Of a stretch of 37,669 bases of DNA, positions 1 to 37,669 are shown piece after piece. Made by a program: the position numbers and the translations under genes. This DNA comes from Anaeroplasma bactoclasticum (GTDB lineage Bacteria > Bacillota_I > Bacilli_A > Acholeplasmatales > Anaeroplasmataceae), in contig JAMPGQ010000014.1 in the NCBI GenBank assembly GCA_023663825.1, positions 1 through 37,669 of the forward strand, read 5' to 3'. The notes under the pieces were generated by a model that was not told the origin of the DNA, did no database searches, and saw nothing but the letters and a program-made list of their open reading frames with translations. How positions within the stretch are numbered: the stretch's first letter is position 1; each line of letters begins with the position of its first letter.

Positions 1-2
1 CT

Positions 3-59
3 AAATTAGAGGTTTTTACTTCTAGAGGAATAAATTTATTTATTTCTTTTGTTCAATAA
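3..59 (+). CDS. C-terminal end of an unidentified gene (5' truncated)
   Basis: One frame is open from the window edge to a TAA at 57-59, giving an 18-residue tail that ends FISFVQ. It lies 53 bases upstream of the PASTA protein, where a Ser/Thr kinase or PP2C phosphatase gene would be expected by comparison with the Bacillus prpC-prkC-rsgA order. The tail is too short to show which, and no family motif is visible. That it is coding is inferred only from position and an uninterrupted frame. Confidence 0.35.
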   Translation, partial: KLEVFTSRGINLFISFVQ

Positions 60-112
60 GCGAAAAGGTTCATATTTTATTTTTTTTGTTAAATACTATA
101 AATGGTGATTGT

Positions 113-988
113 ATGAAGTTAACATTGAGGTTATGGCTTGTAACATTGGGTATTATTTTAGTGTGGCTTTATTTTTTGTTTATTTCACCTAAAATATTTA
201 ATAATCACATTGTGACTATACCAGATGTAGTCAATCTAAGTGAAGACGAAGCTATCGAGGAATTAAACAAGAAAAAAATAAAATATCAAATTACTTATCT
301 TGAAAGTCAAGAAGAGGTTGTCTTAAAAACTATACCTTATGCAGGAACAAGCATTAAGGCGGATTATGTAGTTTCCTTATATATAGGTAAGATTATGCCA
401 GCAGCCTATAAAAGCTATTTAGGTAGAGTGTATGAGGATCTAGCTTTTGAAATAGAGCTTATGTGCAATAATCATGGCTTGAAGTTAAAAATAGAATATG
501 AAGAAACAGATAGTACGATTAGTGGAGTTATTATTAAAGAGTCGCTTGTAGATGGATCGGTATTAAATCAAGGAGATGAGCTTTGTTTAACTTTATCTAC
601 AAATCATTCTACCTATATGCTACCAAACTTTGTAGGGCTCTCTATTGATGAGGCATTAGAGCTTATTGAAGAATATAATATTAAAGTCAATTTAACCTAT
701 ATGCCTACACCTATTGATGAGGATATTATTATCTTTCAATCTACGCCTGCAAATACGCTAATACAAAAGAATAATCCTTATGCTTTGGACTTATATATTT
801 CTAAAGGAGTTAAGCCAACAACTGTCGTTGATGTGGATTTTTTTATAGAGGTAATCCAAAATTTAGGTTATGAAATAAAGATAAATTATGTAAATTCTAA
901 TGATTTAAAAAATAAATTAGTTGCGTTTGAGGTTCAAAAGTTATATGATAGTAATGTAGTAAAATATATCCTTTGGATTACAAAATAG
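113..988 (+). CDS. membrane-anchored PASTA-repeat protein without kinase domain
   Basis: This 291-residue protein has a very short cytoplasmic N-terminus, one membrane segment (about residues 7-25) and an extracellular part built of PASTA-like repeats. Repeat 1 covers about 33-93 (starting TIPDVVNLSEDEA) and repeat 3 about 168-236 (starting LPNFVGLSIDEAL). The stretches between and after them look like degenerate repeats. PASTA domains bind peptidoglycan or muropeptides, and in PrkC/Stk1 kinases they follow a cytoplasmic kinase domain. Here no kinase precedes the membrane segment, although the neighbours rsgA and rpe are those of prkC. ATG 113 is chosen because GGTGAT (104-109) lies just upstream. 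The longer frame from TTG 86 would break the signal-anchor start. It may partner a kinase encoded upstream. Confidence 0.8.
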   Translation: MKLTLRLWLVTLGIILVWLYFLFISPKIFNNHIVTIPDVVNLSEDEAIEELNKKKIKYQITYLESQEEVVLKTIPYAGTSIKADYVVSLYIGKIMPAAYKSYLGRVYEDLAFEIELMCNNHGLKLKIEYEETDSTISGVIIKESLVDGSVLNQGDELCLTLSTNHSTYMLPNFVGLSIDEALELIEEYNIKVNLTYMPTPIDEDIIIFQSTPANTLIQKNNPYALDLYISKGVKPTTVVDVDFFIEVIQNLGYEIKINYVNSNDLKNKLVAFEVQKLYDSNVVKYILWITK

Positions 989-997
989 GAGAACTGG

Positions 998-1915
998 ATG
1001 CAAGGAAGAATCATTAATTTAAATGGCGGAAAATATCAGGTTGTATTAGAAAATCATACACTTGTTACGATACCAGCTAGAGGGAAATTTAGAAGTATAA
1101 AAACAGTTCAAGCAAACCCCAATAGCTTAAGCAAAAAAGAAATAGTAATGACTGTTAAAAATTCTCCTAAGGTTGGAGATTTAGTTACCGTATTAAATGA
1201 TCGTATTGATTCTATTTTAGAACGTAAAAATGAACTCATTCGACCTGATATTGCTAATGTAGATCAAATTCTCTTAGTATTTGCTGCCAAGGAACCAGAT
1301 TTTTCTTCCTATTTATTAGATCTGTTTATTGTAAATATTACAAAGAAGGATATTCATCCTATTATTGTTATTACAAAAATAGACAAACTTAAAGAAGAAG
1401 AGCTTTCCTTATTAAAGCATCAATTATCTTACTACGAAAGATTAGGATATGATGTTTTTTATGTTAATAGTAAAAGTGGTGAAGGAGTTGTAGAGGTTGC
1501 TAAGCATCTAGAGGGTAAGGTAACAGTTTTATCTGGTCAGACTGGTGCTGGAAAATCCACCCTCATTAACGCAATATTTCCGGATTTTGAACTTAAGACT
1601 CAAGAGATTAGTCAAGCTTTAGGTAGAGGAAAGCATACGACTAGAGAAACTACATTATATGCTTATAAAGATGGCTTTATTGGAGATACACCAGGTTTTT
1701 CTAAGCTAGATGTTTTAGGAATAAAAAAGAAGGAACTTTCTAATTTGTTTGTTGAATTTGGAGAGGAAACTTGCAGATTTAAAGATTGTTTACATCAAAA
1801 AAATGCTAAAAATTGTGGGGTTCACAAAGGTGTTCTAGAAGGAAGAATTTTGACTTCAAGACATGAGAATTATTTAAAAATGCTTATGCAAATTGAAAGG
1901 GAGGAAAGAAGATAA
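998..1915 (+). CDS. rsgA: ribosome small-subunit-dependent GTPase RsgA
   Basis: RsgA (YloQ/CpgA/YjeQ) is a GTPase that acts in late maturation of the 30S subunit. The 305-residue protein shows the circularly permuted motif order typical of the family: an N-terminal OB-fold region, then ITKIDK (G4), then the P-loop GQTGAGKS at 180-187, then GDTPGF (G3). A C-terminal zinc site follows, with Cys, Cys, His and Cys in CRFKDCLH and the nearby NCGVH. GGAGAA precedes ATG 998 by 7 bases. The gene is 9 bases after the PASTA gene, and its stop shares one base with the rpe start (TAATG), so translational coupling in one operon is likely. This is the same order as in B. subtilis. Confidence 0.97.
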   Translation: MQGRIINLNGGKYQVVLENHTLVTIPARGKFRSIKTVQANPNSLSKKEIVMTVKNSPKVGDLVTVLNDRIDSILERKNELIRPDIANVDQILLVFAAKEPDFSSYLLDLFIVNITKKDIHPIIVITKIDKLKEEELSLLKHQLSYYERLGYDVFYVNSKSGEGVVEVAKHLEGKVTVLSGQTGAGKSTLINAIFPDFELKTQEISQALGRGKHTTRETTLYAYKDGFIGDTPGFSKLDVLGIKKKELSNLFVEFGEETCRFKDCLHQKNAKNCGVHKGVLEGRILTSRHENYLKMLMQIEREERR

Positions 1916-2556
1916 TGGAGATCTCTTTATCTATTTTAAACATAAATTATAACCGTATTGAAGATGAATTAAAAAAATATAAAAATGAAATAAAAATTCT
2001 TCACCTAGATATAATGGATGGACACTTTGTTCCAAACATTAGCTTTGGATCTGCTGTAGTAAAATCCATTCATAAGGAAAACAATTTTATTTATGATACA
2101 CATTTGATGATTTCTGACCCTATGAAATATATAAAAGATTTTGTAGATGCTGGAAGTGATTATATCACTTTTCACTTAGAAGCAGTAAGTAATGTTAATG
2201 AAGTAATAGATTATATTCATGACTTCGGTGTAAAGGCAGGACTAGCTATTAAGCCAAATACAAAGGTAGAAGAGGTACTTCCTTATTTATCTAAATTAGA
2301 TTTAGTTTTAATTATGTCCGTTGAACCAGGCTTTGGTGGACAGAAGTTTATGGAAAGTTCTATAGAAAAGGCAATTAAACTAAAACAACAGAAAGAAGAA
2401 AATAAGTATTCTTACCTAATCAGCATAGATGGTGGAATTAATAATGAAACCATTCAAAGAGTGGAACCTTATCTTGATTTGGCTGTAGTAGGTTCCTATA
2501 TAACGGCTTCTAAAAATCCATTAGAAAATATTAAACTTCTTAAGCATAATTTATAA
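1915..2556 (+). CDS. rpe: ribulose-phosphate 3-epimerase
   Basis: Rpe interconverts D-ribulose 5-phosphate and D-xylulose 5-phosphate in the cytosolic pentose phosphate pathway. At 213 residues it has the family's usual length. Recognisable blocks are SLSIL near the N-terminus, HLDIMDGHFVPNISFG (about residues 32-47, with metal and catalytic residues), THLMI, the VEPGFGGQKF loop and the phosphate-binding SIDGGIN near 171. The start is fixed by a GGGAGG Shine-Dalgarno and the one-base overlap with rsgA. It is the last housekeeping gene before spoVM and the terminator at 2676. Confidence 0.97.
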   Translation: MEISLSILNINYNRIEDELKKYKNEIKILHLDIMDGHFVPNISFGSAVVKSIHKENNFIYDTHLMISDPMKYIKDFVDAGSDYITFHLEAVSNVNEVIDYIHDFGVKAGLAIKPNTKVEEVLPYLSKLDLVLIMSVEPGFGGQKFMESSIEKAIKLKQQKEENKYSYLISIDGGINNETIQRVEPYLDLAVVGSYITASKNPLENIKLLKHNL

Positions 2557-2573
2557 GCAATTGACATAAGGTA
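2544..2573 (+). promoter_or_regulatory. possible SigE/SigK-type promoter for spoVM
   Basis: CATAAGGTA at 2565-2573 fits the sporulation sigma E/K -10 pattern CATANNNTA. GCATAAT at 2544-2550 lies 14 bases upstream, compatible with a sigma E -35. B. subtilis spoVM is transcribed by sigma E. TATACT at 2572-2577 could also serve a vegetative promoter. The match is by eye, and the motif is short in AT-rich DNA. Confidence 0.35.
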
Positions 2574-2590
2574 TACTAAAGGTGATACCC

Positions 2591-2662
2591 ATTAGAATCA
2601 TTATTATTAAACTCCCTAATTTCTTAGTGAAATTCTTGAGCTTATTTTCAAGAAAAAAATAA
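2591..2662 (+). CDS. spoVM: SpoVM-like spore coat anchoring peptide (apparent ATT start)
   Basis: This is a 23-codon ORF with one amphipathic helix, reading (M)RIIIIKLPNFLVKFLSLF then SRKK. SpoVM of B. subtilis is 26 residues (beginning MKFYTIKLPKFL) and marks the curved forespore membrane for coat assembly. Here K7-L8-P9 and F11-L12 fall at the same positions when ATT 2591 is taken as the start. GGTGAT (2581-2586) sits 4 bases before that ATT, the same spacing as in front of other starts in this window. The only other in-frame candidate is GTG 2582, which would add three residues and have a poor Shine-Dalgarno. The location directly after rpe and before rpmB is that of B. subtilis spoVM. Family identity is inferred from pattern and synteny. 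Confidence 0.78.
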   Translation: MRIIIIKLPNFLVKFLSLFSRKK

Positions 2663-2675
2663 ATAATTGTAAAAA

Positions 2676-2710
2676 AAATAGAAATCACTAAAAAGATTTC
2701 TATTTTTTTT
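2676..2710 (+). terminator. intrinsic terminator after spoVM
   Basis: An 11-bp perfect stem (2676-2686 with 2695-2705), an 8-base loop and a T tract to 2710. It closes the rsgA-rpe-spoVM unit before the metal-resistance promoter. Confidence 0.85.
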
Positions 2711-2729
2711 AGTTTTTTTGAAAAAACAC

Positions 2730-2787
2730 TTGACAGTTGAGCGGTCACTCAACTATAATATAGATAGTTGAACAATCATTCAACTAT
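2730..2787 (+). promoter_or_regulatory. metal-regulated promoter with two ArsR-type operators
   Basis: TTGACA (2730-2735) and TATAAT (2754-2759) are separated by 18 bases. The spacer is itself an inverted repeat (2736-2753: GTTGAG, 6 bases, CTCAAC). A second palindrome follows at 2764-2787 (ATAGTTGAA, 6 bases, TTCAACTAT). Both resemble the TGAA-N6-TTCA type operators of SmtB/CzrA/CadC. Bound repressor would cover the spacer and the transcription start, so metal-free repression of the whole arsR-HMA-ATPase unit is expected. Confidence 0.85.
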
Positions 2788-2803
2788 TAAAGAGGTGAAG
2801 AAA

Positions 2804-3178
2804 ATGAAAGATTTTATAGATTGTGAAATTGACCATCCACATAATGAACTGATTCAAGAGGTTAAATCCTTAATGCCGAAAGAAGAACATCTATATGATG
2901 TTGCAGAACTTTTCAAAGTGTTTGGTGATTCTACAAGAACAAGAATTCTTGCTGCGCTATTTAATCATGAACTTTGCGTGTGTGATATTTGTAAAGTTGT
3001 AGAAATGACAAAATCTGCAGTTTCTCATCAATTAAAGGTTTTAAGAGACTTTAATTTGGTAAAATATCGTAAGCAAGGCAAGGAAGTATTTTATTCCTTG
3101 GCTGATGAGCATGTATTTTTGATTTATGAAAAGGCTCTTGAGCATATATTAGAAAAAAAGGAAGGTATGGAAGAATGA
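2804..3178 (+). CDS. ArsR/SmtB-family metal-sensing repressor (CadC/CzrA type)
   Basis: A 124-residue winged-helix repressor that should leave DNA on binding Zn, Cd or a related ion. Two metal sites can be traced. The ELCVCDIC segment in the recognition region resembles the alpha3 Cys pair of CadC. Near the C-terminus, D-x-H, ten residues, H-x2-E (in ADEHVFL ... EHILE) matches the alpha5 Zn site of CadC. The N-terminal arm has Cys7 but His11 where CadC has a second Cys. ATG 2804 is chosen over the upstream in-frame ATG 2768 because AGAGGTG (2791-2797) precedes it and the upstream codons lie inside the operator. It overlaps the next gene by 4 bases. The inducing metal is not known. Confidence 0.9.
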   Translation: MKDFIDCEIDHPHNELIQEVKSLMPKEEHLYDVAELFKVFGDSTRTRILAALFNHELCVCDICKVVEMTKSAVSHQLKVLRDFNLVKYRKQGKEVFYSLADEHVFLIYEKALEHILEKKEGMEE

Positions 3179-3393
3179 AAAAAGTATTTAAGTTAGTAGA
3201 TTTAGATTGCGCTAATTGTGCAGCTAAAATGGAAAGAAGTATTTTAAAGATTAAAGGCGTACAATCTGCAAATGTTAGTTTCATGGCACAAAAACTAACA
3301 ATAGAAGCACCAGATGATGAATTTGAAACCATCATGGATGAAGTTGTCCGTGTGTGCAAAAAGGTTGAACCTGATTGCATTATAAAAAGATAA
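3175..3393 (+). CDS. free-standing heavy-metal-associated (HMA) domain protein
   Basis: This 72-residue single-domain protein has the HMA/CopZ fold pattern. Metal-binding Cys12 and Cys15 lie in LDCANCAAKME, and a KGVQSANVSF beta-strand region follows. Such domains bind Cu(I), Zn(II) or Cd(II) and pass them to P-type ATPases. In most ZntA/CadA pumps one or more copies are fused to the ATPase N-terminus. Here the downstream ATPase lacks it and this gene supplies it separately. ATG 3175 overlaps the repressor stop (ATGA). A CCTGATTGC cysteine near the C-terminus could add a ligand. The role as chaperone for the adjacent pump is inferred. Confidence 0.9.
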   Translation: MKKVFKLVDLDCANCAAKMERSILKIKGVQSANVSFMAQKLTIEAPDDEFETIMDEVVRVCKKVEPDCIIKR

Positions 3394-3417
3394 TGTGTGA
3401 ATAAAGAATACCTACTG

Positions 3418-3453
3418 AAAGCATGTTAATAGAAATATTATGTGCAATGCTTT
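3418..3453 (+). other. weak hairpin between HMA gene and ATPase gene
   Basis: AAAGCAT (3418-3424) can pair with ATGCTTT (3447-3453) across a 22-base loop, with a short T run after it. It lies in the 94-base gap before the ATPase and could attenuate readthrough or tune stoichiometry. The long loop makes it a weak prediction. Confidence 0.3.
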
Positions 3454-3487
3454 TTGTTTATTTATTTTAAAGATTGGAAGGGATAAT

Positions 3488-5392
3488 ATGACTAGAAGAC
3501 AAAAACGAAATCTAATTAGAATTTGTATTACTATAGTTTTATTTATCATCTTATTTACAGTAGATCATATCATTCACTTAGATACTGTTATACCAAATGA
3601 GAGACTAGGATGGATATTTCCAGCATGTCTTTATCTTGTATTATATTTGGTTATTGCCTATGATGTTTTATGGAAGGCAATTAGAAATATATGTCATGGA
3701 CAGGTATTTGACGAAAATTTTTTGATGTGTGTTGCAAGCATTGGAGCCTTTTGTCTTGGTATAGTTAGGGGAGTAACTAGACAGAAAATAGAAGGTTTTG
3801 ATGAGGCAGTGGCGGTAATTTTATTTTATCAGGTGGGAGAATTTTTCCAAGGCTATGCTGTTGGTAAATCTCGAAAATCTATTTCTAGTTTAATGGATAT
3901 ACGTCCTGATTTTGCGAATGTATTAAGAGATGGAAAAATTGAAACTGTTGAACCAGATGAGGTAGAACTAGAAGAAATTATTGTTGTTAAGCCTGGAGAA
4001 AGAGTTCCGTTAGATGGAATTATCCTAAATGGTTCATCTACACTTGATACAAAAGCCTTAACTGGAGAATCATTGCCAAGAGAGGTTCAAAAGGGTGATG
4101 AAATTATAAGTGGTTGTGTAAATCTCACTCAAACGCTTCAAATACAAGTCAAAAAGGCATTTTATGATTCAACCGTATCCAAAATATTAGATTTAGTAGA
4201 AAACGCCTCTAGCCAAAAATCTAAAGCCGAAAACTTTATAACAAAATTTGCAAAGTATTATACACCAATAGTTGTTATTCTTGCAGTGCTTTTAGCATTG
4301 ATTCCAGGTTTGATTACAAAAGAATATACAGAGTGGATTTATAGAGCGTTAAACTTCTTAGTTGTTTCTTGCCCTTGTGCATTGGTGATTTCCATTCCTC
4401 TTTCCTTCTTCGCAGGAATTGGGGTAGCCTCTAAACTAGGTATTTTAATTAAAGGGTCTAACTATTTAGAAAAATTCAATAAGGTAAATACTTTTGTTTT
4501 TGATAAAACAGGAACCTTAACCAAAGGAAACTTTGCAGTTACTTTAGTTTTGCCTGAGAATAAAAGAGAAGAAATATTAGAACTTGCTGCAATTGCTGAA
4601 GGTTCTTCAAACCATCCAATTGCTAAAAGTATTTTAGATATTGTTGGGAAAGTACCAGAAACAGGATATACATTAACAGATGTAGCAGGTCATGGAATTA
4701 TAGCAGTAAAAGAGGACATAAGCATTTACTGTGGCAATGAAAAATTGATGGAATCTAGTGGCATAGAGTATCAAAAGGTAGAACATATAGGAACAGTTGT
4801 TTATATAGCAAAGAATAAAGAATTTATTGGTTCCATTTTAATTAGTGATGAAATTAAGGAAGAAGCTCCTAAAGTGATAAAATCCTTAAATGATATGGGA
4901 AATGAAACTATTATGCTTACTGGCGATAACGAAGCTATCGCTAAAGAGGTAGCTTCTAAATTAGGTGTCACCTCCTATAAGGCATCCTTACTCCCTCAAA
5001 ACAAGGTAGAAGAGGTTGAAAATCTATTATCGAAGAAAAAGGATAAGGAGTATTTATCCTTTGTTGGAGATGGAATCAATGACGCCCCAGTATTGATGCG
5101 TTCTGATATTGGTATATCTATGGGTGGAGTTGGATCTGATGCAGCTATAGAGGCATCTGACATTGTTTTAATGAAGGATGATTTAAAGGGAATAGGGTTG
5201 GCTAAGAAAATAGCTAAAAAGACGATGCGTATTGTATTTGAAAATATTATTTTTGCGTTAGGTATTAAAATTCTTGTTTTAATCCTTTCAGCCCTCGGTT
5301 ATAGTAATATGTGGCTTGGTGTGTTTGCAGATGTAGGTGTTGCAATATTAGCCATCTTAAACGCAATGCGTTGTTCTAGCATAAAAGAATAG
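3488..5392 (+). CDS. heavy-metal translocating P-type ATPase (Zn/Cd/Pb type)
   Basis: A P1B-type efflux pump of 634 residues in the cytoplasmic membrane. The actuator motif LTGES, the ion-binding CPC at 295-297 (VVSCPCALV), phosphorylated Asp339 in FDKTGTLTKG, the HP-locus SSNHPIAKS and the hinge VGDGINDAP are all present. The last membrane helix has the Asp of FADVGVA that is typical of ZntA/CadA rather than copper pumps. No N-terminal HMA domain is present, only a basic stretch before the first helix. ATG 3488 is preferred over an upstream in-frame ATG (3440) because GGAAGGG (3476-3482) lies 5 bases before it. With the repressor and HMA gene it forms a metal-resistance operon. The substrate is inferred. 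Confidence 0.95.
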   Translation: MTRRQKRNLIRICITIVLFIILFTVDHIIHLDTVIPNERLGWIFPACLYLVLYLVIAYDVLWKAIRNICHGQVFDENFLMCVASIGAFCLGIVRGVTRQKIEGFDEAVAVILFYQVGEFFQGYAVGKSRKSISSLMDIRPDFANVLRDGKIETVEPDEVELEEIIVVKPGERVPLDGIILNGSSTLDTKALTGESLPREVQKGDEIISGCVNLTQTLQIQVKKAFYDSTVSKILDLVENASSQKSKAENFITKFAKYYTPIVVILAVLLALIPGLITKEYTEWIYRALNFLVVSCPCALVISIPLSFFAGIGVASKLGILIKGSNYLEKFNKVNTFVFDKTGTLTKGNFAVTLVLPENKREEILELAAIAEGSSNHPIAKSILDIVGKVPETGYTLTDVAGHGIIAVKEDISIYCGNEKLMESSGIEYQKVEHIGTVVYIAKNKEFIGSILISDEIKEEAPKVIKSLNDMGNETIMLTGDNEAIAKEVASKLGVTSYKASLLPQNKVEEVENLLSKKKDKEYLSFVGDGINDAPVLMRSDIGISMGGVGSDAAIEASDIVLMKDDLKGIGLAKKIAKKTMRIVFENIIFALGIKILVLILSALGYSNMWLGVFADVGVAILAILNAMRCSSIKE

Positions 5393-5426
5393 AATCTAAA
5401 AGGCTTATATAAAGCCGTATTCTTTT
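5383..5426 (+). terminator. terminator after the P-type ATPase
   Basis: The outer stem AAAAGAATA (5383-5391) pairs with TATTCTTTT (5418-5426), with an inner GGCTT/AAGCC helix (5402-5416) and a short T-rich tail. It begins inside the last codons of the ATPase. Confidence 0.6.
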
Positions 5427-5490
5427 ATTTATACTAAAAAAATTTAAAAAATTCTTTTGATATTCGTTATATTAAGTGAGGTGGGGAAAA

Positions 5491-5988
5491 GTGGACTTAG
5501 AAAAAGAAGTAGAAAAATATAAACAAGGGAATCAACAATCCTTTGAAAAAATCTATAATGAAACAAAAGCGTTAGTTCGATTTGCAATCTATTCAAAAAT
5601 TCCAAATCGTTTTATCGTTGAAGATTTAATTCAAGATACCTATGTTAAAGTCAATCAAATGATTTCTAATTATCAAGCAAAAAACTTTCGTTCTTGGATT
5701 TATATAATAGCTAAGAATACAGCGCTAGATTATTTAAAAAAGAAAAAAGAATCTAGTATGGATGACTTAGATGTTTTACCTGATATGAAAAGTACACATC
5801 CCTATTTGTATTACGCAATTCGCCACCTTGAAGAAATAGAACGTGAGGTTTTCTTGATGAAGGTTTTGTGTGGCCACACAACGAAAAAAATTTCTGAAAT
5901 TTTAAATCTTAAACCTTCTAAAGTTAACGAGCACTACTATTTAGCTAAACAAAAATTAAGAAAATGTCTAGAGGATGAAGAACTATGA
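5491..5988 (+). CDS. ECF-type RNA polymerase sigma factor
   Basis: This 165-residue sigma-70 family protein has only regions 2 and 4. Region 2 includes VEDLIQDTYVKV and RSWIYIIAKNTALDYL (about residues 46-93). Region 4 is REVFLMKVLCGHTTKKISEI followed by a recognition helix near KPSKVNEHYYLAKQKL. GTG 5491 is chosen because GAGGTGGGG (5479-5487) is just upstream; GTG 5476 would place the Shine-Dalgarno inside the gene. It overlaps the following membrane beta-propeller gene by 4 bases, the usual arrangement for a sigma factor and its anti-sigma factor. The upstream gap (5427-5478) shows no clear ECF-type -35, so autoregulation is only a guess. Confidence 0.92.
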   Translation: MDLEKEVEKYKQGNQQSFEKIYNETKALVRFAIYSKIPNRFIVEDLIQDTYVKVNQMISNYQAKNFRSWIYIIAKNTALDYLKKKKESSMDDLDVLPDMKSTHPYLYYAIRHLEEIEREVFLMKVLCGHTTKKISEILNLKPSKVNEHYYLAKQKLRKCLEDEEL

Positions 5989-7733
5989 AATTAAGAGATT
6001 ATAAAAAGAATTTAAAAAATGAATATCAAAATACTTTTAAGGAAAAAAAACTTAAGCATGAGTTTCATTTTAAATTACGCTATGCCTTTTTAACTGCTTT
6101 TGGAGTTTTATTTGTTGCACTATTGATTGAGCATATTTGGGTGTTTAACTATAATAAAGGAGTAGAAAAGCATAATCAAGCTATTTCAAATCGGGTAGAG
6201 CTAGCGAATTCTTCCGAGCTTTACACAATTGATAATCCAAAAGAGTATAATCAAGTTGTATCTACCTACAAAAATAAATATGTTTATCAAAGAGAAAAAA
6301 CCTCTATTTTGACTAACTTATTTACCTTTCAGTTTATAGGATGTTCATCATCTAATGATAAGAATGCAGCGTCTGATGTATTTGGACCTACTATAAATGA
6401 AACGGGAAATTCTAGTAACAATTCATATCAAACTAACATTCAAGTAAATGGTATAGATGAAGCTGATGTTGCTAAATGTGATGGGAAATACATTTATTAT
6501 ATTTATTCTTATTATCTCTACATTTATGAGATCAAGAATGAAACAATCATAACAAATGTTTCTGATGAGGGCTTTGAACTATATATTTATGATAATCAAA
6601 TCATTTCTGTTGGCAATAAAAAAACAACGCTTTATGAATTGAATCAGAATATATTAGAAGTAAAAGAACAAATTACATATGAAAGATATTTAACTTCAAG
6701 ACTGATTGAAAATAAACTATATTTAGCATATGCAAATTATGCGAATGAAAAGAATATTTCCTATGAGAAATGCTATTATGATACCTGCAGTAATCCCTCT
6801 TATTTATATTGTCTTTCATGTATTGATTTAGATAAAAAAGATCATAAAGAAACACAATTGCTCTCCTCTTATGAAACAATACTTTATGCTTCTAATAAAT
6901 CCTTTTATTTCGCATCAAATAATTCTACCTTTACTTCTATTTCTATATTCAATTATGATTTAGAACCAGTAGGGGTTGCTTGTGTAAATGGGGTAGTGTT
7001 GAATCAATTTTCTATGGATGAATATGATGGAAACTTTAGGGTAGTATCTACAGATACGACTAAAAATGCAGAAGAATTAAATGCAATTACAATCTTTAGA
7101 CAATCTGATTTGGAAAAGATAGGCTACTTAAACCAAGGCATTGGTAAAGAAAGACAGACTGTGAAATCTGTTCGATTTGATGGAGACACATGCTATGTTG
7201 TAACCTATGAAAATACAGATCCTCTTTATGAGATAGATTGCTCAAACCCGGAAAATCCAGTGATTGTTTCTGCATATGAAGCACCAGGCTATTCTAATTA
7301 TCTACATACTTTTAAAATAAAAGATAAAGAATATGTAGTGGGATTAGGTTTCACTGATTCTAGAGTAAGTACTAAAATATCTGTCTATGAAAAAACAGAA
7401 GGAACGAGCCAAATTGGTAAAGATTTCATTTTAGCTTATAGTGAGTTTTATAGTAAAGCAGATTATTATAATAGTTTAATAGATTTAGGAATGTTTTCTA
7501 ATCATAAGGCATTATTTATCTATAATGATGAATCATTCTTATATCTAGGTGCCATGGTTGCTTATGATGCTTATTTGATATTTAAAATTGATGTTGAATC
7601 AGAAAATGTAGTTACAATTTATAAGGAATTCAAGCTTCAGGCAGAAAAATTTAATTTTTCTAGAGTATTCTTGGTTGATAACAAAATTTATCTTACGGAA
7701 TGTGATAAAGTTATAGTAGATAACTTTTCATAA
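5985..7733 (+). CDS. membrane-anchored beta-propeller protein, putative anti-sigma factor/sensor
   Basis: A 582-residue protein with a basic cytoplasmic N-terminus (1-30), one membrane helix (about 32-53) and a large extracytoplasmic domain. The QVNGIDEADVAKCDGKYIYY region (from about residue 153) is the signature of the secreted beta-propeller family Pfam PF09826. Repeated blade-like strands run to the C-terminus (for example TCYVVTYENTDPLYEIDCS). The gene overlaps the ECF sigma gene by 4 bases and shares its operon with a lipoprotein. The short N-terminal tail has no recognisable zinc anti-sigma motif (HxxxCxxC). It is therefore proposed as a sigma-binding anchor by position only, with the propeller as ligand sensor. 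Confidence 0.75.
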   Translation: MKLRDYKKNLKNEYQNTFKEKKLKHEFHFKLRYAFLTAFGVLFVALLIEHIWVFNYNKGVEKHNQAISNRVELANSSELYTIDNPKEYNQVVSTYKNKYVYQREKTSILTNLFTFQFIGCSSSNDKNAASDVFGPTINETGNSSNNSYQTNIQVNGIDEADVAKCDGKYIYYIYSYYLYIYEIKNETIITNVSDEGFELYIYDNQIISVGNKKTTLYELNQNILEVKEQITYERYLTSRLIENKLYLAYANYANEKNISYEKCYYDTCSNPSYLYCLSCIDLDKKDHKETQLLSSYETILYASNKSFYFASNNSTFTSISIFNYDLEPVGVACVNGVVLNQFSMDEYDGNFRVVSTDTTKNAEELNAITIFRQSDLEKIGYLNQGIGKERQTVKSVRFDGDTCYVVTYENTDPLYEIDCSNPENPVIVSAYEAPGYSNYLHTFKIKDKEYVVGLGFTDSRVSTKISVYEKTEGTSQIGKDFILAYSEFYSKADYYNSLIDLGMFSNHKALFIYNDESFLYLGAMVAYDAYLIFKIDVESENVVTIYKEFKLQAEKFNFSRVFLVDNKIYLTECDKVIVDNFS

Positions 7734-7753
7734 AAGAAAGGTAGGGAAAGGCT

Positions 7754-8326
7754 ATGAAAAAAGTATTAAGCGTAATTTTATGCCTATGTTTCTTATGCTT
7801 TATGTCTTCTTGTACTAAAAAAACAGAATATGATGATAAGACAATTGCCAAAATAGAAACTGAGTGTATTGAAGGTATGGGATTCGGTTTTGTTTACAAG
7901 CGAATCTTTGATTTTGCAGATGGTAAAGTATATGACATTACACTTGCTGATGAAACTATAATTAATCTTTTAAAAGGACAATATGTGGCTGACTCAGACT
8001 ATTATAAGGAGTATGCTTCATTAGAAGAATATGAGTCTTATATTAATTCTTGCTATAATACTTTAATAGAAATTGCCACATTCCCAGAAGAAGAGGGCAA
8101 AGTCTTTTTAAAGAAAATTATTTCTTTAGGAATTTATACATGGAAGGAAAGCTATACGACCGATGAAATCATATTTGATGGAGGGAGTGAAAATATTAAA
8201 ATTTTCTTCACTGATGGAACTGAAAAAAGAACACATATTTATTTTAAGTACCCTAAGAATTATGAACGTATACTTGAAACTTTTAAAAAGCACTTTAATG
8301 TTGGTTGTTGGAATGGTACAAACTAA
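7754..8326 (+). CDS. predicted lipoprotein of unknown function
   Basis: This 190-residue protein has a lipoprotein signal peptide: two basic residues, a hydrophobic core, then lipobox FMSSC with the modified Cys near residue 20. The mature part is acidic with many aromatic residues and matches no family I recognise. It lies 20 bases after the beta-propeller gene with no terminator between and has a GAAAGG-type Shine-Dalgarno. It should be co-transcribed with the ECF pair and may be an envelope target or accessory sensor of that system. A strong terminator follows directly. Confidence 0.75.
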   Translation: MKKVLSVILCLCFLCFMSSCTKKTEYDDKTIAKIETECIEGMGFGFVYKRIFDFADGKVYDITLADETIINLLKGQYVADSDYYKEYASLEEYESYINSCYNTLIEIATFPEEEGKVFLKKIISLGIYTWKESYTTDEIIFDGGSENIKIFFTDGTEKRTHIYFKYPKNYERILETFKKHFNVGCWNGTN

Positions 8327-8330
8327 AATG

Positions 8331-8367
8331 AAAGACACAGGAATGAATGAAACCTGTGTCTTTTTTT
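8331..8367 (+). terminator. terminator of the ECF/beta-propeller/lipoprotein operon
   Basis: An 11-bp perfect stem (8331-8341 with 8353-8363), loop of 11 bases, then T tract to 8367. Confidence 0.92.
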
Positions 8368-8373
8368 CCGTAT

Positions 8374-8398
8374 AAAAAAGGGGGTATAATCAACCCCT
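8374..8398 (-). terminator. terminator of rpmB
   Basis: Read on the minus strand, GGGG (8394-8397) and CCCC (8381-8384) form a short stem with a 9-base loop, followed by CTTTTTT. It lies 14 bases beyond the rpmB stop, back-to-back with the plus-strand terminator at 8331. Confidence 0.75.
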
Positions 8399-8411
8399 CA
8401 ATACCTAACTA

Positions 8412-8600
8412 TTAAGCTCTTTCAAGATTACACTTCTTTAAAGCTCTAGCAGAAATTTTTACTTTCTTAACGTTACCGTTCTCATCTTTGATATGAACAG
8501 TTTGAAGATTAGCCTTCCATGTACGGCGAGTAGCATTTAAAGCATGAGATCTTTTGTTTCCTGTTACAGTACCCTTTCCAGTGATATAACATTTAGCCAT
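8412..8600 (-). CDS. rpmB: 50S ribosomal protein L28
   Basis: This 62-residue protein begins [20 protein letters not shown] and contains [11 protein letters not shown] and [10 protein letters not shown], the L28 pattern, at the family's normal length. AAGGAGG precedes the ATG. It is encoded against its neighbours, exactly as rpmB is between spoVM and yloU/yloV in B. subtilis, and stands alone with its own promoter and terminator. Cys4 and Cys57 are isolated and do not form the four-Cys zinc set of C+ L28 variants. Confidence 0.97.
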
Positions 8601-8646
8601 AGTCCTTACCTCCTTATGACGTTAAAATTAAACTTCAAGCCTTATT

Positions 8647-8675
8647 AGTATACCTTAAATCTATAATAAATGCAA
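8647..8675 (-). promoter_or_regulatory. vegetative promoter of rpmB
   Basis: On the minus strand TTGCAT (8670-8675) and TATACT (8647-8652) are separated by exactly 17 bases, about 47 bases upstream of the start codon. Confidence 0.8.
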
Positions 8676-8703
8676 GAACTTTTTAATCTTTTTTATAAAG
8701 TAT

Positions 8704-8732
8704 TTGACTTTTGTTAAAAAAATTGGTATATT
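8704..8732 (+). promoter_or_regulatory. vegetative promoter of the fakA transcript
   Basis: TTGACT (8704-8709) and TATATT (8727-8732) with a 17-base spacer. Transcription would start near 8739, leaving a leader of about 220 bases before fakA. Confidence 0.75.
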
Positions 8733-8740
8733 TTACTAGT

Positions 8741-8922
8741 CACTGCCCTTAAATGAAAATTTTTACTTTACTTTTAAGGGCTTTAGTGTTAAAATGTTAA
8801 ATGAATTAAACATTTTCAAGTGTAAGAGGTGATTTTTTAAGAGTCGAATTATGTCTTTTTGGGAGTATATTTGGAAGAGTTGTATTGTTGATTTGATTAT
8901 CCTATAGCTATTGAAAGCTATA
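8741..8922 (+). other. structured 5' leader of fakA
   Basis: The leader holds three hairpins. The first pairs 8741-8753 with 8773-8788 (CACT and GCCCTTAAA with TTTAAGGGC and AGTG, the two helices separated by a three-base bulge). The second is AAAATGTT (8791-8798) with AACATTTT (8809-8816). The third is TATAGCT (8903-8909) with AGCTATA (8916-8922). None is followed by a T tract, so they are not simple terminators. No T-box or riboswitch class that I know is evident. The gene yloU, which precedes yloV in B. subtilis, is missing here. Confidence 0.45.
8851..8907 (+). CDS. possible 18-residue leader peptide in the fakA leader
   Basis: ATG 8851 opens an 18-codon frame (MSFWEYIWKSCIVDLIIL) ending in TAG just inside the third leader hairpin. 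The peptide is hydrophobic with two Trp. The nearest Shine-Dalgarno (AAGAGGTGAT, 8824-8833) is 17 bases away, which is too far for efficient initiation. A translated leader peptide or a chance frame are both possible. Confidence 0.2.
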   Translation: MSFWEYIWKSCIVDLIIL

Positions 8923-8958
8923 ACATATATACTTAATTTGATATTTAGGAGGATTACC

Positions 8959-10578
8959 ATGCCGGTAAGCAACATAAGTGCGTCCTTATTTAAAAAAATG
9001 GTAATGAATGGCGCTATTAATTTAAAGAATAACCACAAAAAAGTGGATGAGTTGAATGTTTTCCCTGTTCCAGATGGAGATACAGGTACCAATATGTCTA
9101 TGACAGTTATGTCAGGAGTTCGTGAGATGGATTCTTGTGAGTCCTCTTCAATTATAGATATAGCTAAAGTTTTATCACGTGGTGCATTGATGGGTGCACG
9201 TGGAAATTCAGGAGTTATTTTATCTCAGTTTTTCAGAGGTCTTTATGTAGGTATGAAGGAGTTAGACCACAACTACTTATCCATAGAAGACTTAATGGGC
9301 TGTTTTGAATCAGGCTGCCGTGTAGCCTATAAAGCTGTAATGGAACCCGTTGAAGGAACAATTTTAACTGTTGTTCGCGAAGCTGCTGAACATACAAGAT
9401 CACATATAAATGATTTTAATACAATTGATGATTTGCTAGAATGCTATCATAAAGAGGCTGAAAAATCTTTGGAGAATACTCCAAATCTTTTACCAGTTCT
9501 AAAAGAATCTGGTGTAGTTGATAGTGGTGGAGCAGGCTTTTTAGAAATTGTTAAGGGAATGATTATGGCCTTAAATGGAAAAATGCTTGAGGCAAATGAG
9601 GGTACACAAGCCGCAGCGCATGAAGAAAAACAAGTTGAGATGAAAAATATTTATTGTACAGAATTCTTTATCAATCTAAAAGAACCGAAGAGCTTTGATG
9701 AGGGTGCATCTAAATCTTCCTTTTCTTGCTTAGGAGATTCTTTATGTATGGTTATGGAAAACACAACTTGTAAAGTACATCTGCACACAGACCATCCTGG
9801 AAGAGTATTAGAACAAGCGTTAAAATATGGTGAGCTTACCGACATTAAAATAGAAAATCAAAAAATTCAGCATACTCATTTAAAAACAGGGGCTAAGGAG
9901 CTTGGAAATGGTCCTAAAAAGTCATTTGCTTTGGTAGCTGTATGTTTTGGTGAGGGTATTTCTCAAACCTTTAGAGATTTAGGTGTGGATTATATTATTG
10001 AAGGTGGTCAAACCATGAATCCATCTACAGAAGCATTTGTTGAAGCATGTAGTTTGGTTAATGCTGAAAACATTATTATCATTCCGAACAATGGAAATGT
10101 TGTAATGGCCGCAAGTCAAGCTGCCGATTTAGTAAAAGACTCTAAAGTAGAGGTGCTAAAGGCAAAAACCATAGCTCAAGGGTATGCTTCTTTGATGGTG
10201 TTTGATCCTGAAGTAGATATGGAAACAAATTTAGAGGCAATGATGGAAGCAGTTGAGCATGTAAAAACAGGCGAAATCACATATTCTGTTAGAGATACAG
10301 AAATTGGCGGTGTTAAAATTGTCGAAGGTGATTTCATGGGTATTGCCAATGGAGAAATTGTTGTATCTACAAAGAAACAAAAGGATGCTCTTGTTCAGTT
10401 ATTAAATAAGCTAATTGATGAAGAAAGTCAGATTGTTACATTCTTCTGTGGTAAAGACGTTAAGGATGAGGAAAAACAAGATTTAGAAGAGCTTTGTCAA
10501 AAGGTAAATAGAAACGTAGAAGTTGAAATTATTGATGGTGAACAAGAAATTTATTCTTATATTCTTGCAGTAGAATAG
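8959..10578 (+). CDS. fakA: fatty acid kinase FakA (YloV, DAK phosphatase-type)
   Basis: FakA phosphorylates exogenous fatty acids held by a FakB (DegV-type) carrier, giving acyl-phosphate that PlsX can convert to acyl-ACP. The 539-residue protein has the N-terminal Dak-type ATP-binding domain with NVFPVPDGDTGTNMSMT (about residues 33-49). RGALMGARGNSGVILSQFF and SGVVDSGGAGFLEIVKG follow. The C-terminal half is the YloV-type domain, with the NNGNVVMAA block. ATG 8959 is fixed by AGGAGG (8947-8952). The upstream in-frame ATG 8911 lies in leader hairpin sequence. A terminator separates it from recG, but plsX lies in the same cluster, which fits a shared role in phospholipid precursor supply. 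Confidence 0.93.
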   Translation: MPVSNISASLFKKMVMNGAINLKNNHKKVDELNVFPVPDGDTGTNMSMTVMSGVREMDSCESSSIIDIAKVLSRGALMGARGNSGVILSQFFRGLYVGMKELDHNYLSIEDLMGCFESGCRVAYKAVMEPVEGTILTVVREAAEHTRSHINDFNTIDDLLECYHKEAEKSLENTPNLLPVLKESGVVDSGGAGFLEIVKGMIMALNGKMLEANEGTQAAAHEEKQVEMKNIYCTEFFINLKEPKSFDEGASKSSFSCLGDSLCMVMENTTCKVHLHTDHPGRVLEQALKYGELTDIKIENQKIQHTHLKTGAKELGNGPKKSFALVAVCFGEGISQTFRDLGVDYIIEGGQTMNPSTEAFVEACSLVNAENIIIIPNNGNVVMAASQAADLVKDSKVEVLKAKTIAQGYASLMVFDPEVDMETNLEAMMEAVEHVKTGEITYSVRDTEIGGVKIVEGDFMGIANGEIVVSTKKQKDALVQLLNKLIDEESQIVTFFCGKDVKDEEKQDLEELCQKVNRNVEVEIIDGEQEIYSYILAVE

Positions 10579-10596
10579 TTTTTTGATAAAAAAGTG

Positions 10597-10622
10597 ATGG
10601 TTGGAGGAATCCAACCATTTTT
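10597..10622 (+). terminator. terminator between fakA and recG
   Basis: A perfect 9-bp stem (10597-10605 with 10610-10618), 4-base loop and T tract. It is only 11 bases before the recG Shine-Dalgarno, and no clear promoter lies between. Expression of recG therefore depends on partial readthrough or an unseen promoter. Confidence 0.85.
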
Positions 10623-10646
10623 CCACAAATAAAAGGAGGGATAGAA

Positions 10647-12635
10647 TTGGAATTAAAGGATGTCAAACATATAGGTCCTATTACATTAAACAAATTAAAT
10701 GCGAACCATATTTATACTCCAAAAGACCTTCTTTTATTTTATCCAAAAAAGTATTATTTTTATCAAGTGGATAACCAAAATGCTTTTAGTGGAGAAGTTC
10801 TCTGTTTTAAAGCAGTTGTAGCTTCTAGACCAGTTTGGATTAAAACAATTAAACGTTCTAGAGCCTTTGTTTTTTATGTAAAAGTCAACCAAAAAAGAGT
10901 AAAATGTATTATATTTTCAGGAGATTATTTAAGATTTAAGCTTCAAATTGGTCTTCCTATCATTTGTTATGGAAAATATAAGGAAAAGGAAAACGAATTT
11001 AGTTTAACAACTATTTTTTTTGAAGACTTTGATTACCAAATTGAATTAGATTATGGTATTCCTGATATCAATAATAAAACAATTCAAAATGCGATTAAAT
11101 CTATCTTACAAGCAGGATATCAGCTAGAAGATGAGTTGCCTATAGAATATATCCAGAAATACCGGTTAGGAACTTTAAATGAGCTGGTTTACTTGGCACA
11201 TTTTCCTAAAACTATTGCAGACTATAAAAGAGTTAGAAGAAGAGTTCGTTATGAGGATTTTTTTTGGTATACTTTATCCTTAGAGATGTTAAACCAACTG
11301 AAAGGCTTAGAAAAAAAAGCCCCAAAGAATATTAATGAACTTGTTATAGCTAATGCTATAAAAGAATTGCCTTATGAGCTGACAATAGATCAAAGGCAGG
11401 TTATTGAAGAATGCTTAAATGATTTAAAATCTACAAAAATTATGAATCGTTTAGTTCAAGGTGATGTAGGTTCTGGGAAAAGTATAGTGGCTTTTTTATG
11501 CTCTTTGGCTGTGATAGATACAGGCTTTCAGGTAGCTCTTATGGCTCCAACCGAAATTCTTGCTAAACAGCATTATGAAAATGCTAAAAAGTTATTTCCA
11601 AATTTAGCTATTGAACTTTTAACTTCTTCAGTAAAAACAAAGGAAAAAGAAGAAATTCTATATAAGCTTTTACATGGTAGAATTTCTCTAGTTATAGGGA
11701 CACATGCATTAATTGAAAGCAGTGTCATATTTAAAAATTTAGGACTTGCAATTATAGATGAACAGCATCGCTTTGGTGTAAACCAACGTAAAGCCTTATT
11801 AGATAAATTAAAGGGAGTGGATGCGTTATATTTAACTGCCACGCCTATTCCAAGAACTCTAGGCTTGACCAGCTTTGGAGATTTGGATCTATCTATAATT
11901 AAGACGATGCCTAAGAATCGAAAGCCTGTACTTACTAAGATTGTTCCGATGGAACAGCTTGCCTCTTTAGCTAAAACTTTAGAAAGACATTTAGCTTGTG
12001 AGGAGCAAATTTACGTTGTTGTTCCTTTAATAGAGGAAAGTGAGCGATTAGATTATATTGATATGAATCAAGCTATTGAAATTTTTGAAGAGCTTTTGCC
12101 AAATGCTAAGCTAGGCATACTTCATGGTAGGATGAAGGCAAAGGATAAGGATAGTATAATGAATGCCTTTAAAAATCATGAATTAGATTGTCTTCTTTCA
12201 ACAACAGTAATTGAAGTAGGTGTTGATGTAAGCAATGCTACTGTCATGGTGATTTTAGATGCAGAACGCTATGGCTTATCCCAAATCCACCAATTACGTG
12301 GACGTGTGGGTAGAGGAAATCTTCAATCCTATTGTTATCTTGTTACAACAAAGGACTATGTAAAAAGATTAGATATCTTAGAAAAAACAACAGATGGCTT
12401 TTTACTAGCTGAAGAAGATTTTAAATTACGTGGACCTGGAGATTATTTAGGAGAAGAGCAGTCAGGATTTAATAGTTTGAACTTTGATTATGAGTCTAAA
12501 GATTTGATGATTTGGAAGTGTGCTTTAGAGGATAGTAAGGAATTTGTTTCCAAATATTTCCAAAAGGAAGTCAGTCATCCTAAGCTAGATGAGATCTTCA
12601 AACAAATTTCTGTTAAAAAAACGAAAATTAACTAG
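10647..12635 (+). CDS. recG: ATP-dependent DNA helicase RecG
   Basis: RecG remodels stalled replication forks and Holliday junctions. The 662-residue protein is of family length. The N-terminal wedge (OB) domain is followed by helicase motifs: QGDVGSGKS (Walker A, 272-279), DEQH (371-374), TATPIPRTL, and motif VI QIHQLRGRVGRG. The C-terminal GPGDYLGEEQSG region is typical of RecG. Translation starts at TTG 10647 behind AAAGGAGGG (10632-10640). No in-frame ATG or GTG is as well placed. The fapR gene found between recG and plsX in B. subtilis is absent. Confidence 0.97.
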   Translation: MELKDVKHIGPITLNKLNANHIYTPKDLLLFYPKKYYFYQVDNQNAFSGEVLCFKAVVASRPVWIKTIKRSRAFVFYVKVNQKRVKCIIFSGDYLRFKLQIGLPIICYGKYKEKENEFSLTTIFFEDFDYQIELDYGIPDINNKTIQNAIKSILQAGYQLEDELPIEYIQKYRLGTLNELVYLAHFPKTIADYKRVRRRVRYEDFFWYTLSLEMLNQLKGLEKKAPKNINELVIANAIKELPYELTIDQRQVIEECLNDLKSTKIMNRLVQGDVGSGKSIVAFLCSLAVIDTGFQVALMAPTEILAKQHYENAKKLFPNLAIELLTSSVKTKEKEEILYKLLHGRISLVIGTHALIESSVIFKNLGLAIIDEQHRFGVNQRKALLDKLKGVDALYLTATPIPRTLGLTSFGDLDLSIIKTMPKNRKPVLTKIVPMEQLASLAKTLERHLACEEQIYVVVPLIEESERLDYIDMNQAIEIFEELLPNAKLGILHGRMKAKDKDSIMNAFKNHELDCLLSTTVIEVGVDVSNATVMVILDAERYGLSQIHQLRGRVGRGNLQSYCYLVTTKDYVKRLDILEKTTDGFLLAEEDFKLRGPGDYLGEEQSGFNSLNFDYESKDLMIWKCALEDSKEFVSKYFQKEVSHPKLDEIFKQISVKKTKIN

Positions 12636-12686
12636 TTTTTAAGGCTATAAAATGCTAAAATGGTATTGATTAGGAGGAATTAACCT

Positions 12687-13685
12687 ATGTTTAAAATTGC
12701 GATTGATGCAAATGGTGGAGATTATGGAGTTGATACTACTGTTTTAGGGAGTATGATGGCCATAAAAAAATTTAAAGATTTAGAGATTATTTTATATGGA
12801 GATGAGGCAAAGATAAAGCCTTTATTAACAGATTCAACTAGAATTACAGTTGTTCATACAGCAGATACAATTTCTATGGGTGAGCATGATCCCGTAAAAG
12901 CAATTCGTACTCAAAAGGAAGCTTCTTTATGCTTAGCTATGAAGGCTTGTAAGAATGGAGAAGCAGATGCTTGTGTGACAAACGGACCTACACAGTGTGT
13001 CGTTGTAGGAGCACACTTGCTTGTTAGAAGATTACCTCAGATGGAGCGTGTTGCGTTATGTCCTTTCATTCCAAATATGGATGGACATCCAAGATTACTC
13101 TTAGATGTAGGTGCAAATGTTGAATTGAAAAAGGAACATTTAGGAAGCCTTGCAATGTTTGCTTCTGTTGTGGCAGAAGAAATATTAAAGGTTAAAGAAC
13201 CTAAGGTAGGATTATTAAATATTGGTTCTGAACCAGGCAAAGGTAGAGAAATTGAAAAAGAAGCCTATGAGTATTTACAAAGCTTAAATCAAATTCATTT
13301 TTATGGAAATGTTGAACCAACTGAAATGATGAATTGTCCTTGTGATGTTGTTGTTACAGATGGCTTTTCAGGAAATATTTGTTTAAAGTCTATTGAGGGT
13401 ACAGGTAAAGCAATTTCTGCAATGCTCACAGAAGAAATTAAATCTTCTTTAGGTGGTAAGATTGGTTATTTGTTTATGCGCAAGAATTTAAAGAGATTCA
13501 AAAAAAGAATGAGTACGAAGGAAGTTGGAGGAGCTATGCTATTTGGTCTTTCTAAGATTGTAGTTAAGGCTCATGGTAACTCTGATCCTTTAGCATTCTT
13601 CCATGCAATCCGTTTAGCACGTGAACTAGTAGAGGCTGATATTATCAATAAAGTAGTTGCTAAATTACCACAAGAAGAGGCTTAA
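12687..13685 (+). CDS. plsX: phosphate acyltransferase PlsX
   Basis: PlsX converts acyl-ACP and phosphate to acyl-phosphate, the substrate of PlsY for lysophosphatidate synthesis, at the membrane surface. The 332-residue protein begins FKIAIDANGGDYGVDT (family pattern IAIDAMGGD). It shows MGEHDPVKAIR, an LDVGANVE segment, LLNIGSEPGKG and VTDGFSGNICLKS. AGGAGG (12672-12677) lies 9 bases before ATG 12687. It follows recG by 51 bases with no terminator. The fabD, fabG and acpP genes that usually follow are missing; rnc is next after a 72-base gap that shows nothing recognisable. Confidence 0.97.
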   Translation: MFKIAIDANGGDYGVDTTVLGSMMAIKKFKDLEIILYGDEAKIKPLLTDSTRITVVHTADTISMGEHDPVKAIRTQKEASLCLAMKACKNGEADACVTNGPTQCVVVGAHLLVRRLPQMERVALCPFIPNMDGHPRLLLDVGANVELKKEHLGSLAMFASVVAEEILKVKEPKVGLLNIGSEPGKGREIEKEAYEYLQSLNQIHFYGNVEPTEMMNCPCDVVVTDGFSGNICLKSIEGTGKAISAMLTEEIKSSLGGKIGYLFMRKNLKRFKKRMSTKEVGGAMLFGLSKIVVKAHGNSDPLAFFHAIRLARELVEADIINKVVAKLPQEEA

Positions 13686-13757
13686 AGACCTATTGGCTTG
13701 GGTATAAAGAACAGCCTTTATTGGTGTTGTTGAAGATAGATATTAGGAGATGAAAAT

Positions 13758-14423
13758 ATGGATTTTTTAGAATTAGAAAATCAAATAGGATATCATTTTC
13801 ATAATTTAGATTTATTAAAGCTTGCCTTAACACATTCATCTTATGCAAATGAGCATCAGATGGAATGTAATGAGCGTTTAGAGTATTTAGGTGATGCTGT
13901 ATTGCAATTATGTATGTCTAAATACTTATTTAAAAAGCTTCATTTAGATGAGGGTGTTTTATCTAAAACTAGAGCTAAATGTGTTTGTGAGGAAGCTTTA
14001 AATGTATATGCTGAAAAAATACATTTGGCAAGGTATCTATTACTGGGTAATGGTGAAGAACATAGTGGTGGTAGAGGCAGACCGGCCATAATTGCGGATG
14101 CTTTTGAAGCAATGCTGGGGGCAATTTTAGAGGATTCTAATTTTGAAACCGTATATCAAGTATTTGAAAGAATTGTTCTACCACATCAAGATATTGTATT
14201 AAAAATCAAAGATTATAAATCCGTGTTCCAAGAAAAAGTTCAAGCGGATAAGAGAAGTCTTCATTATGAAATCGTCCATGAAAGTGGTCCTGCTAATGAT
14301 AAAACCTATGAAGCAGTTGTCTATATGGATGAAATCTTAATGGGAAGAGGCATTGGTAAAACCAAGAAGGAAGCAGAACAAAATGCTGCAAAAGAAGCCT
14401 TAAATAAGGAAGCACGAGGATAA
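13758..14423 (+). CDS. rnc: ribonuclease III
   Basis: RNase III cleaves double-stranded RNA in rRNA processing and mRNA turnover. The 221-residue protein has the catalytic signature NERLEYLGDAVLQ, with acidic residues including E39, E42 and D46. The second catalytic block is DAFEAMLGAI near residue 114. A C-terminal dsRNA-binding domain starts around YKSVFQEKVQ and ends GKTKKEAEQNAAKEAL. AGGAGATG precedes ATG 13758. It is in the plsX-rnc order of many Bacillota, but smc and ftsY do not follow; dapB does. Confidence 0.97.
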   Translation: MDFLELENQIGYHFHNLDLLKLALTHSSYANEHQMECNERLEYLGDAVLQLCMSKYLFKKLHLDEGVLSKTRAKCVCEEALNVYAEKIHLARYLLLGNGEEHSGGRGRPAIIADAFEAMLGAILEDSNFETVYQVFERIVLPHQDIVLKIKDYKSVFQEKVQADKRSLHYEIVHESGPANDKTYEAVVYMDEILMGRGIGKTKKEAEQNAAKEALNKEARG

Positions 14424-14453
14424 TCTTCTTCATATACTATAATGGTGATATTT

Positions 14454-15083
14454 ATGTATATGGCTATTATAGGAATATGTGGGAAAATGGGTAGCCAAAT
14501 CTATGAAAAATATAAAAATGAATTTCATATTGTCGGAATAGATGTGATTCAGCATAAAGTGGTAGAAACCTATCAAAATATTTTAGATGTTCCTTATCCT
14601 ATTGATGTGGTTGTAGATTTTTCTTCAACAGAAGTTTATGATATTTTAATTCAAGCAATAAAAAAAGGATGTATTGTATTTAGTGGTACTACAGGATATA
14701 CCTTTGAACAAATTGATGAACTTGAAAAATTGGCAAAGATCCACCAGACTACATTCATTTGGAAGGCAAATTATGCAAAAGGAATCAAGCTTTTTTCAAA
14801 GCTGTTAGAGGAATGTAAAAAAGAATTTGAAATTTTAGACTTTGTAGAAATCCATGCCACCTCTAAAAAGGATGCTCCAAGTGGTACAGCCAAGGTGTTG
14901 GCTAAAAGCTTAGGTATTCCAGAAGATAAGATACAGTCCTTACGGATTAATCAGGCTCCCGCTATTCATGAAATCATTTTTTCATCAGAGAATGAAAGAA
15001 TATATCTTCGTCATGAAATCTTACAAAAGAAAGCTTTTATTACAGGCTTTGATGAGGAGTTAAGAAAAATACTTAGGAGTTGA
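14454..15083 (+). CDS. dapB: 4-hydroxy-tetrahydrodipicolinate reductase (short form)
   Basis: DapB reduces 4-hydroxy-tetrahydrodipicolinate with NAD(P)H in lysine and diaminopimelate synthesis. Its substrate branch also supplies spore dipicolinate. The 209-residue protein has the nucleotide loop GICGKMGS, SGTTGY, and the catalytic block EIHATSKKDAPSGTAK. The last retains the His and Lys of the E. coli H159/K163 pair, though the second His of the usual HH is Ala. It is about 60 residues shorter than typical DapB, mostly between the Rossmann and substrate domains. ATG 14454 is chosen because GGTGAT (14444-14449) precedes it by 4 bases; the ATG at 14442 lies before that site. TATAAT (14438-14443) abuts the GGTGAT. 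Confidence 0.93.
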   Translation: MYMAIIGICGKMGSQIYEKYKNEFHIVGIDVIQHKVVETYQNILDVPYPIDVVVDFSSTEVYDILIQAIKKGCIVFSGTTGYTFEQIDELEKLAKIHQTTFIWKANYAKGIKLFSKLLEECKKEFEILDFVEIHATSKKDAPSGTAKVLAKSLGIPEDKIQSLRINQAPAIHEIIFSSENERIYLRHEILQKKAFITGFDEELRKILRS

Positions 15084-15088
15084 TGTAA

Positions 15089-15688
15089 ATGTTAGAAAAA
15101 TTATATAAAAAGGGTTACTTAAATTATGAACAGCTGATATTTGATCATGCAAAGTCATTAGGATTAAATGCCGAAGAGGTATTTGTTCTTATTCATATTT
15201 TAAAAAATCATTTACTTACGAATACATTATCTGTAGAAGATATTCAAAAACAAGTATTAATGACTCCATCTAAGCTAGACAAGCTAGTAGCTTCTTTAAT
15301 GGAACGTGGATTTTATGAAGTATATTTATCTTATGATAATGGAAAGGGTACAGAATGTATTTCCTTCAAGCCTTTATTTACAATGCTTGAACAACTTTTA
15401 AGTCAAAAAATAAGCCTAGATACCTATGATATTGAAAAGGCAAATAAATACATATCATCAAAGTTAAATCGTGTTCTTACAGCATCAGAATTAGAGATGC
15501 TTCAAGGCCTTATGATTGACGATCATTATACCTATGATCAGATTGCAGCAGTAGTAGATCATATTATCACATCTAACAAGGTTTTATCAATGCGCACTAT
15601 CGCATTAGGATTGGCAAATAAACGCTATGAGGTTAAACCAAAAACAGAAGCTCCAGCAGCATTTCAAGATTTCTTAAAGAGGATTTAA
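15089..15688 (+). CDS. dnaD: DnaD-family replication initiation protein
   Basis: DnaD-type proteins act with DnaA, DnaB and DnaI in loading the replicative helicase. The 199-residue protein has an N-terminal winged-helix region (LGLNAEEVFVLIHIL ... MTPSKLDKLVASLMERGF), then a linker. A helical DDBH2 domain follows (LNRVLTASELEMLQGLM ... NKVLSMRTIALGLANKRY). AGGAG lies 8 bases before ATG 15089. The gene starts 5 bases after dapB and ends 2 bases before nth. The dnaD-nth pairing is the same as in Bacillus. Confidence 0.9.
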   Translation: MLEKLYKKGYLNYEQLIFDHAKSLGLNAEEVFVLIHILKNHLLTNTLSVEDIQKQVLMTPSKLDKLVASLMERGFYEVYLSYDNGKGTECISFKPLFTMLEQLLSQKISLDTYDIEKANKYISSKLNRVLTASELEMLQGLMIDDHYTYDQIAAVVDHIITSNKVLSMRTIALGLANKRYEVKPKTEAPAAFQDFLKRI

Positions 15689-15690
15689 AA

Positions 15691-16317
15691 ATGAATGCAG
15701 TAAGATCAAAAAAAATTCTAGATGAAATCAGAAAAATAATACCAGCACCAAAATGTGAACTAAATTATTCAAATTTATTTGAGCTTGTCTGTGCAGTTAT
15801 GATTTCAAGTCAAACTACAGATAAAAGAGTGAATCAGGTAACACCTACATTATTTCAAAAATATTCCACACCTAAGCTTTTAAGTGAAGCATCCTATGAT
15901 GAAGTTTTTGAAATTATAAAATCTTTAGGTTTTGCAAGAAATAAGGCGAAAAATTTAATCGCTATGGCAAAAACACTACACAATGAATTTCATGATGAAG
16001 TTCCTAAAACATTAGAAGAACTTCAAACTTTAAGTGGTGTAGGTAGAAAAACGGCTAGTGTTGTTTTAGCAGAAGGATATAAAATTCCTGCAATGCCCGT
16101 TGATACGCATTTAGAACGTATGGCTATTCGCTTTGGATATGTAAAAGAGGGAGCCACTGTTTTAGAGGCTGAACAAAGCTATCGAAAATATATACCTGAA
16201 GAGGAGTGGATAGATGCTCACCATCTTTTATTATTATTTGGACGTTATCATTGTAAAGCTATTCATCCAGAATGTGAGAATTGCACATTGAAAAAATATT
16301 GTAAGGTAGAAAAGTAA
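15691..16317 (+). CDS. nth: endonuclease III
   Basis: Nth is a DNA glycosylase/AP lyase that removes oxidised pyrimidines. In this 208-residue protein the helix-hairpin-helix LSGVGRKTASVVL carries catalytic Lys120. VDTHLER carries Asp138. Both numbers equal those of E. coli Nth. The 4Fe-4S cluster motif C-x6-C-x2-C-x5-C is complete at the C-terminus (from CKAIHPEC to KKYC). ATG 15691 is 2 bases after dnaD, with AAAGAGGA of the dnaD end as Shine-Dalgarno. A terminator overlaps the stop codon. Confidence 0.97.
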   Translation: MNAVRSKKILDEIRKIIPAPKCELNYSNLFELVCAVMISSQTTDKRVNQVTPTLFQKYSTPKLLSEASYDEVFEIIKSLGFARNKAKNLIAMAKTLHNEFHDEVPKTLEELQTLSGVGRKTASVVLAEGYKIPAMPVDTHLERMAIRFGYVKEGATVLEAEQSYRKYIPEEEWIDAHHLLLLFGRYHCKAIHPECENCTLKKYCKVEK

Positions 16318-16333
16318 TTTCTACTTTTTTTTT
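16306..16333 (+). terminator. terminator of the dapB-dnaD-nth operon
   Basis: GTAGAAA (16306-16312) pairs with TTTCTAC (16318-16324), followed by nine T. The stem includes the last nth codons. Confidence 0.88.
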
Positions 16334-16334
16334 A

Positions 16335-16343
16335 CATATAATA
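16335..16343 (+). promoter_or_regulatory. -10 element of the cse60-like gene
   Basis: CATATAATA contains TATAAT (16337-16342) and also fits the sigma E/K -10 pattern CATANNNTA. No clear -35 is seen because the upstream sequence is the terminator T tract. B. subtilis cse60 is sigma E-controlled, which would suit the second reading. Confidence 0.4.
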
Positions 16344-16368
16344 TGATAGACTAAACATTGGTGATAAT

Positions 16369-16542
16369 GTGAAGGTTAAGCTATTTGATTTTGAACATGA
16401 ACAGGATTTAGAGGATGCATTAAATAATTTTTTTTCAGAGCATCCCAAAATAGAAATTAAAAATTTGTGCTATCAAACGAGCCATTTTGCAATAAATGGG
16501 GAACAAATTTACTCTTTTTCTTGTTTATTGCTTTATAAATAA
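16369..16542 (+). CDS. Cse60-like small sporulation protein
   Basis: A 57-residue acidic protein starting at GTG. It begins MKVKLFDFEHEQDLEDALNN and continues with FFSEHPKIEIKNLCYQ, ending IYSFSCLLLYK. The pattern VKLFDxxHExDLExxIN ... HPxIEIxNxxYxT ... QIYSFSxLIxY is that of Cse60 (DUF2758). Cse60 is a 60-residue protein made in the mother cell by sigma E in B. subtilis, of unknown molecular role. GGTGAT (16360-16365) is 3 bases before the GTG. The ATG two bases earlier is followed at once by TGA. It stands alone after the nth terminator. Together with spoVM it suggests a sporulating host. Identification is by recalled pattern. Confidence 0.7.
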   Translation: MKVKLFDFEHEQDLEDALNNFFSEHPKIEIKNLCYQTSHFAINGEQIYSFSCLLLYK

Positions 16543-16647
16543 CTTTTTTTCAATTTTAAAACAATATTTTATCAATATAAAATTTCTTTTCTTTTGATTT
16601 TGAAACGTTTATAATTGTTATACAACATGAGTAGAAGGAGAAATTTT

Positions 16648-17832
16648 ATGAAGAAAAATATTTTTGTTGAAGAAATAAAAAGAAGAGGAAAGGAGGATAA
16701 TAACACCTATACAATGATAGGTACAGAGCTTAAGAGAGTTCGAACGAGTCAATCTCAAACTCTATCTTCAGTAGCAGGAGATCTTTGTTCTGTATCTTAT
16801 TTATGTAAGATAGAAAAGGCTCAGTTAAAACCGAATCGGTATATGCTGAATGAGATTTGCAAAAAGCTAAATGTAGATTCCCCAAGATTGAATTTATTGT
16901 TTGAATTAAAAAATCTACTTTCTAAAACAGTAAATTATTATTATCAAAGTAACCTGAAGGAAATTGAAAGTGTATATGAATCCTGTAAGGTCTTTGATAA
17001 TTATCGGTCTAAATTATTATTTCTCATTTACTATATTTCGGTTTATAAATTTGCTGAAGCAAATGAAATTGTAAAAGAATTATTTAAAATCACAAATGTT
17101 ATGCAGGAGGATGAACTAAGCATTTTCATGGTATTTTACTCCATTTTAAAATATTATGAGGAAAGCTATTTAGAGACCTTAGATAACTTAAAGAATTTAA
17201 GTAATTTATATAATCTAGATGATACCTTAGGCAAAATTGCATCTTTAGTATGTTTAGAATGCTATTTAAAGCTCAATAGTCCTATGACACTTCTTCATAG
17301 TTCTAAGCTTCTAGATTTGTTTTTAAAGACTTCAGAATTTGAGAAGGCGGAATATGTTAGATACTTACAAACAATGTATATGATTCAAAATGATATGATG
17401 GATTGTGCATATAAGGAATATCGATATATTCAGACAAAGGAGTATCGTAAAACTCTAGAGTTTTTCTTTGATATACAAAGAAAAACTTTAAAAAAGAAGG
17501 ATATATATCCATATTTAAGACCATTTGCAAAACTATTATATACATACATTTTTGATTCTAAGAACTACTTAAATGCATTTTGTGCATTAGACAAAACATT
17601 AGGATATGCTTGTGATTTTAGCTATAATATTGCAAACTATCTTACGTTAAGTGATGATGTTGAACGATATCAAGAATTAAGCGATGTGATTATCCCTAAT
17701 ATTAAGCAAACAAACAATGCCTTAGAACAAATATTTTTTTTGAAAGAGTTTTGTCGAATTTGCACGAGAATAGGAAGATATAAAAGTTTTTGTAAAGCAT
17801 TTGAAACATTGAATGGAGGAAGAAATCAATGA
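16648..17832 (+). CDS. XRE-family regulator with helical (TPR-like) C-terminal domain
   Basis: This 394-residue protein has an N-terminal helix-turn-helix of the Cro/C1 type (about residues 27-80: IGTELKRVRTSQSQTLSSVA ... LCKIEKAQLKPN ... LNEICKKLNVD). About 310 residues of helical repeats follow. The layout resembles RRNPP/Rgg-type regulators, in which the repeat domain binds a peptide, but no cognate peptide gene is evident. GAAGGAG (16634-16640) precedes ATG 16648, and a TATAAT at 16610-16615 may be its -10. It overlaps the next gene, a surface protein, by 4 bases. Co-regulation or sensing at the surface is possible but unproven. Confidence 0.8.
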   Translation: MKKNIFVEEIKRRGKEDNNTYTMIGTELKRVRTSQSQTLSSVAGDLCSVSYLCKIEKAQLKPNRYMLNEICKKLNVDSPRLNLLFELKNLLSKTVNYYYQSNLKEIESVYESCKVFDNYRSKLLFLIYYISVYKFAEANEIVKELFKITNVMQEDELSIFMVFYSILKYYEESYLETLDNLKNLSNLYNLDDTLGKIASLVCLECYLKLNSPMTLLHSSKLLDLFLKTSEFEKAEYVRYLQTMYMIQNDMMDCAYKEYRYIQTKEYRKTLEFFFDIQRKTLKKKDIYPYLRPFAKLLYTYIFDSKNYLNAFCALDKTLGYACDFSYNIANYLTLSDDVERYQELSDVIIPNIKQTNNALEQIFFLKEFCRICTRIGRYKSFCKAFETLNGGRNQ

Positions 17833-19268
17833 AAAAAATTCTCATCCTCATCTTTTTCTTCTTTTGTTTTAACATTCAAGCAGATGCTAGTAGCTGGAGC
17901 TTTATTTGGGATGAAACAACCACCACAATAGAAATCCCACTAGGTGGAAATTTACAAAATTACATTTCAAAGCCAAAGGCTAAATTATATCGTGATGGCA
18001 AGCTTTTAGAGGATGCACAAATCAGTTATATTACCACAGGAGATTGGCTATATTTACTTACTGATGTTGATACACATAAGGTAGGTTCTTATCAGGTATG
18101 GTATAAGGCTGTAGAAAATAAATATAAGCCTGGGCAGTGTCAAGGTTATAAAACCTTAGTTACTTTTAATGTAGTGGATTTGGAAAAGCCAATATTTGTT
18201 GAATATCCTACCTCTTTAACATATCTTATTGGCTCGGAAAAACCAAAACTAGAAGAACGGATTACAGTCATTGACAATAGTGGCAATTGTAAATTAACGA
18301 TAGATGATTCTTTGGTGAATTATGACATTCCAGGAACCTATGAAATTATTTTACGTGCATCAGATGGTAGAAATATTGCGGAACAAAGTTTGAATATAAA
18401 TGTTAGTGATCCTATTGGGCCTGTGATTACCTTTCTAGGAGAAAACAATCATATCATCTTGACAAAGGGAGAAGAAGTAAAGCTTCAAAGCTATTTCAAA
18501 GCGATAGATAAAATCGATGGAGATGTCACAGCCTCTATTTCTTACCCGTATTTTTCAACAGATACCGAACAAAATTTTGAATTAGAGGTTACATTTTCTG
18601 ATAAAAACCAAAACGTCTCTAGCATAATTGTAAGCGTTGAAATTGTTGATCAAGATGAGATAACAATTGAGCTATATAAGCCCACATTAATTTTAGAGTA
18701 TACCACAAACATTGAATCTGCTTTAAAAGAAAATTTGAAAAGTGCTTATTTGGGTAAAAAGGATATCATAAACGATGTTACGATTCAAAGCTTTAATGTA
18801 AAAAACGCAGTTGGTAGCTACAATGTAATTTACACTTATACATATAAAGATAAAATAGAAAAGGTAGAGTGTGAGTTAAAATTATTATCAAATTCATCAC
18901 CAATTCTATTAGTTGAAAATGTGAGTGTAGATTTAAATAAAAAAGTCAATATTTTAGAACATATTCAAGTCCATGATCCATCTGATCCTGATATTGTTTC
19001 AAAAATTGAATATGATGATAGCTTGGTCGATTATTCCAAGGAAGGAACATATCCCGTTCGTGTTACAGTAACCAATTCTTCTAATTTATCTTCCTCAGAA
19101 ACATTATATATTACAGTATATGCTAGCAGTGGTAAGTCAATAGAATCTAGAGGAAATATCTATATGATATTGATTCTTATTGGATTTTGCCTTGCTGGCA
19201 GTGGAATTGCAGTGTTTATCTATTTTAAGAAAAAGAAAAATTGCAATAAAGAACAAAATCAACTATAA
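17829..19268 (+). CDS. secreted, membrane-anchored protein with Ig-like domains
   Basis: A 479-residue protein with a signal peptide (1-20, ending QADA) and an extracellular beta-rich region. The block at about 194-271, from PIGPVITFLGENNHIILTKG to KAIDKIDGDVTASI, is a DUF5011-like Ig fold, and similar domains seem to flank it. A C-terminal membrane helix (about 442-465) is followed by a Lys-rich tail. There is no LPxTG sorting motif, so it is a type I membrane protein. The start overlaps the regulator stop (ATGA), with GGAGGAAG upstream. Binding, adhesion or cell-wall interaction are plausible but not shown. Confidence 0.8.
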   Translation: MKKILILIFFFFCFNIQADASSWSFIWDETTTTIEIPLGGNLQNYISKPKAKLYRDGKLLEDAQISYITTGDWLYLLTDVDTHKVGSYQVWYKAVENKYKPGQCQGYKTLVTFNVVDLEKPIFVEYPTSLTYLIGSEKPKLEERITVIDNSGNCKLTIDDSLVNYDIPGTYEIILRASDGRNIAEQSLNINVSDPIGPVITFLGENNHIILTKGEEVKLQSYFKAIDKIDGDVTASISYPYFSTDTEQNFELEVTFSDKNQNVSSIIVSVEIVDQDEITIELYKPTLILEYTTNIESALKENLKSAYLGKKDIINDVTIQSFNVKNAVGSYNVIYTYTYKDKIEKVECELKLLSNSSPILLVENVSVDLNKKVNILEHIQVHDPSDPDIVSKIEYDDSLVDYSKEGTYPVRVTVTNSSNLSSSETLYITVYASSGKSIESRGNIYMILILIGFCLAGSGIAVFIYFKKKKNCNKEQNQL

Positions 19269-19293
19269 TATATATTAAATAGGTGGTGAAGAT

Positions 19294-22230
19294 ATGAAAG
19301 GCTTTTTATATGGTCAAACAGAATATAACTTATTAAATAATTCTATTCATTTAAAAGATTATATCCAATTAGCTAAAACTCATTCCTTCACTTTTTTATC
19401 TATGACAGATAAGAACTTATATGGTAGTTATAAATTTCATCAAGAATGTATTGCAAATCATATAAAGCCTATTATCGGAATAGAAATTACCTATATGGAT
19501 GATGATGGCTTCAAATCTAAGCTTCTTGCATACGCGCTAAATGATGATGGCTATAAGAATCTTTTGAAAATCAGCACGTATTTAGCAACACATGATGAAC
19601 CTTATGGATTAGAATTTTTAGAACCATATCGTAATAATATAGCCTTTATATCTGTTTATAATGAATCTATTATAGAACGTTTGCATTATTCAAAAGCATT
19701 TGAAGAATTAAATTTAAAATTAGAACAGTTGAATTCTTATTTTGATTATTATGTCGGATATTCTTTTACAAATCGGTTAGATCGTTTAAATTCCAATCAA
19801 GAAATTTGTTCTATTATTAAAAAATTAGGAATGAAAATCATTCCCTTACATAATTGTAGATATTTAAATAATAAGGATAAAATCATTTATGAAGCATTAA
19901 CTCAAATTGAAGGAAATGCAGTTGAAGTAAAAGAGTATGAGGATTATAGCTTTGATATGGATCCTATCTTTACAGAAGAACTTGAGTCTTTTGTAAATCA
20001 AGTTCATTTGAACCTCTATCCTAAAAAAATTTATTTGCCTGCATATCCTAATACAAAAGGAGCTAAGGCTATAGACTATTTGAAAACACTTTGTTCAAAA
20101 GGATTGTATCGTAGATTAAAGGGAAAGATAACATCTGTTTATCAAGAACGCCTAAATTATGAGCTTTCCATTATAGAAAAAATGGGATATAGTGACTATT
20201 TCTTAATTGTTTGGGATTTTATCCTATACGCAAAGAAGAAGGGGATTTTAGTTGGTCCAGGGCGTGGCTCTGGTGCTGGATCTTTAGTTGCATATTGTCT
20301 AGGCATAACAGAGATTGATCCTTTAGAATATGATTTATTATTTGAAAGATTTTTAAATCCTGAACGTATAAGTATGCCAGATATAGATACTGATTTTCCA
20401 GATACTTCTAGAGATGATGTGATTCAATATGTTAATGAGCTTTATGGGGCTAAGCACGTTTGTAACATCTCTGCATTTAACACATTTCAAATTAAGTCCT
20501 CTATTCGTGATTTAGGACGAATTCGTAAAATAGATAATGCTAGATTAAATGAAATTATTCGTATGGTTGAAGCAAATCCAAATTATGATGCTCTTTTAGA
20601 CCAATTTGTAAACCGCCAGGATATCTATGAGTTTTTATATATTATTCGTGGATTAGATGGCTTACCTAGACACATTTCAACACATGCTGCAGGTGTAATT
20701 ATTTCTTCTACGGAATTAGATGATATTATTCCTTTACAGGAAGGTATTAATGGTTTATATCAATCTCAATTAGAGGCTTCTGATCTTGAAAAAATAGGCT
20801 TATTAAAAATGGATTTTTTAGGAATTCGTAATCTTACTATCATTGATGAGGTTATGAAAAATATCCAAGGCTTTACTATGACTGAGTTAAGAAACATTCC
20901 TTTAAATGATAAGAAGACGTATCAATTATTACAATCTGCAGATACATTAGGGGTCTTTCAGCTTGAGTCAGATGGTATAAGAAGAGTTTTGAATAAATTA
21001 AAGCCTGAGCGTTTTGATGATTTGGTAGCTGTCTTAGCACTTTATCGTCCAGGACCTATGGAGAATATTGATGAATTTATAGCAAGACGCCATGGAAAGA
21101 AATTCACTTATGAACATCCTGTTTTAGAGCCAATATTAAAAAGTACATATGGAATTATTGTGTATCAAGAACAAATTATGCAGATTGCTCAAACCTTTGC
21201 TGGTTTCACATTGGGTCAAGCTGACCTTTTAAGACGTGCCATTTCTAAAAAGAAAGAATCTGAGCTTTTAAATCAAGAAGTAGCTTTTATTCAAGGCGCT
21301 ATGAAAAAAGGGCATAGTGAGGCAGTTGCTAAACACATCTATGAGTATTTCTTAAAGTTTAACAATTATGGATTTAATAAATCTCATGCTGTTGCATATG
21401 GATTAGTTTCTTATCAAATGGCATATCTTAAAGCCAATTATTTCAATATTTTCATTTCAAAGATTTTGAACAATGTTATTGGCGCTACAAAGACTATGGT
21501 AAGCTATATCAATTATGCAAAGGCACATAAAGTTATTACATATAAACCAAATGTGAATATTTCTACAAATCAATTTGAAGTAAAGCAAGCAGGGATGTTT
21601 ATGCCTTTACAAGCCATTCATTCTATTGGAGAAGTGACAGCATTAGAAATTGTAAGAAAGCGAAATGAAAATGGTTTATTTAAAAGCTTTCAGGATTTCA
21701 AGGAACGTACTAAGCTAAGTGAATCTGCATTAGAGGCATTAATTTATGCTGGTGCGTTAGATGGATTTGGTTTAACTAAAAAACAAATGATAGAGGCGAA
21801 AAGTTCCATTAATGAAATTATTGCTAGACATTTAGAGGATAGAATAGAAGATACTTCAGAATATGATTTTAAAACTCTTCAGCAAAAGGAATTTATGTAT
21901 TTGGGATTTAATTTAACATATGATATATTCCTAGATTTACCAAAGCTACAAAAAAAATATCAAGCAAATTATTTAAGTAGAAAAACAGGTAGATGTATTG
22001 GTTGTTTTGAATTTCTAAAAGAGATATTGACTAAGAAACAAGAACCCATGCTTGTTGGGGAATTTACAGATGGGCAATCTGTGCTTAGCTTTGTTATTTT
22101 TCCACAGGAATATAAAAGAAAGTCTTTTGAAATAGAAACAAATCGACTATATCTGATTGAATATACAATGCGTATGGATGAAAAGAAAAAACAAAATCAA
22201 CTTATAATTAAAAATGTGATAGAGTGTTGA
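19294..22230 (+). CDS. dnaE: DNA polymerase III alpha subunit, DnaE type
   Basis: A C-family replicative polymerase of 978 residues, in low-GC Gram-positives the partner of PolC for primer extension. The palm has GPGRGSGAGSLVAYCLG and MPDIDTDFPD, with catalytic D363 and D365. The third Asp, D507, lies in KMDFLGIRNLT. Finger, beta-clamp-binding and OB-fold regions follow, ending with an OB-like block near VLSFVIFPQEYKRK. The N-terminal PHP domain is degenerate: GQTEYNLL and TDKNLYG stand where metal-binding PHP domains have HxHxxLL and TDHG, so no proofreading by PHP is expected. GGTGGT precedes ATG 19294. TATAAT at 19265-19270 may be its promoter, and a terminator overlaps its end. Confidence 0.95.
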   Translation: MKGFLYGQTEYNLLNNSIHLKDYIQLAKTHSFTFLSMTDKNLYGSYKFHQECIANHIKPIIGIEITYMDDDGFKSKLLAYALNDDGYKNLLKISTYLATHDEPYGLEFLEPYRNNIAFISVYNESIIERLHYSKAFEELNLKLEQLNSYFDYYVGYSFTNRLDRLNSNQEICSIIKKLGMKIIPLHNCRYLNNKDKIIYEALTQIEGNAVEVKEYEDYSFDMDPIFTEELESFVNQVHLNLYPKKIYLPAYPNTKGAKAIDYLKTLCSKGLYRRLKGKITSVYQERLNYELSIIEKMGYSDYFLIVWDFILYAKKKGILVGPGRGSGAGSLVAYCLGITEIDPLEYDLLFERFLNPERISMPDIDTDFPDTSRDDVIQYVNELYGAKHVCNISAFNTFQIKSSIRDLGRIRKIDNARLNEIIRMVEANPNYDALLDQFVNRQDIYEFLYIIRGLDGLPRHISTHAAGVIISSTELDDIIPLQEGINGLYQSQLEASDLEKIGLLKMDFLGIRNLTIIDEVMKNIQGFTMTELRNIPLNDKKTYQLLQSADTLGVFQLESDGIRRVLNKLKPERFDDLVAVLALYRPGPMENIDEFIARRHGKKFTYEHPVLEPILKSTYGIIVYQEQIMQIAQTFAGFTLGQADLLRRAISKKKESELLNQEVAFIQGAMKKGHSEAVAKHIYEYFLKFNNYGFNKSHAVAYGLVSYQMAYLKANYFNIFISKILNNVIGATKTMVSYINYAKAHKVITYKPNVNISTNQFEVKQAGMFMPLQAIHSIGEVTALEIVRKRNENGLFKSFQDFKERTKLSESALEALIYAGALDGFGLTKKQMIEAKSSINEIIARHLEDRIEDTSEYDFKTLQQKEFMYLGFNLTYDIFLDLPKLQKKYQANYLSRKTGRCIGCFEFLKEILTKKQEPMLVGEFTDGQSVLSFVIFPQEYKRKSFEIETNRLYLIEYTMRMDEKKKQNQLIIKNVIEC

Positions 22231-22246
22231 GCTCTATCATATTTTT
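22211..22246 (+). terminator. terminator overlapping the dnaE stop codon
   Basis: The core stem TGATAGAG (22217-22224) pairs with CTCTATCA (22232-22239) and extends outward through A-T and G-T pairs. A T run follows. The dnaE TGA (22228-22230) lies in the loop. Confidence 0.75.
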
Positions 22247-22262
22247 AAATAGGTGATCATAA

Positions 22263-23351
22263 ATGGAGCAATGCTATGTTTATAGAAGAGAGTTAGAAAA
22301 AGATGAATTACTTGAAATATATCAATCTAAAATCCTAAGCAATCCAAAATTTGAATCAGAGATTAATTTAGAACAAGTCTCTATAGCATCAGGTTTTTTA
22401 GTATACCCTTTTATTGAGGGATTCATAAAGAATCTTGAGTATTTAGTTCTTAGAGATGGAAAACAAAATAGTGGAGTTATAGATGCCACCTATAGTTTAG
22501 TTTCTAAAGAGTTTCTTATCAACGAACTATCTGTTAAGGATTTTAAAGAAGAAGAACACACAATAGATGAATATACTATTTTTAATGTAAAAGACATTGA
22601 ACTTTATGAAAAAGAATTTATCAAGCGAATATTAGAAAAAACAGAAAAGAGTATTTGTCAAAGGCACAATTTAATTTTGACAGAAAGAAAAAATGCAATT
22701 GATATTTCCCCTATTAAATCCTTTGAAGAGTTAAATAAAAAGTATTATTTAGAGGAGGTCTATTGCTTTGACTATTTTTCTAAAAAGCATAAGAAACCAT
22801 TTGAAAGTATGTATTCCCCTCTTACCAATTCTTTTTATTGCTTAGACTTTAAACGTTCAGAGCTATTTATGGAATTTTATAAGGAATATAAAAGACCTGT
22901 AGTATATCTCCCTAAAGAGTATATAGATCTATATCATGATTTAGCATTTCAGGTTTATATTTCTACTAAGGAAGAGTTGAAATATATGAAACCAACAGAG
23001 CTTTTATCAAAGATTAGAAAAAATATTAAATATAAGGAATATTCAAAATATAGTGATTATCTCAAACAATTAATTTTTTATTTCAAACGAAAAGAATATT
23101 TAAAAGAGTATATAAACACTCAAACAGGACTAAAAAAAGATATATTTTATAGTTATTTAACCTTGAAGCATAATCCACAAAGTGGATACCATTTAGCAGA
23201 GCTTGTCTTAAATCATGTAGTAGAAGATAAATATATAAAACTATTAGATATTTCTGCTAAGCAAGGAAATACACTTGCGAAGAAGGCATTATTTGAATAT
23301 TATTCAGAGCCTAAGAATTATAACGCCTATTATGTTAAGCGTTATTCTTAA
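22263..23351 (+). CDS. hypothetical protein, possible C-terminal Sel1-like repeat
   Basis: A 362-residue soluble, charged, Tyr- and Lys-rich protein with no signal peptide or membrane helix. I recognise no catalytic motif. The final 50 residues (YLTLKHNPQSGYHLAELVLN ... AKQGNTLAKKALFEYYSEP) resemble Sel1/TPR-type helical repeats, so a protein-binding role is conceivable. ATG 22263 lies 5 bases after GGTGAT (22252-22257), directly downstream of the dnaE terminator. Its base composition matches its neighbours. Confidence 0.65.
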   Translation: MEQCYVYRRELEKDELLEIYQSKILSNPKFESEINLEQVSIASGFLVYPFIEGFIKNLEYLVLRDGKQNSGVIDATYSLVSKEFLINELSVKDFKEEEHTIDEYTIFNVKDIELYEKEFIKRILEKTEKSICQRHNLILTERKNAIDISPIKSFEELNKKYYLEEVYCFDYFSKKHKKPFESMYSPLTNSFYCLDFKRSELFMEFYKEYKRPVVYLPKEYIDLYHDLAFQVYISTKEELKYMKPTELLSKIRKNIKYKEYSKYSDYLKQLIFYFKRKEYLKEYINTQTGLKKDIFYSYLTLKHNPQSGYHLAELVLNHVVEDKYIKLLDISAKQGNTLAKKALFEYYSEPKNYNAYYVKRYS

Positions 23352-23379
23352 TGCTTGCATATAATATATTGGTGGTAAA

Positions 23380-23586
23380 ATGAAAATTGCTTATTTTGCA
23401 CTTGCTATATCATGCTTATTTGTAATGATATTTTTGTTTTGTTTTCACCCGTTTTATGTTTTATATCGGCAACAAAGAAAACAGCTTAAAAAAACATATA
23501 AATACAAAAAAATTTCTTTTTTTCCTTTATTCTACTTTTCTTTCTTGTTAGAAATTCTGTTCCTAATTTTAATTTGTTTTATGTAA
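23380..23586 (+). CDS. small two-helix membrane protein
   Basis: A 68-residue protein with two hydrophobic segments (about 4-29 and 45-67) joined by a very basic loop (YRQQRKQLKKTYKYKK), which should lie in the cytoplasm. GGTGGT (23371-23376) is 3 bases before ATG 23380 and TATAAT (23360-23365) only 5 bases before that, so it appears to have its own short-leader promoter. No family recognised. Confidence 0.55.
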   Translation: MKIAYFALAISCLFVMIFLFCFHPFYVLYRQQRKQLKKTYKYKKISFFPLFYFSFLLEILFLILICFM

Positions 23587-23607
23587 TACGCTTTCTCATA
23601 AAATTAT

Positions 23608-23636
23608 TTGAAAAATCAAACTATAAATGTTATAAT
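23608..23636 (+). promoter_or_regulatory. promoter of the pgk-HPr-tpiA operon
   Basis: TTGAAA (23608-23613), 17 bases, TATAAT (23631-23636), with TG one base before the -10 (extended -10). The start codon of pgk is about 45 bases downstream of the -10. Confidence 0.85.
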
Positions 23637-23681
23637 GAGGTGTAAAAAAATTATAGCTTTATTTTTGGAGGATTAGTAAAT

Positions 23682-24872
23682 ATGGCTAAGAAAATTGTAT
23701 CAGATTTAAATGTAAAAGGAAAAAAAGTTTTAATTCGTGTCGACTTTAATGTTCCTATGAAGGATGGCGTTATCACAGATGATACACGTATCCGTGCAGC
23801 TTTACCTACAATTGAGTATGTAATTAATCATGGTGGTAAGGCAATAGTTTTTTCTCATTTAGGACGTGTTAAGGAAGAAGCAGATTTAGCTAAAAATGAC
23901 TTAACAGTGGTAGCTAAGAGATTAGAAGAATTAATCAAGAAGCCTGTTCATTTTGTAAATGCAACAAAGGGCAAAGCATTAGAGGATGCAGCTGCTAAGC
24001 TTGGTGAAGGTGAAATCTTAATGTTCCAAAACACAAGATATGAAGACTTAGATGGCAAGAAGGAATCTAAGAATGATCCTGAGCTTGGTAAGTATTGGGC
24101 ATCTTTAGGTGATGTATTCGTAAACGATGCTTTCGGTACAGCACACCGTGCAGCAGCTTCTAATGTTGGTATCGCTGCAAACGTAAGTGAAACTGCAGCA
24201 GGTTTCTTACTAGAAAAGGAAATCAAGTATATTGGTGGAGCAGTAGATGAACCTGTTCGTCCTTATATTGCTATTCTTGGTGGTGCTAAGGTTTCTGACA
24301 AGATTGGTGTTATTGAAGCATTATGCGAAAAAGCAGATAAGATTTTGATTGGTGGAGCAATGATGTTCACTTTCTTAAAGGCTTTAGGAAAGAACATTGG
24401 TGCATCAAAATGTGAAGAGGACAAGATCGACCTTGCTAAAGAATTATTAGCTAAGGCTGGATCTAAATTAGTATTACCAGTAGATGCTGTATGTGCAAAG
24501 GAATTTGCAGATGTTCCAGGTGTTGTAAAATCTGTTGATGCTTTAGCAGCTGATGATATGGGGTTAGATATTGGGCCTAAGACATTAGAATTATTTGCAA
24601 GTGTATTAGCTGGTGCCAAGACAGTTGTATGGAATGGACCTATGGGCGTATTCGAAATGAAGAATTATGCAAAAGGTACAATTGGTGTATGTGAATTATT
24701 AGCTAACCTTAAGGGGGCTAACACTATTATTGGTGGTGGAGATTCTGCTGCTGCTGCTGAAAGCTTAGGCTATGCAGATAAGATGTCACATATTTCAACA
24801 GGCGGCGGAGCTTCTTTAGAGTATCTAGAGGGCAAGGTTTTACCTGGTATCGCTTGTGTAGATGAATTATAA
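23682..24872 (+). CDS. pgk: phosphoglycerate kinase
   Basis: Pgk transfers phosphate from 1,3-bisphosphoglycerate to ADP in glycolysis. At 396 residues it is of normal length. Blocks include [16 protein letters not shown] near the N-terminus, [46 protein letters not shown] and [14 protein letters not shown] precedes ATG 23682 by 9 bases. The gene shows the GC-richer codon choices expected of a highly expressed gene compared with its neighbours. It is first in an operon with an HPr-like gene (18-base gap) and tpiA. Confidence 0.98.
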
Positions 24873-24890
24873 TAAGGAGATTTAAGGATT

Positions 24891-25139
24891 ATGCAAAAGC
24901 AAATTGTAGTGAAAAGCACTGTTGGCTTACATGCCAGCTTAGCTGCAAAGGTAGTTCAGGCAGCATCTAAGTATTCTGTAGATATTAATTTACATTATCA
25001 TAATAAAGTAATTGATGTTAAATCTATTTTAGGATTAATGTCTTTAGCTATTCCAAGAGGTGAAAATGTTATCATTGAAGCTACTGGTGATCAGGCTGAG
25101 GCTGCAATTAATGACATTGCAACTATCCTTGAAAAATAA
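24891..25139 (+). CDS. HPr-like phosphocarrier with altered active-site loop
   Basis: An 82-residue HPr/PtsH-family protein. His14 (equivalent of HPr His15) and Ser45 (equivalent of regulatory Ser46, in VKSILGLMSL) are kept. The active-site loop reads GLHASLAA instead of the canonical GLHARPA: Arg17 is replaced by Ser and Pro18 by Leu. Arg17 assists phosphoryl transfer and partner binding in HPr, so PTS activity may be weak or redirected. Regulation by phosphorylation at Ser, as in Crh or HPr-Ser-P, remains possible. It sits between pgk and tpiA, an unusual place for ptsH, which normally precedes ptsI. AAGGAG lies upstream of ATG 24891. Confidence 0.88.
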   Translation: MQKQIVVKSTVGLHASLAAKVVQAASKYSVDINLHYHNKVIDVKSILGLMSLAIPRGENVIIEATGDQAEAAINDIATILEK

Positions 25140-25160
25140 TTAGGTAAGGAAAAGAATACT

Positions 25161-25913
25161 ATGAGAAAACCAGTTATGGCTGGAAACTGGAAGATGAATA
25201 AGACTCGTGATGAAGCATTAGAATTCATTTATGCAGTAAGTGATAAACTTCCAAGCGCAAGTCAATTAGATTCTATTATTTGTGCTCCAGCAATTATATT
25301 AAGAGATTTAGTAAAGCGTAAAGGTAGTAATTTAAAGATTGGTGCCCAAAATGTTCATTTTGCTGATAGTGGAGCTTACACAGGAGAAATATCTCCGTTG
25401 ATGTTAGCATCTACTGGAGTAGAATATGTAATTATAGGACATAGTGAAAGAAGAGCTTATTTTAATGAAACTGATAAAACAGTAAACTTGAAAGTTAAAG
25501 CTGCTTTAGCTAATGATTTAAAACCCATTATTTGTTGTGGAGAGTCTTTAGAAGAAAGAGAAGCTAATACAACTCATAATGTGTTAGATAGACAAATCAC
25601 TAAAGCTTTTGAAGGAATCGACAGCAAGGATTTAGGAAATATTATTATTGCTTACGAACCTATATGGGCAATCGGAACTGGCAAAGTTGCATCTGCAGAA
25701 ATGGCAGATGAGGCTTGTGGCTACATTCGTTCTTTAATTGCAAAGCTTTATTGCCAAAATTGTGCTTTAGAAATTCGTATTTTATATGGTGGTTCTGTAT
25801 CAACTAAGAGTGTAAGTGAACTTATGGCTCAACCCAATATTGATGGTGGCTTAGTTGGTGGAGCATCATTAAAAGCAGATAGTTTCATTGAACTTTGTAA
25901 TAAAGCAATCTAA
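25161..25913 (+). CDS. tpiA: triose-phosphate isomerase
   Basis: TpiA interconverts dihydroxyacetone phosphate and glyceraldehyde 3-phosphate. The 250-residue protein carries GNWKMN (catalytic Lys11), IIGHSERR (catalytic His), AYEPIWAIGTG (catalytic Glu) and LYGGSVS (phosphate loop). It follows the HPr-like gene by 21 bases and is the last gene before a strong terminator. The gap between pgk and tpiA holds only the HPr-like gene; gpmI and eno are not next to it. Confidence 0.98.
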   Translation: MRKPVMAGNWKMNKTRDEALEFIYAVSDKLPSASQLDSIICAPAIILRDLVKRKGSNLKIGAQNVHFADSGAYTGEISPLMLASTGVEYVIIGHSERRAYFNETDKTVNLKVKAALANDLKPIICCGESLEEREANTTHNVLDRQITKAFEGIDSKDLGNIIIAYEPIWAIGTGKVASAEMADEACGYIRSLIAKLYCQNCALEIRILYGGSVSTKSVSELMAQPNIDGGLVGGASLKADSFIELCNKAI

Positions 25914-25928
25914 ACTATATATACAAGT

Positions 25929-25976
25929 AAGATGTTTGTAAACAATGAAGTGTTTATGAACATCTTTTTCTTTTTT
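25929..25976 (+). terminator. terminator of the glycolytic operon
   Basis: AAGATGTT (25929-25936) pairs with AACATCTT (25959-25966). After one mismatch, an inner helix GTAAACA/TGTTTAT continues, and T-rich sequence follows to 25976. Confidence 0.9.
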
Positions 25977-25994
25977 CTAGGTTATAAAAAACTC

Positions 25995-26023
25995 TTGACT
26001 TGGTACAGTTGTTACAGTATAAT
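25995..26023 (+). promoter_or_regulatory. promoter and putative GntR operator of ABC module 1
   Basis: TTGACT (25995-26000), 17 bases, TATAAT (26018-26023). Two TACAGT direct repeats (26004-26009 and 26013-26018) with a 9-base pitch fill the spacer and touch the -10. The same repeats at the same pitch occur at the second module (34441-34455), so they are likely the binding site of the GntR proteins. Repression would be by occlusion of the polymerase. Confidence 0.75.
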
Positions 26024-26038
26024 AGAAATGTGAAAGAC

Positions 26039-26404
26039 ATGGAAATCAAAATTACAACAAAACAATCTATCTATTTGGAATTGGCAGAAAAGATTGAATC
26101 TTTAATAAAATTAGGTGTTTACAAGGAAAATGAAAAATTACCATCTTGTAGAAAACTTGGAGTTCAACTGGGTGTAAGTCCCAATACGGTTGAGCGCGTT
26201 TATTCTCTATTAGAAGAAAGAGGTGTAATCTACAGTTTACCTAAAAAGGGAATTTTTGTTAAAGGTTCACAATCCAAGTATGCTTTTCGAAATGAAATTA
26301 TTAGAACTTTAGAACATTTTAAGGAGAATAATGTTACACAAGAAGAATTAGAAGAATATATCAAATATGTATATAAGAGTAAAGGAAGCGATAATAATGA
26401 TTGA
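26039..26404 (+). CDS. GntR-family (YtrA-type) transcriptional regulator, module 1
   Basis: This 121-residue protein has an N-terminal winged helix (about 8-74: QSIYLELAEKIESLIKLG ... LPSCRKLGVQLGVSPNTVER ... KKGIFVKG) and only a short helical tail, as in the YtrA subfamily. ATG 26039 aligns with the start of its paralogue at 34483 (MEIKIT against MQIKIT). GTG 26030 is the only alternative. No good Shine-Dalgarno is present, and with the promoter at 25995-26023 the leader would be about 9 bases. It overlaps the ABC gene by 8 bases. The effector is unknown; relatives respond to envelope stress or antibiotics. Confidence 0.9.
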   Translation: MEIKITTKQSIYLELAEKIESLIKLGVYKENEKLPSCRKLGVQLGVSPNTVERVYSLLEERGVIYSLPKKGIFVKGSQSKYAFRNEIIRTLEHFKENNVTQEELEEYIKYVYKSKGSDNND

Positions 26405-27287
26405 AATTAAAAATCTAACTAAGAGCTTCGATGGAAAAATAGTTTTAGAGGAAATTAACCTCACTATTTCTAAAGGGAGCATTTTTGGATTAATCGGAAT
26501 TAATGGTGCAGGAAAATCTACATTAATGAGAATTATGACAACTGTTTATAAGCCTGATTCTGGTGAGGTTCTCTTTGAGGGAATAAGTCTTTTTGAATCT
26601 AAAGAGATTAAGAAAAAAGTATTCTTTTTGCCTGATGAACCTTATTATTCTTTAAATGCTTCAGTGAAGTCATTACTTCAACTTTATCAATCCTTTTATA
26701 AAGACTTTGATAAAGATAAATTTTATTATTATATGGATAAATTTGCTTTAGATCCAAATAAAAAAATTATGAATTACTCAAAAGGAATGAAGAGACGATT
26801 CTTTATCTGTATAGCTTTGGCATGCAAAGTAGAATATATTATTTTAGATGAGGCATTTGATGGACTTGATCCACTTGCTCGTATTGAATTTAAAAATATG
26901 ATTACGGATATTTATGAAGAGTATGAAGATATGACAATTATTTTATCCTCTCATTCTTTAAAAGATTTAGAAGATATCGTTGATTCTTTTGCCATTCTAG
27001 ATAACAAAAAGGTTATTTCTAGTGGGAATACAAATAATCAAATTGAGCAATATATTAAGTATCAACTTGCTTTTAAAGAGAATAAAGTTCAACAGGACTT
27101 TGATTTTCTCAAACCTATTTTAGTGAGTATAGATAATAAGATAATTGAGTTAGTATTTAAAAAAGAAGAAACTATATCTTATTTAGAAGAACTTCAAAAA
27201 ATGAGTCCTGTATTTATAGAGGAGATACCTATTAGCTTTGAAGATTATTTTACGACAATAATAAAAGAAAGCGGGTATATAAAATGA
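26397..27287 (+). CDS. ABC transporter ATP-binding protein, module 1
   Basis: A 296-residue nucleotide-binding subunit. Walker A is GINGAGKST (about residues 36-44). The signature is degenerate (NYSKGMKRR in place of LSGGQ). Walker B is IILDEAFDGLDP, and the H-loop is in LSSHSLKDLEDI. The degenerate signature is the same as in the module 2 paralogue and is usual for YtrB/EcsA-like exporters. The C-terminal 80 residues are a family-specific extension. ATG 26397 overlaps the regulator, and AAAGGAAG lies 8 bases upstream. With the permease (4-base overlap) it should form an exporter or a membrane-remodelling ABC complex. Confidence 0.93.
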   Translation: MIEIKNLTKSFDGKIVLEEINLTISKGSIFGLIGINGAGKSTLMRIMTTVYKPDSGEVLFEGISLFESKEIKKKVFFLPDEPYYSLNASVKSLLQLYQSFYKDFDKDKFYYYMDKFALDPNKKIMNYSKGMKRRFFICIALACKVEYIILDEAFDGLDPLARIEFKNMITDIYEEYEDMTIILSSHSLKDLEDIVDSFAILDNKKVISSGNTNNQIEQYIKYQLAFKENKVQQDFDFLKPILVSIDNKIIELVFKKEETISYLEELQKMSPVFIEEIPISFEDYFTTIIKESGYIK

Positions 27288-28312
27288 AAGATGTATTCAA
27301 GTATGAATTAAAAAGAAGTATGCCTTTTTTTCCAATATTACTAGGCGTTGGAATTGTCATTTACTTATTTGTTTTATTAGGAAGTTATTTTGTATCTGTG
27401 AGTAGTTTTACTGGCTTTATAGGGTATTTTACTTTTGCAAGTATTCTTTTATTAATCTTTTATAATTTTGGATATAACAAAAAAAGAATTTCATTAGATT
27501 TATATTATGCGTTACCTGTTACGCATAAAGAATTATTTTTGGCAAAGTACTTATTTACTTTGGTAGAGATTGTTATTATGTTTATTACCTTGTTGGTATG
27601 TTCTTATGTATTTGCAGGATTGTTAAGTGTTGGAATATCCTTTAGTGGAGAGCATATTTATCTAAAGTATACAGAATTATTGCAGATATTTTTTACTATA
27701 TTCATTCAACTTATATCAGGAATAGGTTTAATGAATGTAATACTATTGTTTTTTAATAGAGCAAATCATTATATAGATGCCATTTTTTATATATTGATTA
27801 TACTTTTTATCCCCAAAATTTTTTTAATGAACATAGCCTATATCGTTGAACAGACCCAACTCAATGACTTATGTAATTCTGCATTAGATTTTGGCTTATA
27901 TTCTATGCTAGGCAGTTGGTGTGAATACTATGTATGTAATACATCTGATATTTTTTATGCCTTTAATACAGCCTTTGGATTAAGTATTACTATAGGGTGT
28001 GGCTTATCATTTATTCCACTTTACATATATGCAAGTAATTCGTACGCAGAAAAGGTGGAACTGCCAGACACAAAAGTATTTGGGTATAAAATTTTAATAC
28101 CAATATTAATTGTATTGGTTCTCATATATTTTAGTCTAATAGTGAATTATATCCCTTTAAATTTAATATTGTTAGGGGTAGTACTATTATTACAATATGG
28201 TGCTTATGGAGTTTTTGAAAGAACGATAAAGATATCAAAAATAAATTTAATATTAATTGCATCAACTATGATTTTAGGATTGATATTAATGTTTTCTATC
28301 AATATAAATTAA
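27284..28312 (+). CDS. ABC transporter permease, module 1
   Basis: A 342-residue protein with about seven to eight membrane helices. After the second helix comes the cytoplasmic motif YNKKRISLDLYYALPVTHKE. Its counterpart in module 2 is YNKKRISADMTYSLPVTKRE, which shows that the two permeases are paralogues. The motif is typical of ABC-2-type permeases of YtrC/YtrD-like and bacitracin/lantibiotic-stress systems. It is translationally coupled to the ATPase (ATGA overlap). No terminator with a T tract is evident downstream. The substrate is unknown. Confidence 0.88.
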   Translation: MKDVFKYELKRSMPFFPILLGVGIVIYLFVLLGSYFVSVSSFTGFIGYFTFASILLLIFYNFGYNKKRISLDLYYALPVTHKELFLAKYLFTLVEIVIMFITLLVCSYVFAGLLSVGISFSGEHIYLKYTELLQIFFTIFIQLISGIGLMNVILLFFNRANHYIDAIFYILIILFIPKIFLMNIAYIVEQTQLNDLCNSALDFGLYSMLGSWCEYYVCNTSDIFYAFNTAFGLSITIGCGLSFIPLYIYASNSYAEKVELPDTKVFGYKILIPILIVLVLIYFSLIVNYIPLNLILLGVVLLLQYGAYGVFERTIKISKINLILIASTMILGLILMFSININ

Positions 28313-28358
28313 TAATATAATTTTAAATCCATTAGAAAGCTTTTATACTAGTGATAAA

Positions 28359-28378
28359 TGTTTAAAAAATTTTAAACA
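28359..28378. repeat. 20-bp palindrome upstream of the 13-codon ORF
   Basis: TGTTTAAAA (28359-28367) and TTTTAAACA (28370-28378) are perfect inverted repeats with a 2-base centre. TATACT (28345-28350) is a candidate -10 just before it. It could be an operator for the downstream secreted-protein genes. AT-rich palindromes can arise by chance. Confidence 0.45.
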
Positions 28379-28393
28379 AGGGAGGTAATAAGT

Positions 28394-28435
28394 ATGAAAC
28401 TTCGATTACTTGTTAGTATGTGTTTTTTAGAATAA
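28394..28435 (+). CDS. 13-codon ORF with strong ribosome binding site
   Basis: GGGAGG (28380-28385) stands 8 bases before ATG 28394, the best Shine-Dalgarno in this region, yet the frame is only 13 codons (MKLRLLVSMCFLE). The product looks like the first half of a signal peptide. It could be a translated leader controlling the protease gene 77 bases downstream, or the remnant of a secreted protein. No evidence decides between them. Confidence 0.4.
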   Translation: MKLRLLVSMCFLE

Positions 28436-28511
28436 TTTAATGTGTTTATTTTTAAGAGCTTATTTAAGCGAAAAAAACATCAACTATTTCAATAAGAAGA
28501 TGGAGGTAAAT

Positions 28512-29765
28512 ATGAAAAAATTATTGATTTCAGTATTCGCTTTTGTTCTTGCGGTTCTTACTTTAATGAGTTCAGGAACATTTAAAGCCAACGCTAAAAC
28601 TTTTGAATTTGATGAAAATTCATCAAAAATTGTGCAATTGAGCAGTAACTTAACTGCGATAGAGAATAAGAAGCAAAGAGTCAATCTGCTTAATCTAATG
28701 CAATGCCATATTGATTATGTAATGGAAGATGATGGTCAAAGAAAAATAGAAAAAATTAAGGAATTGAAAGATTTCACGGGTTCTATATACACTTTATTTG
28801 AATTAAGTCCAGTTGGATATATCATTTATCACAATGATTCAGGTATCGTATTTGAATATGCTTCAAAAAGTGAATCTCCATATTTAGATTATAATGATAA
28901 TTTATATTATGGTGGAATGATGAATTATTTTTATAAAGAAAATAATACGTACTATAATACTCTTATCAAGTATGAAATTGTTCAAGAAGAAGAAAGTCAA
29001 TATTTGATTGATAATTCTAGTATCATATATAGTAAAAATCTAGAATCACCTGATCAAACTAATTTAGATTTTGTGAATGGTAAAACAGATATTTCAACAG
29101 TAGTCTCTTCATGGAAAAATGATGAAGAAATAATGCTATTAGCAACTAGCGATCAACCTAATATATCTATGGAGGAATTTTTCAAGCCTCTTATATATAG
29201 AGATGAAATGGGATATATGAATGGTGGGGTATGCGGCTATATAGCTGCAAATTTGGTTTTAGCCTATAATACATTTGCCTATGATGATTCTTTAGTTTCA
29301 GATACTTACTTGGATAAGTCAAATAAAACTATAAGAGGAGATTTACTTACAAGAGAGTTAATTCATCAACACGGAAAAGATCCAGATTCAAGTAATATAT
29401 CAGGTACAACAGCAGACAGTATGGGAGATTGTGTTAGAAATTATTTGAAAAATGTTAGTAGCGGAACTAAATCATGGAAAGTAACAACTTGGTGGGGTAA
29501 AATAAATTCTACAGGTGCTATCAAGAAAAATCAGCCACCAATTTTGTTTGGTAATATGAAGTATCCTGAAAGTAGTAGTAATGTTTCTGAAACTATGAAT
29601 AATTTTACATTTGGAGATGGAGCGCATGGAAGTGGAAATCATGCAGTTGTTGCTTATGGTTACACAAATTCCAAATATCGAGTACATTATGGCTGGTCTG
29701 GTTATTCGGATGTTATTCTTAGTTATAATGCCATTGGTGGAACTATGATTTTAAGTTATTTTTAA
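28512..29765 (+). CDS. secreted papain-fold cysteine peptidase with prodomain
   Basis: A 417-residue pre-pro-protein. Signal peptide 1-28 (ending KANA) is followed by a prodomain of about 200 residues with a GSIYTLFELSPVGYIIYHND-type repeat strand. The peptidase domain has the nucleophile C241 in GGVCGYIAANLVLAY and H377 in GSGNHAVVAYGY. A YRVHYGWSGY segment follows, like the tryptophan-glycine strand after the His in papain-like C10/C39/C47 peptidases. The family cannot be fixed by eye. ATG 28512 with GGAGG is chosen over the in-frame ATG 28440, which would bury the signal peptide behind 24 residues. A lipoprotein gene follows, as inhibitors sometimes do. Confidence 0.8.
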   Translation: MKKLLISVFAFVLAVLTLMSSGTFKANAKTFEFDENSSKIVQLSSNLTAIENKKQRVNLLNLMQCHIDYVMEDDGQRKIEKIKELKDFTGSIYTLFELSPVGYIIYHNDSGIVFEYASKSESPYLDYNDNLYYGGMMNYFYKENNTYYNTLIKYEIVQEEESQYLIDNSSIIYSKNLESPDQTNLDFVNGKTDISTVVSSWKNDEEIMLLATSDQPNISMEEFFKPLIYRDEMGYMNGGVCGYIAANLVLAYNTFAYDDSLVSDTYLDKSNKTIRGDLLTRELIHQHGKDPDSSNISGTTADSMGDCVRNYLKNVSSGTKSWKVTTWWGKINSTGAIKKNQPPILFGNMKYPESSSNVSETMNNFTFGDGAHGSGNHAVVAYGYTNSKYRVHYGWSGYSDVILSYNAIGGTMILSYF

Positions 29766-29796
29766 TAACATTAATTTAGAAAGGAAAGTTGGTTAT

Positions 29797-30453
29797 ATGA
29801 AAAAATATATTTTATGCTTACTATTTTGTTTGGCTTTATTAGCATCTTGTGTAGCAGGTGGGGGTTCTTCATCAAACACTCTACATTTTTACAATGATAT
29901 AGGAGAATCCTTTGAAGTGAAATTAATGGTAAAGAAATATGTCCCTAATGGTCATGGTGGGCAATTTACAGTAGAAAAAACTCTTCAAGAAATTCAAACT
30001 GAGATACTGGAAAAAAATGATTGCAAAGTATCCATTTATGAAAATACTTTATTAATTGAGAAAACTATAAATGAAATAACACAAATAGTTACTATTAGCA
30101 AGTATAAAGATATTTACATTTTTGAACAACCTCATATAACTCTTTTAGAACCAGACGATGATGACTCAACCAAAAAAGCATTGTTTTTTGCTCCAACATT
30201 TTACATTGATACAGATAGAAATTCCCATACACATGATTATCATTTGGTTGAAAATCAATGGTATAAAATTAATTGTTTAGAAGAAGAATATATGAATATT
30301 TATAAAAGAACAAATATGTTTACAATATTAGACTCAGATTTCTATACTTTGAATATCAAATCTTCTGTTACAAATCGCTTTGATAAGCAAACAAGCATTC
30401 AAATAGAATTTAAAGTTGAAAATAATTTAACTTACATAAAATATAGTATTTAA
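29797..30453 (+). CDS. predicted lipoprotein, unknown function
   Basis: A 218-residue protein with lipoprotein signal peptide and lipobox LLASC at about residue 17, then a Gly/Ser linker (VAGGGSSS). The mature part is mixed alpha/beta by appearance. I recognise no domain. GGAAAG precedes ATG 29797. It follows the secreted peptidase by 31 bases without a terminator. A role as an immunity factor or inhibitor of that peptidase is a guess based on position only. Confidence 0.7.
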   Translation: MKKYILCLLFCLALLASCVAGGGSSSNTLHFYNDIGESFEVKLMVKKYVPNGHGGQFTVEKTLQEIQTEILEKNDCKVSIYENTLLIEKTINEITQIVTISKYKDIYIFEQPHITLLEPDDDDSTKKALFFAPTFYIDTDRNSHTHDYHLVENQWYKINCLEEEYMNIYKRTNMFTILDSDFYTLNIKSSVTNRFDKQTSIQIEFKVENNLTYIKYSI

Positions 30454-30512
30454 CTATTTTCCATTTTGAGGAGTACTATCTGTTTCCTAGAAACAATATT
30501 TAGGAGGAACCT

Positions 30513-31907
30513 ATGAAAACAAAAACTTCTATTAACAAATTATTATGTTTAGGCTTATGTGGATTTATTATTATAGATATTTTACTTAAGATTGGCTTGT
30601 ATGATTATAAAAGTGCCTCTTTTGCGTTTTTGACTTTTGGTTTGGAAATGTTAATTATCATTGTCATTTTCTATTATAATTTGATTAGTCAAGCTTCATA
30701 CGGAATTTTAAATAAAAAATCAAATTTAAAAGATAATAAAAGGAAATTGATAATCTCATTTGGTAGTGCTTTTCTTATTTCTTTTATTCTTTTTATTATT
30801 AGAGTGTGCCTTTATTATCGTATAAATGAATATGGAAATATTACTTGGATAATCCTCGGATGTGTTCATTTATTATTAATGCTAATTATAGGTGGTCTAT
30901 TATATTTAAGTTTCTATATTGCAAGTAAAAGATCCAATTTGAGTGAGAATGATTTTAATAAAAAAGAAGAAAAAATATGGAACAAATCATTATTGATTGC
31001 TGGTTTATTGATATTAATAGATATAATTATTAAGATAATAGTTTGGTCTATTTCTAAAGATGCAAGTAATCATTGGCATTTTTCGTATCTAAATAATGAA
31101 ATAGGTTATGCATTTTATCTATTTGGCATAGAAAGTATTATTTTGTTTTTATTTGGAGGCATAGTTCTTTTTAAAGAAATTAAAAAAAATATTATACGAG
31201 GTAGAAGTAAAATGAAAAAATTATTATTTATCATAGGATTAAGTTTTATTATAATTTTTGGAACTATTAATTTGACAGCTAATGCTGCTGAGGAAAATTC
31301 TAATTCAGAAGATGATGAAGTCGAGTTTATGAAACTAGAGAATTCTAGTAGCGAAAATGTAGATGAAACTTTTAGTGCTACAGATAATATCTTTGCTATA
31401 GAAGAAGACTCTACAAATGAACCTCAACTGTCACAGAGTTCTAGTAGTGGAAATGGTAATTGGGTTGATGGAGAATGGTGGTATAATATAATGGTCGATA
31501 GTAAAAATAGAGAACCGTCCTTACCTCACCCTGTCGACTATAGTGGTAGTGATTTATTAAAGTATGTAAAAAGAGGTGATTTAGTTTATGAAGGTACAGG
31601 TGCAGCAGGAATAACAGGTCATTCTGCAATTGTATATGATGTTTTATATGATTGGTATTATAGACAAGAATTTATTGTAATAATTGAAGCAGTATCTGAT
31701 GGAGTATGTTATGGTCTAATGACACCTAATAGATTTGCTAAAAAAGAAGTTGAAATATATAGATTAATGAATGCGAGTGAATCTCAAATTGATGGAGCAA
31801 TCGAATTTGCTAAATCCCAAATTGGAAAAAAAATATCTAATATGGCCTGGGAAGAATCCAGATTTTTCGAAAGAAAAATGGTATTGTTCAGAACTGGTAT
31901 GGGCTAG
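30513..31907 (+). CDS. six-helix membrane region fused to secreted YiiX-like papain-fold domain (frameshifted)
   Basis: The frame encodes 464 residues. Residues 1-233 contain six membrane helices in which helices 1-2 and 5-6 look duplicated (GFIIIDILLKIG and LLILIDIIIKII). At residue 234 (ATG 31212) a complete signal peptide begins (MKKLLFIIGLSFIIIF ... TANA) behind GAGGT (31199-31203). An acidic Ser-rich linker follows, then a permuted papain-fold (YiiX/NlpC-like) domain with GITGHSAIVYD, whose His is residue 370. At the A8 tract 31826-31833 the frame goes wrong, and the last 27 residues are not family-like. The Cys half continues in the +1 frame (next entry). Either two genes have fused, or the internal ATG is the real start of the secreted enzyme. 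Confidence 0.7.
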   Translation: MKTKTSINKLLCLGLCGFIIIDILLKIGLYDYKSASFAFLTFGLEMLIIIVIFYYNLISQASYGILNKKSNLKDNKRKLIISFGSAFLISFILFIIRVCLYYRINEYGNITWIILGCVHLLLMLIIGGLLYLSFYIASKRSNLSENDFNKKEEKIWNKSLLIAGLLILIDIIIKIIVWSISKDASNHWHFSYLNNEIGYAFYLFGIESIILFLFGGIVLFKEIKKNIIRGRSKMKKLLFIIGLSFIIIFGTINLTANAAEENSNSEDDEVEFMKLENSSSENVDETFSATDNIFAIEEDSTNEPQLSQSSSSGNGNWVDGEWWYNIMVDSKNREPSLPHPVDYSGSDLLKYVKRGDLVYEGTGAAGITGHSAIVYDVLYDWYYRQEFIVIIEAVSDGVCYGLMTPNRFAKKEVEIYRLMNASESQIDGAIEFAKSQIGKKISNMAWEESRFFERKMVLFRTGMG

Positions 31908-32490
31908 TTTCTATCATCAGGGAATCAATCTGGATCCTAGTCCAGATGATGTATTTATAATGCCAAGAACAATCAGGGACTATAAATATGCAAACATAAT
32001 TATGCATTACAAACATCCAACAAGTGTTTCAGCAACTAACTCCTCAAATCATATAATGACATGTAATTCCATTGAAACTATCTTTCCACATGAATATATT
32101 GAAAATAATTGTTGTTCAATAAAATGTAAGGTATGTAGCTACATTTTCTATACGCAACCACATATATATACTGATAAATATATTTCAAAAAGTTCTACAA
32201 TCCACTATGCTTATTGCCGATGTGGCAGTATGACAACAAAATCGCATAGTTTTTATACGGAAAACGATTTTAATATCTGCTCTCAATGTGGATATAAAAT
32301 CTCAGTAAATCATAACCATGAATATACGTATCATTATTTGCCTATTAGAAATTCATCAAGACACACTGCTTTTTGTAGTTGTGGAGATTCAAAAACCGAA
32401 CCATGTTTTGCTCAAGCAGTGGCAGGGCAAACAGCTAGTTCTTGTGTAAAATGTGGACAGGGCTTTAAGTCGTTAGTAATATATCCTTAA
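31771..32490 (+). pseudogene. C-terminal part of the YiiX-like protein, displaced by a frameshift, with Cys-rich tail
   Basis: This frame continues the preceding gene after a shift at A8 (31826-31833). Deleting one A joins AKSQIGKK to YLIWPGKNPDFSKEKWYCSE in one frame, restoring the catalytic Cys (codon 31885-31887) and SELVWASFYHQG. Residues upstream of the tract in this frame are not meaningful, and ATG 31771 has no Shine-Dalgarno. After the enzyme domain come about 130 residues with repeated CxxC or CxC pairs spaced by His-rich strands (KCKVCSY, YCRCGS, ICSQCGY, FCSCGD, SCVKCGQ), like zinc-ribbon or disulfide modules. Transcript slippage could still make the full protein. Confidence 0.75.
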
Positions 32491-32507
32491 TTATAAAGAC
32501 ATTAACT

Positions 32508-32556
32508 AGCCCTTATGCTTTACTTATAGTAATTCGTAAAGGGCTTTTTCTTTTTT
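32508..32556 (+). terminator. terminator after the secreted-protein cluster
   Basis: AGCCCTT (32508-32514) pairs with AAGGGCT (32539-32545), with further pairing inside, followed by two T runs to 32556. Confidence 0.85.
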
Positions 32557-32580
32557 ATAATCATTTGGCAAAATTCTTTT

Positions 32581-32609
32581 TTGCTAATTGATAAATTTTA
32601 TGATAAAAT
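32581..32609 (+). promoter_or_regulatory. promoter of the HIT gene
   Basis: TTGCTA (32581-32586), 17 bases, TAAAAT (32604-32609) with TG one base upstream (extended -10). The HIT start lies 30 bases further. Confidence 0.65.
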
Positions 32610-32638
32610 AAATTTACATTCTATAGGAGGTAAGGAAA

Positions 32639-33040
32639 ATGGATTGTGTGTTTTGTAAAATAATTAACGGCGAGCTACCAAGCTACAAGATTTATGAGGA
32701 TGAACATACTTATGCGTTTTTAGATATTGCAAAAGATGTTGATGGACATACTATAGTTATTCCTAAGAAGCATATAACGAATGTTATGGATTGTGATACA
32801 GAAACTATTTCTAAGGTGGCAGATGCTATTCGTTTGATTTCTAAGCATTATGTAGAGGATTTGGGATATGATGGAGTAAATATTTTAAATGCCAGCGGTA
32901 AAGCAGCAGAGCAGTCTGTATTCCATTTACACTTTCATATCATTCCGCGAAAGGAAAATGATGGCTTGCATGCATGGCCAGTTTTTCTAGGTACAAAGCA
33001 TTCATTAGAGGATATGCATAAGTTTTTGAAATTAAATTGA
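32639..33040 (+). CDS. HIT-family nucleotide hydrolase (HinT-like)
   Basis: A 133-residue cytosolic histidine-triad protein that hydrolyses nucleoside phosphoramidates or related nucleotides. It begins CVFCKIINGELPSYKIYEDE, a typical Hit/HinT start with CxxC. It ends with the triad HLHFHIIPR (His96, His98, His100). AGGAGGTAAGG precedes ATG 32639. It is a single-gene unit with its own promoter and shares a bidirectional terminator with the convergent methyltransferase gene. Confidence 0.95.
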   Translation: MDCVFCKIINGELPSYKIYEDEHTYAFLDIAKDVDGHTIVIPKKHITNVMDCDTETISKVADAIRLISKHYVEDLGYDGVNILNASGKAAEQSVFHLHFHIIPRKENDGLHAWPVFLGTKHSLEDMHKFLKLN

Positions 33041-33060
33041 CAAAAATAATCTGATGATTT

Positions 33061-33107
33061 AAACAAAAAAGACCATTTATTGTAGCAATAATGATCTTTT
33101 TTTGTTT
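33061..33107. terminator. bidirectional terminator between HIT and methyltransferase genes
   Basis: A long imperfect hairpin spans 33061-33107. AAACAAAAAAGA pairs with TCTTTTTTTGTTT, and an inner CATTTATTG/CAATAATG helix has a TAG loop. A-rich and T-rich arms allow termination in both directions. The minus-strand gene's stop lies at its edge. Confidence 0.85.
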
Positions 33108-33891
33108 AGTCTTTTTTGAAATTTCTTTGCATTGCAGCCTCATATACAACGATAGAAGTAGCTACACCAACATTTAAACTATTGTTATTTCCTTGCATTG
33201 GGATATATACTTTTTGATGTGGATGATTATACCAATCCTCTTGTATTCCATAGCGTTCATTTCCGAATACAAAGGCAATTTTTTCTCTATAAGAATAGCT
33301 TTGATAATCTTTTCCTAATTTGGGTTCGCCCAAGTAAATCGTATACTGATTTTCTTGTAAGAAATTTTGTGCCTCCTGATAACTCATTGAGACAGTTGGA
33401 AGAATTAGATTAGTTCCTCTAGCAGAAGCTGTTAATTTTGGGTTGTGCGGTTTTGAAATAGGGTTAACTAAGATTACTCCTGTTGCGCCACAAGCATCTA
33501 GAGTCCTGTAGATTGTTCCTATATTTCCTGGGATTTCAAGTCTATCTAATACAACGATAAAATCTCCTAAATCTTTTGTAGTATATTTAGGAATACAAAT
33601 AGCGGCTAAAATGCCTGCATGATTTTCTTTTGTTTGCAATGACTCATAGACAGAAGAAGATATTTCATAGCACTCCTTAGCTTGTTCTTTTAAACTATCA
33701 ATTAATTTAATTGTATCTTCTTTGTAATCTATATCACTTGTAAGCAATAGGTAAGGAATTTCAAGATGATAGGTATTTGTTAATTTGAGTACCTCTAAAT
33801 CATCTGTTAAAACATAATCCTTATGCTTATTTGTTTTTAATAATTCCTTGAAGAAACGAATGATGTCATCATTTTTTCCTATCTTTTTCAT
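33106..33891 (-). CDS. SpoU/TrmH-family RNA 2'-O-methyltransferase
   Basis: A 261-residue protein with an N-terminal substrate-binding region and a C-terminal SPOUT knot. The three family motifs are present: LDRLEIPGNIGTIYRTLDA (motif 1), FVFGNERYGI (motif 2) and IPMQGNNNSLNVGVATSI (motif 3, SAM site). Such enzymes methylate ribose in tRNA or 23S rRNA; RlmB, TrmH and TsnR-like members cannot be told apart here. It is encoded against its neighbours. GGTGAT (33895-33900, minus strand) lies 3 bases before the start, with TATAAT only 6 bases further upstream. Confidence 0.9.
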   Translation of the reverse strand: MKKIGKNDDIIRFFKELLKTNKHKDYVLTDDLEVLKLTNTYHLEIPYLLLTSDIDYKEDTIKLIDSLKEQAKECYEISSSVYESLQTKENHAGILAAICIPKYTTKDLGDFIVVLDRLEIPGNIGTIYRTLDACGATGVILVNPISKPHNPKLTASARGTNLILPTVSMSYQEAQNFLQENQYTIYLGEPKLGKDYQSYSYREKIAFVFGNERYGIQEDWYNHPHQKVYIPMQGNNNSLNVGVATSIVVYEAAMQRNFKKD

Positions 33892-33906
33892 ACTATCACC
33901 AAAATT

Positions 33907-33912
33907 ATTATA
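33907..33912 (-). promoter_or_regulatory. -10 of the SpoU-family gene (short leader)
   Basis: Minus-strand TATAAT preceded by TGA (extended -10). It is 6 bases upstream of the GGTGAT Shine-Dalgarno, so the transcript would begin close to that element. Confidence 0.55.
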
Positions 33913-33933
33913 TCACAAATATTTAAACTATGG

Positions 33934-33939
33934 TATAAT
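33934..33939 (+). promoter_or_regulatory. -10 of the small WHPGW-repeat membrane protein gene
   Basis: TATAAT with TG one base upstream (TGGTATAAT), 23 bases before ATG 33963. It is divergent to the minus-strand promoter at 33907. Confidence 0.55.
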
Positions 33940-33962
33940 AGGTTGCAAAGGAGAGATGAATT

Positions 33963-34316
33963 ATGGGCATTCGTGCTAAAATTATTGCTGCAACACCAAT
34001 GATTACGGTTATTATCTATTTACTATTAGGCTATTGTCTTGATGCATGGCATCCAGGCTGGATTGTATTTTTTGCCATCCCTATTGTACCTATGATTTTA
34101 GGAAAGGTGACTATTGCTGGATTATATCCTTTATTAGTTGTGATTGCTTATTTACTTATGGGACTTATTGGAAAGTTATGGCATCCAGGTTGGATTATAT
34201 TTTTAACTATTCCAGTTGTAGAAATCTTCTTGCCTAAAAATAAAGTGGTATTTAAGAGTAAAAATAAAAAGAAAAAACATAAAATTTTTGTTTATGATGA
34301 AGATGATGAAAGATAA
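33963..34316 (+). CDS. small membrane protein with two WHPGW repeats
   Basis: A 117-residue protein with four hydrophobic segments arranged as a tandem duplication. The first copy has ITVIIYLLLGYCLDAWHPGW followed by IVFFAIPIV (about residues 15-42). The second has LVVIAYLLMGLIGKLWHPGW followed by IIFLTIPVV (about 57-84). A very basic then acidic tail ends the protein (KNKKKKHK then DEDDER). AAAGGAGAG (33947-33955) precedes ATG 33963. Similar WHPGW helix pairs occur at the C-termini of some Bacillota HTH proteins. The function is unknown. Confidence 0.75.
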   Translation: MGIRAKIIAATPMITVIIYLLLGYCLDAWHPGWIVFFAIPIVPMILGKVTIAGLYPLLVVIAYLLMGLIGKLWHPGWIIFLTIPVVEIFLPKNKVVFKSKNKKKKHKIFVYDEDDER

Positions 34317-34356
34317 TCTCTTATTGGATTTTGAAAAGAAAAAATTAAAGGTAATG

Positions 34357-34388
34357 CGATCTTATAAATAAGATCGTTTTCTTTTTAT
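34357..34388 (+). terminator. terminator after the WHPGW-repeat gene
   Basis: CGATCTTAT (34357-34365) pairs with ATAAGATCG (34368-34376), followed by a T-rich tract. Confidence 0.85.
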
Positions 34389-34430
34389 AACGATTATTTT
34401 TCACTTATTATTAACTGAATTATATTTTTC

Positions 34431-34460
34431 TTGACAATAATACAGTTAATACAGTATAAT
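34431..34460 (+). promoter_or_regulatory. promoter and putative GntR operator of ABC module 2
   Basis: TTGACA (34431-34436), 18 bases, TATAAT (34455-34460). TACAGT direct repeats at 34441-34446 and 34450-34455 have the same 9-base pitch, and the same position against the -10, as at 26004-26018. The start codon follows 22 bases after the -10. Confidence 0.8.
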
Positions 34461-34482
34461 AATGATGAAAGGAGGAAATGTG

Positions 34483-34836
34483 ATGCAAATAAAGATTACA
34501 AGTAAACAATCTATTTATATTGAAGTTGCAGAAAAGATTGAGTCCTTTATTAAGCTTGGCGTTTTTAAGGAAAATGAAAAATTGCCTTCCTGCCGTAAGC
34601 TTGGATTAGAATTGGGAGTTAATCCTAATACAATTGAACGAGCTTATTCTTTATTAGAAGAGAAAAAAGTAGTTTATACAATTCCTAAGAAAGGTATTTT
34701 TGTTTGTCCTGCAAATCAAGAACACATCTTTTTAGAAGAGGTTATAAATACGTTAAATCATATTAAAGAGATGGGTGTAATAAAGGAAAAATTAGAAAGC
34801 TTAATTTCAAAGATATATGAGGAGGAAAAACAATGA
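34483..34836 (+). CDS. GntR-family (YtrA-type) transcriptional regulator, module 2
   Basis: A 117-residue winged-helix protein that is a close paralogue of the regulator at 26039. The shared N-terminal segments are KQSIYIEVAEKIESFIKLG, KENEKLPSCRKLGLELGV and the recognition helix NPNTIERAYSLLEE. Such near-identity in the DNA-reading part fits the identical operator repeats. ATG 34483 lies 7 bases after AAAGGAGG (34468-34475). The ATG at 34462 is before that site. It overlaps the ATPase gene by 4 bases. It probably represses its own operon, perhaps also module 1. Confidence 0.92.
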   Translation: MQIKITSKQSIYIEVAEKIESFIKLGVFKENEKLPSCRKLGLELGVNPNTIERAYSLLEEKKVVYTIPKKGIFVCPANQEHIFLEEVINTLNHIKEMGVIKEKLESLISKIYEEEKQ

Positions 34837-35714
34837 TAGAGATAAAAAATTTAACGCACTGTTTTGGTAGTTATGTTGTTTTAGATGAGATTGATTTGAC
34901 TTTTGAAGAAGGAAAAATATATGGGCTAATTGGAATTAATGGTGCTGGTAAATCAACATTGATGCGATTGATGTCTAGCGTTTATCGACCAACTTCTGGG
35001 TCTATATGGATAGATGGCGAGCCAATTGATACAAATTCAAATCTAAAAGAACTTGTTTTCTTTTTGCCAGATGACCCATTTTATAGTTTTAATGCCACAC
35101 CTGAATCATTAAGTAAGATGTATAACATTTTTTATCCTAAGTTTGATATGGAATTGTTTAAAACATACTTAAAGAAATTCGATATAGATTTAAAAGGGAA
35201 AATGACTCATTTCTCAAAGGGTATGAGAAGAAGAGTATTCTTAACACTTGCTATTGCTTGTCAAGTGAAGTATTTGTTTTTGGATGAGGCATTTGATGGA
35301 TTAGACCCTCTAGCAAGAATTGAATTTAATCATTTTTTATTAGAAGCTTTTGAATCTCATACAATGACAGTGATTATTTCATCTCATTCACTCAAGGATT
35401 TAGAAGATATCATTGATGGATATGTTATATTAGATCATCAAAAAGTGTTAGCTTCAGGCAAAATGATGGAAAACTTTGAACAATATGTGAAATATCAAAT
35501 GGCATATACTTCTCCAATCACAGAGGAACTTTTCAAACCTCTTCATCCTACGGAATTGAAGATTGTTGGTAAAATTGTTCAGATTGTTGTGAGACGAGAA
35601 GATGAGATAGTTACAAAATTACAAGCTACAAATCCAGTCATGATGGAAGAGTTAGAAATGGATTTTAATGATTATTTTACAAATATTGTTTCTGAAGGAG
35701 GGAAAAGGCAATGA
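34833..35714 (+). CDS. ABC transporter ATP-binding protein, module 2
   Basis: A 293-residue nucleotide-binding subunit paralogous to the one at 26397. It has Walker A GINGAGKST, degenerate signature HFSKGMRRR, Walker B LFLDEAFDGLDP and H-loop SSHSLKDLEDI. The C-terminal extension is conserved in spacing, ending MDFNDYFTNIV here and ISFEDYFTTII in module 1. Both ends overlap the neighbouring genes by 4 bases (ATGA), so regulator, ATPase and permease should be made in fixed ratio. It acts at the cytoplasmic face of the membrane. The substrate is unknown. Confidence 0.93.
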   Translation: MIEIKNLTHCFGSYVVLDEIDLTFEEGKIYGLIGINGAGKSTLMRLMSSVYRPTSGSIWIDGEPIDTNSNLKELVFFLPDDPFYSFNATPESLSKMYNIFYPKFDMELFKTYLKKFDIDLKGKMTHFSKGMRRRVFLTLAIACQVKYLFLDEAFDGLDPLARIEFNHFLLEAFESHTMTVIISSHSLKDLEDIIDGYVILDHQKVLASGKMMENFEQYVKYQMAYTSPITEELFKPLHPTELKIVGKIVQIVVRREDEIVTKLQATNPVMMEELEMDFNDYFTNIVSEGGKRQ

Positions 35715-36724
35715 AAAAGGTTTTTATATTTGAAATGAAAAAACTCTTAATTCCTCTTGTAATTTATTTCGGAATTATGTCTATAATTGGATTTACAGTT
35801 ATATTAACAAGTTATAGTACTGTTTGGAGATCTTTTACATTATTATATGGATTATTTGGTCTATTTTTAATCATTGGGGTAATTTATTTGGTATTTTCTT
35901 ATAATAAGAAAAGAATAAGTGCAGATATGACATATTCCTTACCTGTAACAAAGAGAGAATTATTTATAGGGAAATATTTAGCTTCTATTGTATCTATTTT
36001 AGGTATGATGATTATTTATTTGCTTCTTTGTTTGATTATCTTTTTGTTAGCAAGAACAAGTAACCTATTTAATAAATATACCTATGATTATTTAGAAATT
36101 GGGAAACAGTTAGGCAATTTTGTATTAGGAAGTTTAATTCACATAGGAATGTCTATTCCGCTATTTAATTTTCTATTATTGTTTTATTATAAAGCAAATA
36201 CTGTACTTGATGGAATTGCTTTCACAGCAATAGGATTAGCTTTACTCCAAATGGGTTCTTTTATCATTTTACAATTGGTAGGTAGATCCGTTCCAGTATT
36301 TCTATTAAATGTATATGTAAGAGGTCCACTTTATTTTTTAGATGAGTACTTTGCTTTTAATAGTGATAGGATAGCATTTTATAGTTTATTTTCAATATAC
36401 ATTATTTCGGGAACCCTTTTGTTCATCTATCTGCTTTGGTTTTCAAAGCGAGATTGTTCAATTAGAACACAAGGAATATGTGATGGAATTTTTGGATATA
36501 AAGTATTTTTGCCCCTTTTAGGTGTTTTTATTCCCCTTTTAACTATTTCAAGTATGGGGTGGAATAAATTTGAATGGTTGTGGTTTATTCTTACTGTAGT
36601 TGGATTATTTATAGGCTATTGTATTTATCATAGAAGTGTAAAATTTAGTAAGTTAAGCTATATTCTTTTTGGAGCAACTATAGGTTTTGATTTTATCTTT
36701 TTGATATTATCTTTTGTAAAATAG
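35711..36724 (+). CDS. ABC transporter permease, module 2
   Basis: A 337-residue protein with about eight membrane helices, paralogous to the permease at 27284. It shares FSYNKKRISADMTYSLPVTK after helix 2 and a similar spacing of helices throughout. The central extracytoplasmic region (about 185-215, VRGPLYFLDEYFAF) is less conserved than the helices. The gene is coupled to the ATPase and ends 12 bases before a terminator shared with rpsD. Only one permease is encoded in each module, so a homodimer is the simplest arrangement. Confidence 0.88.
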   Translation: MKKVFIFEMKKLLIPLVIYFGIMSIIGFTVILTSYSTVWRSFTLLYGLFGLFLIIGVIYLVFSYNKKRISADMTYSLPVTKRELFIGKYLASIVSILGMMIIYLLLCLIIFLLARTSNLFNKYTYDYLEIGKQLGNFVLGSLIHIGMSIPLFNFLLLFYYKANTVLDGIAFTAIGLALLQMGSFIILQLVGRSVPVFLLNVYVRGPLYFLDEYFAFNSDRIAFYSLFSIYIISGTLLFIYLLWFSKRDCSIRTQGICDGIFGYKVFLPLLGVFIPLLTISSMGWNKFEWLWFILTVVGLFIGYCIYHRSVKFSKLSYILFGATIGFDFIFLILSFVK

Positions 36725-36736
36725 AAGAAGAGTAAG

Positions 36737-36773
36737 AAAAAAAGGAGCCTCCCTTGCGAAGGTTCCTTTTTCT
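36737..36773. terminator. bidirectional terminator between permease 2 and rpsD
   Basis: AAAAAGGA-G-CCT on the left pairs with AGG-T-TCCTTTTT on the right around a short loop. An A tract lies before and a T tract after. It suits both the plus-strand ABC operon and the minus-strand rpsD. Confidence 0.8.
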
Positions 36774-36779
36774 TTTGTC

Positions 36780-37376
36780 TTATCTGTTGTAGAATTCGAC
36801 AATAAGTTGTTCATTGATTTCTGGTAGGAATTCATCTCTTTCAGGAATTCTTACAAGAGTACCAACGTTATTCTCATCGAATGAAAGATATTCAGCACGT
36901 GCTAGTTTAGCTTCTAAAGCTGCTTTAACAATAACTAAATCTTTTGATGCTTCCTTCATTGCGATAGTTTGACCAACCTTTACACGATAAGAAGGAATAT
37001 CTACCTTCTTACCATCAACAACTACATGGCCATGATTTACTAACTGACGAGCTTGTGCTCTTGTGCTAGCGAAGCCTAAACGATAAACTAGGTTATCTAG
37101 ACGAACTTCTAATAATTTTAAGAAGTTAACACCTGTTTTTCCAGCCATCTTAGAAGCCTCATTAAATGTTTTTCTAAATTGTTTTTCAGAAACACCGTAA
37201 GTAAATCTTACCTTTTGCTTCTCAGCCATCTGTGTTGCATATTCGCTAGGCTTCTTACGCTTAGCGCCATGCTGTCCTGGAGCATATTTTCTTCTAGCTA
37301 ATTCTTTACCTGTTTCACTAACAGAATAGATTAAACGACGAGATACCTTCCAGGTTGAGCCTGTAAATTTTGACAT
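36780..37376 (-). CDS. rpsD: 30S ribosomal protein S4
   Basis: S4 nucleates assembly of the 30S body and, in B. subtilis, represses its own synthesis. The 198-residue protein begins [20 protein letters not shown] and contains [20 protein letters not shown]. The S4 RNA-binding domain ([20 protein letters not shown] ... [20 protein letters not shown]) follows, and the protein ends QLIVEFYNR. The N-terminus lacks the four zinc Cys of C+ S4 proteins. GGAGGG precedes the start. As in B. subtilis it is encoded alone rather than in the alpha operon. Confidence 0.98.
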
Positions 37377-37383
37377 ATCTTTG

Positions 37384-37545
37384 CCCTCCTAAATATATTT
37401 GATTTGGGAGTAAAATTATTTTGTCTTCTGTTATAGGATATCTTAAATTATACGTTCACCATGAAGCAGCGAAGATTACTAGTAATGCCCTATAGGCTTT
37501 AAGATATGAACTACAGCAGGAATGACAGCTGCTTTTTACCCACGC
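37384..37545 (-). promoter_or_regulatory. structured rpsD leader, candidate S4 autoregulatory element
   Basis: The leader between the promoter and rpsD is about 165 bases. A perfect 10-bp long-range helix joins 37498-37507 with 37438-37447. Inside it, GCCTATAGGGC (37487-37497 read on the minus strand) forms a small hairpin. Its TATAGG can instead pair with CCTATA at 37432-37437 just outside the helix, a pseudoknot-like option. A further hairpin (AGCAG with CTGCT) precedes it near the 5' end. Autogenous control of rpsD through a leader pseudoknot is known in B. subtilis. Equivalence here is inferred. Confidence 0.55.
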
Positions 37546-37551
37546 TTTGGT

Positions 37552-37581
37552 ATTATATCATAGAAATAAACTGGAAGTCAA
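37552..37581 (-). promoter_or_regulatory. promoter of rpsD
   Basis: On the minus strand, TTGACT (37576-37581), 18 bases, TATAAT (37552-37557) with TG one base upstream. The remaining 88 bases to the window edge show no gene. Confidence 0.85.
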
Positions 37582-37669
37582 ATGTTTTTTAGTTGCTTGG
37601 TAAATTATATTAGTTGAGTTAATTGAAAAAGTAAATTCCGCTGTTAATAGTTGAACATAAATACTTGCA

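Follow-up and report, generated by a model that had tools for sequence, protein, structure and literature searches.

A frame of 23 codons directly downstream of the gene for ribulose-phosphate 3-epimerase (rpe) in Anaeroplasma bactoclasticum resembles the sporulation gene spoVM, provided that it is read from an ATT codon. This raises the question of whether a spore-coat gene is initiated at AUU and, if so, what such a start might serve. The window, i.e. the whole stretch of DNA that was analysed, comprises 37,669 nucleotides and is contig 5 of an assembly of 2.06 Mb in 98 contigs (genome G000 in our numbering). It was compared with a genus set of 11 Anaeroplasmataceae-type genomes (MAGs), G000 included. 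On the evidence below, we regard it as quite probable that spoVM is translated from AUU by the ordinary initiator tRNA, and that a sigma-E promoter, a long Shine-Dalgarno (SD) helix and gating by initiation factor IF3 hold its synthesis at a low set rate.

The original prediction had placed the 23-codon frame at positions 2591-2662, directly after rpe, with GGTGAT four bases before the ATT. The frame was found at these coordinates, with 34 bases between the rpe stop and codon 1, and its TAA stop codon occupies 2660-2662 (Table 1). Positions 2581-2596 read GGTGAT-ACCC-ATT-AGA, in which GGTGAT lies at 2581-2586, the four intervening bases ACCC at 2587-2590 and ATT at 2591-2593. Upstream of rpe, the window carries rsgA and a gene for a PASTA protein; positions 2804-8326, between spoVM and rpmB, hold arsR, genes for an HMA protein and a P-type ATPase, and other genes. 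Thus, the neighbours rpe, rpmB (on the minus strand) and fakA are all present. The hairpin downstream of the frame has a predicted stability of -16.1 kcal/mol (z -4.46), which was equalled in none of 200 shuffles; a G+C-based terminator scan did not list it. The mRNA structure across the spoVM start showed nothing unusual (z -0.67 and 0.58).

Table 1 Features of the putative spoVM locus and its flanking markers in the window.
Feature	Position	Strand	Basis or remark
rpe, ribulose-phosphate 3-epimerase	1915..2556	+	PF00834, 203.8 bits; stop 2554-2556; directly 5' of spoVM
Sigma-E-like -35 element GCATAAT	2544..2550	+	overlaps the 3' end of rpe
Sigma-E-like -10 element CATAAGGT	2565..2572	+	same place in 10/10 genus members
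Extended SD AGGTGAT	2580..2586	+	aligned spacing of 8 to ATT
Proposed AUU initiation codon	2591..2593	+	ATT in 9, ATC in 1 of 10 genus members
Putative spoVM, 23 codons + stop, peptide (M)RIIIIKLPNFLVKFLSLFSRKK	2591..2662	+	model score, synteny, third-position variability
A/T-rich hairpin followed by T run, probable transcription terminator after spoVM	2670..2711	+	folding
rpmB (L28), flanking marker	8412..8600	-	PF00830, 68.8 bits
fakA/DAK2-type gene, flanking marker	8911..10578	+	PF13684, 259.9 bits; PF02734, 135.9 bits

The frame is present in 10 of the 11 genus genomes, and no match was found in G002, which is 72% complete. At the aligned N-terminus, codon 1 is ATT in nine of the ten genomes holding the frame, ATC in one (G004) and ATG in none. 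The original prediction had allowed for a sequencing error, to be recognised by an ATG in relatives; with ATT or ATC in ten assemblies, such an error is ruled out. At the nine other loci, Rpe is only 48-85% identical to that of the window, so that the AUH codon has been kept across a long divergence, albeit in genomes of shared ancestry; the recurrence of frame, SD and ATT/ATC codon in 10 of 11 genomes shows that the frame is not due to chance. In the six species that share the peptide start and can be compared without gaps, 15 of the 21 codons 3-23 vary at the third position, three at the first and two at the second, which indicates selection at the protein level.

Weak starts as a general trait of spoVM in Bacilli were considered and found to be unsupported. 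Of 31 Bacilli loci given for tabulation, L095 and L100 were dropped because they did not fit the pattern; the remaining 29 rows, two of which come from the family of the window, have 23 ATG, 5 TTG and 1 GTG starts. Among nine genomes of the family outside the genus, we found 3 ATG, 5 TTG (G033 being uncertain) and 1 GTG. Five of 24 matching genomes, with matches at E values of only 0.01-0.05, had been left out. In G033, a species of the related genus g6 (locus L124), the SpoVM N-terminus, TTG AGA AGC CAT TTT..., seems to be two residues longer, and Lys is missing at position 7.

An extended SD at proper spacing accompanies the AUH codon in all ten genus members: the exact match spans 7-8 nt (AGGTGAT, or AGGTGATC in G008) at an aligned spacing of 8, or 7 in G001, and the SD-to-start distance is 4 nt in the window and 3 nt in G001. 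AAGGTGAT also stands 3-6 bases before a GTG (G021), a TTG (G027) or an ATG (G147, G138) in genus g6, which belongs to the same family, and it therefore acts as an SD in that genus.

Upstream of ATT 2591, the in-frame codons are TAA GGT ATA CTA AAG GTG ATA CCC, among which GTG 2582-2584 is the sole ATG, GTG or TTG. Translation from this codon would yield 26 residues, three of them extra at the N-terminus (MIP-IRIIII...), and thus a peptide as long as Bacillus SpoVM. The GTG is in frame in nine of the ten genomes, overlapping the SD in each, a 4-nt SD (AAGG) precedes it in four, and GTG is the commoner start codon, accounting for 19 of 251 SD-supported picks in our sample; the apparent extension in G033 further suggests that additional N-terminal residues may be tolerated. 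We nevertheless consider a GTG start distinctly improbable. In G001, the SD-to-ATT spacer is one base shorter and the GTG is thereby out of frame; the frame there reads TAG GAG TTC ATA CCT TTT ACT AAA GGT GAT ATT, then ATT AAA ATT, without any ATG, GTG, TTG or CTG from the ATT back to the TAG, although this evidence comes from a single MAG whose assembly gave no SpoIVA match. An SD of at least 4 nt is absent before the GTG in six of the ten genomes, and the GTG overlaps AAGGTGAT, which serves other, out-of-frame starts in g6 (G021, G147). Moreover, GTG ATA CCC shows no synonymous change in the six species, in which the whole stretch GTG ATA CCC ATT AGA is invariant. The chance of finding none of four third positions variable is 0.007 (simple binomial) or 0.017 (pooled), with kinship ignored, and CCC makes up 4.8% of the Pro codons in the sampled long ORFs. 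Finally, the SpoVM model NF033436, which gives the 23-residue form 16.3 bits, failed to match the one of 26 residues. The claim that the peptide aligns with SpoVM only if ATT 2591 is codon 1 was thus borne out, and ATT is supported over GTG 2582 as the initiator.

The position of the putative promoter also bears on the choice of the start codon. The sigma-E-like -35/-10 pair, with a spacer of 14 nt, occupies the same place in all ten genus members, with the -10 element ending 17-18 nt before codon 1, and the spacers have diverged. We scored the pair against KMATATT and CATACAnT, which we take to be the sigma-E consensus, using 500 shuffles per locus. Strong matches were obtained in G006, G010, G005, G001 and G008, where 0-7 shuffles did as well, and a moderate one in G004 (17 shuffles); for the window and for three close relatives the match is weak, with 54-75 shuffles reaching it and 75 of 500 doing so for the window alone. 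In the family outside the genus, the pair is strong in G016, G021, G147, G138 and G033 (0-6 of 500) and weak in G012, G022 and G018 (31-54); in G027 (274) no pair was detected at this position. Judged by the usual distance from a -10 element, transcription would start near 2578-2581, at the SD itself, leaving no room for an SD before GTG 2582; the GTG would be only a few bases away from the 5' end of the predicted transcript. The promoter motif suggests that spoVM may depend on sigma-E in these bacteria, as it does in B. subtilis, where sigma-E turns the gene on (PMC517825).

The similarity of the peptide to known SpoVM proteins is limited. With M typed at position 1, the window peptide scored 16.3 bits (E 0.0072) against NCBIfam NF033436 (SpoVM_broad), below the cut-off of 31 bits; residues 1-16 aligned with profile positions 1-16, placing a Pro at residue 9. 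When genomes were searched with the same model, the matches listed lay at other places, never at one of the ten genus loci; three of six genus peptides went unmatched even after M had been entered as the first residue. A PDB sequence search with SpoVM and a search of Pfam returned no match either. The named records with a related peptide comprise four Anaeroplasmataceae and two 'uncultured Mollicutes' MAGs. G021, of the same family, has rpe, rpmB and fakA on either side of a peptide that clears the SpoVM cut-off with 32.1 bits. All six rows of our alignment A1 share I6, L8, P9 and F11, and P9 is invariant in alignment A2 as well. The hydrophobic moment of the genus peptides (0.28-0.53), taken as a gauge of an amphipathic helix after P9, was not above that of shuffles in any of six cases (833-3346 of 5000 as high); it was above shuffles in the controls G228 (0/5000) and B. 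subtilis SpoVM in its assumed sequence (143/5000). The helix region and tail of the window peptide are shorter than in Bacillus SpoVM.

The original prediction presupposed a genome with sporulation genes, and both Spo0A and SpoIVA were found. SpoIVA, the partner of SpoVM, is encoded in G000 (PF09547, 281.5 bits) and in 8 of the 11 genus genomes altogether, with no match in G001, G002 and G007, and Spo0A (Spo0A_C) was detected in 10 of 11, including G000 but not G010. According to a survey, sporulation genes, spo0A among them, occur in a majority of the genomes of this family, which is supposed not to form spores, so that some members may do so after all (PMC10868615). Taken together, synteny, the residue motif, the promoter motif and the partner genes support the assignment of the peptide as a putative SpoVM.

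Two other readings of the peptide have to be weighed against this assignment. A conserved small peptide might occupy the place of spoVM without being SpoVM any more, such as a membrane peptide of another kind; the score below the NF033436 cut-off, the short tail and the lack of clear amphipathicity could point that way. We give this very little weight, because the four invariant residues include P9, whose replacement by Ala abolishes localisation of SpoVM in B. subtilis (PMC12004969), the neighbours are those of the peptide in G021 that exceeds the cut-off, and both the sigma-E-like motif and SpoIVA are present. Equally slim is the chance that spoVM is decaying, its start codon already gone, while the lineage gives up sporulation. 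Repeated losses of sporulation have been inferred in this and related orders (PMC10868615), and three of the 11 assemblies are without a SpoIVA match; a decaying gene, however, would not be expected to change mostly at third positions, or to keep promoter motif, SD and frame in ten genomes, most of which also encode Spo0A and SpoIVA.

The AUU start of the putative spoVM has one counterpart in our sample of the genome. A census of AUH starts covered 432 kb, i.e. the window and 20 further stretches (394.7 kb), or about one fifth of the genome; it comprised 336 stop-to-stop ORFs of at least 90 codons, of which the rows listed with AUH and an SD of at least 6 were judged by eye. The only AUU start kept was that of infC, most other rows lying inside genes or beside an ordinary start. 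The filter is blind to short genes and can mislead: a LysR-like gene in L145 was rejected as an AUU start, as an ATG stands just before the ATT at a spacing shorter than the filter allowed. In L149 (1780-2220, minus strand), we noticed an ORF of 147 codons for a P-loop protein, with the SD AAAGGAG and no ATG, GTG or TTG 5' of its ATT, which looks like a gene fragment. The infC gene, located at L143 1510-2103 (minus strand) in the genome of the window, reads ATT-AAY-AAR at its apparent start in all ten genomes with an IF3 match (L063-L072), preceded by GGAGGTG in eight and GGGGGTG in two. As at spoVM, the SD is overlapped by an in-frame GTG in two of these (L069, L070), and some conventional codon is in frame there or further upstream in 8 of 10.

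A changed initiation machinery was rejected as the cause of the AUU start, since neither the initiator tRNA nor IF3 appears out of the ordinary. In a pattern search, a single GGGCTCATAACCC initiator stem turned up in the genome, and ARAGORN, which was run on three loci, calls CAT tRNAs in that locus. IF3 is present and its RFKGR stretch is identical to that of PDB chain 5me0_Y, with RFFGR instead in G001, G008 and G004. The methyltransferase RsmH (PF01795) was matched in 10 of 11 genus genomes and not in G000, probably owing to an assembly gap; E. coli without MraW (RsmH) or RsmI shows raised initiation at AUU, as cited in PMC13317604.

In the mechanism that we propose, a sigma-E-type promoter overlapping the end of rpe would give rise to a short mother-cell transcript that starts approximately at the SD. 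The long helix between AGGUGAU and the anti-SD would keep AUU in the P site, presumably with formyl-Met as the first residue, and IF3 would let pass only a fraction of the 30S complexes, so that SpoVM would be made at a low, set rate. Read-through from rsgA-rpe during growth would be damped likewise. Both the low output and the reason for it are proposed by analogy with other systems; the retention of AUU or AUC in ten related gut bacteria suggests that SpoVM may be made slowly on purpose. The idea in the original prediction that translation of spoVM is throttled for regulation, or needs special conditions in the mother cell, is plausible in view of measured precedents elsewhere. A 2026 preprint dealing with CmpA, a checkpoint protein of coat assembly in B. 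subtilis, contends that transcripts of products needed in limiting amounts carry translation-limiting structures (PMC13317604). A bolder version, which we hold to be rather unlikely, has translation of spoVM open once the mother cell contains less IF3 in proportion to 30S subunits: as spoVM and infC share AUU and a strong SD, the start of coat assembly would be tied to the IF3-to-ribosome ratio, amounting to an initiation-factor checkpoint on spore morphogenesis.

Conserved AUU and AUA starts with an extended SD are already known in Staphylococcus aureus, where cvfC1 starts with AUU and ccpN, infC and citZ with AUA (PMC13009471), and spoVM would add a case. In reporters, cvfC1, ccpN and citZ reached about 10% of the AUG level in poor medium, and ccpN up to 30% in rich medium (PMC13009471). 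These starts resemble that of spoVM in their codons, in the extended start-proximal SD and, for cvfC1 and ccpN, in their conservation across species; in contrast, they were demonstrated by Ribo-Ret and reporters, whereas the AUU of spoVM is deduced by comparison, and the four genes named in the text of that report do not include one for sporulation (PMC13009471). A further precedent is sigR of Streptomyces, in which a GTC start is under repression by IF3 and a canonical codon leads to overproduction of SigR (PMC5472188). Here too, an unusual start codon holds a regulatory protein low with IF3 as the gate (PMC5472188), as proposed for spoVM, but the codon is GTC, the product is a transcription factor and the phylum is different. 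Closer to hand, infC appears to combine AUU with a strong SD in the genus of the window itself. Its expression is presumably controlled by its own product, IF3, whereas SpoVM is not a translation factor. SpoVM of B. subtilis and other Bacilli shares with the window the neighbours rpe and rpmB/fakA (as in G021) and the motif I6-x-L8-P9-x-F11; it has 26 residues in B. subtilis, and the tabulated relatives have ordinary starts, compared to AUU and 23 residues in the window.

Among the matches listed for spoVM with start codon or translation initiation, no title or abstract opening mentions a non-AUG start of spoVM, and a search for spoVM combined with non-AUG found none. With an AUU start of spoVM, the few bacterial genes in which AUU is a conserved initiator would come to include one for development. 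Should SpoVM translation indeed be restrained deliberately, the level of this curvature sensor would be a tuned variable of spore assembly. A gene that is very short, scores below the cut-off and has a non-standard start could be overlooked in candidate spore formers among the relatives of Mollicutes, and ordinary gene finding would miss the tiny spore-coat gene described here.

Two minor observations concern the region between spoVM and rpmB. At positions 2730-2759, 5' of arsR and the genes for the HMA protein and the P-type ATPase, an imperfect inverted repeat (GTTGAGCGGTCACTCAAC) coincides in part with a perfect TTGACA-18-TATAAT promoter and is likely to be the operator of a metal-sensing ArsR. 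In four relatives (L004, L006, L009 and L010, from G007, G003, G010 and G005, respectively), the stretch 3' of arsR where other relatives have the P-type ATPase is occupied by another membrane protein, which starts with MNTLILVLSLIAG or MNVLILVLSLIAG and which we take to be ZIP-like.

What the first reader, a model, noticed from the sequence alone, without database searches (positions are those of the whole stretch)
31771..31907. A8 tract frameshift separates the catalytic His and Cys of a YiiX-like enzyme
The GHSAIVYD half and the KWYCSELVW half of one permuted papain-fold domain lie in different frames that cross at eight adenines (31826-31833). Removing one A restores a continuous domain. 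Poly-A tracts of this length are sites of sequencing error, of phase-variable length change, and of RNA polymerase slippage, which in AT-rich bacteria can make both truncated and full proteins from one gene.
Basis: partly seen in the sequence, partly recalled or inferred. Interest (0 to 1): 0.65.

Follow-up and report, generated by a model that had tools for sequence, protein, structure and literature searches.

The report
One-base poly-A break in YiiX-like gene
In a gut Anaeroplasmataceae genome assembly, a secreted papain-like enzyme gene is split in two by one base too many in a run of eight A's; a conserved calcium pump that is whole in all ten sister species is broken in the same way here, so this looks like an ordinary slip of DNA copying or of the assembly rather than a built-in switch.

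Summary
Frame 1 (ATG 31212, signal peptide, GD motif, His 31620, Glu 31686) and frame 2 (Tyr 31834, Cys 31885, Cys/His-rich tail to 32490) form one C92 (YaeF/YiiX) domain only when read across the A8 at 31826-31833. Joined, they score 41-43 bits against PF05708; neither half matches alone; the score peaks when the crossing is at the tract.

The interesting readings are not supported. (1) The event is not specific to this gene: a Ca2+-type P-type ATPase in the same assembly is split by an A8 where the nearest congener has A7, and it is one open frame in all ten congeners. A metallopeptidase is split at an A7, a transporter at a G6. A congener is broken at an A10 in a gene that is whole here. 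(2) Rescue by RNA polymerase slippage needs loss of one A or gain of two; a gain of one A stops after one residue. (3) 407 other coding A/T runs of 7 or more stay in frame, which excludes gross homopolymer miscalling.

Best reading: a private one-base length change in an otherwise intact gene, by replication slippage or consensus error. Phase variation is possible but untestable here, since no second strain is held.

The parts
31212..31825 (+). Upstream part of the C92 gene: start codon with a GAGG ribosome site at 31198-31201, signal peptide (about 31212-31289), GD motif (31575-31580), catalytic His (31620-31622) and Glu (31686-31688)
   Evidence: family residues from PMC3142127
31826..31833 (+). 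Run of eight A at which the reading frame of the C92 domain changes
31834..31907 (+). As assembled, frame 1 reads 23 more residues after the tract and stops at 31905-31907
31834..32490 (+). Downstream part of the gene in frame 2: Tyr (31834-31836), catalytic Cys (31885-31887) in KWYCSELVW, then the Cys/His-rich tail; frame 2 is open from 31771
32050..32487 (+). C-terminal Cys/His-rich tail (H-x-Y ... H-x3-C-x-C-G ... C-x2-C), shared with secreted proteases of other catalytic types in the genus and family
30513..31211 (+). Upstream membrane-protein frame, about six hydrophobic helices, with no stop of its own before ATG 31212; it runs in frame into the C92 gene
31182..31189 (+). A second run of eight A near the end of the membrane-protein frame; in the neighbouring register that frame would end at the TGA of ATGA 31212-31215. 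Possibly a second one-base change, possibly a true fusion; not resolved
   Evidence: no homologue covers this end

Best explanation
The A8 is a private one-base length change in a poly-A tract of a gene that was intact until recently, not a programmed recoding site. The gene encodes a secreted C92 (YaeF/YiiX-type) permuted papain-fold amidase with a Cys/His-rich tail. As assembled it gives a protein that ends 23 residues after the tract and so lacks the catalytic Tyr, the catalytic Cys and the tail, and would be inactive. The length change arose either by strand slippage in DNA replication in the sampled population or as a consensus error in the draft assembly. I put these about even, with a slight lean to real slippage because the other runs of this length are in frame. 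Shown: the two frames, the crossing at the tract, the clean halves, and the same kind of event in other genes. Inferred: that the ancestral gene was continuous, and the origin of the extra base.
For: The joined halves give a C92 domain with all catalytic residues, and neither frame has further damage. The same assembly has a P-type ATPase split at an A8. It is a single open frame of 910-969 residues in all ten congeners, and the closest one, 91% identical over the first 150 residues, has A7 there; all 19 orthologues from genome contigs that the script could read at that site are in one frame. A HEYGHH metallopeptidase is split at an A7 while its relative in G002 is whole. A transporter is split at a G6 while its G003 orthologue is whole. 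Conversely G003 is broken at an A10 in a gene that is one frame here. Among 396 genes shared with G003, the only convincing frameshifts in this genome are the ATPase and the G6 transporter, both at homopolymers. The breaks are thus private, scattered and at homopolymers in both genomes. Antonov et al. read singleton frameshifted genes as sequencing error or indel mutation (PMC3711429).
Against: The C92 gene has no orthologue in the 160 order-level genomes searched, in genome contigs or in viral contigs, so its ancestral tract length is not known directly. The two genes of this genome that carry the Cys/His tail are both split at A runs, and all four broken genes are secreted or membrane proteins, which is what phase variation would also give.
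Confidence: 0.8

Rival explanations
1. Phase variation: the A tract changes length at high frequency by slipped-strand mispairing in replication, switching a secreted enzyme on and off, as described for the p78 lipoprotein of Mycoplasma fermentans. Here the assembly caught the off state.
For: The target is a secreted protein. The second gene of this genome with the same tail is also split at an A tract, and in a congener (L006, G004) a tail-bearing gene is fragmented. Poly-A switching is documented in a Mollicute (Theiss and Wise 1997, cited in PMC3711429).
Against: An 8-nt tract is short. The same kind of break hits a Ca2+-type ATPase that is conserved in the whole genus. Tail-bearing genes of other congeners are mostly open. 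No strain pair is held to show switching, and the frame fault goes in opposite directions in the two tail-bearing genes.
Confidence: 0.17
2. Consensus error in the draft assembly: the organism has seven A's and an intact gene.
For: The ATPase, conserved in all ten congeners, carries the same kind of extra A. The two halves are otherwise clean. The genome is a 98-contig draft.
Against: 407 other coding A/T runs of 7 or more in 1.18 Mb remain in frame, including 60 A8 runs, so the error rate at such runs is about 1% or less; a platform with homopolymer trouble would show more.
Confidence: 0.4
3. Genuine recent inactivation: a fixed replication-slippage insertion has made the gene a young pseudogene.
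For: Homopolymers are mutational hot spots. The gene is absent from all congeners, so it is dispensable at genus level. Homopolymer frameshifts as early erosion are described in Blochmannia (PMC3017870).
Against: There is no second disabling change in about 425 codons, so the event must be very recent. The ATPase is an unlikely gene to lose.
Confidence: 0.33
4. Productive RNA polymerase slippage: RNA with one A fewer or two more is made from the A8 and yields both short and full proteins.
For: Such rescue is reported for endosymbiont poly-A frameshifts (PMC3017870), and slippage on eight A was inferred for Deinococcus IS elements (PMC1088944). It would also keep the ATPase working.
Against: The needed change is a deletion or a double insertion, whereas single insertions prevail (PMC5574713); a single insertion gives a stop after one residue. 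Selection against slippery runs appears at nine nucleotides in many genomes (PMC1088944). The breaks are not conserved between congeners. One broken gene has a G6, and in E. coli and Buchnera G and C runs were not prone to slippage (PMC5574713).
Confidence: 0.06
5. Programmed ribosomal frameshifting at the tract.
For: A-rich codons are slippery.
Against: Frame 2 is the +1 frame relative to frame 1 (codon starts at 31824 and 31825), so the usual -1 slip on A-AAA-AAA leads to the wrong frame. No conservation of the site can be shown, and no orthologue exists to test it.
Confidence: 0.02

Closest known systems
Peptidase_C92, YaeF/YiiX family of permuted papain-like amidases (PF05708)
   Same: GD motif, His, Glu, Tyr and Cys in permuted order; 41-43 bits when read across the tract
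   Different: Split in two frames; signal peptide and a C-terminal Cys/His-rich tail; no orthologue found in the order
Homopolymer frameshifts of Blochmannia and Buchnera (PMC3017870)
   Same: AT-rich genome; single indel in a poly-A run of an otherwise clean gene
   Different: Those tracts are often 9 nt or longer and some breaks are kept between species; here the break is private and the tract is 8
Poly-A phase variation of p78 in Mycoplasma fermentans (Theiss and Wise 1997, cited in PMC3711429)
   Same: Poly-A tract inside the gene of an exported protein, in a related class of bacteria
   Different: No evidence of switching here; a conserved ATPase is hit as well
dnaX slippage of Thermus thermophilus (A9; described in PMC1088944)
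   Same: Run of A in a coding frame
   Different: There full length is the templated register and truncation is the slipped one, on nine A; here the templated register is the truncated one, on eight A

Membership tests
YaeF/YiiX (C92) amidase, protein level | Profile match over the curated Pfam cut-off | tested here: met
   41 bits against a cut-off of 27 for the read-through protein; halves alone do not match
YaeF/YiiX (C92) amidase, protein level | GD motif and His, Glu, Tyr, Cys in permuted order | tested here: met
   31575, 31620, 31686, 31834 and 31885, but spread over two frames
YaeF/YiiX (C92) amidase, protein level | Permuted papain fold and amidase activity | not testable with these tools
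Productive transcriptional slippage site | Tract long enough (about 9) and rescue in the favoured direction | tested here: not met
   Eight A; rescue needs -1 or +2; PMC1088944, PMC5574713
Productive transcriptional slippage site | Tract and frame change conserved in relatives | tested here: inconclusive
   No orthologue of this gene; for the ATPase in the same assembly: not conserved
Phase-variable contingency locus | Tract length varies between strains or within a clone and changes expression | not testable with these tools
   One genome per species is held and there is a single copy in this genome
Phase-variable contingency locus | Gene encodes an exported product | tested here: met
   Signal-peptide-like N-terminus MKKLLFIIGLSFIIIFGTINLTANAA
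Decayed pseudogene | More than one inactivating change | tested here: not met
   One frame change only; 218 codons open after it

The most novel reading that the evidence does not exclude
Secreted proteases that carry the Cys/His tail in this Anaeroplasmataceae genome form a small contingency set whose members are switched by short A7-A8 tracts lying between their active-site residues: His and Cys of the C92 enzyme, HEYGHH and the downstream EGW motif of the metallopeptidase.
Probability: 0.1. Interest if true: 0.6.

Novelty: new member of a known kind. Interest (0 to 1): 0.2.

Why it matters
If it is only a slip, the lesson is practical: draft genomes of AT-rich gut bacteria carry roughly one homopolymer frameshift per few hundred genes, and each must be checked against relatives before it is called recoding or phase variation. 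If the tail-bearing secreted proteases really switch, it would be a contingency system in a little-studied gut lineage related to the mycoplasmas.

Tried and rejected
A first frame-change scan with a codon score missed the window site and was replaced by an open-frame scan. Most frame changes that scan listed at runs of 6 or more are ordinary gene boundaries, judged from three-frame views for some and from start-codon and ribosome-site context for the rest. I first took the split metallopeptidase as a sign of gene-specific switching; finding the split ATPase weakened that. Orthologues were sought in genome contigs, viral contigs, plasmids and 160 genomes of the order: only the tail has relatives. 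A second copy with another tract length in the same assembly was sought and not found. Structure prediction of the read-through was dropped because no single four-letter word expresses it.

Full report
WHAT IS THERE. The run 31826-31833 is eight A. Upstream of it a secreted protein starts at ATG 31212, with GAGG at 31198-31201 and a hydrophobic signal peptide ending in TANAA. It carries the GD motif, the catalytic His (31620) and the Glu (31686) of the YaeF/YiiX family. As assembled, its frame reads 23 residues past the tract and stops at 31907. The +1 frame continues from the tract for 218 codons to 32490. It begins with the family's Tyr (31834), then the catalytic Cys (31885, KWYCSELVW), then a Cys/His-rich tail. 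Xu et al. name exactly these four residues and the GD motif for the family (PMC3142127).

IS IT ONE DOMAIN. Neither half matches C92; the halves read together match PF05708 with 41 bits. Sliding the crossing point gives the best score, 43.2 bits, inside the tract, with 38 bits within about 20-45 nt on either side and a collapse at both ends.

IS IT SPECIAL TO THIS GENE. No. In 1.18 Mb of stretches of the same genome (57% of it), 407 coding A/T runs of 7 or more keep one frame. The frame changes judged real are few. One is the C92 gene (A8). One is a Ca2+-type P-type ATPase on contig C6 (A8 at 5889-5896). One is a HEYGHH metallopeptidase on C88 (A7), and one a multi-helix transporter on C40 (G6). 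The ATPase is single copy and one open frame in all ten congeners; the nearest, 91% identical over the compared part, has A7 where this genome has A8. The 19 orthologues from genome contigs that the script could read at the site are also whole. A comparison of 396 genes shared with G003 gave no convincing frameshift away from a homopolymer. The reverse also occurs: G003 is broken at an A10 in a gene that is one frame here. So both drafts carry private homopolymer breaks, each in a gene that is whole in relatives.

WHICH MECHANISM. RNA polymerase slippage would need RNA with one A fewer or two more; the commoner single insertion gives a stop after one residue. In E. coli and Buchnera transcription insertions prevail in A/T runs, deletions seldom lie in them, and G/C runs do not slip (PMC5574713). 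Selection against slippery runs becomes visible at nine nucleotides in many genomes, although some organisms may slip on eight (PMC1088944). A usual -1 ribosomal slip leads to the wrong frame. This leaves a change in the DNA itself, or in the assembly. Antonov et al. treat singleton frameshifted genes as sequencing error or indel mutation (PMC3711429), which fits. I cannot separate the two without reads. The low rate of breaks in equally long runs speaks against a homopolymer-prone platform; the break in a genus-wide conserved ATPase speaks for error or for a very recent event.

PHASE VARIATION. It remains open. Poly-A switching of an exported protein is known in Mycoplasma fermentans p78 (cited in PMC3711429). 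Both genes of this genome found to carry the tail are split at A runs, and all four broken genes are exported or membrane proteins. Against this stand the short tracts, the ATPase, the opposite direction of the fault in the two tail-bearing genes, and the intact tail-bearing genes of most congeners. No second strain of the species is held: the C92 gene has no orthologue in the order or in the contig collections, and this genome has one copy.

SURROUNDINGS. The membrane-protein frame upstream (30513-) has no stop before ATG 31212 and runs in frame into the C92 gene. It also contains an A8 (31182-31189), and in the neighbouring register it would end at the TGA of ATGA 31212-31215. That would be a second one-base change 644 nt away, or else a real membrane-anchored fusion; no homologue covers that end. 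The organism belongs to Anaeroplasmataceae: the nearest congener matches a MAG of that name.

VERDICT. Observation confirmed. Mechanism: most likely an ordinary private one-base length change at a poly-A tract. Gene-specific recoding is not supported, and phase variation is a minority possibility that reads could settle.

Noticed in passing
window 31182-31189: A second A8, near the end of the membrane-protein frame; that frame has no stop and runs in frame into the C92 gene, while in the neighbouring register it would end exactly at the ATGA of the next start codon.
   Followed up: partly
L022:5889-5896 (G000:C6): Ca2+-type P-type ATPase split by an A8; one open frame in all ten congeners, with A7 in the nearest.
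   Followed up: yes
L055:3407-3413 (G000:C88): Secreted HEYGHH metallopeptidase with the same Cys/His tail, split at an A7 between HEYGHH and the downstream EGW motif; its relative in G002 (L056:2250-4709) is whole.
   Followed up: yes
L104:11485-11490 (G000:C40): Multi-helix transporter split at a G6; its G003 orthologue is whole.
   Followed up: partly
L143:9346-9355 (G003): A10 with a frame change in a 750-residue gene whose counterpart in this genome (L098:8309-10393) is one frame.
   Followed up: yes
window 32050-32487; L004, L005, L007, L008, L009, L011, L055: A C-terminal Cys/His module (H-x-Y, then H-x3-C-x-C-G, then C-x2-C; eight invariant columns) is shared by secreted proteins of unrelated catalytic types: C92, C10-like, subtilase-like and HEYGH metallopeptidase. 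Pfam gives only a sub-threshold CDGSH match. It may be a surface-anchoring or metal-binding tail.
   Followed up: partly
window 28440-29765: Secreted protein with GGVCGYIAAN and GNHAVVAYGY motifs resembling C10 (streptopain-type) cysteine peptidases, intact and without the Cys/His tail; Pfam does not recognise it.
   Followed up: no
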